Below, in pieces: positions 1 to 47,603 of a stretch of DNA of 47,603 nt. The DNA lies in IMG/VR virus record IMGVR_UViG_3300048836_000600, positions 1 through 47,603 of that record; one strand, 5' to 3'. The DNA comes from a virus. Position 1 is the stretch's first letter. Each line of letters opens with the position of its first letter. The position numbers and the translations under genes were made by a program. The notes below the pieces were generated by a model. The model made no database searches and was not told where the DNA came from. It saw only the letters and a list, made by a program, of their open reading frames with translations.

Positions 1-246
1 GTAGTCCTTCCGGGCATCGCCCAGATCTGTGATGTAGTGGCCGAAGCAAAACCCGCTCGTCTCCGGGTCGGTGCCCGAGAACATCCAAGTGACGTACGGC
101 GTCACGTTGTTGTCCGGCAGCCATGCCAGCGCGTAGCCCGTGCTACGGCCACCATCCTGTTTGACGCTGAAGGCGAGGATCTCGGCACCCATCGGGATGC
201 GGCCGACATTCAGGGCGAGCAGAGCAGTCAGGTTATTCTTGACCAT
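1..246 (-). CDS. Partial gene of unknown function (N-terminal 82 residues)
   Basis: The frame opens with ATG at 246 and runs leftward with no stop to the window edge, so only the first 82 residues are visible. The protein begins MVKNNLTALLALNVGRIP and continues with Gly/Trp-rich sequence including GYALAWLPDNN. I recognise no family. A GGAGA ribosome-binding site lies about nine bases before the ATG, and a sigma70-like promoter sits just upstream on the same strand. It is probably a small soluble early protein, but that is inference. Confidence 0.6.
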   Translation of the reverse strand, partial: MVKNNLTALLALNVGRIPMGAEILAFSVKQDGGRSTGYALAWLPDNNVTPYVTWMFSGTDPETSGFCFGHYITDLGDARKDY

Positions 247-277
247 GTGGGCGTCTCCGTGCTGTTAGGGTGAAGCC

Positions 278-306
278 ACAATATAGGAGTCACAGCCCAC
301 CGTCAA
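278..306 (-). promoter_or_regulatory. Promoter for the leftward gene ending at the window edge
   Basis: On the minus strand TTGACG (301-306) is followed 17 bp later by TATTGT (278-283); a better -10 match, TATATT (280-285), gives only 15 bp. The spacer carries GTGACTCCT, the same core found in the other promoters of this window. Confidence 0.5.
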
Positions 307-335
307 CACCTGTCGCCCTGGATTTGCCCAGCAGC

Positions 336-385
336 CGCCACTTCCAGGGCCTGGATTTGATTCGCCACTTCCAGGGCCTGGATTT
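336..385. repeat. Two 23-bp direct repeats containing CCAGGGCCTGGA
   Basis: Positions 336-358 and 363-385 are identical over 23 bp and carry the near-palindrome CCAGGGCCTGGATTT. A shorter related piece (CGCCCTGGATTTG) lies at about 313-326. Further copies of the 12-bp core are at about 1442, 1465 and 1560. Confidence 0.85.
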
Positions 386-413
386 ACCTGCCCCAAAACC
401 AGGGAGAAAACGC

Positions 414-442
414 TTGACAAGGGCCAGCGACCCCGGTAAGCT
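414..442 (+). promoter_or_regulatory. Rightward promoter P414, no gene directly downstream
   Basis: TTGACA (414-419), a 17-bp spacer and TAAGCT (437-442). The spacer includes GGCCAGCGAC, which is shared with the promoter at 1608. The box AAAACCAGGG(A/G)GAAAAC precedes both. A transcript would start near 450 and run through the parS-like palindrome. Confidence 0.55.
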
Positions 443-483
443 AGTGGAGCCTATCCCTGCGTGCGGCCTGCACGCGTCCCGCC

Positions 484-499
484 TGTTCCACGTGGAACA
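484..499. promoter_or_regulatory. parS-like 16-bp perfect palindrome
   Basis: TGTTCCACGTGGAACA is a perfect 16-bp palindrome. It matches the consensus of chromosomal parS centromere sites bound by ParB (TGTTnCACGTGnAACA). I noticed only this copy in the window and no parA or parB gene. It could alternatively be a short RNA hairpin within the P414 transcript. Confidence 0.6.
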
Positions 500-604
500 T
501 CCCCGCCCGGCCATCTCCAGGCCGAACGGGGCGCCCCACCCTTGACTTGCTAATGTCCAGCCATTTTATTCCAGCGCGATTTTCCCCCGATTCAACAATT
601 CGAA

Positions 605-1345
605 TTATGCGAGCGCCATGCGGTTAACTGCAGCCATGACCGCCGTTCCGCCGTGGGCCTTGATCACAATCGAACCCCGGCGCCCGGTCTTCACCCCGCT
701 GCAGGCGCGACAATCCAGGCACGTCAGCTTGCGGCCCGCTTCTTCTGAGGCCGGGCAAACCGCTTCATTCAGGATCCGCGCTGCATCCCTTGGCATGGCA
801 ACACGAAAGGTACGCCAGCCCGCGCCCGTCGCTTCTGTTGCTTCAGAGATGTTGTCCACACTGGCCATAACGTAGGGCTTCAGGTTATCCGCCGTCCGCC
901 ATTGATGGGTGTAGCCAGTCCAGCCTGAAGCGGCATAGGTGGCCATCTTCCATACATCGATAGGCGCGGCGGCAGGGTCACCGTACGTACCAAGCCGAAC
1001 AAATCGCCCATTGAAGACAGTGTGCGACGGTCGCGGCGCGTACTTCCCCGCCCTGTACGCCCTGTAAACAGCTGTCGGCCCCTGCCCTACCGTGACGTAG
1101 CACGACCGGCCAGAACCATCGCCAGCCGCGCCCCGGTGCGGACACTGGCCACAGATTGAACTGTCCTTGCCCGCGTGAATAGCAGCCATCGGCGCGATAT
1201 CCGACCGAAGGATATAGGCCTGAATCATGGCGCCGGTCTTCCGGTTTTTGGAAGAGACCCGGAACCCCGTGGCGATAACCACGATCGGCGCACCGTCCAA
1301 TTCTGACGGGCCTTCATAGAGTATGTAACCAAGCGGCTGGGCCAT
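605..1345 (-). CDS. Cysteine-rich phage protein, function unknown
   Basis: The 246-residue protein starts at ATG 1345, downstream of a clear leftward promoter (1378-1406). It has two cysteine clusters: CGQCPHR (C65, C68) with C82 in the N-terminal half, and C197 plus CLDCRAC (C209, C212, C215) near the end. These look like metal-binding sites. I recall similar proteins in other phages annotated only as domains of unknown function, with no assigned activity. The gene stands alone between two related non-coding modules, and rightward promoter P414 points into its 3' end. Confidence 0.8.
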   Translation of the reverse strand: MAQPLGYILYEGPSELDGAPIVVIATGFRVSSKNRKTGAMIQAYILRSDIAPMAAIHAGKDSSICGQCPHRGAAGDGSGRSCYVTVGQGPTAVYRAYRAGKYAPRPSHTVFNGRFVRLGTYGDPAAAPIDVWKMATYAASGWTGYTHQWRTADNLKPYVMASVDNISEATEATGAGWRTFRVAMPRDAARILNEAVCPASEEAGRKLTCLDCRACSGVKTGRRGSIVIKAHGGTAVMAAVNRMALA

Positions 1346-1377
1346 TGCTGCAGTCCTTGTGTTGATAGGGTGAGCGA

Positions 1378-1406
1378 ACTATATAGAAGCCAGCGAACAC
1401 TGTCAA
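1378..1406 (-). promoter_or_regulatory. Promoter for the cysteine-rich protein gene
   Basis: On the minus strand TTGACA (1401-1406), 17 bp, then TATAGT (1378-1383), about 33 bp before the ATG at 1345. The -10 matches those at 4002 and 6395 exactly. Confidence 0.75.
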
Positions 1407-1607
1407 TAGGCCACCGGCCTGGAAGCTGCCGGCTGCTCCCGTCCAGGGCCTGGTTTCCAATATCCAGGGCCTGGAACTCGAAGGTAGATTCGCGGGCCAA
1501 TATCCAGGCGAATAAACCTTGACGCGGTGGGCCGAGTGTGGTGGGCAATGGGCCGATAACCAGGGCCTGGATCCAGCCGCCGCCCGCCAAAACCAGGGGG
1601 AAAACAG

Positions 1608-1636
1608 TTGACAGTGGCCAGCGACTCCGCTAACCT
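1608..1636 (+). promoter_or_regulatory. Rightward promoter P1608
   Basis: TTGACA (1608-1613), a 17-bp spacer containing GGCCAGCGACT, then TAACCT (1631-1636). It is preceded by CAAAACCAGGGGGAAAAC, as at P414. The transcript would read through the inverted repeat toward the gene at 2266, giving a leader of more than 600 bases, or would end as a small RNA. Confidence 0.5.
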
Positions 1637-1916
1637 CGGGGAGCGTACATCTGCCAAAAGGATCATCGGCCGATTAGCACAGTCAGCGACTATTGTCTAC
1701 GGTTTTTCGCCTGGAAGTGGCGCCGGGAGGCCCGCGCTCGCCTGGATTTCGCTGCGATGCGGCACCGTCCGGGGAGCTCCGACCGCCGCCCGAGGACGTG
1801 AGGAAAAATCCCCATGGCCGAGTTCTGGTCGGCCGATTTCCAGGCGTAATGACGCTCGTTTTTATTCCGCGCCAATTTTTTGGCGAATTGGCAATTCGAA
1901 ACTCGAAAAGCCGCCT

Positions 1917-2013
1917 CTGGCCAAAAATGACATCGCTGGGCGGTGACCGGCAGGTGACCGTGTCCACTTCTGCGAGTAGAAGGATCAATGGCTTATTGCT
2001 GGTCAAGGGGTAT
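1917..2013 (+). repeat. Left arm of a ~97-bp inverted repeat
   Basis: Hand alignment with the reverse complement of 2143-2239 gives about 78 identical positions of 97 without gaps; the inner 76 bp has about 63 identities. The longest block, GGCAGGTGACCGTGTCCACT and its continuation, is unbroken for 24 bp. Two GGTGACC direct repeats lie at 1942-1959. Confidence 0.85.
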
Positions 2014-2142
2014 TGGCACAGCTTCAATCTATGGTAATAATATTTAGACACTTGAGCGCACCAGAATATGGTGCATTATGTAATCACTGTATTGCAGCAT
2101 TTGTTCCAGAGAAGATTTTACCCAGCGATTCGTTTTACCCCC

Positions 2143-2239
2143 ATACCCCTTGACCAGCAGTAAGTCCCTGATATATAACTTCTCAGAAGTGGACACGGTC
2201 ACCTGCCTGTCACCGCCCAACAATGACGAATTTGGCCAG
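2143..2239 (-). repeat. Right arm of the ~97-bp inverted repeat
   Basis: This is the inverted partner of 1917-2013. The arms are separated by about 130 bp of AT-rich sequence with a small GCACCA-GAATA-TGGTGC hairpin near 2059-2075. This arm contains a possible promoter (TTGACC...TATAAC) for the gene at 2266; in the left arm the matching -10 region is lost. Confidence 0.85.
2150..2179 (+). promoter_or_regulatory. Possible promoter for the gene at 2266
   Basis: TTGACC (2150-2155), an 18-bp spacer and TATAAC (2174-2179), embedded in the right inverted-repeat arm. It differs from the TTGACA family in spacer length and sequence. Confidence 0.45.
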
Positions 2240-2265
2240 CTTTCTTAAACGCAAAGGGGAATTTC

Positions 2266-3075
2266 ATGTCCGGTATCGACGTTTCACGCCAAACCAAGCC
2301 CGTCCAGCGCATCCGCTACCTGCTCCAGAAGCATCGCCGGAGGTACGCGACCTGCCCTATCCCGCCGCCCAAGCACATCGCCTCGACCCACGGCCTGGAA
2401 CTCGACAGCCTCGAGCAAGCACTCGCTGCAGCCAACGCCGCGGTCCTCCACTGGCGGCTCGACAACCCCCGCAAGCAGCTGCCTCTACCCCTCAAGCTGG
2501 CCGCGGCCAAAGCCACCCGCCAAGCCGACACCGTCCGGCGACGCGTGAAGCGCCTGACCACTCGCGACCGCCCGCTCTCCACGCTGCTGTGGACCGTCCA
2601 CAATGCCGACGGCTCTCTGCTCTGCCGCAAGTGGCCGACACACAAGCTGCTGGTGCTGCTCCTCACGGAGGAGTACCACTGCTGGCGAAGTACCTTTTTC
2701 GACATTGATGCGGAGTCTCAGGAGTGCCGCATTCGCAATTTCGCGGCCGCTCTCAAGCTCTCCGTGGCGATGTCCTGTCCGTTGGCGAGACCCCGTCAGA
2801 CGGCCACTCAGGCGCTGTGCGAGTACCGGCGCGGGCTGACGCCAGACCCTCGCCGTTGGCGGCTCTATGACCCCCTCACGGGCGCCGTGGTCCACCCGAT
2901 GTGTATCGCCAGAGCGATCGGCGAGACGCCTGCTCACGTTGGGCTGACGACGCAGCAGATGGCCGACTTCATGCACAAGTCGGGCCTTGATCCGCGCATC
3001 CCGTACCGCGTGCCTGCGCCCCTGGAGTTGACCTTCCTGTCACCCTCACGGCACTTCCAGGCCGCGGTCCATTGA
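2266..3075 (+). CDS. Basic phage protein of unknown function
   Basis: The 269-residue protein starts at ATG 2266 behind AAAGGGGAATTTC, the same type of ribosome-binding site as the next three genes (CACAAGGGGA). It is Arg/Lys-rich, especially residues 15-30 and 80-105, which suggests nucleic-acid binding, but I recognise no domain. It is the first gene after the inverted repeat and promoter, so a role in early control or replication initiation is possible; this is inference. Its stop codon lies inside the -35 box of the next promoter. Confidence 0.75.
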   Translation: MSGIDVSRQTKPVQRIRYLLQKHRRRYATCPIPPPKHIASTHGLELDSLEQALAAANAAVLHWRLDNPRKQLPLPLKLAAAKATRQADTVRRRVKRLTTRDRPLSTLLWTVHNADGSLLCRKWPTHKLLVLLLTEEYHCWRSTFFDIDAESQECRIRNFAAALKLSVAMSCPLARPRQTATQALCEYRRGLTPDPRRWRLYDPLTGAVVHPMCIARAIGETPAHVGLTTQQMADFMHKSGLDPRIPYRVPAPLELTFLSPSRHFQAAVH

Positions 3076-3100
3076 CAGCCACCAATGACTCCTGTACATT
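3072..3100 (+). promoter_or_regulatory. Promoter for the gene at 3134
   Basis: TTGACA (3072-3077), 17 bp (GCCACCAATGACTCCTG), TACATT (3095-3100). The -35 hexamer contains the TGA stop of the upstream gene. A TTCCAGG box lies just upstream near 3055. Confidence 0.8.
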
Positions 3101-3133
3101 CGCCAAATCGAGTCAACACACAAGGGGAATCGA

Positions 3134-3382
3134 ATGCAGAGCCAGCCGCTACAGATCGAGGTGGGCGCGTACACCCGCAATGATGGGAGCGAGGCCAGAA
3201 TCATGGGCCGCACCAAGGACGGCCTGTACTGGTGGTCGCTGGCGGGGGACTGGTACGACGATCAGGGCCGCTTCGTGGCCTTTCGCCGAGAGGCTGGGCT
3301 CACCAACAAAGAGGGCGAGGTGCGCTTCACAGTTGAAACCAGCTGGAGGAACATCTGCAAGCCTATTGACAGCCAGCAGTGA
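3134..3382 (+). CDS. Small phage protein of unknown function
   Basis: The 82-residue protein starts at ATG 3134 after CACAAGGGGAATCGA, a strong Shine-Dalgarno. It has the Trp-rich stretch GLYWWSLAGDWYDDQGRF, suggesting a small beta-rich fold. No family recognised. It sits alone behind its own promoter, and the next promoter starts within its last codons. Confidence 0.75.
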   Translation: MQSQPLQIEVGAYTRNDGSEARIMGRTKDGLYWWSLAGDWYDDQGRFVAFRREAGLTNKEGEVRFTVETSWRNICKPIDSQQ

Positions 3383-3394
3383 CTTCTGTATATT
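3366..3394 (+). promoter_or_regulatory. Promoter for the gene at 3434
   Basis: TTGACA (3366-3371), 17 bp (GCCAGCAGTGACTTCTG), TATATT (3389-3394). The -35 and most of the spacer overlap the last codons and stop of the upstream gene. The spacer is nearly the same as at 3078-3094. Confidence 0.85.
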
Positions 3395-3433
3395 CACTCA
3401 ATCAAAGCAGCCAACCACAAGGGGAACACAGCC

Positions 3434-3955
3434 ATGACCACCGCCGTACGCAAAGCAGAAGACCACGATATTGCCCGTGCAGCGGCGACAATTCTCACCA
3501 TGCACGATCAGGTAACGCTCATGCGCGTGGTCGAAGACCTGTACACGGTGCAAGCGGAGCGCGATGCCCTGCTCTCCCAAGGCACCGGCTGGAAGAACGA
3601 GTGGCCGCCAACGTACGACCATGTCGAGGAGATACTGCTCCTGCTGCTGGGCTTTCACGACTACACGTGGCACAACGACGCCAGTGCCCACTTCACGCGC
3701 ACGGTGCGGCTTGGGCCGAATACGGTGGTGGCCTGCGACGTCTGGATCGCCGGGGCTGTCCGGGCGGATCGGGAGTCCCCGGATATGGCTCGGTATACCG
3801 CCACGTTCTCACGGCTGGAGTCGACCGATGACTACGCGGAGGGCGACGAGATGAGGGACAGGCGGATTGAGCGGGAGGACTTCAATGGCTTCGTGAAGCA
3901 GCTGGCGCGGGAGGTATTCCACAGCGACCGGGTGGGGCCGATCCCGTCGCGGTAG
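3434..3955 (+). CDS. Phage protein of unknown function
   Basis: The 173-residue acidic protein starts at ATG 3434 behind CACAAGGGGAACACAGCC. A predicted helical N-terminal third (through EEILLLLLGF near residue 70) is followed by a more beta-like middle and a charged C-terminus rich in Glu, Asp and Arg. No domain recognised. It is a single-gene cassette between promoters at 3366 and 3979. Confidence 0.75.
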   Translation: MTTAVRKAEDHDIARAAATILTMHDQVTLMRVVEDLYTVQAERDALLSQGTGWKNEWPPTYDHVEEILLLLLGFHDYTWHNDASAHFTRTVRLGPNTVVACDVWIAGAVRADRESPDMARYTATFSRLESTDDYAEGDEMRDRRIEREDFNGFVKQLAREVFHSDRVGPIPSR

Positions 3956-3978
3956 TGCCTGGAATTGGCTGATCGCTA

Positions 3979-4007
3979 TTGACAAGAGCCTGTGATTGTC
4001 CTATAGT
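3979..4007 (+). promoter_or_regulatory. Promoter for the 4067-4929 gene group
   Basis: TTGACA (3979-3984), 17 bp (AGAGCCTGTGATTGTCC), TATAGT (4002-4007). A CCTGGAATT box lies about 20 bp upstream (near 3959). The leader then contains CCCACTTTTTTATC, which recurs before the helicase gene at 18983. Confidence 0.85.
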
Positions 4008-4066
4008 GCCCTCATCGACAACGAACATGACCCACTTTTTTATCTGAACACAAGGGGAGACAGACC

Positions 4067-4462
4067 ATGGAATCAGGACAACAGTTCACCAAGATGGATC
4101 GCGCCACGGCGCAGGAGATTTCCAAAATCACACAGAAGGCGCTTCGTGACGTGTTCTCGGCGCACGGCCTTGATGTGACGAGCGATGGCGGCAAGTTCGA
4201 CGACCACACCTTCACGCCGAAGGTGACGTTCGCGGTGGCCGGTGGCATCGAGGAAAAAGAGCGCGAAGAGTTCGAGCGGGCCGCCCGGTTGTACGGCGTG
4301 CAACCGAGTGACTACGGCCGGGTGTTCAAGTACCAAGGCAGGGAATACACGTTGTGTGGTGTGCGCCCCCGTGCCGGAAAGTACCCGTTCGTGGGCCGGG
4401 ACGCGGCGGGCAATCGGATGTGCTTCATGTCGGCCACGGTCCTCCGTGCGTTCGGCGGCTAG
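4067..4462 (+). CDS. Phage protein of unknown function
   Basis: The 131-residue protein starts at ATG 4067 behind CACAAGGGGAGACAGACC. A helical N-terminal half (ISKITQKALRDVFSAHGLD) leads to a charged EEKEREEFERAARLYG segment and a C-terminal Gly/Arg-rich region. I have seen this general layout in small phage proteins but cannot assign a function. It is first of a likely three-gene transcript. Confidence 0.75.
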   Translation: MESGQQFTKMDRATAQEISKITQKALRDVFSAHGLDVTSDGGKFDDHTFTPKVTFAVAGGIEEKEREEFERAARLYGVQPSDYGRVFKYQGREYTLCGVRPRAGKYPFVGRDAAGNRMCFMSATVLRAFGG

Positions 4463-4501
4463 ACCGAAGGGGGCAATTCCTGGATTTGAGGAGGGAACGA
4501 G

Positions 4502-4708
4502 ATGGCGAACACCTACGTTGACTGGACGGAGTACCCGGTGGCACGCGACTACGTGGACACGATGGACAGGCTGCAGGCGGCGGAGGACTCCGGCTCGAGG
4601 ATCCGTCTGCAGCTCAAGGCCCGCAACCTGCTCAGGCGCATGGAGGCCGGTGTGAAGCGGGCGGCTATCGCCGAGGCAGAGTCACGCGGCTATGAGACGA
4701 TCATATGA
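4502..4708 (+). CDS. Small helical phage protein
   Basis: The 68-residue protein starts at ATG 4502 behind GAGGAGGGAACGAG. It is mostly helical by composition, with Lys/Arg in the C-terminal half. No family recognised. It overlaps the next gene by four bases (ATGA), implying translational coupling. Confidence 0.7.
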   Translation: MANTYVDWTEYPVARDYVDTMDRLQAAEDSGSRIRLQLKARNLLRRMEAGVKRAAIAEAESRGYETII

Positions 4709-4929
4709 TCGGCCTGACGGAGCGGATTGCTGAAGCTGAGAATGGGGCTGTGCTCCTGGAAATGGCTTGGCAGCCGGAGAGGGCGCGGCGGCTGATGAAG
4801 GACGCACACGTTATAGCCAAGCGGAAGGGGCGGACGGTCAGCACGTCCCTGATACACGGGGTATACCCCGGCGACCCGATGGCTGGCGTCGCGATCATTG
4901 TCAAGATTGCGGTCTACGGACCCTGTTGA
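4705..4929 (+). CDS. Small phage protein
   Basis: The 74-residue protein starts at ATG 4705, sharing ATGA with the upstream stop. A basic helical first half (PERARRLMKDAHVIAKRKGR) is followed by a hydrophobic end. No family recognised. Its stop codon lies inside the -35 box of the promoter at 4926. Confidence 0.7.
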   Translation: MIGLTERIAEAENGAVLLEMAWQPERARRLMKDAHVIAKRKGRTVSTSLIHGVYPGDPMAGVAIIVKIAVYGPC

Positions 4930-4954
4930 CAGCAGTCAGCGCATCTGGTACACT
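4926..4954 (+). promoter_or_regulatory. Promoter for the 4982-6375 gene group
   Basis: TTGACA (4926-4931), 17 bp (GCAGTCAGCGCATCTGG), TACACT (4949-4954). The -35 contains the TGA stop of the preceding gene. AGGAGGGGCAAC precedes the next ATG. Confidence 0.8.
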
Positions 4955-4981
4955 CGCTGAATCAAATACAGGAGGGGCAAC

Positions 4982-5248
4982 ATGATCATCGCAACAGTAA
5001 TCGCTCTGGAAGAGGTCGGCACCAAGGACTGGGTGACCGCGTTCAAGGCGGAGATGAACGAGGACGGGGATATCGTCAACGAGGATCGGGCGGTCGAGTG
5101 GGCACTGAAGCGCGAGATCGAGGAGGAGATCTCTTCGTTCGACGGCTTTGGCGAGAGCGACTTCACGGTCTCGACGCCAGATCCGTATGACCGACGCGTA
5201 TTCCGCAGCTTCCTCGTGACGGTTACGCCTGTGGCGCTCAGCACATGA
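4982..5248 (+). CDS. Small acidic phage protein
   Basis: The 88-residue protein starts at ATG 4982 after AGGAGGGGCAAC. It is rich in Glu and Asp (MNEDGDIVNEDRAVEW) and has an EIEEEISSF helix. No family recognised. It is first of a run of five coupled genes that overlap by one to four bases. Confidence 0.75.
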   Translation: MIIATVIALEEVGTKDWVTAFKAEMNEDGDIVNEDRAVEWALKREIEEEISSFDGFGESDFTVSTPDPYDRRVFRSFLVTVTPVALST

Positions 5249-5367
5249 GCAGCTGGGCGATCTTCGCGCTGCTGGGGATACTGTTCCTCATGCTCGGGTG
5301 GGACATTGCCGCCGTATGGGCGGGCTGTTTGTCCCTTGTCTATGTTTTTGTACCGGAGGGGAAGTGA
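5245..5367 (+). CDS. 40-residue hydrophobic membrane peptide
   Basis: A short frame starts at ATG 5245, sharing ATGA with the upstream stop, and ends at TGA 5367, which overlaps the next ATG (TGATG). The 40-residue product is almost wholly hydrophobic (WAIFALLGILFLMLGWDIAA, then a second apolar segment to CLSLVYVFV). It should be a small inner-membrane protein with one long or two short membrane segments. Stop/start overlaps on both sides support translation. It could be a holin-like, exclusion or membrane-regulatory peptide; nothing in the sequence decides this. Confidence 0.7.
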   Translation: MSSWAIFALLGILFLMLGWDIAAVWAGCLSLVYVFVPEGK

Positions 5368-5753
5368 TGGACATGATACACGTTACAGCGCCGCTGCCTA
5401 TTGCTGTGCTCAGGGAGCTGACGGGGCTCGCGGATATGGCGCTGCTTGAGGCGTACAGCGGCAAGACCAACAGCTACGGGATGAGCGAGCAAGCAAGCGC
5501 GAAGCTGCAGCAGGACATCCAGGTGCTGGGCCAGTCGATGGCGTGGCTCAAGGGCGCCATGAAAGAGTACGAGCTTGCGGCTACCGATGAACTGACCGAT
5601 GAGTATCACACTTTTTGCGAGAACGTGGGCCTCAAGCTGGGCAGCGCCGACGAGCACTTTAATGATCCTCGATTGAGTCCCCAGCAGCAGTCGTGGCTTC
5701 GCGACTTCTCAAAACGGTGGGACGCGGTCTTTTACCCGGAGAACGGCGCATGA
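5367..5753 (+). CDS. Phage protein of unknown function
   Basis: I choose ATG 5367 because it overlaps the upstream TGA and follows GGAGGGG. The 128-residue product is helical, with a conserved-looking acidic middle (YELAATDELTDEYHTF) and a C-terminal segment ending in YPENGA. No domain recognised. It shares ATGA with the next gene. Confidence 0.7.
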   Translation: MDMIHVTAPLPIAVLRELTGLADMALLEAYSGKTNSYGMSEQASAKLQQDIQVLGQSMAWLKGAMKEYELAATDELTDEYHTFCENVGLKLGSADEHFNDPRLSPQQQSWLRDFSKRWDAVFYPENGA

Positions 5754-6100
5754 AGTACCGGGAAGTTCTCGCGCTCAACACCAACAAGCCGAAGGTGCAC
5801 TCCGTCTATCGGATCACTGATACCGAGTGCTGGTTGGTGAAGGACAAGCACGCCAGAGTCGGCGAGGAGTACACCCTCACTGTCGGCAGTGACGGCAATA
5901 TCACCGCGCTTGGGCCGCTGATCCCTGGAACCATCACGCTGGCGGATGCCGGTGGGCAGTTCCGACCGGGGAACCTCGCCCGCTGGGAGTTCGTCGAGTA
6001 CCGAGTGCGCCACGGCGGAGAAATGGTGGGCGTGCATCTGGAGCGCAAGCGGGTGTTTCAGGCGACGCCGAAGGTCAAGTCAAAGGGGGTGAAAAAGTGA
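5750..6100 (+). CDS. Small basic beta-rich phage protein
   Basis: The start is ATG 5750, overlapping the upstream stop by four bases. The 116-residue product has alternating hydrophobic and charged residues typical of beta strands and ends in a Lys-rich tail (KVKSKGVKK). No family recognised. It overlaps the next gene by GTGA. Confidence 0.7.
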   Translation: MKYREVLALNTNKPKVHSVYRITDTECWLVKDKHARVGEEYTLTVGSDGNITALGPLIPGTITLADAGGQFRPGNLARWEFVEYRVRHGGEMVGVHLERKRVFQATPKVKSKGVKK

Positions 6101-6375
6101 GTCGGTCGCGATACAACATTGTCAGGGACGAGCCGGGGAAACCGCTGTATATCGAGGATGTCGGCGGGCCATCAAATATGTCCGTGACCAACGACGCAGA
6201 GACTGTTGTCAAGGCGCTGGTGGGCAGTGAGATACTGACTCCGGGCCGCAGGCTGTTCTACTTCGACAGCGAGGGCCAGCTCGACGAGATCCTGATCAAG
6301 GACGGCAAGTTCGCGGGCTTTGCGCCGGGGCCGAATCGTCGCGGCATGGGTGAGTACCTGCCTGGAAATCGTTGA
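6097..6375 (+). CDS. Small phage protein, GTG start
   Basis: The 92-residue product begins with GTG at 6097, sharing GTGA with the upstream stop; AAAGGGGG lies about eight bases before. No domain recognised. It is last of this coupled group, and its TGA stop lies inside the -35 of the promoter at 6372. Confidence 0.7.
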   Translation: MSRSRYNIVRDEPGKPLYIEDVGGPSNMSVTNDAETVVKALVGSEILTPGRRLFYFDSEGQLDEILIKDGKFAGFAPGPNRRGMGEYLPGNR

Positions 6376-6400
6376 CAGTAGCCTCTGATTGCCCTATAGT
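6372..6400 (+). promoter_or_regulatory. Promoter for the 6434-7629 gene group
   Basis: TTGACA (6372-6377), 17 bp (GTAGCCTCTGATTGCCC), TATAGT (6395-6400). A CCTGGAAAT box directly precedes the -35. The spacer is close to that of the promoter at 3979. Confidence 0.85.
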
Positions 6401-6433
6401 GGGCTCATTGGCAACACACACAGGAGACGCAAC

Positions 6434-6652
6434 ATGGGCTACGAGGAAGACAACGCGCAGTTCTATCTCAAGCAGCTGAGGCCGCTGGTCGGCGGCACGA
6501 TCACCAATCTCGTCGATGCAGGCGAGGGCTTCTACGGCTTCAGGATCAAGTGCAAGAGCGGCGTCTCCATGGTGCTTATCCTGTCGCAGGACGACGAAGG
6601 CAATGGGCCGGGGGCGTTCTTCCTTGAGGAGGATAAGCCCGATGCGGCTTAG
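6434..6652 (+). CDS. Small phage protein
   Basis: I choose ATG 6434 because AGGAGACGCAAC precedes it and it lies a normal distance from the promoter. The 72-residue acidic product has a central beta-like part (VSMVLILSQDDEGNGPGAFF). No family recognised. It overlaps the next gene by 11 bases. Confidence 0.7.
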   Translation: MGYEEDNAQFYLKQLRPLVGGTITNLVDAGEGFYGFRIKCKSGVSMVLILSQDDEGNGPGAFFLEEDKPDAA

Positions 6653-6866
6653 GCCAGTGTACAAGGCGGAGCCGCTGGTCGACGATCCAGCGCCGCTGGC
6701 CATGAAGCGCGGCACGGCGATCGAGATATTCGAGCAGTACTACCGCATGACAGATGGCGACCATCCCTCGGTGGACGCTGCTTGCGACGTCTCAGGGGCC
6801 ACGGTGGTGGCATGGTACGAGGAGATAGGGTGGGAGTGGGTAGTGTGCGGAGGACCGTCAGGATGA
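6642..6866 (+). CDS. Small protein with a possible helix-turn-helix
   Basis: The start is ATG 6642, behind GAGGAGG within the previous gene. In the 74-residue product, residues about 43-60 (HPSVDAACDVSGATVVAW) resemble a helix-turn-helix in which a short alanine-rich helix precedes the recognition helix. A role as a small DNA-binding regulator is possible but weakly supported. It shares ATGA with the next gene. Confidence 0.6.
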   Translation: MRLRPVYKAEPLVDDPAPLAMKRGTAIEIFEQYYRMTDGDHPSVDAACDVSGATVVAWYEEIGWEWVVCGGPSG

Positions 6867-7204
6867 GTGACAAGGGCGTTGTAAAGCTGTACGTCAGCCA
6901 CGATATGCTTGGCAACGAGGTCGAACTCGATGTCTTCGTCGGGTACACGGTCACGTCGCGGGGTCGTCCTGCGAAGACGCAGGGCGATCCGAACAACTGC
7001 TACCCGGAAGAGGCGGCGGAGTTCGAGATCGATAAAGTGGCCCATGTCGGCTTCCTAGGGATGCGTTGGGTGATCGACTTTTTTGATCTGCCTATGTCGG
7101 TTTGTAAACGCGCCGAGGAGATGATCACCGACGAGATCTACGAAGGGCAGCCCGAGGACGATCACGAGCGTGACGACGACATCGACGACCGGGAAGAGCG
7201 CTAA
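6863..7204 (+). CDS. Acidic phage protein of unknown function
   Basis: I choose ATG 6863, which shares ATGA with the upstream stop. The 113-residue product has a mixed N-terminal domain and a highly acidic tail (EDDHERDDDIDDREER) like those of DNA mimics or ssDNA-binding proteins. No family recognised. Its stop overlaps the next ATG (TAATG). Confidence 0.65.
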   Translation: MSDKGVVKLYVSHDMLGNEVELDVFVGYTVTSRGRPAKTQGDPNNCYPEEAAEFEIDKVAHVGFLGMRWVIDFFDLPMSVCKRAEEMITDEIYEGQPEDDHERDDDIDDREER

Positions 7205-7629
7205 TGATTCACAATTTGTCCCCCATCACGGGGACGACCAAGTGGTGCGGCCCAGCAGCCTTGTCTGCGCTGCTGGGCATCACCACCGACGAGGCGATGG
7301 CTCGCTTGGAGTTGTGTGGCCCGTCGCGCCACCCGGAGTACACGCAGCCCCTGGACATTATCCGGGTGCTCGAGGACGTTGGCTGGCGGGTGGAGCGGTA
7401 CAAGCTGTTCGATCCCGCCAGTCGACCGACGCTGCTCTGGGCGGTGACGGACTGGATGAGCGATGGCGGGGCGTATCTCGCGGTGACCCCGACGCACTTC
7501 GTGGCTTGTGGCGGCGGCAAGGTGGCCTGCTCAAAGAACCGCGAGCCTTCGGAAGTCACCGTGAAGCACCCGGCGTCCCGCTGGCCTGTTGTGGCGATCT
7601 GGAAGGTCATCCCGCCTGGAAGTGAGTAG
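7204..7629 (+). CDS. C39-like (papain-fold) cysteine peptidase-like protein
   Basis: The 141-residue protein has the motif TKWCGPAALSALLG with the likely nucleophile C15, and THFVAC with the likely histidine H98. This spacing fits the papain-like C39 peptidase fold seen in bacteriocin-processing and phage proteins. There is no signal peptide, so it should act in the cytoplasm. It ends a coupled early operon, not the structural or lysis genes, so host-protein processing is more likely than cell-wall cleavage, but this is inference. The fold call rests on motif reading only. Confidence 0.65.
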   Translation: MIHNLSPITGTTKWCGPAALSALLGITTDEAMARLELCGPSRHPEYTQPLDIIRVLEDVGWRVERYKLFDPASRPTLLWAVTDWMSDGGAYLAVTPTHFVACGGGKVACSKNREPSEVTVKHPASRWPVVAIWKVIPPGSE

Positions 7630-7678
7630 CGGAAGTCTTCAGGTGTGGTATACAGGGTATTCCACATGAGGGGATTCG

Positions 7679-8017
7679 ATGGACATCCGTAATGCGCCTG
7701 TTTTGAAACCGTGGAAGAAACTCGGCTACACGATACTTCCATACACGCCAGACGTCGGCGGGATCTGCTCAGTTCACGCGATCAGTCCGACGACAGACAA
7801 GTACCGCCTTTGGCTTGTAATGGACAGCGGGCGGCTTATACGGGCGCTGGTGATGAGGGCTCCGGTGAAGCCGAAGAGAGCGTGGCGGGCGATTGACGCC
7901 TGCGACGGAACGGACTGGAGCAAGGTTCCTGCAGCATGGCTGGCAGGCAAGGTTGAACAGATACTTAGCGAGGTAACCACTGATGGCGACGAAGAAAAAG
8001 CAAAAGCGCGAGGGTAA
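7679..8017 (+). CDS. Phage protein of unknown function
   Basis: The 112-residue protein starts at ATG 7679 after ATGAGGGGATTCG. It has aromatic- and basic-rich sequence (LKPWKKLGYTILPY) and an acidic-basic C-terminus. No domain recognised. A possible extended -10 (TGGTATACA, near 7645-7653) lies upstream but no clear -35. Its 3' end overlaps the next gene by 35 bases in another frame. Confidence 0.65.
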   Translation: MDIRNAPVLKPWKKLGYTILPYTPDVGGICSVHAISPTTDKYRLWLVMDSGRLIRALVMRAPVKPKRAWRAIDACDGTDWSKVPAAWLAGKVEQILSEVTTDGDEEKAKARG

Positions 8018-8312
8018 GACGAACAACGATCGGCTGCGGGAGATCATGGACGAGCATGGCCTCGGTCGGCGTGACGTGGCCCGCCTGGTTAACCACCGGA
8101 TCGCTCCGAATGGCCAGTGCTACGCGGTCAAGAACTGGTTGTCAGAACCGGATATGCCCGCGTTCCGACGGATGCCGGACACTGCGCTGGCGCTGCTCGA
8201 GCTTCGCGTGGCCAGCCTGACGGCGGCTGAGCGGAAAGCGCTCGAAGGCCCGCTGGACAAAGTGGCCGTTCTCGAGAAGAATCGCGCCAAGCGGAAGTGC
8301 TTTCAGAAGTAG
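7983..8312 (+). CDS. Probable XRE-like DNA-binding protein
   Basis: The 109-residue protein starts at ATG 7983 inside the end of the previous gene. After a Lys-rich start (MATKKKQKREGK), residues about 16-70 read like a Cro/XRE-type helix-turn-helix (RLREIMDEHGLGRRDVARLV, then VKNWL), in which the region before NWL would be the recognition helix. It may regulate early promoters or bind host DNA. The C-terminus is basic. Confidence in the fold is moderate. Confidence 0.65.
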   Translation: MATKKKQKREGKTNNDRLREIMDEHGLGRRDVARLVNHRIAPNGQCYAVKNWLSEPDMPAFRRMPDTALALLELRVASLTAAERKALEGPLDKVAVLEKNRAKRKCFQK

Positions 8313-8320
8313 GAGGACCG

Positions 8321-8566
8321 ATGTCCAATTACGCTGACGTGTTGCGGGAGCGAGCGCGTGAGGCAGCAGAGCGGGAAGAGGCGTTTCTTCCTGCTCCGCT
8401 GTCAGCGCTGGAGATCAAGAACCGGGAGAACCTGCTCCGCTGGCAGACTCGGCGCTACCGTGTCGGGCTGGCAGAGGTCAACGATCGGGTGCAACCATCA
8501 ATGCGGGACCACATCCGTCGGGAGATGCTCCAGCTCCGCAGCTTCTTCGGCCGCTTTGGCACCTGA
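8321..8566 (+). CDS. Small helical phage protein
   Basis: I choose ATG 8321 because AGGAGG lies directly before it. The 81-residue product is strongly helical and charged (ERAREAAEREEAF). No family recognised. Its last 69 bases overlap the 3' end of the leftward gene at 8498 tail to tail. Confidence 0.65.
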   Translation: MSNYADVLRERAREAAEREEAFLPAPLSALEIKNRENLLRWQTRRYRVGLAEVNDRVQPSMRDHIRREMLQLRSFFGRFGT

Positions 8567-8929
8567 CGTGTACTTCGCGGCACCGATCAATTCCAGGAGG
8601 TTTCGGGCCTTGTTCTTGGCCTGGATTGCCTCTACGCGGTGGGTATGATCCACTTCGACATTGCCCTCGACGTGCATGTGCACAGCCCGAACTTCGGGCC
8701 GCGTGTACTTGAGGAGAGTCTTCGCGGCGTTCAGCCGGAGCTCTGGCGATGGCCCTATCCAGTGGACCTCGCCGTCTTCACCGACAACCGGGGTCGACTC
8801 GGCAAAAACCATGTCCGTGACCACGCGCAGCGGGTCGGCATCCTTGATGCCGTACTTCGTGAAAGCGTGCTCTTCGACCAGCGCCTGAGCAGCTTCCCAC
8901 GGGGTCCGAAAGGGCTTGATGGCGGGCAT
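8498..8929 (-). CDS. Probable terminase small subunit-like protein
   Basis: The 143-residue protein begins MPAIKPFRTPWEAAQ and contains PELRLNAAKTLLKYTRPEVR, then a histidine-rich short strand region. I associate this pattern with small terminase subunits of tailed phages, which recognise packaging sites and recruit the large subunit. An acidic/helical C-terminus follows. It lies far from the head genes and convergent to an early gene. No strong ribosome-binding site is visible. It could instead be another DNA-binding phage protein. Confidence 0.6.
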   Translation of the reverse strand: MPAIKPFRTPWEAAQALVEEHAFTKYGIKDADPLRVVTDMVFAESTPVVGEDGEVHWIGPSPELRLNAAKTLLKYTRPEVRAVHMHVEGNVEVDHTHRVEAIQAKNKARNLLELIGAAKYTSGAKAAEEAAELEHLPTDVVPH

Positions 8930-8980
8930 ATCACAGGTGTCGGGAAACTTTACACGTAATCAACCTACCACGGGTGCCCC

Positions 8981-9208
8981 ATGAATGACAAGGTCGAAGT
9001 TGCTGTGCGCGTCGAGCCATTACCAGGTCCAGGCGATCCGCAGATCACGTACTGCGTGCCGACGGACATTCGGAATATGGCGACGATCCTCGAGACCGCC
9101 TACGATCTTGTGGACCTCGTTTACCTGCACAAGCTGCTGGCCGAGGGCATAACGCGGGCCTTGCTGGAGGAGTATCCCGGCCCTGCGAACCCGCTGGAGA
9201 TCAACTAG
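8981..9208 (+). CDS. Small phage protein of unknown function
   Basis: The 75-residue protein starts at ATG 8981; the ribosome-binding site is poor. The sequence looks like real protein (helical middle ILETAYDLVDLVYLHKLL). It is divergent from the gene at 8498 and convergent with the primase gene, with which it shares a palindromic CTAG stop (both stops in four bases). Confidence 0.5.
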   Translation: MNDKVEVAVRVEPLPGPGDPQITYCVPTDIRNMATILETAYDLVDLVYLHKLLAEGITRALLEEYPGPANPLEIN

Positions 9209-11670
9209 AACTTCTCGAAACCTTCGGTCTTCGGGCCGGGGACCGGTGGCGGCTTGTTCTCGTCCGCGCCTGCTGGGCGCATATCCGACCAGCTCCCCTG
9301 ATAGGCCCGCTTCAGCGTTTCGTCGGACTGCTTATCCCAGAACTTGTGGTGCCGGCAGGCGAACAGGGTGACCCTCTCGGTGCCTATTCGCAGGCGCTTG
9401 ATCAGCCTGCCGCTGTCGTAGCGGGAGAGCGCCCGTTCAAGCGAGGGCAGGCGCACGCGGCTGCCGTACTCGTCGCGCAGGAATTCCATCATGTCCGCTG
9501 TGCTCAGCAGATCCTGATGGAACGGCGGCGCGAAGTTTCTGATCATATCCAGGATGAACGCAGTGCGGGTGTCGGCACCCTCTGCCATTCTCGTCTTCGC
9601 TTCAGTGTGCGGTGCCGGGGCGCTGGCGTCGAAGGCGCTGACGTCGCGCTGTGCCAGCCAGCCGAAGACCTCGCGGGCACCACCATTGCGGAGCCACGCG
9701 TAGTACGACTGGAACTGATCGGACGACCACCGCTGATCCTGAGTGTGCGGTATGTCGTAGATCAGCAGGCGCCTGTCCGTGTCCTCGATGGCAACCGGGA
9801 CATCCTTGTTGGAGAAGGCGATGACCTGCACGAGATTGTCGATCTCGATTTGCTTCATGCCCTTGACGTTGATGTTCAGCTTGGTCGGCGGCGCAGCCAG
9901 CAGCGGCTTCATGTAGTCGTACGTGCTGTTGCGGTGGCCGATCGTGTCCAGTTCACTAATGACAAGCAGTTTTGTCTGCAGCAAGTATTCGTTGAAACTT
10001 GAATCCAGGTTTCGGCTGGTGATGTCCCGGCTATTCCCGTTGCCGAAGATCTCGCGCAGCGGTTCGATGAGCGTGTCCTTGCCAACACCCTGCGTGGTAC
10101 TGATCAGCAGCAGGCCGTGGTTCACTTTCCTCTCAGGGTACTGAATCAGGAAGGCCATCCAGTTGAGGATATGCTCCCGGATTTCCAGGTCGGTGATCAG
10201 GTACTCGATCAGCTCGAGCCATGGGGCGGGCGTAACGTCGTAGATTGGCGTGAGGGCGAACCCTTGCCACGCGTTGAGCCGCTTTTGCCCGCTCTCGTCC
10301 GTGACGATCAGCGTGCCATTTGGCCGATAGGTGTGGTCGTAGACCTTGGACGTCAGCGGGTCATTTAGCATCGTGCTGGCCGCGGCCATCGGGCCGTTGA
10401 GCGTGTGGTTTGGCGAGGAGGCCCACAGGGAATTGAACGCCTGCTGGTCGAGCTCTTCCTTGGTGCGGACGTTGAAGAACGTCTTGTGGCGGGTGACGTA
10501 CAGCCAGTCGAGCTGCATATCGCTCACGTAGTTGATGTCGTCCGGGCAGTCGACGCGCTTGAACTGCAGGCATCGCTTGCACTGGGAGTCTTTTGCTTCG
10601 GCGTGCGTTTCGCAGGACAGTTTGCTTTTGTGGAGGAACTCCTGCGTGCTGAGAGCCTGGCTCTTGAGCGTGGCGCAGTACTGGCTGACACGGGCGGTCT
10701 CGCCGACTTCCGCAAACTCTGCTTTGTCCAGCAGCGACTGAAGCTGCTCCTCGCCCCAGTGCTCGGGCAGATCATCCGCGAGATCCCACTTGTTCGGCAG
10801 GGCCTTCTGCTCGAACACCGGCACGACCTTGACCTTCACGCCGCGCTTGAGCAGGAACGTGCTCAGGCTCTGGGCGCCGTGGGCCATCGCGTGGCCGGCC
10901 TTGTCATTGTCAGGCCAGAGGGTCGCTTGCGTGACCAGCTTCCCGCCCAGTAATGGCTCCCAATTTATTCTGTTGTAGTTGTTGGCCCCACCGGGAAATG
11001 CAATGACGACGGCGTCAGGGAAGTGGATCCGCGCAGCGTCAGCGGCTTTCTCCCCTTCGACCAGCAGGATAAGCCGCGTCCACCAATCGTCGATCAGCTG
11101 CTCGAGGCCGTAGAGCGGAAGCTCTGTGTCCGGGCCGTACCACGACCAGACCATGTTTTCGGGCTCGCCGATCGGGGTGTACAGCGCCAGGCGGCGGTAG
11201 ATCTTCGACGTCTTGCCATCCGGTTCCTGCACGTTGAACCGGGCGTTGAACAGGATCACTTCCTTGTTCTGGTTCAGGTAGGCCCACAGCATGTCCGGGG
11301 CGCGGGAGCCATGCACCTTATTGAGGTAGCACTCTCGAAGTATCGACGGAGCGTTTGAAGGGACGGGGTTGATCCATGTCCCGCGCTGGTCCTTTTTCAG
11401 GTTCCGCTGTCTATTTACGGCTGCCTTGTCGCTGATCTTGAACTCAGCCGAGACGGCTTTGATCAGTTCAGGCTTGTTTGTATCTCCGCAGGCGTGGCAA
11501 TGTAAGAGGATGCTTTTCTCGGTGGGCGTGACATGCAGGTTAGGGGTTCCACTGTCGCCATGTATTGGGCAGAGTGTGTGCCAGCTGCCGTCTGCTAGTG
11601 CAGTCTCCTTCCCCTTACCGTAGTGGTGCGCAATTACTTCTGCTTGCTGTACCCAGTTTGTTGCGACCAC
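9205..11670 (-). CDS. Primase-helicase (CHC2/Toprim-like plus DUF5906-type SF3 helicase)
   Basis: The 821-residue protein makes primers and unwinds DNA at the fork. Residues 34-62 hold a zinc-binding CPIHGD...HCHACGD module of primases. A Toprim-like part follows, with LLVEGEKAAD (E206) and WPDND (D254). A second cysteine cluster lies at about 353-375. The C-terminal helicase has Walker A TQGVGKDT (526-533), Walker B LLVISELD (568-575) and a DTDRR arginine-finger region (631-634), as in DUF5906/D5-like proteins. I chose GTG 11670, with AGGAA upstream. It is transcribed opposite to the other replication genes. Confidence 0.9.
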   Translation of the reverse strand: MVATNWVQQAEVIAHHYGKGKETALADGSWHTLCPIHGDSGTPNLHVTPTEKSILLHCHACGDTNKPELIKAVSAEFKISDKAAVNRQRNLKKDQRGTWINPVPSNAPSILRECYLNKVHGSRAPDMLWAYLNQNKEVILFNARFNVQEPDGKTSKIYRRLALYTPIGEPENMVWSWYGPDTELPLYGLEQLIDDWWTRLILLVEGEKAADAARIHFPDAVVIAFPGGANNYNRINWEPLLGGKLVTQATLWPDNDKAGHAMAHGAQSLSTFLLKRGVKVKVVPVFEQKALPNKWDLADDLPEHWGEEQLQSLLDKAEFAEVGETARVSQYCATLKSQALSTQEFLHKSKLSCETHAEAKDSQCKRCLQFKRVDCPDDINYVSDMQLDWLYVTRHKTFFNVRTKEELDQQAFNSLWASSPNHTLNGPMAAASTMLNDPLTSKVYDHTYRPNGTLIVTDESGQKRLNAWQGFALTPIYDVTPAPWLELIEYLITDLEIREHILNWMAFLIQYPERKVNHGLLLISTTQGVGKDTLIEPLREIFGNGNSRDITSRNLDSSFNEYLLQTKLLVISELDTIGHRNSTYDYMKPLLAAPPTKLNINVKGMKQIEIDNLVQVIAFSNKDVPVAIEDTDRRLLIYDIPHTQDQRWSSDQFQSYYAWLRNGGAREVFGWLAQRDVSAFDASAPAPHTEAKTRMAEGADTRTAFILDMIRNFAPPFHQDLLSTADMMEFLRDEYGSRVRLPSLERALSRYDSGRLIKRLRIGTERVTLFACRHHKFWDKQSDETLKRAYQGSWSDMRPAGADENKPPPVPGPKTEGFEKF

Positions 11671-11741
11671 GTTGTGGTTCCTGTGTCATGTTCTGCGGGT
11701 CGAAGAATCTAGCACACTCTTCGCAGAGAAAGCCAGCTTTA

Positions 11742-11773
11742 TTTTCCGGTAAATAGGGGTTGTTTTCCGGTAA
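11742..11773. repeat. Paired TTTTCCGGTAA direct repeats in the divergent control region
   Basis: TTTTCCGGTAA occurs at 11742-11752 and 11763-11773, offset by 21 bp (two helical turns). The right copy overlaps the -35 and spacer of the rightward promoter, and both lie upstream of the primase gene. This is a good candidate operator for a dimer-of-dimers regulator. Confidence 0.7.
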
Positions 11774-11788
11774 GCCAATGGCTATACT
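11760..11788 (+). promoter_or_regulatory. Promoter for the replication-side rightward genes
   Basis: TTGTTT (11760-11765), a 17-bp spacer, TATACT (11783-11788). It leads to the exported protein gene at 11840, which has GGAGGAGAGACC before the ATG. The direct repeats overlap it. Confidence 0.65.
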
Positions 11789-11839
11789 GCGTCGGCATTA
11801 TTGGTTCAGCTGCTTGACTTATATTTTGGAGGAGAGACC

Positions 11840-12382
11840 ATGAACATCGCTCGCACCCTTACCGCCGTTGTCCTGCTTGTAGCCGCGGCCACCGCCATGG
11901 CTGCCGACGTGTCCTTCACGTACCCGACTCAGAATACCGATGGTACGACGATCCCCGCCACGGGCAAAGGGGCGCTGGCCAGCTCGAAGATTTCTCATGG
12001 CCCCTGCTTGAATGGCGCGTTGGTTCTGCCGCCGGCAGGTACCGTGACGCTGGCCGCGGGTGTCACGGCTGCGACGGTCCCTGACGTTGTCGATGCCAAT
12101 ACCTGCGTCAACGTGACCGTAACCAATGGCTTCGGCAAAGAGTCGGCTCCTGCCAACGGCATGAAAGTCTTTGTCGCGCCCACCCCGAATGCACCGACCA
12201 TGGTGACGATACGCACGACTGCCCTGCGGCTGAAGATCACCAAGGCCGGCCCTCGGTTCGTTCGCACTTCCGACGTCCCCCTGGGCGTGACGTGTGACAA
12301 GGTTGAGTCCAATAAACCGTGGCTTGGCATGTACGAAGGCAAGCTGGTTGTCTGTGGGCCGAAGCCTGCTGATGCAGGCTAA
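11840..12382 (+). CDS. Exported beta-rich protein with signal peptide
   Basis: I choose ATG 11840, behind GGAGGAGAGACC. Residues 1-22 form a Sec signal peptide (RTLTAVVLLVAAATAMA, cleavage after AMA). The mature part of about 158 residues is Thr/Val-rich and beta-like, resembling an Ig- or fibronectin-like domain, with four cysteines (C56, C89, C152, C172) that could form two disulfides in the periplasm. No family recognised. As a promoter-proximal periplasmic protein it may change the envelope or block superinfection; that is inference. Confidence 0.75.
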   Translation: MNIARTLTAVVLLVAAATAMAADVSFTYPTQNTDGTTIPATGKGALASSKISHGPCLNGALVLPPAGTVTLAAGVTAATVPDVVDANTCVNVTVTNGFGKESAPANGMKVFVAPTPNAPTMVTIRTTALRLKITKAGPRFVRTSDVPLGVTCDKVESNKPWLGMYEGKLVVCGPKPADAG

Positions 12383-12590
12383 ATGCCCGCAGCTGCAACG
12401 GCACCCTTACCAACGTCCTTGGTGGATACGCTGGGAGCAGCTGACTGGGAGGAAAGTCCCAGCAGCGATCGCCGTAAACCGTATCAAGGGCGGGTTAAGG
12501 CCCAGAGTGGAGGAGCTGCTCGATGCTGAAGAGGATGTACAGGTATCTGCTGAACCTGCTCGTCGGGTATCAGCAGCTGGTCGAAAGTAA
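12372..12590 (+). CDS. Possible small basic phage protein
   Basis: A 72-residue frame starts at ATG 12372, overlapping the previous gene by 11 bases. Its reading (HPYQRPWWIRWEQLTGRKVP) looks like real protein more than the other two frames do. The ribosome-binding site is weak. A 48-residue frame directly after the upstream stop (12383-12529) is the alternative. Low to moderate confidence. Confidence 0.45.
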   Translation: MQAKCPQLQRHPYQRPWWIRWEQLTGRKVPAAIAVNRIKGGLRPRVEELLDAEEDVQVSAEPARRVSAAGRK

Positions 12591-12612
12591 CACCCATGAG
12601 GAGGGCCAAAAC

Positions 12613-12744
12613 GTGGCGACAAAAAAGACTGCCGGAAAGAAAAAGAAAAAGGTGGGCAAAGCCCGCAGTGCCGTGACAGGCAAGTACGTCACGCCGAAGT
12701 TCGCTGACGAGAACAAGGCGACGACTGTCAAAGAGCGGAAGTAA
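12613..12744 (+). CDS. Small Lys-rich phage protein (RSAVTGKYV family type)
   Basis: I choose GTG 12613 because GAGGAGGGCCAAAAC precedes it; the 43-residue product starts ATKKTAGKKKKK and has KARSAVTGKYVTPKF, a pattern I recall from tiny proteins in many phages (sequence SAVTGxxVT, then TTVxE). Function unknown; the charge suggests nucleic-acid binding. The same frame extends upstream to ATG 12523 (73 residues), which also has a good GGAGGAG site. Confidence 0.6.
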   Translation: MATKKTAGKKKKKVGKARSAVTGKYVTPKFADENKATTVKERK

Positions 12745-12748
12745 CGGG

Positions 12749-13378
12749 ATGGGTATTGGCGGGAACGCGACCTACTCGCACGTGCTGAAGTGGCGCTTGA
12801 TCGGGCTTACCGGACTGGCAGGCTGCGGCAAGGATACGGCAGCAACGCTACTGTTGCGGGACTGCCCCGGCAACCGCCTCGCCTTGGCCAGCCCGATCAA
12901 GTCCGCGCTGAATGATCTGTTCGGGTTCAGGGACAGCGACTGGGAGAACCGCGAATGGAAGGAAGCCGTGCTCCCGTCTCTTGGTGTGAGCCCACGGCAT
13001 CTGGCGCAGACGCTCGGGACAGAGTGGGGCCGAAGGATGGTGTCACAGGACATCTGGCTTCACGCAGCAGCCGCGTCGGCAGATCGGAGATTCAATAAGT
13101 GGCTACCCCTTATCATCACGGATATCCGCTTCCCGAACGAGGCAGCCTGGATTCGTGGGAAGGGCGGAGTAGTCGTGGAGATCAAGCGGCCGGGGCTGGT
13201 GCAGGACGCGCACGCTTCAGAGGCAGGCATCGGCGGGCCGGGGGACATCGTCATCGAGAATTTCGGCAGCCTTGCTGATCTCTCTGAGCGGCTGCTTGCG
13301 CAGTTGGCCATGCCGATTGCTGCGTGGACTGCCCCAGTTACGCCTAGTGACTACAGACAGGAGTACCTTAATGGATAA
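12749..13378 (+). CDS. Deoxynucleoside monophosphate kinase
   Basis: The 209-residue protein phosphorylates dNMPs to dNDPs for phage DNA synthesis. It carries the P-loop GLAGCGKDT (22-30), then LASPIKSALNDLFG and TDIRFPNEA, a set typical of phage dNMP kinases of the T4 gp1 type. Walker-A Lys and Thr are present. It overlaps the next gene by eight bases, near the polymerase gene, consistent with a nucleotide supply role. The ribosome-binding site is modest. Confidence 0.85.
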   Translation: MGIGGNATYSHVLKWRLIGLTGLAGCGKDTAATLLLRDCPGNRLALASPIKSALNDLFGFRDSDWENREWKEAVLPSLGVSPRHLAQTLGTEWGRRMVSQDIWLHAAAASADRRFNKWLPLIITDIRFPNEAAWIRGKGGVVVEIKRPGLVQDAHASEAGIGGPGDIVIENFGSLADLSERLLAQLAMPIAAWTAPVTPSDYRQEYLNG

Positions 13379-13652
13379 GGTGATGCTCGGATTTACCATG
13401 GTGATGCTCTTGCTCTTGCTCCTGATATCACCGCGCTGCTCTCAGGCAGCAGAAACCGGCCGGCGCTACGACAACTTGGGCAAGTACAGCGGCTCGTACC
13501 AGAAGAACAAGGACGGGGATATCCGCCTGTATGACGAGCTCGGCGCCTTCGAGGGAACCATCCGCAAGGACAAGGATGGCGGACGGCGCTACGACGAACT
13601 GAACGAGTACCGCGGTCGCTACACCGAGCGGGACACTGACACGGACTTTTGA
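13371..13652 (+). CDS. Small exported protein with three tandem YD repeats
   Basis: I choose ATG 13371, with AGGAG upstream. The 93-residue protein has an N-terminal signal or membrane segment (GFTMVMLLLLLLISPRCSQA, cleavage likely after SQA). It then has three near-tandem repeats of about 20 residues, each starting (R)xYDxL: RRYDNLGKYSG (31-), RLYDELGAFEG (52-), RRYDELNEYRG (72-), with KNKDG or KDKDG between. The mature protein is small, charged and likely periplasmic. No phage function is known to me. Confidence 0.75.
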   Translation: MDKVMLGFTMVMLLLLLLISPRCSQAAETGRRYDNLGKYSGSYQKNKDGDIRLYDELGAFEGTIRKDKDGGRRYDELNEYRGRYTERDTDTDF

Positions 13653-13661
13653 GCGTGAGGC

Positions 13662-13985
13662 ATGACCCAAAAAACAAAAATAAGAAAGCGGGCTGCAGTC
13701 TATCGGTTGCTTGTTGACCCGGAGCGCGTCGTCCCCGGTGACAACATTCACGGATGGATCCTGGATATCTTGATTGCTGCTGGCGGGCGGATGTCTCGAG
13801 AAGACATGGTCCGCAAGTTCACGACCATGCTGCGACGGAAGCGGCCACAGATGTCCGTGCGCCCCAGTTCTGTGCTGAGCAAGCACCAGAGATACTTGCA
13901 GGACCAGAACGTCCTGCAGATCGTCGACGCTGCCGGCAAGCCCGTCGCCCCGCGTAAGCGGGTGTCGCTGTTGAGGAGAAAGTAG
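13662..13985 (+). CDS. Basic phage protein, possible winged helix
   Basis: The 107-residue basic protein starts at ATG 13662. A central region (GWILDILIAAGGRMSREDMV, then RPSSVLSKHQRYLQDQNVLQ) resembles a winged-helix domain. The C-terminus is Arg/Lys-rich. It sits two genes before DNA polymerase and ends overlapping the next gene by one base. DNA binding is plausible; no family name assigned. Confidence 0.65.
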   Translation: MTQKTKIRKRAAVYRLLVDPERVVPGDNIHGWILDILIAAGGRMSREDMVRKFTTMLRRKRPQMSVRPSSVLSKHQRYLQDQNVLQIVDAAGKPVAPRKRVSLLRRK

Positions 13986-14203
13986 TGGCCAAACGGAAAG
14001 AGGAGTACCACGAGTTCCGTGTCGAAGAGGTCCGGCACACCAGTGCCAAGGCTGTTCTCTTCAAGCTGGATGCGCTTGAGGAACCCGTGTGGGTTCCGAA
14101 GTCGCAGATGGAGTTCTGCAAGGACAGCATGTGCATCCACATATCCGATTGGCTCGTGAAACAAAAGCCAGAGCTGCTCCAGCTTCTTGAGGGTAAAGAC
14201 TGA
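13985..14203 (+). CDS. Small conserved-looking phage protein before polymerase
   Basis: The 72-residue product starts at GTG 13985, sharing a base with the upstream stop. It has a beta-like core with KAVLFKLDALEEPVWVPKSQ, a pattern I recall from small proteins beside phage replication genes. No function known. Its TGA overlaps the polymerase ATG (TGATG), so translation is probably coupled. Confidence 0.7.
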   Translation: MAKRKEEYHEFRVEEVRHTSAKAVLFKLDALEEPVWVPKSQMEFCKDSMCIHISDWLVKQKPELLQLLEGKD

Positions 14204-16989
14204 TGCCTGCAGTGTCCCCGTCCGACTACACCCTTCCCCTGTTTATTCCCGATTCTGATTGGCGGGCTCCAAAGGAACCGCCAAACCTGTCCGGTGCCAA
14301 ACGGCTTGGCCTCGACACGGAGACCAAAGACCCCGGACTGCTCACGTTTGGCCCTGGTATTCGCCATGGCAAAGCCAACTGCGTCGGGATCAGCTTGGCG
14401 ACTGACGATCAGGCGTGGTACTTCCCCACGGAACATCCTGACGGTAATTGCACATGGGACGTCTACAGTTGGCTGAAGGACACGCTCAAGGCTGACAGGG
14501 ACTACGTCGGGGCCAACCTGCCCTACGACATCGAGATTCTCGATCACTACGGCATCACTGTCGGCGGCCGGTGGCTTGACATACAGGTTGCTGAGCCGCT
14601 TCTCGATGAGGAGCGTGCAGGGGGCTACAAGCTGGACGTGCTCGCGAAGCACTACCTTGGCGTGGGTAAGGACGAGGCGCTGCTGCTCGACGCGGCTGCC
14701 GCCTTCGGTGTCGATCCGAAGGGGGGCTTGTGGCAGCTGCCGGCGAAGTTCGTTGGCCCCTACGCTGAAATGGATGCGCTGCGCTCTCTTCAGGTGTTCG
14801 ATAAACAGTACCCGCTGCTCGAGGCGGAAGACCTTGTCAGGGTGTTCGACATGGAGACGGCGCTGATGCCGATCATCTATGCGATGCGCAAGCAAGGCGT
14901 GCGTATCGATCTCGAGAAGACCGAGCTGCTGAACCAAGAGTGGAAGGCCCGTGAAGACGGGTACATGGCGGATATCCGCGCATCGGTTGGCGGCATGAAG
15001 GTGGACATCTGGTCTGGTAAGCAGTTGGCCCAGTACTGTGACAGGCGAGGAATCGTTTATCCTCGAACGGAAAAAGGCAACCCGTCATTCTCGAATGAGT
15101 GGCTGGCCGCGAGCCCTGATGAAGCGTTGTCGCTCATGGCAGATGCCCGCAAGGTCTCCAAGATGCGCAGGGACTTCATCGAGGGCAGCCTGCTCAAGTA
15201 CCAGATCAACGGCCGGCTACACGCGAACTTCCACCAGATGCGCAGCGACGACGACGGCACGCGCAGCGGCCGACTGTCCAGCTCTCAGCCGAATTTGCAG
15301 CAGATCCCTGCCCGCGATAAGTACTACGGCCCCGCCATGCGCGGCCTGTTCCTGCCGGATGATGGCCTGTGGTTCAGCGGCGATTTCCGTTCACAGGAGC
15401 CTCGGCTGCTTGTGCATTTCGCGCACCTATTGAAGTCGCCTGGAGCGGCGGAAATGGTGGAGCGGTACCGCGTGGACCCTCTGCTGGATATGCACCAGCT
15501 GTGCGCGGATCTGTGCGCGACACCGAAGCGGCAAGCCAAGACCATTGGCCTCGGGCTGTGCATCGCGGAAGGGCAGCGGGTGCTGACGGATAAGGGGCTG
15601 GTCCCTATCGAGGACGTCAAGCTGGAACATAAGGTATGGGATGGGGTAGACTGGGTGCAACATGAGGGCCTAGTGTGCAAAGGCGTTAAGGAGTGGATGA
15701 CCTATGGTGGCCTCTGCGCAACCCCAGAACACGAGGTCTGGACGCACGAACGAGGGAAGATTTCGCTCAGGGAAGCGGCATCCTCGGGCTATACCCTTGT
15801 CCGAAGTGGCGACGAAGCTACAGCAATTGTCCTTGTCGACGCTTCGCCTGGACTACCAGACTCTCCGACTGGACGGCCGCTATCGGAAGATAGAGGGGGA
15901 GTGCACAGCCTGCTCCCAACGGAAAACCTATTACGTGGACAATCTGCTCGGAGGAAAGTCGAAGAAGTGCTCCTGTACGCAAGGGCAAAAGTTCTTCGAC
16001 TCACGGGCAGCACTGTTGGGGAAGCGGTACGACGCTATGGTTCAGCGCTGCAGGACAGATACACACAAGTCCTCGCCGAACTATCGGGGCAGAGGGGTAC
16101 GTGTGCTGTTTCTGTCGCGGGAGCATTTCGTGCGATGGGCGCTGGAGACTTACCCGTCGGACTCCTTCAAAGGCATGGATTTCGACAGGGTGAACAACGA
16201 AGGGGACTACTCTCCTGGGAACCTTCGATTGACCACACGCCGAAGAAACAACCTGAACAAGAGGAGCACGGTGTATTTGCTCGTTGGTGGCACGCCGCGT
16301 CTTCTGGCCGATTGGCCAAGCCCGTACTCCCTATCACGGACTCTGAAACTCGCGAAACAGGGCTACACGGGAGAGCAGATCGTTGCGCAGGCGAGGAACA
16401 CAGTCCGCTTGGGGACAAAGGGCGCGGCGAGGCTACGGGCGCGACTGGCAGAACTCGGGTATACGACCTGCTGAACGCAGGCCCACGCCATAGGTTTACA
16501 TGTAGCAACGTGCTCGTATCCAACTGCTACGGAATGGGTGTCCCAAAGCTCGCGGAGTCACTCGGTCTGCCTCTGCAGGAGGCGGAGGTGCTGCTGGACA
16601 AGTACAACGCAATGATGCCCTTCGTGCTACCGACCGCCAACAAGGCAAAAGCTGTCGCGGAGAAGCGCGGGTACGTGCGCACACTCATGGGCCGCAGGAG
16701 CCGCTTCAAGCACTACAGTGGCTCTACTCGGCGGCAGTACACTCACAAGGCATTGAACCGCATCCTGCAGGGTAGTGGCGCGGACATGATCAAGATGGCG
16801 ATGATCGTAGTCTACCGGGAACTGGGCAAGATCCCGCTGTTGTCCAACCACGACGAGAACAACTACAACATCGTCGAACACAGCGAAGCAAAAGTGCTTG
16901 CGGAGCTGATGGAGAACGCGCTGCCGATTGCTGTGCCAAACAGGATCGATGCCGGCGTAGGCAAGAACTGGTCGGAGGCGCACGGGTGA
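14203..16989 (+). CDS. Family A DNA polymerase precursor containing an intein
   Basis: The 928-residue precursor should give a 606-residue polymerase after splicing. The N-terminal 3'-5' exonuclease has LDTE (D38, E40), GANLPYDIE (103-111) and YAEMD (187-191). The polymerase part has motif A GDFRSQEPRLLVH (D394), motif B split by the intein (KTIGLGL before, CYGMGVPKLAE after) and motif C NHDEN (D884 in the precursor). There is no 5'-3' exonuclease domain, as usual for phage enzymes. The gene is coupled to its neighbours by TGATG and GTGA overlaps. Activity depends on splicing, because the intein interrupts the O-helix that contacts dNTP. Confidence 0.93.
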   Translation: MPAVSPSDYTLPLFIPDSDWRAPKEPPNLSGAKRLGLDTETKDPGLLTFGPGIRHGKANCVGISLATDDQAWYFPTEHPDGNCTWDVYSWLKDTLKADRDYVGANLPYDIEILDHYGITVGGRWLDIQVAEPLLDEERAGGYKLDVLAKHYLGVGKDEALLLDAAAAFGVDPKGGLWQLPAKFVGPYAEMDALRSLQVFDKQYPLLEAEDLVRVFDMETALMPIIYAMRKQGVRIDLEKTELLNQEWKAREDGYMADIRASVGGMKVDIWSGKQLAQYCDRRGIVYPRTEKGNPSFSNEWLAASPDEALSLMADARKVSKMRRDFIEGSLLKYQINGRLHANFHQMRSDDDGTRSGRLSSSQPNLQQIPARDKYYGPAMRGLFLPDDGLWFSGDFRSQEPRLLVHFAHLLKSPGAAEMVERYRVDPLLDMHQLCADLCATPKRQAKTIGLGLCIAEGQRVLTDKGLVPIEDVKLEHKVWDGVDWVQHEGLVCKGVKEWMTYGGLCATPEHEVWTHERGKISLREAASSGYTLVRSGDEATAIVLVDASPGLPDSPTGRPLSEDRGGVHSLLPTENLLRGQSARRKVEEVLLYARAKVLRLTGSTVGEAVRRYGSALQDRYTQVLAELSGQRGTCAVSVAGAFRAMGAGDLPVGLLQRHGFRQGEQRRGLLSWEPSIDHTPKKQPEQEEHGVFARWWHAASSGRLAKPVLPITDSETRETGLHGRADRCAGEEHSPLGDKGRGEATGATGRTRVYDLLNAGPRHRFTCSNVLVSNCYGMGVPKLAESLGLPLQEAEVLLDKYNAMMPFVLPTANKAKAVAEKRGYVRTLMGRRSRFKHYSGSTRRQYTHKALNRILQGSGADMIKMAMIVVYRELGKIPLLSNHDENNYNIVEHSEAKVLAELMENALPIAVPNRIDAGVGKNWSEAHG
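15559..16524 (+). mobile_element. Intein in polymerase motif B
   Basis: The element spans C453 to N774 of the precursor (322 residues). Block A starts at Cys1 and reads CIAEGQRVLTDKGLVPIEDV. Block B is TPEHEVW. Block F is VYDLLNAGPRHRF. Block G ends VLVSN, followed by Cys+1 of the C-extein. The penultimate residue is Ser where inteins usually have His. The insertion point is the conserved polymerase motif B, a known kind of intein site. Between about 15810 and 16440 the polymerase frame is open but looks non-coding; the +1 frame there encodes an HNH endonuclease. Confidence 0.9.
15704..16474 (+). CDS. HNH homing endonuclease nested in the intein, +1 frame
   Basis: A complete frame of 256 residues overlaps the intein in the +1 frame. 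Residues about 58-95 form a cysteine-bearing zinc-ribbon-like segment (ECTAC, KKCSC). Residues 158-188 (FDRVNNEGDYSPGNLRLTTR, then RNNLNKR) are a typical HNH homing-endonuclease pattern. The C-terminal SLSRTLKLAKQGYTGEQIV looks like a small DNA-binding helix-turn-helix. AAGGAG lies ten bases before ATG 15704; GTG 15807 is an alternative that avoids overlapping intein block B. The gene ends 50 bases before the intein end. Confidence 0.85.
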   Translation: MVASAQPQNTRSGRTNEGRFRSGKRHPRAIPLSEVATKLQQLSLSTLRLDYQTLRLDGRYRKIEGECTACSQRKTYYVDNLLGGKSKKCSCTQGQKFFDSRAALLGKRYDAMVQRCRTDTHKSSPNYRGRGVRVLFLSREHFVRWALETYPSDSFKGMDFDRVNNEGDYSPGNLRLTTRRRNNLNKRSTVYLLVGGTPRLLADWPSPYSLSRTLKLAKQGYTGEQIVAQARNTVRLGTKGAARLRARLAELGYTTC

Positions 16990-17399
16990 AAGAGTCTGAT
17001 CTTTACGATCTGGAGAAGCAGCATATTCCGGGCTCCTACACGAGAATCGAGAACTCAATCTCGTCGGGGATATTCGACGTGCATCTCACAACGAATTGCC
17101 TTGGGCACTGGATCGAGAACAAGATCCGCAAGGGCAACCTGATCAAGGTGCGCGGCACCCAGATGGTGTGGGGACGAGAGCAGCTGCTGTACGGCCTGCC
17201 GAATATGTGGTTCATGGTTGGCACTGACATGAAATCGCCGCCGAAGCTGTACCGAGCGGCCGCCATTCTTTCGCGTTGCGACTTGAATCGGACGGATGGC
17301 AAGGGCCATATACTGGTGGATATAGCGGATCTCGCTCCGGCTGCGACCGGCTGGTCTGCTATATCCTCACGGCTGTGGGGCGATCGCCCTGGTAATTGA
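16986..17399 (+). CDS. PD-(D/E)XK-like nuclease (VRR-NUC or resolvase type)
   Basis: The 137-residue product starts at GTG 16986, overlapping the polymerase stop. The core SSGIFDVHLTTNCLGHWIEN and the following K fit a PD-(D/E)XK active site with D31, E44 and K46, and VRGTQ plus a Trp follows at the place of the usual Q-containing helix. Such proteins cut branched DNA or act as Holliday-junction resolvases. Position next to the polymerase supports a DNA-processing role. Family assignment is by motif only. Confidence 0.7.
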   Translation: MKESDLYDLEKQHIPGSYTRIENSISSGIFDVHLTTNCLGHWIENKIRKGNLIKVRGTQMVWGREQLLYGLPNMWFMVGTDMKSPPKLYRAAAILSRCDLNRTDGKGHILVDIADLAPAATGWSAISSRLWGDRPGN

Positions 17400-17408
17400 C
17401 ACGGCCGG

Positions 17409-17437
17409 TTGACTTCCTGCTTGTTTGCAGGTAAATT
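17409..17437 (+). promoter_or_regulatory. Promoter for the 17461-18888 genes
   Basis: TTGACT (17409-17414), a 17-bp spacer, TAAATT (17432-17437). The spacer itself is a CCTGC-TTGTTT-GCAGG inverted repeat, a possible operator. AGGGGAGACCTTC precedes ATG 17461. Confidence 0.7.
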
Positions 17438-17460
17438 ACGCCTAACTAGGGGAGACCTTC

Positions 17461-18012
17461 ATGGACGATATTTCAGCACTGCTGTCTGAGGCCGCTGCGC
17501 TCACAAAGCCTACTCTCGAGGGGCTTGGGCGGGCATCGGCCATGGCCTCAGAGATAGAGGCTCTTGAGGCGCAGATTGCAGAGCTCAACGCCAAGGCAAA
17601 AGACCTGAGCGAAAAGCTCACTATCCTGTCAGAGCGGGACATGCCTGCGCTGATGGATGAACTCAACATCAAAGAGTTCACGCTGAAAAACGGCCGCACG
17701 GTGAGGATCAAGCCGATCTACATTGGCAAGATCGACGCTGACCACAAGGAAGAGGCATACGAGTGGCTGGAGAAGAACGGCTACGGAAGCCTTGTGAAGA
17801 CCGCTGTTGAGGCCCGCTTCGGCATGGGCGACATCGATCAGGCCAAGGAACTCGCTGAGAAACTGGAGGCTGCCGGCTACGTTGTCAACGTGGGACAGAG
17901 CGTGCACTCCGCGACTCTTGGCAAGTTCGTCAAAACAATGTTGGTTGAGGGCCGGGAACTTCCAGAGGCGCTCTTCCATCCCAACGTACTACGCCGTGCC
18001 CAAATCATTTAA
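17461..18012 (+). CDS. Conserved-looking phage coiled-coil protein
   Basis: The 183-residue protein has a coiled coil at about residues 25-60 (EIEALEAQIAELNAKAKDL), a short beta region (FTLKNGRTVRIKPIYIGKI) and a helical C-terminus. It precedes a probable ssDNA-binding protein with 21 bases between. I recall similar proteins in this position in other phages, without known function. It may be a partner in ssDNA handling or recombination; that is inference. Confidence 0.75.
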   Translation: MDDISALLSEAAALTKPTLEGLGRASAMASEIEALEAQIAELNAKAKDLSEKLTILSERDMPALMDELNIKEFTLKNGRTVRIKPIYIGKIDADHKEEAYEWLEKNGYGSLVKTAVEARFGMGDIDQAKELAEKLEAAGYVVNVGQSVHSATLGKFVKTMLVEGRELPEALFHPNVLRRAQII

Positions 18013-18033
18013 CTGAACTAGGAGACTACCCAA

Positions 18034-18888
18034 ATGGCGAAGCAAAAGACAGACGTTGCTGTCAATCCGCCCGAGGCTCCCGCAGAAAATCTGCCGAGCA
18101 CCGACGTGATTGACTACTCGGCATATCAAGGCATGGGTCGCGAAGAGGCCCGTATCGAAGACTACTCCGTCCCGTTCCTGCGCATCCTCCAGAAGGGCTC
18201 GCCGGAAGTGGACGAGAACGACGGCAAGTACATCAGCGGCGCTCGTCCGGGCGACATCCTCAACACGGTGAGCAACGCCGTGTATCCCGGCAAGATCGGC
18301 ATCACGGCCATCCCGTGCATGTTCCACCGCGAATACGTGCAGTGGGTGCCGCGGGAATCTGGCGGTGGCTTCGTGTCCACCCATCAGCCGGAAGATCCGA
18401 TCATCGGCACCGCCAAGCTGGGCGGGAAGAACGGGCGTGAGCTCATTCTCCCGAACGGCAACAATCTGGTCGACACGTACTACGAGTACTGCCTGTGCGA
18501 GACTGACGACGGCGAACTGTTCACCGCGGTCATCTCTTTCACGTCGACGCAGACGAAGAAGGTCCGCAAGTGGAACTCGATGGCCGGCCAGAAGCGCATC
18601 ACGCTGCCTGACGGCCGTGTGCTGAGCGACCTGCCCAGCTTTGCCTTCTACTACACCCTGAAGACGGTGGTGGAGAGCAACGACAGCGGGTCGTGGCACG
18701 GCTGGCTCATCGAGCCTGTCGAGAAGCCGAACGACGCCGTATCGCCAGGTCGCTTCAAAGAGGCCATGTCTTTCTACAAGCAGGTCTCCAGTGGTGACGT
18801 GAAGCGTGCAGCGGAGCACTCTTCTGACGCGGCCTACGACGACTCCATTCCGGGGTTTGCAGACGAGACTGCACAAAGCGTCCTCTAA
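18034..18888 (+). CDS. Probable phage single-stranded DNA-binding protein
   Basis: The 284-residue protein begins with a Lys/Pro-rich disordered end (MAKQKTDVAVNPPEAPAEN). A beta-rich middle (about 55-230) holds aromatic and basic strands (YYEYCLCETDDGELFTAVIS, KRITLPDG). An acidic tail (DDSIPGFADETAQ) closes it. This matches the layout of phage ssDNA-binding proteins, whose acidic tails contact replication partners. A strong terminator follows. No sequence signature proves the function. Confidence 0.65.
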   Translation: MAKQKTDVAVNPPEAPAENLPSTDVIDYSAYQGMGREEARIEDYSVPFLRILQKGSPEVDENDGKYISGARPGDILNTVSNAVYPGKIGITAIPCMFHREYVQWVPRESGGGFVSTHQPEDPIIGTAKLGGKNGRELILPNGNNLVDTYYEYCLCETDDGELFTAVISFTSTQTKKVRKWNSMAGQKRITLPDGRVLSDLPSFAFYYTLKTVVESNDSGSWHGWLIEPVEKPNDAVSPGRFKEAMSFYKQVSSGDVKRAAEHSSDAAYDDSIPGFADETAQSVL

Positions 18889-18918
18889 GTAAGGACGCGG
18901 CAGTTGTGTCTGCTGTGT

Positions 18919-18960
18919 GTGGGGTGCCCTTTCGTCATGGTCGGGGCGCCCCACTTTTTT
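18919..18960 (+). terminator. Strong rho-independent terminator
   Basis: GTGGGGTGCCC (18919-18929) pairs with GGGCGCCCCAC (18944-18954), giving an 11-bp stem with one G-U pair and a 14-base loop. TTTTTT follows at 18955-18960. It ends the 17461-18888 transcript; the next gene starts only 23 bases later, so its transcription needs read-through or a promoter within this region. Confidence 0.9.
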
Positions 18961-18982
18961 ATCGGAATTGAGGGGAGTCGCT

Positions 18983-20185
18983 ATGCAGTTTTCTCCACAA
19001 CAGGACAAGGCGCTGCTCGCTGTCAACGAGTGGCTGAAAGACCCTGACAGCAAGCTGTTCAGACTTTTCGGGTATGCTGGTACGGGCAAGACCACTCTCG
19101 CCAAGCATCTCGCGCAAGGCGTAACAGGCGACGTCCTGTTCGCCGCCTTCACGGGCAAAGCAGCGCACGTCCTGCAGACGAAGGGCTGCGAAGGGGCGAG
19201 CACGATTCACAGCCTCATCTACCGCCCGGTCGACAAAAGCCGCAAGATCCTCGAGGAACTGGAAGCCAAGTTGGTCGAACTCCAGGCGCTCGACCACGAC
19301 AAGCAAGACCTTGACGCCGAAGCCCGCATCCTGCAGATGCTCAAGGCGGAGCGCGAGAACCTGCGCCGGCCATTCTTCCACCTGAACCTTGATAGCGCTG
19401 TGCGCGAAGCTGCGCTGGTCGTGATCGACGAATGCAGCATGGTGGACACCAGCATGGCCAAAGACCTGCTGTCCTTCGGCACGAAGATCCTTGTGCTGGG
19501 TGACCCGGCCCAGCTACCACCCGTTGCCGGCGGCGGGTACTTCACGGAACACGAGCCTGACTTCATGTTGACGGAGATCCACCGGCAGGCCGCCGACAAC
19601 CCGATCATTGCTATGGCCACGAAGATCCGTGGTGCGCGGATGCCTGCCTACGGGCAGTACGGTGAGAGCAGCGTGGTCTCGTCCTTCGATATGCTGATGG
19701 CCCTGGATGCTGACCAAATTCTCGTGGGCCGCAACGCTACGCGGAAGAAACTCAATGCGCGAATCCGAACCCAGCTTGGACGGCACGGCGCTGACCCTGA
19801 GCCGGGTGACCGCGTCGTTTGCCTGCAGAACAACCATCAGGAGGGGTTGCTGAACGGCGCCCTGTGGGAGATTCAGGGCGTGACGAAGCACAAGGTGTCC
19901 CCCGACATCGCCTCCCTGCACATCAAGTCCGAGGACACCGGGGCGAACGTCGAGGTCGACGCCTTCCTGCACTATTTTCGCGGGATGGAGCCAGCGTTCC
20001 ACCAGCGGGGCTACGCCGACCATTTTGACTACGGCTATGCCTTGACCTGCCACAAGTCGCAGGGCAGCCAGTGGCCAAGCGTGCTGATTCTGGACGAGTC
20101 TGCTGCGTTCAGGGAGAACAAGTGGCGTTGGGCGTACACCGCCATTACTCGGGCGGCGGAGAAGGTTTGCCTTGTCACCTCTTAG
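18983..20185 (+). CDS. SF1 DNA helicase (RecD/Dda-like)
   Basis: I choose ATG 18983, behind GAGGGGAGTCGCT. The 400-residue protein has Walker A GYAGTGKTT (30-38), motif II VVIDECSM (147-153), GDPAQLPP (173-180), and C-terminal motifs HKSQG and YTAITRA. These are the RecD2/Dda-type SF1B helicase motifs (5'-3' polarity by family). It probably acts at the phage fork or in recombination. A second initiation or read-through past the terminator is needed, since the gene follows it closely. Confidence 0.9.
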   Translation: MQFSPQQDKALLAVNEWLKDPDSKLFRLFGYAGTGKTTLAKHLAQGVTGDVLFAAFTGKAAHVLQTKGCEGASTIHSLIYRPVDKSRKILEELEAKLVELQALDHDKQDLDAEARILQMLKAERENLRRPFFHLNLDSAVREAALVVIDECSMVDTSMAKDLLSFGTKILVLGDPAQLPPVAGGGYFTEHEPDFMLTEIHRQAADNPIIAMATKIRGARMPAYGQYGESSVVSSFDMLMALDADQILVGRNATRKKLNARIRTQLGRHGADPEPGDRVVCLQNNHQEGLLNGALWEIQGVTKHKVSPDIASLHIKSEDTGANVEVDAFLHYFRGMEPAFHQRGYADHFDYGYALTCHKSQGSQWPSVLILDESAAFRENKWRWAYTAITRAAEKVCLVTS

Positions 20186-20200
20186 CTCTGGTTGTATACT
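20172..20200 (+). promoter_or_regulatory. Promoter of the AP2/HNH gene, leaderless arrangement
   Basis: TTGTCA (20172-20177), a 17-bp spacer and TATACT (20195-20200) lie across the helicase stop codon. Only seven bases separate the -10 from the ATG at 20208, so the RNA would start at or next to the start codon. Confidence 0.65.
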
Positions 20201-20207
20201 ACCAACC

Positions 20208-20714
20208 ATGCGTATGACTGACCCAGAACTATTGGCCTACTGCCGTGAAAGGCTGCGGTACGTCGACGGCATGCTGCTATGGGTGAAGCCGCCTGTTGGA
20301 TGGATACACGTAGGGGACAGGGCGGGCTGCCTTGGCGTGCGGTACAGGACTCTCAAGGTTAAGAAGCACTACTACGGGGAGCACAGGGTCATATGGCTCA
20401 TGCACCATGGCCGGATGCCTCTTGAGATCGACCACGTAGATGGAGACCCCGTCAACAACCGAATAGAGAATCTCCGAGAGTGCACGCGCTCCCAGAATAA
20501 CCAAAATAGAAAACAGAATAGCCGGCCTACGACGTCTAGGTACAAGGGAGTGTTCTACAACACCCAGAAAAAGAAGTGGCAAGCGACGATACATCTGGTG
20601 AAAAGGAAGCACCTTGGGTTCTTCGATTCTGAGGACGACGCCGCTGCAGCCTACGACAGAGCCGCCCTGGATATTTTTGGGGAGTTCGCACTGATTAACG
20701 GGGTAAAAAAGTGA
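20208..20714 (+). CDS. HNH endonuclease with AP2-like DNA-binding domain
   Basis: I choose ATG 20208. The 168-residue protein has the HNH core (EIDHVDGDPVNNRIENLREC) at about residues 71-90, then a C-terminal AP2-type module (SRYKGVFYNTQKKKWQATIH). This is the common free-standing phage homing-endonuclease layout. It sits between the helicase and methyltransferase genes and overlaps the latter by GTGA. No Shine-Dalgarno is visible. It is A-richer than its neighbours, fitting later arrival. Confidence 0.9.
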   Translation: MRMTDPELLAYCRERLRYVDGMLLWVKPPVGWIHVGDRAGCLGVRYRTLKVKKHYYGEHRVIWLMHHGRMPLEIDHVDGDPVNNRIENLRECTRSQNNQNRKQNSRPTTSRYKGVFYNTQKKKWQATIHLVKRKHLGFFDSEDDAAAAYDRAALDIFGEFALINGVKK

Positions 20715-21343
20715 AGCTGCGCGTACTGGTCGCCTGCGAGGAGTCTGGCCGGGTTCGAGAGGCGTTCCGGGCGCTTGGCCACGACGCATGGTCGTGTGAC
20801 CTGATGGATACGGCTATACCCAGCCCGTACCACCACAAGGGCGACGCTGTCGAATTTCTTTACAGTCAGGACTGGGACCTGCTGATCGCCTTCCCGCCCT
20901 GCACGTATCTGTGCAACAGCGGCGTACGCTGGCTGTACGGCGGTAAGGGCAACGAACGGGATCCGGTAAGGTGGCAGGCCATGAAGGATGGCGCACGGTT
21001 CTTCAATCGCTTCTGGAAGGCCAAGGTGCCCATGGTCGCTGTTGAGAACCCAATCCAGCACCGGTACGCGAAGGAACTGATTGGTGCGGGCCCAACCCAG
21101 ATAATCCAGCCCTGGATGTACGGGCACAAGGAAATGAAAGCCACGGGGCTATGGCTGAAAGGCCTCCCGCCGCTGGTGCCCACGAACAACGTCGGCCCGC
21201 CGCCGAAAGACCCTGAACTTCGAAAGCACTGGGCCAAGGTCCACAGGGCTCCACCCGGCCCGAACCGTGCCAGAGACCGCTCGCGCACGTACATGGGCGT
21301 GGCGCTTGCCATGGCGGCGCAATGGGGTGGCCCGTGCCCATGA
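20711..21343 (+). CDS. Cytosine-C5 methyltransferase-like protein
   Basis: The 210-residue product starts at GTG 20711. Motif I-like VACEESGRVREAF, the PPC motif (62-64, in AFPPCTYL) and the ENP motif (112-114) match C5-cytosine methyltransferases, in which the PPC cysteine attacks cytosine and the ENV/ENP glutamate protonates it. It is much shorter than typical enzymes and lacks an obvious target-recognition domain. It may modify phage DNA against restriction, or be a divergent relative with another role. Confidence 0.75.
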   Translation: MKLRVLVACEESGRVREAFRALGHDAWSCDLMDTAIPSPYHHKGDAVEFLYSQDWDLLIAFPPCTYLCNSGVRWLYGGKGNERDPVRWQAMKDGARFFNRFWKAKVPMVAVENPIQHRYAKELIGAGPTQIIQPWMYGHKEMKATGLWLKGLPPLVPTNNVGPPPKDPELRKHWAKVHRAPPGPNRARDRSRTYMGVALAMAAQWGGPCP

Positions 21344-21540
21344 GCAAGGACCGCACCCACTGCCGGAATGGCCACGATCGGTCGATCGAGGGCACCTTCC
21401 CGCGACCCGGTGGCATGAAGGGCTGCGTAGCCTGCCGGCGACTGGGGCGGCAGCGCATCCTCAAGTCAGCCCGTGCCAAACCAACGCCGGACACCGAATT
21501 GGTCAACAACTGGGGCAGGAAGAGTCCGCGTGTCAGCTGA
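21340..21540 (+). CDS. Small zinc-ribbon-like protein
   Basis: I choose ATG 21340, sharing ATGA with the upstream stop. The 66-residue product has HCRNGHD and, about 20 residues on, KGCVACRR, so Cys/His pairs for one zinc site. It resembles the zinc modules found near HNH proteins but has no HNH core. The last bases overlap the next gene. Confidence 0.65.
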   Translation: MSKDRTHCRNGHDRSIEGTFPRPGGMKGCVACRRLGRQRILKSARAKPTPDTELVNNWGRKSPRVS

Positions 21541-23152
21541 GTTCCCCTACCTGAACAAAAAGCTGTCGCCTTTTGAGCATCAGGCGGCCCATCTGCGCGA
21601 GCACATCGAGTCGGAGTACTGGGCGCTGTTCTGGCAGACAGGCGCCTGCAAGACGCTGCCCATCATCGCCACGGCCGCCCACCAGTACCTGCGTGGGAAC
21701 ATCGAGCTGCTGGTGGTGTTCGCGCCGAGCACCGTGCACTCGAACTGGGTGCGCCGGGAGATCCCCAAGACCCTGGATCCGAAGTTCCCGTACGCCGGGT
21801 ACATCTGGCGTGGCGAGCACACCGTCAAGGCCAAGAAAGAGCGTGAGGCGTTCATCGCCATGCGCGGCAAGCTGAAGGTCGTCTCCATAAACTTCGAGGC
21901 GATCTCCGCCCACCGGACAATGCAGACGAACACGGCGATCCTGTTTCTGGCTGCGCTGATGAAGGCCCATCGCGGAAAGTGCATGGGGGTCGTGGACGAG
22001 GCGGACGGTATCGGCGACTTCAAGGCAACCCGCACGTCGCGTATTCTCAAGTTTGCTCCTCATTTCAAGATCCGTCGGATCGCGACAGGCACGCCGAACA
22101 CGGAGTCGGCATTCCAGCTTTACTCGCAGTCGGAGTTCCTGCAGCACGGCCTGCTCGGCTACAACAGCTACGAGTCCTTCGAGATCACGCACGGCATCTT
22201 CAAGATGCGCAAGTTCGGCAAGGGCAAAGAGTTCCGCATGTGTGTCGGATACCGCGGCATGGACTACCTTCGCGAGAAGGTGAAGGCGTTCAGCTCTGTC
22301 GTGAGGAAGAGCGACTGCATGGACCTGCCGGACAAGCTGTTCGAGCGCCGCTCTGTTGAACTGACTGTCGAGCAGAAGTCGGCGTACGCCCAGATGTGTG
22401 AACTCCTGATCCACGAGGTCAAGAACCTTGAGGGCGCGACAGAGTACGCCATGGCAAAGAACGCCCTGCATAAGCTGCGGAAGCTGCATGAGGTCGTGCT
22501 GGGCTTCGCCCGTGTCGAGGTTCCGTACACCGGAGACCCTGAGAAGAAACCGAAGAACCCAGTCTACAAGACGCTGCCCCTGACGACGAACCGCCCGAAA
22601 GTCCTGCTGGAGATCCTCGACGGCCTCGAGGGCAAGGCGCTTGTCTTCACTGACTGCGTGCCGGCGCTAGAGCAGCTGGTAACGCTCATGCGCGAAAAGT
22701 ACGGTGAGAAGGCCGTCGGCGCCATCTACGGCAAGGTGACGGGTGTGGCCCGCGACGAAGTGATCGACGCCTTCGAAGACCTGTCGTCAGAGATGCGCTT
22801 CATCGTGCTCAACCAGAAGACAGGCGGAATCGGCATCACGCTGATCGCTGCGCAGACGGTGATCTTCTACTCGAATGGGTACTCTCTGCGTATGCGTATC
22901 CAGTCCGAGGATCGCGCCCACCGTGGTGGCCAGACCAAGAACGTGACCTACATTGACATGGTAGCTGAAGACACCGTTGATGAGAAAGTGCTCGATCTCT
23001 TCGAGCACAAGATCGACATCGCCTCGCAGATCCTGCCGCTGTTCGACGTGTTCCTTGGGAAGAGAATCCTCACGCCAGACGAGCGAGCTGCGCTGCAGGC
23101 CGCGAAGTACGATGCGACGATGGATCTGTACTCTGAGCTGCTTGAAGGCTAG
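21530..23152 (+). CDS. SNF2-type (SF2) DNA helicase
   Basis: I choose GTG 21530, behind AGGAAGAG, overlapping the upstream gene by 11 bases. The 540-residue protein has a Walker A-like WQTGACKTLP (36-45), motif II VVDEADG, and motif VI QSEDRAHRGGQ, then the SNF2-like DMVAEDTVDEKVLDLF. Phage SNF2 helicases help DNA remodelling or replication. The Walker A has Cys where Gly normally precedes Lys. Its stop is shared with the convergent endolysin gene as a CTAG palindrome. Confidence 0.85.
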   Translation: MSAEFPYLNKKLSPFEHQAAHLREHIESEYWALFWQTGACKTLPIIATAAHQYLRGNIELLVVFAPSTVHSNWVRREIPKTLDPKFPYAGYIWRGEHTVKAKKEREAFIAMRGKLKVVSINFEAISAHRTMQTNTAILFLAALMKAHRGKCMGVVDEADGIGDFKATRTSRILKFAPHFKIRRIATGTPNTESAFQLYSQSEFLQHGLLGYNSYESFEITHGIFKMRKFGKGKEFRMCVGYRGMDYLREKVKAFSSVVRKSDCMDLPDKLFERRSVELTVEQKSAYAQMCELLIHEVKNLEGATEYAMAKNALHKLRKLHEVVLGFARVEVPYTGDPEKKPKNPVYKTLPLTTNRPKVLLEILDGLEGKALVFTDCVPALEQLVTLMREKYGEKAVGAIYGKVTGVARDEVIDAFEDLSSEMRFIVLNQKTGGIGITLIAAQTVIFYSNGYSLRMRIQSEDRAHRGGQTKNVTYIDMVAEDTVDEKVLDLFEHKIDIASQILPLFDVFLGKRILTPDERAALQAAKYDATMDLYSELLEG

Positions 23153-23628
23153 AGCAGGTTCCTGACGCCGAGCACGTCTGCAGCAGGGAAGCGGCTGACG
23201 CACACCTTGTCGCCCTGGTTACCACCTACCAGCAGCACGAACTGGTCCTCGATGCCGGCGAAGTACCCGACATGGCCGGGACCGGTTGCCGTCGGACTCG
23301 GGCTGCCGCCCCTGTTCAGGATCACGACGCAGTAGCCCGGTGTGGCCGCGGCCAAACGGATCGGCGTGCCAACCTCCAGCCACGACCGGGCGGCGAGGCT
23401 CTTCGAGCGAGGCAGCCGGCACTCCCATGCTATGCCGGACGCGAAGGCCGAGCACCACGGGATCTCATCGTGAGCGTCGAGGGACTGGCCACAGAGGGAC
23501 AGCCACCACTGGATCAGTGGATGATCCTCATTTCCGGGGCGCTCGAGGGCGACACCGGAGTAGCGCATGGCCAGCCAGTACGGCGTGATGACGCCAGCCT
23601 GTGGAGCGACGATAACTTCCCGGCTCAT
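23149..23628 (-). CDS. Endolysin, CHAP/NlpC-like (TIGR02594 type)
   Basis: I choose ATG 23628, sharing ATGA with the end of the Rz gene. The 159-residue protein has IPWCSAF (likely nucleophile C59), GHVGYFAG (H119) and VGGNQGDKV, the set found in TIGR02594-type phage cell-wall hydrolases. There is no signal peptide, so it needs the holin upstream for access to peptidoglycan. It lies last in the lysis transcript rather than before the spanins. Amidase versus endopeptidase cannot be told from sequence. Confidence 0.8.
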   Translation of the reverse strand: MSREVIVAPQAGVITPYWLAMRYSGVALERPGNEDHPLIQWWLSLCGQSLDAHDEIPWCSAFASGIAWECRLPRSKSLAARSWLEVGTPIRLAAATPGYCVVILNRGGSPSPTATGPGHVGYFAGIEDQFVLLVGGNQGDKVCVSRFPAADVLGVRNLL

Positions 23629-24218
23629 CGCGTAATGCTCGCCTGGACACCTTTCGCCCAACCGACCAAGGCATTGCACTTGGCCGCGGCCACGTCGGCG
23701 CGTTCCATTATTGCGGTGGTTTCGGGGAAGATGTCGTAGCCCGCGGTATTCCCGCCCTGTCCAGAATCTCGTTCCAGTCCCGCACGTTCGTCGTCGGGGC
23801 TTCGTGCAATAGCGCCGCTGGCGGCTGTGGGCACACTACTGCTGGCGACGACGCGGGCGTCGGCTTTGTCGGAGCAGACGCGCACGACGCGAGTGCCATA
23901 ACTGGCAACACTGCGAGCAACTTCATCCAGCTTGACGCGGAGATCATTGTAGGTTTCCTCATTCAGTTTTGTGTACTGGGCCTGGAGTGCGGCCAAATCC
24001 TCGAGCTCTTTGTTGACCTGCTCCTGCTCGGTCAGACGCTGGTTGGTGACCTCCAGCTTGTAGTCGCCGTAGTCTGTCTCGAGCTTGGAGTACTTGGCGT
24101 CCCACCGGTAGCCATTGGCCGTGGCACCCGCCAGAAAAACAGCCAGAGCGAGCGCCCCGTAGAGCAGCTGCCCGCCAGACACCTTCGAGACCAGTCCAAC
24201 CAGTTTCAGCCACATCAC
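23625..24218 (-). CDS. Rz: Rz-like inner-membrane spanin
   Basis: The 197-residue protein starts at GTG 24218 (or ATG 24215), overlapping the holin stop. An N-terminal membrane anchor (LLYGALALAVFLAGATANGY, about 18-37) is followed by a long coiled coil (TDYGDYKLEVTNQRLTEQEQ and on). This is the i-spanin layout: it spans the periplasm and joins Rz1 to fuse the two membranes. Rz1 is embedded within it in another frame. Confidence 0.85.
   Translation of the reverse strand: MMWLKLVGLVSKVSGGQLLYGALALAVFLAGATANGYRWDAKYSKLETDYGDYKLEVTNQRLTEQEQVNKELEDLAALQAQYTKLNEETYNDLRVKLDEVARSVASYGTRVVRVCSDKADARVVASSSVPTAASGAIARSPDDERAGLERDSGQGGNTAGYDIFPETTAIMERADVAAAKCNALVGWAKGVQASITR
23708..23947 (-). CDS. Rz1: Rz1-like outer-membrane lipoprotein spanin
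   Basis: The frame lies wholly inside the Rz gene in another frame. I choose ATG 23947, behind GAGGAAACCTACA; an upstream ATG (23962) and a later one (23926) are alternatives. The 79-residue product has a signal with lipobox LASC, then a Pro-rich segment (APTKPTPASSP). This is the o-spanin pattern. The pair is needed for outer-membrane disruption in Gram-negative hosts. Confidence 0.85.
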   Translation of the reverse strand: MISASSWMKLLAVLPVMALASCASAPTKPTPASSPAVVCPQPPAALLHEAPTTNVRDWNEILDRAGIPRATTSSPKPPQ

Positions 24219-24532
24219 TTGAGCCCCCGCTGTCCGAGAAGCCCGTCGAGTATCGAGTTACCGATGTACCCGGCGGCGGCGCCTGCAATGGCGTCTTGAA
24301 TGCCATATTCCCACAGTAGCAGGCCGACAAGCAACGTCGACACGGTGCTGATGGCCGTGCGCAGCGGGTAGAGCTTGAAGTACAGGAGGAAGGACAGGGC
24401 TGTGGCGTTCGCGCCTTCAGGCTTGTACCACGCGTCGATTTTCAGCATGACGTGAAGCAGAAGGCCGAGGAACATGCACAGGTAGAAGAGCCACAGCGAC
24501 GAGGGGTGGATAGTGATTTCTGCGAGTGACAT
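24215..24532 (-). CDS. Holin-like membrane protein
   Basis: The 105-residue protein starts at ATG 24532. Three hydrophobic stretches are seen, about 12-30 (SLWLFYLCMFLGLLLHVML), 45-75 and 80-97. The C-terminus ends LLGQRGLK. The position directly before the spanins and endolysin supports a holin, which forms holes in the inner membrane at lysis time. Confidence 0.75.
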   Translation of the reverse strand: MSLAEITIHPSSLWLFYLCMFLGLLLHVMLKIDAWYKPEGANATALSFLLYFKLYPLRTAISTVSTLLVGLLLWEYGIQDAIAGAAAGYIGNSILDGLLGQRGLK

Positions 24533-24547
24533 GGTTTGGTCCTCTGG

Positions 24548-25027
24548 TTACTTGAAGCGGTATCCTACCTGAAGCCAGTCTTGGCCGATATTCGTGTCCC
24601 GCGTGTTGGCGTTGGAGTGGTGGCGCCACTCCAGAACGAACGGCCCCCTGGACATGCCCAACGTGAGGCTCACGTTCACGGTGGAGGGGAGAACATAGTC
24701 GACGTTGTGGCCACGGGAGCGTAGGGAGAGGCCGGGGGAGAACTCGAGGATGAGCGGCCCTACATCTTTAGTTATGAGATAGTCAACGCTCAATAGCGTG
24801 AAGTCAGATACTTGGCCCTCGCCGCCACGGTCATCGTGGACATCTTGCTCACTAATATGCGCCAAGCGTAGTCGCCAGTCGCTTCGTGACGCAGATACCT
24901 CTACGGAAATAGGAGCGTTGTCCACATGTGCGCCAATAACCGTTCCAGCAGAGACCTGGACGCCAGATGTGGCTGGCGTGCTCAGGAGAAGGAGAAGCGC
25001 TGTCGAGATGGGTCTGATCAGGAGCAT
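24548..25027 (-). CDS. PagL-like outer-membrane lipid A deacylase
   Basis: The 159-residue protein has a signal peptide (about 1-22) and alternating beta strands ending in YRFK, as in an eight-strand barrel. WRHHSNAN (134-141) matches the PagL catalytic H-x-S (H136, S138). D150 lies 12 residues after the Ser, where PagL has its Glu (E140 after S128). PagL removes the 3-O acyl chain of lipid A. The gene lies between the tail tip and holin genes, so it could remodel LPS to stop superinfection or help outer-membrane failure. Enzyme activity is inferred. Confidence 0.75.
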   Translation of the reverse strand: MLLIRPISTALLLLLSTPATSGVQVSAGTVIGAHVDNAPISVEVSASRSDWRLRLAHISEQDVHDDRGGEGQVSDFTLLSVDYLITKDVGPLILEFSPGLSLRSRGHNVDYVLPSTVNVSLTLGMSRGPFVLEWRHHSNANTRDTNIGQDWLQVGYRFK

Positions 25028-25039
25028 GGTGGTTCTCTG

Positions 25040-28000
25040 CTAGGACAAGTTCGATGCGCCCGCTGTAAAGTAGTTGGCATTCGGGATGTAAACGGTCGAC
25101 TTCCATCGGATCAGCTGCAGGTCGGCAGCCGATGCGGAATTTTTGCGGAACTCGACATTTAGTTTTACTGAACTTGTCCACCCTACCCTGTCGACCTTGC
25201 ACAGCAGTCTGATCTGGATAATCCGCGATCGGCCGGCGCGTATCGTTACGGTGTTCGTTGTCCCGCCGATGGCGGTGTAACTCGCATCGGCGTCGATGGC
25301 ATACATGGCGCGATAGTCCATCGTCGCGGTATTGGTCGCGCTCAGGTTTTCGATTTCCATCTCGAAATCGAAATAGAAATGCTGCGCGGGTTCCTGCAGG
25401 CGCTTTGCGTCGGCGCCCGCCGTGCTTCGCGTCGGATGGTATAGCGTGACGATCGGCGAGGCCGACGGGACTGCCTCGTAGGTAGTCGATTTCGCGGTGG
25501 TCCCTGGGCTGTCGTATTGGTATTCGTCAAGTACCGCGCAAAAGATCGGCGCCATCAGCCGCGGCGATTCGCTGGTTTGAATCATCAGCACGCTGCCGCC
25601 GACCGCCGGCTCGATCACGCTGGTTTTAATCACCGATCCCTCGACGGTGCCGCTGACCACGAATGTATTCGTGGCGGCATCGTAGTAAACCTTTGCGCCG
25701 CTGCCGGGCGTGCCACTGACTGTTCCCTTTGTGCCGCTGCCTATCCAGAGTGGGAAGTCGTTTCCGCCTGACAGCACGACCCGCTCAGAGGTATCCGGCT
25801 TCGTGGTTATCGTGTTGCCAACGACCAGCGTTGCCTCGAGCTTATCTGCCGTGACAGCCCCATTAACAATCAGCGCCGAGTCGGTCATATCTATGACGCG
25901 GAAATCATCGAAGTAGAATACGCCGCCACTGCCCCCTGTCACTGCGAAGTTCACGGTCGCGTGGGATGCGTCCGAGGGCACAAGGCCGGAAAACGACCTC
26001 TGCTCCCAAGCCAAGTAGTTGATGGCGGTTAGTGACGCCATATCTACAGAGCCAACTGGAACTACAGAGGCGCCTGTTAGCCTGTAAAAGGATACCCAGG
26101 CATCAATCTGGAACGCGGAGATAGCCGCATTTTCTCTGGTGAGCCTAAAACTTGCCAGCAGGCTTCCACCTTGGCGCACTGGGAAGCGAGCTGACTCAAC
26201 GGAGGTGTACTGCCCTGCCCCCTTACCAAGAATCTGGACACATTTGTCCCCGTAGTACGACCCGGTAGTTATCACGGGGTATGCGCCACTAGATACGGTT
26301 GCTGTCCACGAAGACACCCAAGGTGCTTCCGAGAACTCGAAGCTCGGATCCTGTACCAAGTTGGATCCGCCGACCTGCATCTTCTCAGCAGTTATGGAGC
26401 CAGCAAGAATCTTGTCGGCAGTGATCGCGTTCGCCTGGATGCTGTCGGCCGAAATGGCGTCTGCAGCCACCTTCAAGGCGGTGACTGCACCGTCCTCGAT
26501 GAGTACGCCCGTGACGAGTTCCTCGAGGCGGAGGTCAGCGACCCGCTGCTCCATGCCCGAGGCAGCCCCATAGCAAAGCAGGACGCCGATTCGCATGTAC
26601 TTTGGCGCAGTCAGCGTCGGGTACTGGCCAACGCCTTTAGGCCCGAACGTGCCCTCCCACTTCGTCCACGCAGTTGTCAGCGGTCTGCCGGCCTTGAGGT
26701 AGTGGTAGCCGCCTTGGCCGCCTGGCCACGTCGATGAGACGGAGTACGGCGGGTCAATCGGGCTATTCGCGACGATGTGCGTCCCGTTCGCGTCGAAGAA
26801 GGCGACGAGCAGGTAGGAGTCACCGCCCGCCCCGACACCGTTGTCCTTTATCCAGCAACTGACACTGTAGGACTTGGTGATGTCGACGGGTATCAGAGCG
26901 GAGTTCATCACCTCCGCGTACCAGGACGAGTTGGTTTTAAGGACGTTGGTGCCAGAAGGAGACGAGCTGTCGGACACGATAGTGGCGTAGTTGTATGACG
27001 GGTTCCAATGCGTCCAAGCATTCGTGAGATCGCCCGCGTTGCCGATTGTCGGCAGCGTGAATGTCGGGTCGGAGTTGATCGCTCGCCCCGACGAAACAGC
27101 CAAGGCCATGTCGCCCGGTCTGATCAGCCCAATGTCCGAATAGTTGGCAATCAGCGGACTCATCACCGAGCCACCGAGGGACGTCGCGGAGATGATGGTG
27201 TCCACGGGCGAGGATGTCTTCGAGTAGGCGTACTCGCCGATGATCGCCATGCTGGACGTGAGGGTGAACGATGTCCAGCCCGATGCCGTGTCGTACTCCC
27301 ACACTTCGCTGAAGGAACGCTTGCGGCGGGCCAAGGCGATACGGTAATTCGCAGTGCCGCCGTAAGTGCCAGAGCCATTCGCAGAGAACGGCGAACCGAC
27401 ACCAGAGAGATCCGCGATGATGTAGCCGCCCTTCAGCTGCTCTGAGTACCCGTGCAAAGTTCCGGGCGCTGACGCTATAGTCGTGCCGTTGAAGTTGACG
27501 CTCCATGGATACGCCCCGGCAACGCCCCCGGAGAAGCCGCAAACGTACAGGGAGCCAACGCGTGAAGAGCCGACATTCAAGACGCCGCGGATGACCGTGG
27601 CCAGCAGGCCGCCGGCAGCTCCCGGTGGCCCCTGTGCTCCGTCCACTCCGTCAACCGACATGACTGTCGCTGCGGTCCACTCGTTCGCTGCGATCGTGTC
27701 GGCAGTGATGTTGCTGTAGGCATTGGCCACTGTCACCCACAGGTACGGATTTCCTGACGCCGGGATGGACTGCGTCCATCCGTTGAGCGTGCCGCCTGTC
27801 AGGTTGCGGTTCGAGTAGGTGTACGTGAAGGTTCCGGTCGGCAGCCCCGGCGCCGTAATGCCGCTCGCTGACCGCTGGTAGAGATAGATGAGCGCCGAGT
27901 TGTACCCGGTGGCGCCTGTAGCCCCGGTGCCACCAGCGGTGCCGAGCAGCGCAGGGGTAGACCACTGGGCATCGGGGATGGTGTCCGTCGCGGCACTACT

Positions 28001-31000
28001 GATCGCGACGGCATGCGTAACCCACAGGTTGGCGTGGCCTGTGTCGGGTATCGCTGTGAGCCAGGGCGGCGGTACGTTCGCCATTGAGCCATCGGAGAAG
28101 GTGTACTCTATAGGTACCCCGCCAAGCGTGGTGGACACGGGGGAAGGCGCCGTCGCTGCCCGCTGGTACAGATACGCCGTTGCGGTATTCTGGCCTGTGC
28201 CGGCTGTGCCATCTTGGGCAATCAATGCGGCATCCGACCAGTCCGCAGGCTCTATGGCTATCGTGGCGTTCTGGCTGGAGACATTCTTGGATATCTGCCA
28301 GCGGAACCCACCCCCGGTCGTCGGCATGGTCTGGGACCAGCCATTGAAGCCGGCTCCCGTGAGCGCTGTCGTCGAGAAATTGTACGTTAGCGTTGTCGTC
28401 GGGTCAGCGGGGGCAACGCTACTGCCTGTCCGCTGGTACAGGATGACCGTCGCGTTGCTGTAGCCGGCAGGGCCGGTTGCACCGCCCTCCTCGAGATCGG
28501 TGGCGGTGAGCGTCGAGACGCCCACGTCCGGCAGCCATGGCGAGGTGTTGCCGTAGGTGTCCTTCCAGCGCACCCAGAAGTAGTGCAGCGTCTGTGTGGC
28601 GGTCGTGGGCAGCGTCGTGCGAATCGTGTTGACGCCCGTCAGATCCGGGGTCGGTGCGACAAAGAACGTCTGGTTGGCCGCGTTCGCGTGCGTGGAACTC
28701 ACGCCGTAGCGGAACTCGAAACTGGCGAGCGAGGTGGTCTCGATCGTGCTGACGTCGATCACCGCGTCAAAGCCACCGGGTATGCCAGTCACTGTGAGTC
28801 CATTGACCGGATCGAGGGGGATAGCCCCGGTGGTCGCGGTGTACGCAACGACTCCGGACCATGGGGACATGGGGGCCAGATTCTTCGGGACGAGGCGTAC
28901 CTGGAACTCGTACGTGAGGCCCGGTGTCACAGCCAAACTGAAGGAGCCGCTGGCATTTTCCGCCCTGAGCTGCTGCCAGCTTCCCGGCGTACCAGCAACC
29001 GTGTGGTCCCGGTAGCGGAGGAGCGCGGACATCTGCGTGAAGGCGTCGTACGTTGAGCCGCGGTTGTAGTGGATACCAACATAGTACTGCCGGCCGCCGC
29101 CCACGATGATATCCGCCATGTTCGGATTGGCCGCGACGCTGATGATGTCAGGCGCTGCCGGCGTACGCATGTTCGGGTTGGCGGGCTGTGTGATACCGGG
29201 GTCGTAGGCCGGGATGTCTTGCTTGTGCGCGGTGTACACCGCCGGGTTGTCATCGACGGCCGTGATAGTGGCAGTCAGCATGTCCTCTGGGGTGACACCA
29301 ATGACCTTCAGGTTACGGGTAATGAGCCCCGTAAGCCCAACCGCGGCCAAATCCCCAACTTGCCAAGTCGCCGAGGTGGCCTCTGGCACAGTCCATGCGG
29401 TGACGTAGTCGCCGTAGGCCGATGGCGTAGCTATGCCCGTGGAGATGTTGACGGCATCTGACCGCCGGACCCGCAACATGTACGACGCCCCAACCTCCGT
29501 CAAGACCGGCTCGTCTAGAGTTACAACATTGCCGCCAAAGCCATTCGACACCTTTGAGACGATACGGCCAGCGATTATCCCGATGAGGCCGGCATCCGCC
29601 TGCATCGTGACAGAGTCGCCGCGCTGAACGAGCAAGTGCTCCACCCCAACCTTGAAGCTGTAGGTCTCAGGCCTCAGCCGCGTCGTGGCCAGCAGCCTGC
29701 GGCCGTGCTTCCAGGCGTTATTGGCAACGGTTACGCCGGGCAGACGGATGGTCTCGAACCGAGAGGCTGCCTTCACAGGCAGCGCGACAATCGCCGCGCC
29801 GGACGAGGCGGCCGTTACCAGTCCAGGCGTGACGATAGTGATCTGCGTCGAAGAAATGATCGAGGCCACCCGGTACAGCGTGGCATCTGCACCGATGGTT
29901 ATATTGCCGTTGACCACGAAGGAGCCGGTTCCGCCGGTAACGTTCAAGGTGGTTGCAGCGGCGCTATGAGTACCACTGAGGGTGTAGCCTGTCGCAGATG
30001 GGGCGGTGCCCGTATCCGTGTACCCATCGTCGTACGCGATAACCTGATCCTGCTCGTTGCCCTTTTCTTCTGAGTCGAACTCGATCTTGATCGCATGAGG
30101 CATATCTATGAAGGTCTTCTGGGCCTTGAAGTCCCAGTAGTTCTTCTGCGTGAACATCTGCTTCAGCGTGCCGGACTGCTCGACGACGACGCTGAACTTG
30201 CCGTCGGACACGGTGATTCCGCCCCATGCCGTTCCAGCAGCGCGTTTCAAGCAATCAAACACGCTGGCTGCGTAGTCTACTACTTCGTCGTAGGCGAACG
30301 TCTCTGTGGTTATCGCGCCGTTGTGGAAGTTCACGAAGGAGTCAACATCGATCTGGTCGGCGTACATCTGCAGACGAGTCGGGGTATCTGTATCGTAGAT
30401 CGCCCGGTGGTTGACAGCCGGATTCGTGAGCATGTCAAGCATGGCCCACGCAGGCGATCGGGTGGCCACGAGCGACCCGGTCGGAGCGTTCGTGTTCGCG
30501 TCCCACGCGTACAGGTGGCGAGTAGCCGTTATCTGCAGATTGTCCAGCGTGCCGTTGATCTGGTCCGTGGCCTTGATCCGCAGAGAAATGTACGTCGCTG
30601 CGCCGCCATTGGTGCTGGACAGCGCAACCGCCTGACTCGGCGTGTAGGTCCGCAGGAGGTTGAACGTGATGGACTGGGAGTACTCGTGAAAGTACGGGCG
30701 CTGCTCAATCGTAGAGGCAAGCGAGTGGCCCAGCGTCCACGGGTGACCTGCCTCGCCGAACGAGGAGCGCGTGACCTTTACGCGGTACTGGCCAGCAGCC
30801 GGCGTTGGCCACTTGAGACCAACACGGAACGGATTCTTCGTGTGCTCGGTGACGAGGAACGACGTGTCCCTGTCGTTTACACAGATTGACACTTGTCTAG
30901 GGTACGAGGGGACAGGCGGATTCCAGTTTGCCGTCAGGATGTCGAAGTCGTAACACACCCCGTTGGTGGTCGTGATAGGGATCAGCCCGCCCACCATGTA

Positions 31001-32149
31001 CGGCGTTCCCTCGGTCATTGAGAGCCCGTACTTGAAGATGTCGCTGTTAATGCGCACGCCTGCGGGGATGGTCAGCCGGGTGTAGCCGGAAACAGGTGAC
31101 GCTGCAGGGGCGTTAAGTGTCACGGGGCCGCCGGCATACGCCGCGTTGAAGTGGTTCGACGCGAACAGGTTGCCCGTATCCGCATCAAGCGTCGGCACAC
31201 CATTTACGTTGGTAGCTCCACCATCAGTGGTGGTGTCCCACGCCGTGTCACGGACGTTGAGCCATGGGTCTGTCGTCGGATTCAGGGAGGCGAGCTGGTA
31301 CTCGACGCGGAAATTGACGTACAGCGGCCTGCGATCGCCACGGCTGTTCGTCCACGAGAATCCCTGGCCGAACACAAGATCGATGGACAGGTGCGTAGCG
31401 TCTGCTTCCGATGTCGCTGTGTGCGAAGGATTCAACGTCCCCTCAATAGCCGCTACGACATCGTCAAGGTCTATGCCAATAGCCTCTTCCTGGATGTCCG
31501 ACCATGGCGGCGGGTCCGGGTAATGCTCCCCGTAGGTAACGCCCTCGAAGTCCTGTAGCCCCGTCTCACCGATCTTGACGTCCTCGATCGTGCACTGGCC
31601 AGTGGTCACGAAGAACAGCATGTTGAGGTACTGGTCTTGGCCAACCAGCTCGGTGTACGGCGCAGCGCAGACAGACGGAAAAAAGGTCCGCTTGCCGTAG
31701 AGAACAGGCAAAGGGCCGTACGGATTGAACTGGTTCCGGCTGCCAGTCAGGGTGTTCAACTTCTTCGGCGGACCCGTGCTGTCCGTCTTCGGGATGTCAA
31801 GGTTGGCGACCATGACAAGGGCCGCCGCGACGGCGACGTAGGGGAGAAGGATCATGGTGTACAGGATTGCCACTGCCACGTAGCCCGTTGCACCGAGGGC
31901 CGCGATTATGGGATACGCCGCCGCCTGCCCCGCCGGCCGGCCTACAATGGTGATCAGCTTAGCGCCAGCCGGGACCACGAAGTCAACGGGGTTGTCGATG
32001 TGCTCGCCGTCTACCGCAACGGCATACACGCCGCCTTTGGACAGGATCTCCGACAGGGCAAAGCCTGCGGGAACCTCGCACTCGAGAGTGTCGCGAACGA
32101 GCGGGTTAGGCCGCGCTACGATTCGGCAGGTAGTAACCAAGGATTCCAT
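25040..32149 (-). CDS. Tail tip / host specificity protein J-like
   Basis: The very large protein (about 2369 residues from ATG 32149; a TTG at 32170 would add seven) begins with a conserved-looking J region (YGPLPVLYGKRTFFPSVCAA). A long hydrophobic stretch lies at about 80-125. The middle has fibronectin-like domains. Three repeats of about 95 residues beginning xxLYQR start near residues 1231, 1324 and 1420. The C-terminal part (including GGSNLVQDPSFEF and jelly-roll-like sequence) is likely the receptor-binding end. It forms the central tip of the siphovirus tail and binds the host. Confidence 0.9.
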   Translation of the reverse strand: MESLVTTCRIVARPNPLVRDTLECEVPAGFALSEILSKGGVYAVAVDGEHIDNPVDFVVPAGAKLITIVGRPAGQAAAYPIIAALGATGYVAVAILYTMILLPYVAVAAALVMVANLDIPKTDSTGPPKKLNTLTGSRNQFNPYGPLPVLYGKRTFFPSVCAAPYTELVGQDQYLNMLFFVTTGQCTIEDVKIGETGLQDFEGVTYGEHYPDPPPWSDIQEEAIGIDLDDVVAAIEGTLNPSHTATSEADATHLSIDLVFGQGFSWTNSRGDRRPLYVNFRVEYQLASLNPTTDPWLNVRDTAWDTTTDGGATNVNGVPTLDADTGNLFASNHFNAAYAGGPVTLNAPAASPVSGYTRLTIPAGVRINSDIFKYGLSMTEGTPYMVGGLIPITTTNGVCYDFDILTANWNPPVPSYPRQVSICVNDRDTSFLVTEHTKNPFRVGLKWPTPAAGQYRVKVTRSSFGEAGHPWTLGHSLASTIEQRPYFHEYSQSITFNLLRTYTPSQAVALSSTNGGAATYISLRIKATDQINGTLDNLQITATRHLYAWDANTNAPTGSLVATRSPAWAMLDMLTNPAVNHRAIYDTDTPTRLQMYADQIDVDSFVNFHNGAITTETFAYDEVVDYAASVFDCLKRAAGTAWGGITVSDGKFSVVVEQSGTLKQMFTQKNYWDFKAQKTFIDMPHAIKIEFDSEEKGNEQDQVIAYDDGYTDTGTAPSATGYTLSGTHSAAATTLNVTGGTGSFVVNGNITIGADATLYRVASIISSTQITIVTPGLVTAASSGAAIVALPVKAASRFETIRLPGVTVANNAWKHGRRLLATTRLRPETYSFKVGVEHLLVQRGDSVTMQADAGLIGIIAGRIVSKVSNGFGGNVVTLDEPVLTEVGASYMLRVRRSDAVNISTGIATPSAYGDYVTAWTVPEATSATWQVGDLAAVGLTGLITRNLKVIGVTPEDMLTATITAVDDNPAVYTAHKQDIPAYDPGITQPANPNMRTPAAPDIISVAANPNMADIIVGGGRQYYVGIHYNRGSTYDAFTQMSALLRYRDHTVAGTPGSWQQLRAENASGSFSLAVTPGLTYEFQVRLVPKNLAPMSPWSGVVAYTATTGAIPLDPVNGLTVTGIPGGFDAVIDVSTIETTSLASFEFRYGVSSTHANAANQTFFVAPTPDLTGVNTIRTTLPTTATQTLHYFWVRWKDTYGNTSPWLPDVGVSTLTATDLEEGGATGPAGYSNATVILYQRTGSSVAPADPTTTLTYNFSTTALTGAGFNGWSQTMPTTGGGFRWQISKNVSSQNATIAIEPADWSDAALIAQDGTAGTGQNTATAYLYQRAATAPSPVSTTLGGVPIEYTFSDGSMANVPPPWLTAIPDTGHANLWVTHAVAISSAATDTIPDAQWSTPALLGTAGGTGATGATGYNSALIYLYQRSASGITAPGLPTGTFTYTYSNRNLTGGTLNGWTQSIPASGNPYLWVTVANAYSNITADTIAANEWTAATVMSVDGVDGAQGPPGAAGGLLATVIRGVLNVGSSRVGSLYVCGFSGGVAGAYPWSVNFNGTTIASAPGTLHGYSEQLKGGYIIADLSGVGSPFSANGSGTYGGTANYRIALARRKRSFSEVWEYDTASGWTSFTLTSSMAIIGEYAYSKTSSPVDTIISATSLGGSVMSPLIANYSDIGLIRPGDMALAVSSGRAINSDPTFTLPTIGNAGDLTNAWTHWNPSYNYATIVSDSSSPSGTNVLKTNSSWYAEVMNSALIPVDITKSYSVSCWIKDNGVGAGGDSYLLVAFFDANGTHIVANSPIDPPYSVSSTWPGGQGGYHYLKAGRPLTTAWTKWEGTFGPKGVGQYPTLTAPKYMRIGVLLCYGAASGMEQRVADLRLEELVTGVLIEDGAVTALKVAADAISADSIQANAITADKILAGSITAEKMQVGGSNLVQDPSFEFSEAPWVSSWTATVSSGAYPVITTGSYYGDKCVQILGKGAGQYTSVESARFPVRQGGSLLASFRLTRENAAISAFQIDAWVSFYRLTGASVVPVGSVDMASLTAINYLAWEQRSFSGLVPSDASHATVNFAVTGGSGGVFYFDDFRVIDMTDSALIVNGAVTADKLEATLVVGNTITTKPDTSERVVLSGGNDFPLWIGSGTKGTVSGTPGSGAKVYYDAATNTFVVSGTVEGSVIKTSVIEPAVGGSVLMIQTSESPRLMAPIFCAVLDEYQYDSPGTTAKSTTYEAVPSASPIVTLYHPTRSTAGADAKRLQEPAQHFYFDFEMEIENLSATNTATMDYRAMYAIDADASYTAIGGTTNTVTIRAGRSRIIQIRLLCKVDRVGWTSSVKLNVEFRKNSASAADLQLIRWKSTVYIPNANYFTAGASNLS

Positions 32150-32498
32150 TGCGTACCTTGCTTGTTCCAAGACGAACGACCACAGCGCCGTTGTCCTTTG
32201 TCATGTGAAGCATTTCTCGACCGTTGACGCATACGCCAACGTGCGGGCGAGTTCCCTTGAAGTGCCACAGCACCAGCGCCCCCTCTACTGGGCCGTCGAC
32301 CTTCACGAATTCGTGGGCATGGTGCGTGACGAGCGATTGGCACTGGTCCTCGTCATCGTAGTCGTAGCCGGAGCGACTTAGCACAATGCCAAACTGCTCC
32401 TTGAACACAAACCGGATAAGCCCCCAGCAATCAAAGCTGTCAGGCCCATCGCCCTGCGGCGAGAATGGCGCACCGATGTACTTGTCCGACCAGGCCAT
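32106..32498 (-). CDS. NlpC/P60-type tail assembly protein (K-like)
   Basis: The 130-residue protein has DSFDCWGLIRFVF with likely nucleophile C24, RPHVGVCV with H86, and MLHM. This is the NlpC/P60 domain of lambda gpK-type tail proteins that cut cell wall during DNA entry. It overlaps the 5' end of the J gene by 44 bases and lacks the JAB (Mov34) domain of full lambda K. Confidence 0.85.
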   Translation of the reverse strand: MAWSDKYIGAPFSPQGDGPDSFDCWGLIRFVFKEQFGIVLSRSGYDYDDEDQCQSLVTHHAHEFVKVDGPVEGALVLWHFKGTRPHVGVCVNGREMLHMTKDNGAVVVRLGTSKVRNGILGYYLPNRSAA

Positions 32499-32502
32499 GG
32501 CA

Positions 32503-32979
32503 CTACTTGAACATGCTCGGGAAATACTGTGGAGACTGGGTCAGATGCGGCAGCGGCTCACCTGAATACGAGTCGAAGCTCAGGGAGAGCTGAATGGTCT
32601 CAGCGGTGTACGGAGCGCCAACCGCCTTCAGCATGACAGGGCCAAGCGCCAAGTCGTTCGGGGCAGACGCCAGCACGACGCTCAGCTTCACGGTCGGGCC
32701 GCCAGTAATCGAACGGATCATTTCTATCAGCCGACGATCCACATTCGGGAGCACCAGCTTGACCTGCGGCTCCTGATCCGACTCGTCATTCGGCAGCGTG
32801 AAGGTGAACGGGAACGACGTGTACGTGTTGCCGTTGCTGATGGTGTCCTGCGAGTCGTCACACAGATAGATCGGCTGGGCTAGATCCTCGTGGTTGATCT
32901 CTACCAGGCTGATGAAGACCTCGTTGGTTGTCTGAGCGAGCGCTGCTTGCATGGCTGGTATTGGAAGTGTTCTGGCCAC
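32503..32979 (-). CDS. Tail protein, DUF1833 type (L-like)
   Basis: The 158-residue product starts at GTG 32979 behind GGAGGGGGATAAGCC. The sequence (NEVFISLVEINHEDLAQPIY, YTSFPFTFTLP) fits the DUF1833 family, which takes the place of lambda gpL in many tail-tip gene sets. It lies between M-like and K-like genes as expected. Function is as a tail-tip structural component. Confidence 0.8.
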   Translation of the reverse strand: MARTLPIPAMQAALAQTTNEVFISLVEINHEDLAQPIYLCDDSQDTISNGNTYTSFPFTFTLPNDESDQEPQVKLVLPNVDRRLIEMIRSITGGPTVKLSVVLASAPNDLALGPVMLKAVGAPYTAETIQLSLSFDSYSGEPLPHLTQSPQYFPSMFK

Positions 32980-32982
32980 GGC

Positions 32983-33342
32983 TTATCCCCCTCCGAACTC
33001 TGTGGTGTATTCTAGCAGGTCCAGGGAGACCTTGTAGTACAGCCCGCTCAGCATAGTGAACTTTGGCGGCTCCTTGAAATTGTAGAACCGGGCCTGCCCA
33101 CGGACATCCGTCCAGCTCCATCGCTCGGCACAGTAGAGCTTGTAGAAATCGTCGAGTGTGGTCCGCTGAGCAGCTGTCAGGGTCATAGAGCCCTTGACCT
33201 CTCGAGGGACCGCCGAGAAGCGCTTGCGCACAATTCGCGAGCCGCCCTCCGGTTTTGTCTCGATAGTGTTGTCCTGCCAAACCTCAGAGTACCCGCTGAC
33301 ATCGAAGCGGGTGGGCAGTGTCACGGGCCATGGCGTCGCCAT
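32983..33342 (-). CDS. Minor tail protein M-like
   Basis: The 119-residue protein has the strand-rich sequence of gpM-like tail-tip proteins (KGSMTLTAAQRTTLDDFYK, then FKEPPKFTML). Its position directly after tape measure and before L/K/J-like genes supports this. The start ATG overlaps the tape-measure TGA by one base. Confidence 0.75.
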   Translation of the reverse strand: MATPWPVTLPTRFDVSGYSEVWQDNTIETKPEGGSRIVRKRFSAVPREVKGSMTLTAAQRTTLDDFYKLYCAERWSWTDVRGQARFYNFKEPPKFTMLSGLYYKVSLDLLEYTTEFGGG

Positions 33343-36300
33343 CAGCTACGCCCTCCGACACGCCGGCTGAGTCCGTAGCGGGCCGTGAGGGTCTGCCCGA
33401 CACGCCCGTTCTTCGCGATGTCTTCGGCCACCGCGTTGAGCGCGATGCTGATGAACTTCTGGCCGTCCACTTCCTCTTCCTTCACGTCTACCCCTGCCTC
33501 TACCCCGAGGTTGTTGATGACCTTCACGCTGATCTGCCCGCCAGACGCCCCACGGCGAGCGTTGAGCCCCTTGGGGACGAACAGCTCGGCGCCCGCCTCT
33601 CCCGTGAGGACGGGCTGCCCTGACGTCACGGTGCCCCCCGTCTGCGCCCGCTTGAGCGTACTCATCTTCTGGAAGTCGAGGATGTCCGCCCCTTGGCCGA
33701 GCACCTTCATGGTGTCGACATGCGACAGAATGCGCCCACTGACCTTCGGGACGAACAGCTCGCGGCCACCTTCGCCGACAAGGTGCGGCCGGCCGGCCTG
33801 AACTTCGCCGCCGGACTGCTTACCTGGGACAGACCCCGCGGCACCAATGGCCTGGCTCGCGGCCATCGTGGCCTGCAACAGGCCTATTCCCGCAGGCACA
33901 GCCGCTCCCATAGTTGCGACAGCCGTCAGCTGAGCGGCGGGCAGCATAGCTGCGGCTATTGCCTCTGCAGCCGCCACCGTTGCTGCCGTGACAAGCTGTA
34001 TGGCCGCCAAGTTAGCCACAGAGACTGTAGCGAGTGACGCCATCTCCGCCTTCGTACGCGCTTCGATCGCCGCGACATCGTCGTTGCCATTGGGTTTCTT
34101 TCCAAACAGCGCTGACGTAGCTGCCGCGATGCTCGCCTTCACGATGGAACTGATGATCTCGCGGAGGATTGTCCGCGCCAGTTCTCGCGCAGCGTCGCGG
34201 GCCGACGTGAGGTCTAGTACCACGTTCGTGATGGCGTCCCCGAGCTGGTTACGGGCCGTCTCCGCAGCTTCCGCGAACGCGGTGCCCATGCTCACGAGTA
34301 ACGGGACACCTGTGTCCCAGCGATCGATGAGTTCGCCCCACACATCGCGAAGCTGCGTCGCCGAGTTCAGCATGCGCTCTGTATGGGCCGCCATATCCGC
34401 CATATCCTTAGCGTTCACGATGGCTTGAGAGATAGCCTCTTCGGCCCCCAAGCTCGGGTTGGCCTCTTGCATCCGTTTGGCCTCCCCGGCTACCTCTCTG
34501 GCATCCAGCTTGGTACGGTCAAAGTTTGAGTTCTTCGCCACGGCCCGCACCAGCCGCTCTTGGTCAAGGTCCACGATCTTCGACTTGAGTTCCAGCTGCC
34601 GCGACAAAGTGTCCGCGACCTGCTTCTCGAGTCTCGCCAGTTCCTGCACAGAGGACTCCAGCTTCGACGAAGCTGTTCCGGCAATCGTCAGCAATTCGGC
34701 GATGCGACCGGAGTCCTGATCAGCCGGAATGACCGAGGCGATGTACGTCTCTTTCGACTGCTGCTCCATGCCCTTTCGACTGTTGTTGACCTCGGCGACC
34801 AAGGAGAGAATCTGCGCCCGCTTGGTCTCGAGTTCGATCTGGGCACGGACCTCGGCGGTGATCTCTTTCTCTTTCTCGAGTGTCTGCTCGGACTGCTTCA
34901 ACGACAGCATACGCAGGTTGACCAGCTTGGCGACAGCGCCGATGTCCTCTGTCGAAGACGTGCGGGTGCCCTCCAATCTGAGCATCAGACTGGTCTCGTT
35001 GGCGGCGTCGCGCCGGTTCTCCTCTTCCTCGCGAAGCGACTTCATGGCCCTCAAACGGGTCTTGAGGATAGTCTCCTCCGCCTGTGCGTTCTTCAGCAGA
35101 TCCAGCTGGGCCTGAACCATCGGGTCTTGCAGTGAAGCGCCACGAGTCAGGTAACCTGCCATGATGTTCGCGAGCTCTTCGGCGTGCTCTACAGACGCAG
35201 CCTGCCCGGTGTTGAAGAGCTCAACGGCCTGCTCGGACGCGAAGATCCGCATGGTGATCTTTTCGTGGTAATCCGCGAGTTCCTTGGCCGCTGTCAGCGA
35301 CTCGCGGCCGTCGCCCTTCTCGTCCTTTAGCTTGTTCTTCTCGCGCAGCTTGTGCCGGCCGACCGTGGCAAGCTGGATCAGGTTTTTGTCCACTTCATGC
35401 GTAAGGTTTCGCTGGGCGATCACGTACTGGGAAGCGAGCGCCTCGACAGCTGCCCGCTTGGTCGCGGTATCTATTTCGTTTCCGCTGTTAAACGCGTCGA
35501 CGAATTCACGCGATGCCTGGTTATACTTGTCCGTGACTTGCTTGAGGATCTTCTGCGCGTTCTCTCGCTCAATGGCGTTCTTGGCAAGGGCACTAGAGTC
35601 CATCTCCGCGATCTCTTCTCGTGAGTACCCCTGTCCGAGCAGCTTGTCCTTGGTGAACTTTTCCGCCTGGATGTTCTTGATCGTGGCGTCCGTGTCCATC
35701 TTCAACGACTCAAGCCCCGCGAAGCTGGCCAACAGATCTTTCATGGACCCGTCCCACAGCTGGGTCGCCTCGTAAGCGGCCCGCTCAGCCGCTGTCATGG
35801 CCTTGACCTTCTCTGTCGCGCTGCCAAGTTTGCTGTCAGATTCCCCGACTTTGTCGCTGAACTGCGACCATGCCCAGAATGCGGCGCCTGCAGCCAAGGC
35901 CAACAGCCGCAGCCAAGGGTTCAGCTTGGCGAAAAAGGCAGTGGCCACTGCCACAGCGCGGGCTGCGCCAGCCACTCTGCCGAGCGCTGTCGCGACAATC
36001 GTCAATAGTGCGCCAGCCCCGCTGAACAGCTTGATGAAGCCCCACGCGATCAGTGCGGCTGCACCGAGTTTTGCCAGTTGCTCTACCAGCCACACGATCG
36101 TCTTCGCGTTCTCCGCCATGAACGTCATGGCATTTACGATCATCTTTATCAGGTCTGCGAAGGCGTCCTTGGTGGCGGGATCCCTCATGGCGGTGTTCAG
36201 GGCGGTAAGGCTGTCCAGCAGCTGCTGCTGTGCGCCGCTGTTCAGAACATCCTGATACAGGTACGTGAAAGCGTTGCCTACACGGGCGATCGCCGCGGCC

Positions 36301-37940
36301 AGCGTGTTGGCGGCCATCCTCGCGGCTTCCATGTTCTCGAGCTTCATCTGCTCGCCGAAAACCTTCAATGCTTTGCTGGCCGGGACAGCGCCCTTTGAAA
36401 CAAGCTCAACCAACTGTGCAGTAGTGAGGCCGAGACCTTTCGCCATCAGGCGCATTGAGGATGGGAGTGCCTCACTGAGCTGCCCACGAAGTTCTTCCAT
36501 GCTGATGACGCCCTTACCGGCCATCTGCTCGAGGGCCTTGAAGGCCCGTTGCGCATCAACGCTGTCCTTACCCATGGCACGGAGTCCCATGGACACGCTC
36601 TGGAACAGGGAGAGCGCCTCTGCACTGTTCAGCTGACCCATGGCGGCGATGGAGAACTTCGCGTAGCCCTCTGCCAGCGCAACGTAAGAGATGCCCAGTT
36701 CGTCAGCAGTAGCCTTCAACTGCGTGTTGAGGTCTGCAGCAACCTGAGCGCTACCCGTCACCATCAACAGGCTGCGGTTAAGCGCATCCGTCATCTGCGC
36801 CGTTTCAAACATGCCGCGGATCAGCCGGTCGAAGCCGAGGATCGCGATGATCGACATGATGCTGAACAGGCCCGTGCGCATGCGCGTGATGTTGTGCTCG
36901 AAGCGCTTGAAGGCACCGCCAGCGTGGTCCGTTCGGCGGGTCATGTGGTCGAGTGCGGCGGACGTCTGCTGGATGCCAGCCTGGTTCGCGACCCACTGGT
37001 TCAGGCCAGCGCTGCTCATGCCCGCGGCCTTCAGCTTGAGGTAGGCTGTTGCAAGGCGCTCTGCTTCTACGCGGGACTTGGTCAGCCCCATCGTGACGAA
37101 CTTCTGTGCCTGCGCCAGTCGGGCCGCTGTGGCCTGCTGCACGGCTCCGGCGCCAGCAACGAATTCCGCGTTGGACTTCGCCATGGCTGCCGCGGCAGCA
37201 GCTTGAGCTGCAGCAGCAGCCTGGGCGGCAGCGAGCTGGTTGGTGGCAACCGTGGCGGCATTCGTGAGCACGAGGCGCTGCTCGAGTGTCGCGAGCTGCT
37301 CCGGCGAGGCGCCAGCCAGTCGAGCCTTCTCCATGGCGCCGGCCATCTGCAGGGCTTCGCGCTTGTTGGCAGCCATCCCGGTGCTGAGCATTCGCTGGGC
37401 AGTCAGCTGCTGCTGAAGGCCAGATGTAGCCGCCCGGTTGAGAGCCTCGATTTGCGCAAGCCTGCGCTGCGTCCGCGCCATATCCTCTGCGGCCGCACGG
37501 GAGTACAGGCGATCGAGCTGAATCGCGGCCCGCTGCTCGTTCTTGGCGATAGCCGCCTTCTCTCGAGCAGCGTTACGGACACTGGCCAAGTGCTCGGCGT
37601 GCGTGCGCCCGATGCGGGTCATCTCGGCCCGCTGGGACCGCAGTGTCTCGAGTTCCTGATTGAGCGCCCGGTAGGACGAGCTCTTCATCGGCGACGAGAG
37701 GTTTCTGGCCTTGGCCAGCTTCGCCATCGCCAGTTCCGTGCTGCGGATCTTCTTGTCGACCAGCTCCAGGCTGCTGCCGAGACTCATGGCTGCTGCGGCG
37801 GAGCCCTGGAAGCCGGCGGTCATCTCGCCGGCAGCGGTCTTCGCTACCCGCGCAGTGACCTTGAGGTCAGCGTTCGCTTTGTTGAGCGCCCTGTCGAGGC
37901 TCGCGGTATTGACGTCAAAGCCAAGTTCGAACAGATCCAC
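33342..37940 (-). CDS. Tape measure protein
   Basis: The 1532-residue product starts at GTG 37940 (DLFELGFDVNTASLD). The N-terminal half is a long Ala-rich coiled coil. A tape-measure domain (TADELGISYVALAEGYAKFS, GVISMEELRGQLSEALPSSM) lies near 400-500. Hydrophobic segments (about 610-690) probably insert in the host membrane. The C-terminal part is again coiled coil with a Gly-rich end (KQSGGEVQAGRPHLVGEGG). By the usual length rule it sets a tail over 200 nm long; this supports a siphovirus. Confidence 0.93.
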   Translation of the reverse strand: MDLFELGFDVNTASLDRALNKANADLKVTARVAKTAAGEMTAGFQGSAAAAMSLGSSLELVDKKIRSTELAMAKLAKARNLSSPMKSSSYRALNQELETLRSQRAEMTRIGRTHAEHLASVRNAAREKAAIAKNEQRAAIQLDRLYSRAAAEDMARTQRRLAQIEALNRAATSGLQQQLTAQRMLSTGMAANKREALQMAGAMEKARLAGASPEQLATLEQRLVLTNAATVATNQLAAAQAAAAAQAAAAAAMAKSNAEFVAGAGAVQQATAARLAQAQKFVTMGLTKSRVEAERLATAYLKLKAAGMSSAGLNQWVANQAGIQQTSAALDHMTRRTDHAGGAFKRFEHNITRMRTGLFSIMSIIAILGFDRLIRGMFETAQMTDALNRSLLMVTGSAQVAADLNTQLKATADELGISYVALAEGYAKFSIAAMGQLNSAEALSLFQSVSMGLRAMGKDSVDAQRAFKALEQMAGKGVISMEELRGQLSEALPSSMRLMAKGLGLTTAQLVELVSKGAVPASKALKVFGEQMKLENMEAARMAANTLAAAIARVGNAFTYLYQDVLNSGAQQQLLDSLTALNTAMRDPATKDAFADLIKMIVNAMTFMAENAKTIVWLVEQLAKLGAAALIAWGFIKLFSGAGALLTIVATALGRVAGAARAVAVATAFFAKLNPWLRLLALAAGAAFWAWSQFSDKVGESDSKLGSATEKVKAMTAAERAAYEATQLWDGSMKDLLASFAGLESLKMDTDATIKNIQAEKFTKDKLLGQGYSREEIAEMDSSALAKNAIERENAQKILKQVTDKYNQASREFVDAFNSGNEIDTATKRAAVEALASQYVIAQRNLTHEVDKNLIQLATVGRHKLREKNKLKDEKGDGRESLTAAKELADYHEKITMRIFASEQAVELFNTGQAASVEHAEELANIMAGYLTRGASLQDPMVQAQLDLLKNAQAEETILKTRLRAMKSLREEEENRRDAANETSLMLRLEGTRTSSTEDIGAVAKLVNLRMLSLKQSEQTLEKEKEITAEVRAQIELETKRAQILSLVAEVNNSRKGMEQQSKETYIASVIPADQDSGRIAELLTIAGTASSKLESSVQELARLEKQVADTLSRQLELKSKIVDLDQERLVRAVAKNSNFDRTKLDAREVAGEAKRMQEANPSLGAEEAISQAIVNAKDMADMAAHTERMLNSATQLRDVWGELIDRWDTGVPLLVSMGTAFAEAAETARNQLGDAITNVVLDLTSARDAARELARTILREIISSIVKASIAAATSALFGKKPNGNDDVAAIEARTKAEMASLATVSVANLAAIQLVTAATVAAAEAIAAAMLPAAQLTAVATMGAAVPAGIGLLQATMAASQAIGAAGSVPGKQSGGEVQAGRPHLVGEGGRELFVPKVSGRILSHVDTMKVLGQGADILDFQKMSTLKRAQTGGTVTSGQPVLTGEAGAELFVPKGLNARRGASGGQISVKVINNLGVEAGVDVKEEEVDGQKFISIALNAVAEDIAKNGRVGQTLTARYGLSRRVGGRS

Positions 37941-37943
37941 GGC

Positions 37944-38378
37944 CTACCCCTTCCTTGCCTTGGCGACTTCTGATCGAACGATTGACGGCCACGCCCCAAG
38001 GTTGATCGTGATGAACGGCTGGGCGGCCTGCTTCACCGTACCCTCGTGAACAAACTTGGTGTATTCGGCCGCGAAGGACAGGCCCAGGGTATCGCCGAGT
38101 TTGCTCATGCGATTGCTCGTAGCTCGGACCTCCTCCATCTTGAGCTCCCGAGCCTCTGGCTCCCAGTACTTGGGCGGGCGCTTACGCGGCGCCAAACCTT
38201 TCTTGGGGTTGAGCCGCGCCTTGGCGGATGCGACCATGAAGCCCGTGTCAACCGGGGCATCGTCGATGATCCGGTTGCACAACTCTCGGTAGGCGCCGCG
38301 CACAACTTTCAGGCTCTTCGACTGCGACTTGAGCGTCCACGCTTCGATGCCGGGGATGTCGAATTTGAACTTGCTCAT
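37944..38378 (-). CDS. HK97 gp10-like protein in the tail region
   Basis: The 144-residue protein has DDAPVDTGFMVASAKARLNP, and near its end YTKFVHEGTVKQAAQPFI, the features of HK97 gp10-type head-tail or neck proteins. Here it lies between the chaperones and the tape measure rather than among the connectors. The start shares ATGA with the frameshifted chaperone stop. Confidence 0.75.
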   Translation of the reverse strand: MSKFKFDIPGIEAWTLKSQSKSLKVVRGAYRELCNRIIDDAPVDTGFMVASAKARLNPKKGLAPRKRPPKYWEPEARELKMEEVRATSNRMSKLGDTLGLSFAAEYTKFVHEGTVKQAAQPFITINLGAWPSIVRSEVAKARKG

Positions 38379-39186
38379 TCGCCTTCCCCGGTCTTGCCGG
38401 ACATCGTTGTCGTTTTCTTGCGCTTCTCGCGACGCTCGTCAAGGTGCGTGTGGTACACGTCGTCAAGCCGGCAGATAAGGTTAACAGCGAACGGCGGCAG
38501 GCGGATGCCAGTCACAGAGACCCAAGCATGCATCTGTTCGTAGGTGATCGCCTGTGGACCGTCCATGCCTATCTGCCGCCTATTTGATAACTGGTAGTAC
38601 CACTCCAGAACAGGCATCAGATCAGGTGGAGGGGGCGGTATATCCAACTGCGGAAAGTACCGCCCCGTCTGCGCTTGCGCTCTCTCTAGGTGATCACGCA
38701 GCGTTCTTCCTGATTCACCATACGGTGAGTCCAGTTCTACTGCCCGTCGGTAGTAGTCGACAAGGGCTTCGCACGTTTCGTAAAAAAATTGGAACGATCC
38801 GCAATGAAGGACTCGACCTGCTCGGCAACATAGCGGTTGGTGCCGTACAGCTCGAGGGCATTCTCGTAGGTGCACTTGACCTCGACGCCATCCTTGTCGA
38901 TGTTCGTCCAGGAGATCGTGCACAACGCCGAGCGCTCGAGTTCCTCGTCGTACATCTCAGTCGAAGTCGGCGGGGTGTACTTTTTGCCACGCTGAAGATC
39001 CTTCAGCCGGCGGTCCTGCCGAGCGAGCAGGTGCTTCTGGTACTTCTCGCCGTCACGCCCGAGCAGCGTGATCGTCACGGGCTGACCGTTCTTCGGGTCG
39101 ACCATCGGTTCACCGTACTCGTTGACAAGCGTGAGTACGGCCCCCTCTTCTGCCTGCTTGGCAGTGCTGAACTGTGACAGATCCAT
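38375..39186 (-). CDS. Frameshifted tail assembly chaperone (GT-like fusion)
   Basis: A -1 slip on T TTT TTT (38788-38782) joins the first 135 residues of the frame from ATG 39186 to a second frame ending at 38375, giving a fusion of about 270 residues. The second part begins YETCEALVDYYRRAVEL and has a Pro run (DIPPPPPDLMP) and a basic C-terminus. This is the G/GT arrangement found before tape-measure genes in siphoviruses: both products coat the tape measure in assembly. The frameshift is inferred from layout and slip site. Confidence 0.8.
38737..39186 (-). CDS. Tail assembly chaperone, zero-frame product (G-like)
   Basis: The 149-residue product starts at ATG 39186 and ends at 38737 if no frameshift occurs. 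It is charged and mostly alpha/beta, with TALLGR-like strand regions (TITLLGRDGEKYQKHLL). It directly follows the tail tube gene and precedes tape measure, the expected G position. Residues 133-135 (N-F-F) lie on the slip site. Confidence 0.85.
   Translation of the reverse strand: MDLSQFSTAKQAEEGAVLTLVNEYGEPMVDPKNGQPVTITLLGRDGEKYQKHLLARQDRRLKDLQRGKKYTPPTSTEMYDEELERSALCTISWTNIDKDGVEVKCTYENALELYGTNRYVAEQVESFIADRSNFFTKRAKPLSTTTDGQ
38782..38788 (-). promoter_or_regulatory. Slippery heptamer for -1 frameshift
   Basis: The minus strand reads AAT TTT TTT ACG, so seven T's allow a -1 slip (T TTT TTT). The shifted frame then reads TAC GAA ACG and stays open to 38375. Confidence 0.8.
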
Positions 39187-39217
39187 GTTGTTATTCTCCT
39201 ACTGTTTTATGGGTTGA

Positions 39218-40471
39218 TTAGACGTTGGTCTGGATGACGATCTGCGACTGGTTCTGAGCCGTAGAAGTGGTGTGCGGGCGAAGTGAACGAAACTCCATTT
39301 CGACCGGCAGGCCGGTGGCAACGGCGTCACCGATAGCGCCCGAGTTGAACTTGCAACGCGGGAAGGTGAACGACAGGAAGCCGCCCGGAAGGCTGGCCGG
39401 CGAGTCCATGCGAAACATGAGGGCCGCTTCACCCTCGTCGTGGAAGAGGTTGTACATCTTCTCGTCTTCGAACAGCACGGTGACCTTGCCGGTAACCATC
39501 TGCGTGTTGCCCCACAGCGCTTCGGGGATCACGTTCTGGCCAACCACTTCGGAGCCACCGAGCTGGTTGTCGACGGTGAAGTTCAGCTCGGTGACCGTCG
39601 CCAGCGTGCGTGAGCCGTTGGTATCCGAGATGGCGATCACGCCGTTGACCGCGGCCAGCACAGCGTTGCTGTTGCTGGCGGTGTACACGCCGCCACCTTG
39701 GCCGCTGGCGGTTGTATCACGAAGAGCGCTTGCGTCCTTGCCAAGGAAGTTCCAGGTGATCGTGGCCAGACCCGTCGGCGGCAAGGAAACAGCCGCGCTG
39801 TTTACGCGCATGCCCGTGAACGTCTGGAACTTCGGAACAGTCAGATCCCTGTACGCCCGCTCGAGCGTGAAGGAGTTGTACACGGCGCCGACCACGGCTT
39901 TCTTGCCGGCAACAACGATAGTAGCAGAGCCAGACCCTGCGGCGAGGGCCTTGTCGACCGTCATGGACAGCCCGTTGGAGGCGATACCGATAACCGTGGC
40001 ATTGCCGTTATTCGCGGTGACAGCCGCACCGGAAACCGTGATGCGGTCGCCAATGCGGAAGCCCGTGGTGATAAACGACGTGGCCGACGTGATGGTGTTC
40101 GTCGGGGCCGCGGCGAAGGTCAGTGTGCCGGTGAGGGTTGTGGCCGCGCCAAGCGTCCACCCTGCAACGATATTGCCTGCGGTCGTACCAACTGGTGCAG
40201 TGCCGAGCAGCGCGATGAAGAAGTCGTCGTAGCTTCCGGGCGAGATTTCAGTCTCAACGTCGCCGGTTGCGCGACGAACACCGTGCCGCGAGTCTGCGAG
40301 CATACGGTCTGACCGTACTTCTTCAGAGTCGTACGTGTCCTTGGTCAGGTTCAGGCCCGCAGCGCTTTTACGCCGAACGGACTTGTACGCGGCGACGGTA
40401 GGGGCGGAGCCATACGTGCTTTCCAGCGCGTACCCAAGATCGGCTTGTGAGCCTGTTGCAATTCCAGCCAT
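39218..40471 (-). CDS. Major tail tube protein
   Basis: The 417-residue protein (MAGIATGSQADLGYALESTY) is beta-rich with an inserted Ala/Thr-rich Ig-like segment (about 105-190) and a C-terminal YNLFHDEGEAALMF region. Such sequence is typical of siphovirus tail tube subunits of the long type. It lies directly before the chaperones. The insert may form the outer decoration of the tube. Confidence 0.85.
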   Translation of the reverse strand: MAGIATGSQADLGYALESTYGSAPTVAAYKSVRRKSAAGLNLTKDTYDSEEVRSDRMLADSRHGVRRATGDVETEISPGSYDDFFIALLGTAPVGTTAGNIVAGWTLGAATTLTGTLTFAAAPTNTITSATSFITTGFRIGDRITVSGAAVTANNGNATVIGIASNGLSMTVDKALAAGSGSATIVVAGKKAVVGAVYNSFTLERAYRDLTVPKFQTFTGMRVNSAAVSLPPTGLATITWNFLGKDASALRDTTASGQGGGVYTASNSNAVLAAVNGVIAISDTNGSRTLATVTELNFTVDNQLGGSEVVGQNVIPEALWGNTQMVTGKVTVLFEDEKMYNLFHDEGEAALMFRMDSPASLPGGFLSFTFPRCKFNSGAIGDAVATGLPVEMEFRSLRPHTTSTAQNQSQIVIQTNV

Positions 40472-40482
40472 GTCTGTATCTC

Positions 40483-40911
40483 CTAAGCTGCGCGGGTAGC
40501 GCGGTGAAAGTAACCTTCAATGGTGACGGATGACCCCAGCCAGTCCGGTTCCGTGATCGTCATGCCCCTGCGGGCTTCTGTCACGACGCCCGAGTAGCGG
40601 GACTGTGTGTCGCGAATCTCCTGCCCAGGGTGGAACAGGGCGCGGATAGTGTCCAGCATGTTCTCGTGATCGGTGAGCCGACCGCCGATAGGGCTGAACA
40701 GGGTAAGTCGGTAGTGGAACGTCTCACGGACGTAGCCGTCGCTGCCCCACGTCTCAATGGGAGAGTCAATTGGCAGCAGCTGTTCCCGAAGCCAAGACGT
40801 CCCGATCACCGGGGTGTAGGGGCGGCCCTCGTAGGCGACCGCCGGCAGGCCCGTAATCGTGAGCAACTGGCTTCTCAGGTAGGACCGTACAGAGCTTGTC
40901 CAATCAGCCAC
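40483..40911 (-). CDS. Tail terminator-like protein
   Basis: The 142-residue product starts at GTG 40911. The alpha/beta sequence (MLDTIRALFHPGQEIRDTQS, then VTIEGYFHRA) and position directly before the tail tube gene fit a tail terminator (gpU type), which caps the tail tube. Assignment is from context and size. Confidence 0.65.
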   Translation of the reverse strand: MADWTSSVRSYLRSQLLTITGLPAVAYEGRPYTPVIGTSWLREQLLPIDSPIETWGSDGYVRETFHYRLTLFSPIGGRLTDHENMLDTIRALFHPGQEIRDTQSRYSGVVTEARRGMTITEPDWLGSSVTIEGYFHRATRAA

Positions 40912-41002
40912 TTACGACTACTCTCGGTAAATATCACGTCGGGTGCGGTAAATAACGAATCTGCCGCGTTGGCGCAGTATAGCGCAAAACCAGGGGGGAA
41001 TA

Positions 41003-41440
41003 TCAAGGGATTCCACTGCCATCGACGCCCTGCGTGATGATGGCCGTATAGGTGATCGGGATATTGTCTGGCTCGAGGGTCGACACGCTGTTGATCGTCC
41101 ACCACGTCGCGTCCGGGGTGCTGCTCGTGCCGAACACCAGCTTGTCGCCGGCCATGGGCGTGAAAGGAAACGGGGAGCCGTTGCTGAGTACCGCGGGCAT
41201 GAGCGCAAGCGCCCTCTCGCCCTGCAGCGCGGCGCCGGGGACCATGGCTTGGTCCCGCATCGTCTGCCCGGTCAGCAGGGGCAGCTTTGCTGCAGCCGTC
41301 ACGAAGGTCTGCCAAGCCGCGCCTGTGTCGACGTCAGTGAGCGGGTTGTACGTGCCTTGCGCCCAGCGGCGGATCGTCACCGGAGTCCCGCTCTCGGTGA
41401 TCATGGCCAGGGCGGTAGCGATCTCCTCGGTGTACGCCAT
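41003..41440 (-). CDS. Head-tail connector-like protein
   Basis: The 145-residue protein (MAYTEEIATALAMITESGTP) ends in a beta-rich segment (WWTINSVSTLEPDNIPITYT). Its place between a DnaT-like neck gene and the terminator suggests a head-closure or stopper protein. A 91-base gap with a CAAAACCAGGG element (about 40984-40994) follows. Confidence 0.65.
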   Translation of the reverse strand: MAYTEEIATALAMITESGTPVTIRRWAQGTYNPLTDVDTGAAWQTFVTAAAKLPLLTGQTMRDQAMVPGAALQGERALALMPAVLSNGSPFPFTPMAGDKLVFGTSSTPDATWWTINSVSTLEPDNIPITYTAIITQGVDGSGIP

Positions 41441-41442
41441 GC

Positions 41443-42057
41443 TCAGTTCTGCGCGTTGTCGTGCTGCCCGACGTAGAAGAGCGGACGCGACGCCCGGTCA
41501 ACTTCAACCTTCGGGGGCAGATCCGCAACCGGCATCGCCGTCGACAGGCTGTCGCCTGTCGTGCGGAGCAGTGGCTGCAGTAGCCCGAAGGCCGCCGTGG
41601 TCTGAGCCGTGAGGGTGGCCGGATTGGCAGACGTCGCGGCGTCCTGGAAGTACTCGATCTCGAGAACGTCGACCTTGCGCCGCTTGACGCCGGCCGCGGC
41701 GGTAGCGGCCACTGGCTGCAGTGTCGTGGTGTTCGCCACAAGCGCGAGATCCGCAGTCGCCTGCTGGACCTTGTCCGGCACGACGTTCGTGGCCACGGGG
41801 TTGCCGTAGGTCTCGGTGACGCCGGTACGTGGCCACGCGAGCGACTGGGTGGTCGTGGTTGGCCTGCCCTTCCACGGGTATACCGCGGCGTTGTGCAGGT
41901 AGTCTGTTGCCTGTATCAGTAAGCCCTGCTTCACGTCCGTCGTGAGCAGTGCCCATGCGGCATTGTTGCGGTCGTCGTGGTACGCGTCCGCGTACGCCAC
42001 AGACGTGAGGGAGGTTGCGTCGCTGAGCCCTGCGCCTGTCTCAACTGTAAAGGCCAC
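41443..42057 (-). CDS. Neck/adaptor protein, DnaT-like type
   Basis: The 204-residue product starts at GTG 42057 behind GAGAGGTAG. Features such as SYADAYHDDRN-like sequence (SVAYADAYHDDRNNAAWALL) and QGLLIQATDYLH plus WPRTG fit the phage family annotated as DnaT-like, which are head-tail adaptors. It directly follows the small head protein gene. Confidence 0.75.
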   Translation of the reverse strand: MAFTVETGAGLSDATSLTSVAYADAYHDDRNNAAWALLTTDVKQGLLIQATDYLHNAAVYPWKGRPTTTTQSLAWPRTGVTETYGNPVATNVVPDKVQQATADLALVANTTTLQPVAATAAAGVKRRKVDVLEIEYFQDAATSANPATLTAQTTAAFGLLQPLLRTTGDSLSTAMPVADLPPKVEVDRASRPLFYVGQHDNAQN

Positions 42058-42079
42058 GGCGGCTACCTCTCAATAAAGG

Positions 42080-42108
42080 GGCAGGCCCCACGTGGCGCAG
42101 GGCCTGCC
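42080..42108 (-). other. 9-bp hairpin in the head-gene operon
   Basis: GGCAGGCCC (42080-42088) pairs with GGGCCTGCC (42100-42108), with an 11-base loop. On the minus strand a weak CCTTTATT follows. It may be an attenuator or processing site between 42153 and 42057. A second imperfect hairpin lies next to it (about 42113-42147). Confidence 0.5.
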
Positions 42109-42152
42109 AAATGCGGCCACCGCTCGAGGGGAGCGAGGGCGGCCGTTACCGT

Positions 42153-42488
42153 TTACTGCCCGATTGGCGGGGCAGTCAGAATCTCGAGATCCTCCAGCGT
42201 CAGCACATCGTCAGCCGTAACCGCTGGGTCTGGCGGAGGAGTCTCCACGGGCTCCTCAACAACGACAGGGGCATCGGGTGCGGGCGTGGCTGTGGCGACG
42301 GGAGCATCGCCCACCTTCGCCAACATACGCCTGGCCATCAGCTGGCGAATACGACGCGGCTGTAGGCCACTTGTGTCCACAACATCGCCGGCAGGGATCT
42401 CCTCCCCGTCAAGCACGAGACCACCGCGCATGGCGATGTACGTGGCATTCGGATCGGGCCTTCGAAAAATGCTCAATCGGCGCGGCAT
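42153..42488 (-). CDS. Small head-region protein
   Basis: The 111-residue protein has a basic N-terminus (MPRRLSIFRRPDPNATYIAM), a short domain with GDVVDTSGLQPRRIRQLMAR, and a Pro/Glu-rich C-terminal half. It follows the major capsid gene, where many phages place a small unassigned protein with an SGL...IRxLM pattern. It may be a head fibre or capsid-associated protein. Confidence 0.65.
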   Translation of the reverse strand: MPRRLSIFRRPDPNATYIAMRGGLVLDGEEIPAGDVVDTSGLQPRRIRQLMARRMLAKVGDAPVATATPAPDAPVVVEEPVETPPPDPAVTADDVLTLEDLEILTAPPIGQ

Positions 42489-42502
42489 GTCTTTCTCCTG
42501 GT

Positions 42503-42526
42503 CAAGAGGGGCTGTTTCCAGCCCCT
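42503..42526 (-). other. 10-bp perfect hairpin after the major capsid gene
   Basis: AGAGGGGCTG (42503-42512) and CAGCCCCTCT (42517-42526) pair with a four-base loop. No T-run follows on the minus strand, so it more likely stabilises capsid mRNA or attenuates than terminates fully. Confidence 0.6.
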
Positions 42527-42551
42527 CTCGTTATGTGCCAGTTACCGACGG

Positions 42552-43562
42552 TTACGGAGCAACGTCCGTGAAGAACACGCCGAGATCCGAACCGACCATC
42601 TTCTGGGCGTACGCCGATTCGATTTCGACGCGATCGCTCTTCAGATGGTCCATACGCAGGGTCGTGATGCGCGTACCGAAAGTGCTCGCGCCCAGCAGGC
42701 CGTTCCACGCGAACGTGTAGCCGGATGCTGGCGTCATCAGGCCAGCTGCAGGCGGACGGTAGCAGAGAAGCGCGGCCTTGGACGAGCCGATGAACTCCTG
42801 CGTATCGGTGAAGGAGCCGGCCAGGGATTCATCCGTCGCATCCGTGGTCTTGATGGCCTTCATCACGAGGATCTCGTCGACCTCGAACAGCGCAGCGACG
42901 GCCTGCTTGGTGATCTTTGCAGGCGTGTTCGGCGTGCCGCCGTAAGAGATACGGTCGAGGATCTCCGGGTGGTTGCGCAGGGCATCCCATGCCAGCTTGC
43001 CCAGCACCAGCACGTTCGGCTCGAAGCCAGTGCGCTGGAGCATGTAGGTCTGGTAGTAGGCAACGTCCAGGATCGGGGTGCTGCTGGCGTTGGTCCAGTG
43101 CAGGATGGACGTGCCAACGACCGGGTTTGCTGCCAAGCCGTCCACGTCCTTGCCCCACTTGGTCGGGACGAAGAACTTCGTTGCGAACTGGGCCTCGCGG
43201 TTGATCAGCGCCTTCTGCGTGACGTAGATCGTGGCCTCGCTGTCCGGGTTGAGCGGATCGTCGTAGTTGGCGCGGGTCTGGTCGTCGATGTCCTTGTGGA
43301 AGCCCCACACGTCCGCGAAGTACGTATCGGTGTCGAGCTTGTAGCCGCCGCCCGCTGACTCAGTGCCGGGCGCACGCTTGCGCATCTCGTCCCGGTTGAA
43401 GTCGCCGCGGTTGTAGCGGAAGTACTGATCCGCCTGCTTGGAAACAGGAATGATCGGGAACACACGCGATGCGACGAACGCATCGGCGCTCTGGACGTGT
43501 GCGACGCTGATATTGGTCAAGGGGCGGCTGACGTGCACCATTGACCGGTTTGGGGTTGTCAT
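42552..43562 (-). CDS. Major capsid protein
   Basis: The 336-residue protein (MTTPNRSMVHVSRPLTNISV) contains FPIIPVSKQADQYFRYNRGD and NREAQFATKFF, patterns of HK97-fold major capsid proteins in siphoviruses. Position after protease, scaffold and decoration genes fits. No long processed delta domain is visible; scaffold is separate. Confidence 0.88.
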   Translation of the reverse strand: MTTPNRSMVHVSRPLTNISVAHVQSADAFVASRVFPIIPVSKQADQYFRYNRGDFNRDEMRKRAPGTESAGGGYKLDTDTYFADVWGFHKDIDDQTRANYDDPLNPDSEATIYVTQKALINREAQFATKFFVPTKWGKDVDGLAANPVVGTSILHWTNASSTPILDVAYYQTYMLQRTGFEPNVLVLGKLAWDALRNHPEILDRISYGGTPNTPAKITKQAVAALFEVDEILVMKAIKTTDATDESLAGSFTDTQEFIGSSKAALLCYRPPAAGLMTPASGYTFAWNGLLGASTFGTRITTLRMDHLKSDRVEIESAYAQKMVGSDLGVFFTDVAP

Positions 43563-43594
43563 GCTGGTCTCTCCTTACCTGTCTGTCAGGTGCG

Positions 43595-43987
43595 TTAAAC
43601 GATGGTATCGAGGGTGCGGTTCGGGCTGATCAGCAACGTGAAGTACTGGCCTGCGTTCGCCTGGGCAGACAGGGCCAAGCCGACAACGTAGCGGGTAGCT
43701 TTGTCCGCGCCGATGTCTGCGAGACGACCGTCGGCGGTGCTCACAGCAACAGCCGTCGCTGCAGTGACAGCCGCACCAGCAATAGCCTTGCTGATGCCAG
43801 AGACAGCCACGGTGACTGCTTCGCCGGCAGCCGCCGGATTCTGCGCAACACCGACGATGGCCGCACTGGTGCCGGCGGCTGGCGTGACGACCGCTTTGCC
43901 GTTCGCATCCACGGAAACAACGCCGTAGATGGGGATGGTGCCCGCGGCCTCGAGTGTGATGGTTGAAAGAACTTCAGTGTACGACAT
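43595..43987 (-). CDS. Capsid decoration protein, DUF2190 type
   Basis: The 130-residue Ala/Val-rich protein (SITL-like start, then VVSVDANGKAVVTPAAGTSA) matches the DUF2190 pattern of phage head decoration proteins. It lies directly before the major capsid gene. These proteins bind and stabilise the expanded capsid. Confidence 0.75.
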   Translation of the reverse strand: MSYTEVLSTITLEAAGTIPIYGVVSVDANGKAVVTPAAGTSAAIVGVAQNPAAAGEAVTVAVSGISKAIAGAAVTAATAVAVSTADGRLADIGADKATRYVVGLALSAQANAGQYFTLLISPNRTLDTIV

Positions 43988-44022
43988 GATGATCTCCTCA
44001 GATCCAGGGTGACGGGCAGTAC

Positions 44023-44787
44023 TTACTGGCTCTCCGCCACGTACTGAGTGTAGAGTTCCGGGTTGGCCTTGGTGACCTCGGCATAGGCCGCCTCGTAGGT
44101 CATGCTGCCGCTCTTGGCGAGCGCCTTCGCGAGCGTATCCAGCTTCGCGGTGGCTTCACCCGCCTGCTGGCCATTGTCGCTGCCCTGCGTTTTCAGCAAG
44201 GTGGCGATCGTGGCGTTGGCAGACTTGAGCACGGTCTCGAGCACTGCGACGTCTTCGGCAGTGGTCTTGTTGCCGGCAACGCGCTTCAGCAGCGGGCCGA
44301 ACTCTTCCGGCTTCTGCGTGAGGCTCTTCAGCTCACTGGCCTTGGCGACGTAGATGACCGTGTCGGTGGCATCCTGCATCTTGGCCAGTTCCTGACGGGC
44401 GTCGTCCGCATCCTTCAGGGCCTTGTTGATCTGCTCCTGCACTTCCTTCGGGAGGGTGACAGGCTTCGGGTTGCGCTCGGCTTCGGCCTTCGCCAGGGCG
44501 TCCCGCTCGGCTTCGGCCGCGGTCACGCGGGCGTTGAGCTTCTCGAGGCTGTCTTTCAGGAAGGCAACTTCCTTGGTCGCTGCAGCTTTCGCAACTTCCA
44601 GGGTGGCCTTCTCCGCAATCGCGGCGTCCAACTGCTTTTTGAGTTCGTCCATGTCCGTCTCCTCAGTAGAAGAATCCCGCTTGAAAAGTACGACCGTGGC
44701 GTGCGGATTCGCTGGACGGTCAACCAAAGAGACCTCTGTCAGGACGAGGTCCGTCAATCTTGCTTTCTTCCGGGCTGGCGTACTCAT
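44023..44787 (-). CDS. Scaffold-like protein with XkdF C-terminal signature
   Basis: The 254-residue protein begins STPARKKARLTDLVLTEVSL and VDRPANPHATVVLFKRD, which resembles the part following the protease core in XkdF-type prohead proteases. Next comes a coiled coil (about 45-110) of scaffold type. ATGA overlap with the protease gene indicates coupled translation. It probably guides capsid assembly and may be cut by the protease. Confidence 0.75.
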   Translation of the reverse strand: MSTPARKKARLTDLVLTEVSLVDRPANPHATVVLFKRDSSTEETDMDELKKQLDAAIAEKATLEVAKAAATKEVAFLKDSLEKLNARVTAAEAERDALAKAEAERNPKPVTLPKEVQEQINKALKDADDARQELAKMQDATDTVIYVAKASELKSLTQKPEEFGPLLKRVAGNKTTAEDVAVLETVLKSANATIATLLKTQGSDNGQQAGEATAKLDTLAKALAKSGSMTYEAAYAEVTKANPELYTQYVAESQ

Positions 44788-45194
44788 GTCTCGAGCACCT
44801 CACGCGTTGCCTTGCCGCCGATGGAGAACGCCTGGAGCTTGCCTTCCTTGACAGCCTTCCAAACTTCATCGGAATCGGCGCGGAAGCCAATCAGGACGCC
44901 ATCCTGCGGGATGTCTATCCCGAGGGCTTTCTTGATATCCGCGGTAAAGGGGAAGGCGAACAGGATCTTGCCAACCCCGACTGGGGTGCCGTCCTCGTTC
45001 CGTAGGTGCATGGCGCAGCCGGTACGGTCGTTGTCCATGAAGGACATGAACGCCTTGGTCAGGACGTCGCCTGGAATGCTGTCTGACTGACTGTCGACAA
45101 CCTCAGTTCCATCGTAGGCGGAGACGTTGGCCCAGCCGAAGACGAGCCTAAGCTCTTCATCGTACTTGACAAGCTGGACAGGCTGATTGGACAT
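44784..45194 (-). CDS. Prohead protease, XkdF type (Peptidase S78-like)
   Basis: The 136-residue protein has VFGWANVSAYDGTEVVDSQS, then GFRADSDEVWKAVKEGKLQA and FSIGGKA, the pattern of XkdF-like serine proteases that mature capsids. It stops at TGA 44784-44786, where the scaffold gene starts in another frame. In other phages these two parts are often one chain. Confidence 0.8.
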   Translation of the reverse strand: MSNQPVQLVKYDEELRLVFGWANVSAYDGTEVVDSQSDSIPGDVLTKAFMSFMDNDRTGCAMHLRNEDGTPVGVGKILFAFPFTADIKKALGIDIPQDGVLIGFRADSDEVWKAVKEGKLQAFSIGGKATREVLET

Positions 45195-45263
45195 GGTGCA
45201 GAACAGTACCCTGGTTTTGACGTGATGTAAAGAATATCGACAGATACCTGCTGTGCCCCGCCC

Positions 45264-45674
45264 CTAGCGGCCCCCAACCATCAGTTCAAGAATCTTGTCC
45301 ACCCGCGCAGTGATCTGCCCGTGCTGCAAGGTCATCTGCTCGCTCAGGGCCTCCGCCCGATGCTCGCCAGCCTCGTTGGTGCTGTCGATCTTCGCGTACA
45401 CTGCCCGCAGTTCCGTTGCCAGTTCCTTGCGTATCGCGTCGTGCGTGGCCGCGTCCGCAACCGCGTGCTGGTTCAGGCCGTGCCGCGCCTCTTTGTGCTG
45501 GATCATGCACAACTCCTCAAGGGCACCCAGCCGCGCCTCATGCTGGCTCCATGTTCTACGGGCAAGCCCAGCCAGCGCAGCAGATAGCGCTGCCACAATC
45601 GTGGAGACAACCCACGCGATCCCACCGCCCACTCCAGATTCAAGAAACGCCTTGACCTGTGTCTGTTCATCCAC
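45264..45674 (-). CDS. Membrane-anchored coiled-coil protein
   Basis: The 136-residue protein has one membrane segment (about 17-38: GGGIAWVVSTIVAALSAALA) and then a long charged helical part (ELATELRAVYAKIDSTNEAG). It is between structural genes. This layout recalls XhlA-like or superinfection proteins but I cannot assign it. Confidence 0.65.
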   Translation of the reverse strand: MDEQTQVKAFLESGVGGGIAWVVSTIVAALSAALAGLARRTWSQHEARLGALEELCMIQHKEARHGLNQHAVADAATHDAIRKELATELRAVYAKIDSTNEAGEHRAEALSEQMTLQHGQITARVDKILELMVGGR

Positions 45675-45695
45675 TGCACCCGTTCCTTTTGTTGT

Positions 45696-46046
45696 TCAGG
45701 CCCATAGAAACCACGCCGCGAACAGCGCACCGATAATTAACAGTCGCTGCTTCATGTCGCAGTCTTTTGAACCCCACAACGGCGGGCCAGCCGAGCGCCC
45801 GTGGTTGTCCTCGAAATGGTTGAGCAGCCGGTCGAGAAACTTGGCGGCTTTGTAGCGATCCCGGTTGTCGTAGAACCAGCGGGACCAGCTCACGACTGCG
45901 CCGCCGGTCAGGACGTGGCTGCCATAGTCGATGGTGTAGAGCAGACGCCACTTCCACGAGTCAGCAGTCCAGTCGCGCTTGAATGGCAGCCCATCGAACC
46001 AGCTGAAGCCGGTGTACCAGAGGAGGATGTTGCGGAAGTAGTTCAT
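45696..46046 (-). CDS. Phage protein with C-terminal membrane segment
   Basis: The 116-residue protein is aromatic-rich (LLWYTGFSWFDGLPF, LLYTIDYGSHVLTGGAVVSW) and ends in a hydrophobic segment (RLLIIGALFAAWFLWA). It may be a membrane-associated protein. No family recognised. It follows the lectin-like structural gene by about eight bases. Confidence 0.6.
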   Translation of the reverse strand: MNYFRNILLWYTGFSWFDGLPFKRDWTADSWKWRLLYTIDYGSHVLTGGAVVSWSRWFYDNRDRYKAAKFLDRLLNHFEDNHGRSAGPPLWGSKDCDMKQRLLIIGALFAAWFLWA

Positions 46047-46053
46047 GTCAGGG

Positions 46054-47571
46054 TCATCCCGCTATAGTTACTGCCAAAGGCGTGCCAAGCTGCGTGTTCT
46101 GCCCAGTCATTGCGTACAGATACCCTGTGCTACCGGTAGTCAATCCACCACAGTTCCCCTTGAGCGTGATTGCAGCAGTTCCCCACGCGGTATACGGCTG
46201 TGGTTCCAGCATCGTGCAGGCAGAGAGCGTGTTGGCGTTGCCTAGAACGATGCGAGTCGAGCCTATGTCAATGAAAATATCTGTGAAGTACCAGTAGTTG
46301 TCCACACCCCAATCTCGTATATACCCGCCACACATGATCGAAGTCTGTGATGGTGGTGAGTCGGGCATAGCCCAATCTGGCCCGTTGGAGGCATCAGATC
46401 TCGGCAGCGCCCGGTTCCTGCCGCGATTGCCGACAGTTGTAGTTTCGAACACATGGCCCCAGCCATCAGTCGGACTGATCCGCATGATGCTCTCAAGTCG
46501 AGTCCAGCCTTTTATCGGATTGGTCGCAGCGATTCCGTAGGTACTAACAGTCGTGTCCATAGTGCCGGAGAGAGTCCACCGATATTCGCCATCGCCAGCA
46601 AGTACATCCCCGTAATTCTCATCTATGTCGGCTATCCCGACGAACGAGTTTGGCGGAGTGTAATAGCCCCCATTGTGGTCCCACGCCCACGGCTTGATCT
46701 GCTTGTCTGGATCACCTGTATTCGTCCCTGAAGTCCACGTTGGACTCAGACGATGATAAAACGAGGTGTAGATCTCAGTGCCCCACGAAGCAGGATGGTT
46801 AACATCAACCTCAACCATCGCATCATATGGGGTTGCATTAGCCAACCCACGACTTGCCGCCCAGTAATGTGTAAGCCTACTGGCATTGGGAGTAGCGACC
46901 ACGGGTATATCCACCGCACCCGATGCTCTGAATCCCGGATTCCGGCCATCTGAGTCAGAGAACGTCGGAGTGGTACTGTCCCCATTCCAGTGGAAGTACG
47001 GGGTATTCGCAGGCTTCGTTCCGAACTGGTCGCCGGTCAAACCGAAGCTTGCAGAGGTGATCGTGAACTCCGCCCCGTGGGTCAGGGTTGTGCCGCTGGC
47101 CGCAATAGTCGTAGACGAGAACGTCGCTGAGACAGACCCAGACGTGAACGTGATCGTCCCGCTGACCGTCTGCGAATAGCCGGTTCCTGCGGTATGGCGA
47201 AGCTGTAGCTGGTCGTTGTTGATGCAAGACCCGCTACCCGCCGAACCCCAACTGCTCCACGCGCCAGACGTGTACTTCCGCCACTCGCACGAGCCATCAG
47301 TGCCGGTGAAGGTGAACGCTGAAGCAGCGGTGATGTCAGTGATTGTGGCGGCATCAGATGTCTGCGTTCCAGCACTGAGCGCAAGCCCTGTCGGGTTGGT
47401 GCCGAAGCTGAATGCGGCGGGCTGAGTGTCGTCGCCACCCGGATCAGGGTACGTCCCAGCAGGGCTGTGACTGAGCAGCACGGTATTACCAGACGTGTTC
47501 ACCGGGAAGCCGTGCGAAGTCAGCAGCGCATTGGGGCTGGCGTATTGCGAGTCTAGGATGGTGTTGGACAT
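46054..47571 (-). CDS. Lectin-like structural protein (possible receptor binding)
   Basis: The 505-residue protein is Thr/Ser/Gly-rich and beta-rich. The first half has Ig-like repeats with a Cys pair (DGSCEWRKY, GSCINND). The second half (about 200-440) has WYFTDIFIDIGSTRIVLGNA, as in concanavalin-A-like lectin domains, and a final Ig-like domain with Cys pairs. It may bind host glycans. The start ATG overlaps the upstream TAA (TAATG). Confidence 0.7.
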   Translation of the reverse strand: MSNTILDSQYASPNALLTSHGFPVNTSGNTVLLSHSPAGTYPDPGGDDTQPAAFSFGTNPTGLALSAGTQTSDAATITDITAASAFTFTGTDGSCEWRKYTSGAWSSWGSAGSGSCINNDQLQLRHTAGTGYSQTVSGTITFTSGSVSATFSSTTIAASGTTLTHGAEFTITSASFGLTGDQFGTKPANTPYFHWNGDSTTPTFSDSDGRNPGFRASGAVDIPVVATPNASRLTHYWAASRGLANATPYDAMVEVDVNHPASWGTEIYTSFYHRLSPTWTSGTNTGDPDKQIKPWAWDHNGGYYTPPNSFVGIADIDENYGDVLAGDGEYRWTLSGTMDTTVSTYGIAATNPIKGWTRLESIMRISPTDGWGHVFETTTVGNRGRNRALPRSDASNGPDWAMPDSPPSQTSIMCGGYIRDWGVDNYWYFTDIFIDIGSTRIVLGNANTLSACTMLEPQPYTAWGTAAITLKGNCGGLTTGSTGYLYAMTGQNTQLGTPLAVTIAG

Positions 47572-47603
47572 TACGCTGCTATCACGCCGAAGGCTTTGAA
47601 TAC
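47571..47603 (-). CDS. C-terminal end of an upstream structural gene (partial)
   Basis: The frame enters from the right edge and reads VFKAFGVIAA before TAA at 47573-47571, which overlaps the next start. Only ten residues are visible, so product cannot be named; the neighbouring layout suggests a structural or packaging gene. Confidence 0.45.
   Translation of the reverse strand, partial: VFKAFGVIAA

Follow-up and report, generated by a model that had tools for sequence, protein, structure and literature searches.

An open reading frame (ORF) of 928 codons without a stop occupies positions 14203–16989 on the plus strand of the DNA stretch analysed here, a 47.6-kb virus record that is referred to below as the window. 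The ORF encodes a family-A DNA polymerase, as assigned over its whole length by Pfam (DNA_pol_A and a 3'-5' exonuclease) and by the NCBIfam PolA models. The best NCBIfam match is to the aminoadenine polymerase DpoZ, but this identity was set aside, as the two exteins, scored apart, reach only 228 and 69 bits where the cut-off is 500. Elsewhere in the window, a minus-strand ORF of 2376 aa (25040–32170) matches the central tail fiber J family, which identifies the window as a tailed phage with its tail genes on the minus strand.

Motif B of the polymerase is split between KTIGLGL and CYGMG by an in-frame insert of exactly 322 codons (15559–16524, plus strand). The insert is flanked by an N-extein (14203–15558, Pfam and NCBIfam PolA models) and by a C-extein that includes the stop codon (16525–16989, PolA models). 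Its first codon is TGC and its last AAC, and the next codon is again TGC. Read in the polymerase (host) frame, the insert opens with CIAEGQRVLTDKGLVPIEDV, contains the intein block B as TPEH (TxxH, T55–H58, 15721–15732, from alignments) and closes with RVYDLLNAGPRHRFTCSNVLVSN, followed by Cys+1. Blocks F and G (VYDLLNAGPRHRFTCSNVLVSN) lie at 16459–16524, as judged from the conserved C-terminus and a predicted local confidence (pLDDT) of about 97. The assignment as an intein is based on conserved residues, the model fold and Foldseek. Cys1, T55-x-x-H58, D303, Asn322 and Cys+1 are conserved across relatives, with T55, H58 and also D303 invariant in intein alignments of 30 and 31 rows. In the relatives, the terminal residues are those of class 1 inteins (C1 in 168/168, a final Asn in 168/168, and Cys, Ser or Thr at +1 in 167/168). 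The penultimate residue of the window intein is Ser rather than His; Ser is found here in 27 and His in 134 of the 168 relatives, and active inteins with a penultimate residue other than His exist. By every feature that could be tested, apart from the penultimate His, the element in the window is thus an intein, but a non-canonical one.

In a PHROG search, the host-frame intein matched a single family (phrog_26005, E 1.6e-10), and only with its N-terminal residues 18–75; no PHROG match was obtained for the middle. Pfam and NCBIfam recognised neither the window intein nor the window HNH protein described below. The AlphaFold model of the host-frame intein has a pLDDT of about 97 for residues 1–90 and 290–322, whereas residues 91–289 are at 39–69, mostly 40–60. 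A host-frame loop of about 199 codons (15829–16425), which is overlapped by the HNH coding region, is accordingly predicted to be disordered, an assignment that also draws on the pN/pS values of relatives. The best Foldseek match of this model is the Mtu RecA intein (2in0, E 7.8e-4, probability 1.00), with Npu DnaE inteins also matched, and a profile of the intein N-termini matches the Nanoarchaeum NEQ068 intein in PDB (E 1.6e-4). By these models, the host-frame ends form an intein splicing (HINT) fold around a disordered loop of about 200 residues.

Shifted by +1 against the polymerase frame, an ORF for an HNH-family endonuclease (256 aa plus stop) is found on the same strand at 15704–16474. 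Its start overlaps block B, and its stop codon (16472–16474) overlaps the start of blocks F and G. The assignment is based on PHROG, invariant residues and AlphaFold: the +1-frame product matches the HNH families phrog_374 (E 2.9e-23) and phrog_3377 (E 5.7e-18), all residues that are invariant in the alignment of relatives are intact, and the model has a mean pLDDT of 88. Invariant or nearly invariant columns mark a putative zinc-binding Cys cluster (C67-C70...C89-C91, 15902–15976) and the HNH motif region (D161-R162...N165...Y169...N173...N185, 16184–16258). The first His of the HNH motif is replaced by Arg (DR) in the HNH family of these inteins and in the free-standing phage relatives that were compared, while the Asn positions are kept. 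Pfam HNH_3 matches only 2 of 29 relatives, a PDB sequence search with the HNH profile gave no match, and Foldseek with the HNH model found no significant match to a solved structure in PDB. Scans of viral contigs with the window HNH protein and with an N-extein pattern were both empty, and very close relatives of the window phage are therefore absent from that collection.

A Shine-Dalgarno-like TAAGGAG (15687–15693, containing AAGGAG at 15688–15693) is located 10 nt upstream of ATG 15704, and the +1-frame stop TGA 15698 lies just upstream of this ATG. The coordinates and PHROG matches agree with the first-pass annotation, which had placed the intein ends in the polymerase frame and the HNH gene, preceded by AAGGAG, in the +1 frame. 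That annotation had also proposed an analysis of GC content by codon position. In the intein middle, GC is maximal at host position 1 (0.71), which is the HNH wobble position, and minimal at host position 3 (0.48), which is HNH position 2; the N-extein values are 0.65/0.42/0.75. This switch of phase within the insert is as predicted if it is the HNH frame that codes.

Frame offset in related inteins

Inteins of the same type were found by tblastn in many phage polymerases from phage records, and alignments of the intein N-terminus added about 225 loci from viral contigs and bacterial genomes. As the relatives were gathered via the splicing domain alone, the search was blind to the frame of any HNH gene, and all three forward frames of each relative were searched with HNH profiles. 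An HNH domain was identified in 139 of 168 distinct complete inteins. It is in the +1 frame in 136 cases, in the +2 frame in three, and never in the host frame, while 29 inteins are without HNH. The host frame is open in all 168, and every complete relative of more than 200 aa (n = 137) has its HNH out of frame. One further locus with an apparent host-frame HNH (L240) has an early frameshift and an incomplete host frame.

The arrangement is not confined to uncultured viruses. With the host frame open in each case, the HNH gene is in +1 in Gardnerella AB1, Streptococcus Javan113 and Javan255, Shewanella SFCi1 and Caulobacter GB2A, and in +2 in EBPR siphovirus 2 and Pseudomonas MR14. It is also in +2 in Salmonella SE2, LDDK01, Sp4 and Ijeoma and in Sodalis SO-1, and in +1 in APSE-4. 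The host gene is usually PolA, with several insertion sites, joined by single cases of SF2/ResIII helicases and a DnaB-like protein. Loci L122, L238 and L168 carry the same intein type in SF2/ResIII helicase genes and the DnaB-like protein (sub-threshold Pfam match). As the double-coded layout recurs in well over 100 related phage and prophage inteins, we conclude that it is stable and does not stem from a sequencing error.

There are several variations on this theme. One polymerase ORF (L169, L170) has an intein at each of two sites, both of them with a separate HNH out of frame, and at four loci (L071, L165, L232, L233) two intein N-termini lie near each other. In about 20 of 93 lineages the HNH ORF extends beyond the intein end into the C-extein (e.g. 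L002, 3428–3449). Deletion derivatives or mini-inteins of 120–184 aa (L005, L172, L007, L107) represent compact splicing domains that are possible tools. Downstream of one intein (L097, 1682–1737) there is a sub-threshold Rfam match to a Betaproteobacteria toxic small RNA (E 0.0011, 36.3 bits against 50).

Constraint on two frames and the start of the HNH gene

In the window, the third frame over the HNH gene contains 5 stops. When the gene was shuffled by synonymous codons, the host frame stayed open in only 2 of 5000 trials (mean 6.1 stops), and shuffling of the codon order had the same outcome. Across the 93 HNH-bearing lineages, defined as clusters at 80% nucleotide identity, the HNH domains contain 0 host-frame stops, where synonymous shuffles predict 775, and 1026 stops in the third frame. 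At the HNH wobble position, T is used at 0 of 4955 places where a host stop would result, compared to 24.9% in general. In two phage HNH genes that are free-standing, the equivalent frame is interrupted by 38 and 46 stops.

The pattern of substitution changes along the intein. A set of 69 inteins that are all 309 aa long shows differences of 0.23/0.13/0.52 at host positions 1/2/3 in codons 1–48, as is typical when the host frame is coding, and of 0.47/0.22/0.16 in codons 86–282, where the HNH frame is coding. In most lineages, the best start is an ATG at codon 49 that results from the sequence TAT-G, and a Shine-Dalgarno-like site frequently accompanies it. Such a site (at least 5 bases) precedes the start codon in 73 of the 93 HNH lineages, but also occurs in 19 of 29 mini-inteins, and TAT-G is likewise found for 25 of 27 Tyr codons in mini-inteins. 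As mini-inteins retain both features about as often, neither alone proves a start site, and they were dropped as proof of internal initiation in favour of a test based on codon positions. Mini-inteins without HNH, matched by the divergence of codons 1–48, served as the control. Host third positions in codons 61–72 and 73–84 differ at 0.31 and 0.21 in HNH-bearing inteins, compared to 0.59 and 0.62 in mini-inteins. Relative to codons 1–48, the third-position rate over codons 61–84 is 0.42 in HNH inteins and 1.00 in mini-inteins, a difference that was reached in 0 of 500 label permutations. The HNH domain begins only near codon 86. Constraint over codons 61–84 that is restricted to HNH inteins thus indicates that translation of the +1 ORF begins well ahead of the HNH domain and covers block B, and this is consistent with an HNH start at codon 49.

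Two-frame constraint is clear only from about codon 61, and this would also be compatible with programmed frameshifting, a device that is used by phages; the product would then be a fusion of N-extein, intein and HNH instead of a separate protein. We consider this improbable, as in the window a +1 stop closely precedes ATG 15704, and in 43 of the 93 lineages the ATG at the codon-49 place is likewise preceded by a +1 stop within five codons. In addition, HNH genes occur in both the +1 and the +2 frame, so that one type of shift cannot serve all of them.

Slightly less probable still is that the HNH gene is a decaying relic which is no longer expressed, with only the splicing domain still of importance. 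Deletion derivatives do exist (Javan422 with 168 aa, and mini-inteins of 120–143 aa), and the copy in Streptococcus phage PhiSdyV1524 (L009, 3234) has a stop near the C-terminus in the HNH frame while its host frame is intact. Against this stand the intact invariant residues of the window HNH protein and the rates in relatives: for pairs at 80–97% identity, the middle has a pN/pS of 0.12 when read in the HNH frame, compared to 1.66 when read in the host frame, while the intein ends have host-frame values of 0.15 and 0.19. Nei-Gojobori ratios are biased in overlapping genes, so the main weight is placed on the contrast between segments. Counts of stops within the HNH domain were set aside as a measure of decay: of the 21 cases, the majority may simply mark where shorter proteins end naturally. 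The first-pass annotation had described the host frame as open for 322 codons with a middle that does not look like protein, and this description is confirmed. The sequence comparisons show that selection acts on both frames: in the host frame it maintains openness and intact ends, in the HNH frame the encoded protein.

HNH genes in introns are common among phages, and a group I intron with an HNH ORF, removed from the RNA, is how the element of Sodalis phage SO-1 has been annotated: gp38/gp39 is given as a DNA polymerase with a type I self-splicing intron and the HNH inside (L249, 1815–2573). Its annotators thus noticed the overlapping HNH and labelled the element a type I intron; among the isolates examined, this is the only one with an annotated HNH, attributed to the intron. 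We regard an intron as very unlikely. There was no Rfam match up to E 1 in window positions 15300–16800 and no intron match in ten relatives including SO-1; the ends of the insert bear intein motifs and show protein-level conservation in the host frame; and this frame never has a stop, an openness that an RNA intron would not require. The SO-1 sequence itself is in keeping with an intein whose HNH lies in the +2 frame.

The remaining alternative is that the window has a normal large intein, with its endonuclease in frame, which sequencing or assembly indels have disrupted. One or two such indels had been named beforehand as what would refute the double-coded reading, and it could be said in their favour that the window is a single metagenome-derived record. 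They have the smallest chance of all and are refuted for the intein family by the recurrence of the same +1 offset in 93 lineages (including independently sequenced isolates and prophages), by the lack of any in-frame version among the relatives found, and by a codon use that avoids host-frame stops across the whole HNH gene.

Mobility and proposed mechanism

The HNH tree tracks the insertion site, with 9 changes compared to 37 in shuffles, and the HNH proteins nearest to that of the window (about 49–52% identical; L110, L151, L145, L119) are from the same FG[LF]/CYG site. Distances of splicing domains and HNH proteins correlate (r = 0.78), which indicates that the two usually travel together. 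This is a long-lived architecture, whose splicing domain and HNH diverged in step. The window element had initially been interpreted as a mini-intein invaded by a separate endonuclease gene; a splicing domain with an HNH gene borne in its loop in another frame is indeed what is found, but it is not a recent one-off invasion. A link to split inteins with free endonucleases had also been suggested; no split form occurred among the relatives found.

An exact empty-site allele is found in Jerseyvirus, which carries a relative of the window element. The element is polymorphic there: demigod has 299 extra codons exactly at the site while skrot is empty, and the exteins are 96% identical. In the same comparison (L250/L252), the 30 nt immediately upstream of the site match at only 67%, whereas the 100 nt downstream are identical. 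The low upstream identity perhaps reflects co-conversion or immunity of the cleavage site.

We favour, with considerable confidence, an interpretation of the window element as a class-1-type intein in a phage DNA polymerase, with its homing endonuclease encoded by a nested gene in the +1 frame and made separately. The whole polymerase-intein-polymerase ORF would be translated straight through. The conserved ends would then fold as a splicing domain around some 200 meaningless residues, and the intein would be excised in the manner of a mini-intein. A separate HNH protein would arise by internal initiation at ATG 15704, aided by the TAAGGAG inside the intein, and would act as a homing endonuclease on intein-free polymerase genes, thus spreading the element. 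Splicing, internal initiation, DNA cleavage and homing are activities that we infer from sequence comparison.

A more general proposal, that a whole lineage of phage inteins (in PolA, DnaB-like and SF2 helicase genes) has its endonuclease overprinted as an independently expressed gene and that the overlap is perhaps adaptive, is made tentatively, as we rate it possible but somewhat doubtful. If true, endonuclease dosage would be freed from the dosage of the host protein. Also, most frameshifts in the endonuclease would be lethal to an essential host gene, so that the decay of homing endonucleases would be slowed.

Large inteins are usually described as fusions of a splicing and an endonuclease domain, while here separate genes appear to share the same DNA. 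In a widespread phage lineage the endonuclease would never be part of the intein, and the annotation of such inteins should change. The elements provide a strong example of overprinting in nature, in which the mini-inteins that have lost the endonuclease serve as an internal control, and are possibly an intermediate between mini-inteins and free-standing homing genes. As they are carried by cultured phages of Salmonella, Streptococcus, Caulobacter and Shewanella, the arrangement is testable now.

Comparison with known systems

Fractured genes with split inteins and free-standing endonuclease genes were reportedly described by Dassa and colleagues in 2009. As in these, the endonuclease of the window element has its own gene, located between the two halves of the splicing domain, but host gene and intein form one continuous frame with which the endonuclease gene overlaps.

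Canonical large inteins have an in-frame endonuclease, examples being PI-SceI with its LAGLIDADG endonuclease and the HNH intein in the dCTP deaminase of cyanophage CL131 (PMC6293099). Like the window element, they carry splicing blocks at both ends, and their homing endonuclease lies in the loop that connects blocks B and F. However, their endonuclease is part of the same polypeptide, while that of the window is encoded by a separate, overlapping gene. The same type of host gene, phage DNA polymerase, also harbours mobile group I introns that contain an HNH gene (e.g. I-PfoP3I, PMC3428280); there, too, this gene is nested in a self-splicing element and translated separately, as we propose for the window element. 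They differ in that removal of the window element is proposed to occur at the protein level, that no intron RNA was found, and that the host frame must stay open.

Beyond PMC11855218 and possibly a preprint cited therein (Gosselin et al. 2025), we found no other report in the literature. According to the citing paper, the preprint deals with actinobacteriophage inteins of non-canonical architecture and with overlapping frames, which are frequent in actinobacteriophages; as far as can be judged from this citation, similar inteins with overlapping frames may be reported there. The nearest published case is the ShiLan domain, which, together with the Pacc40 insertion, was described in actinophage DNA methylases as containing an out-of-frame HNH (Arsenault, Gosselin and Gogarten 2025, PMC11855218). 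The likeness is considerable: both are insertions in phage genes that leave the host frame without stops, hide an HNH in another frame and have a disjunct distribution. In ShiLan, no splicing domain of an intein or intron can be detected, and the insertion is presumed to be retained in the protein (PMC11855218). In contrast, the HNH of the window element is flanked by a clear intein splicing domain, and the host genes are those for DNA polymerase and also for DnaB-like and SF2 helicases.
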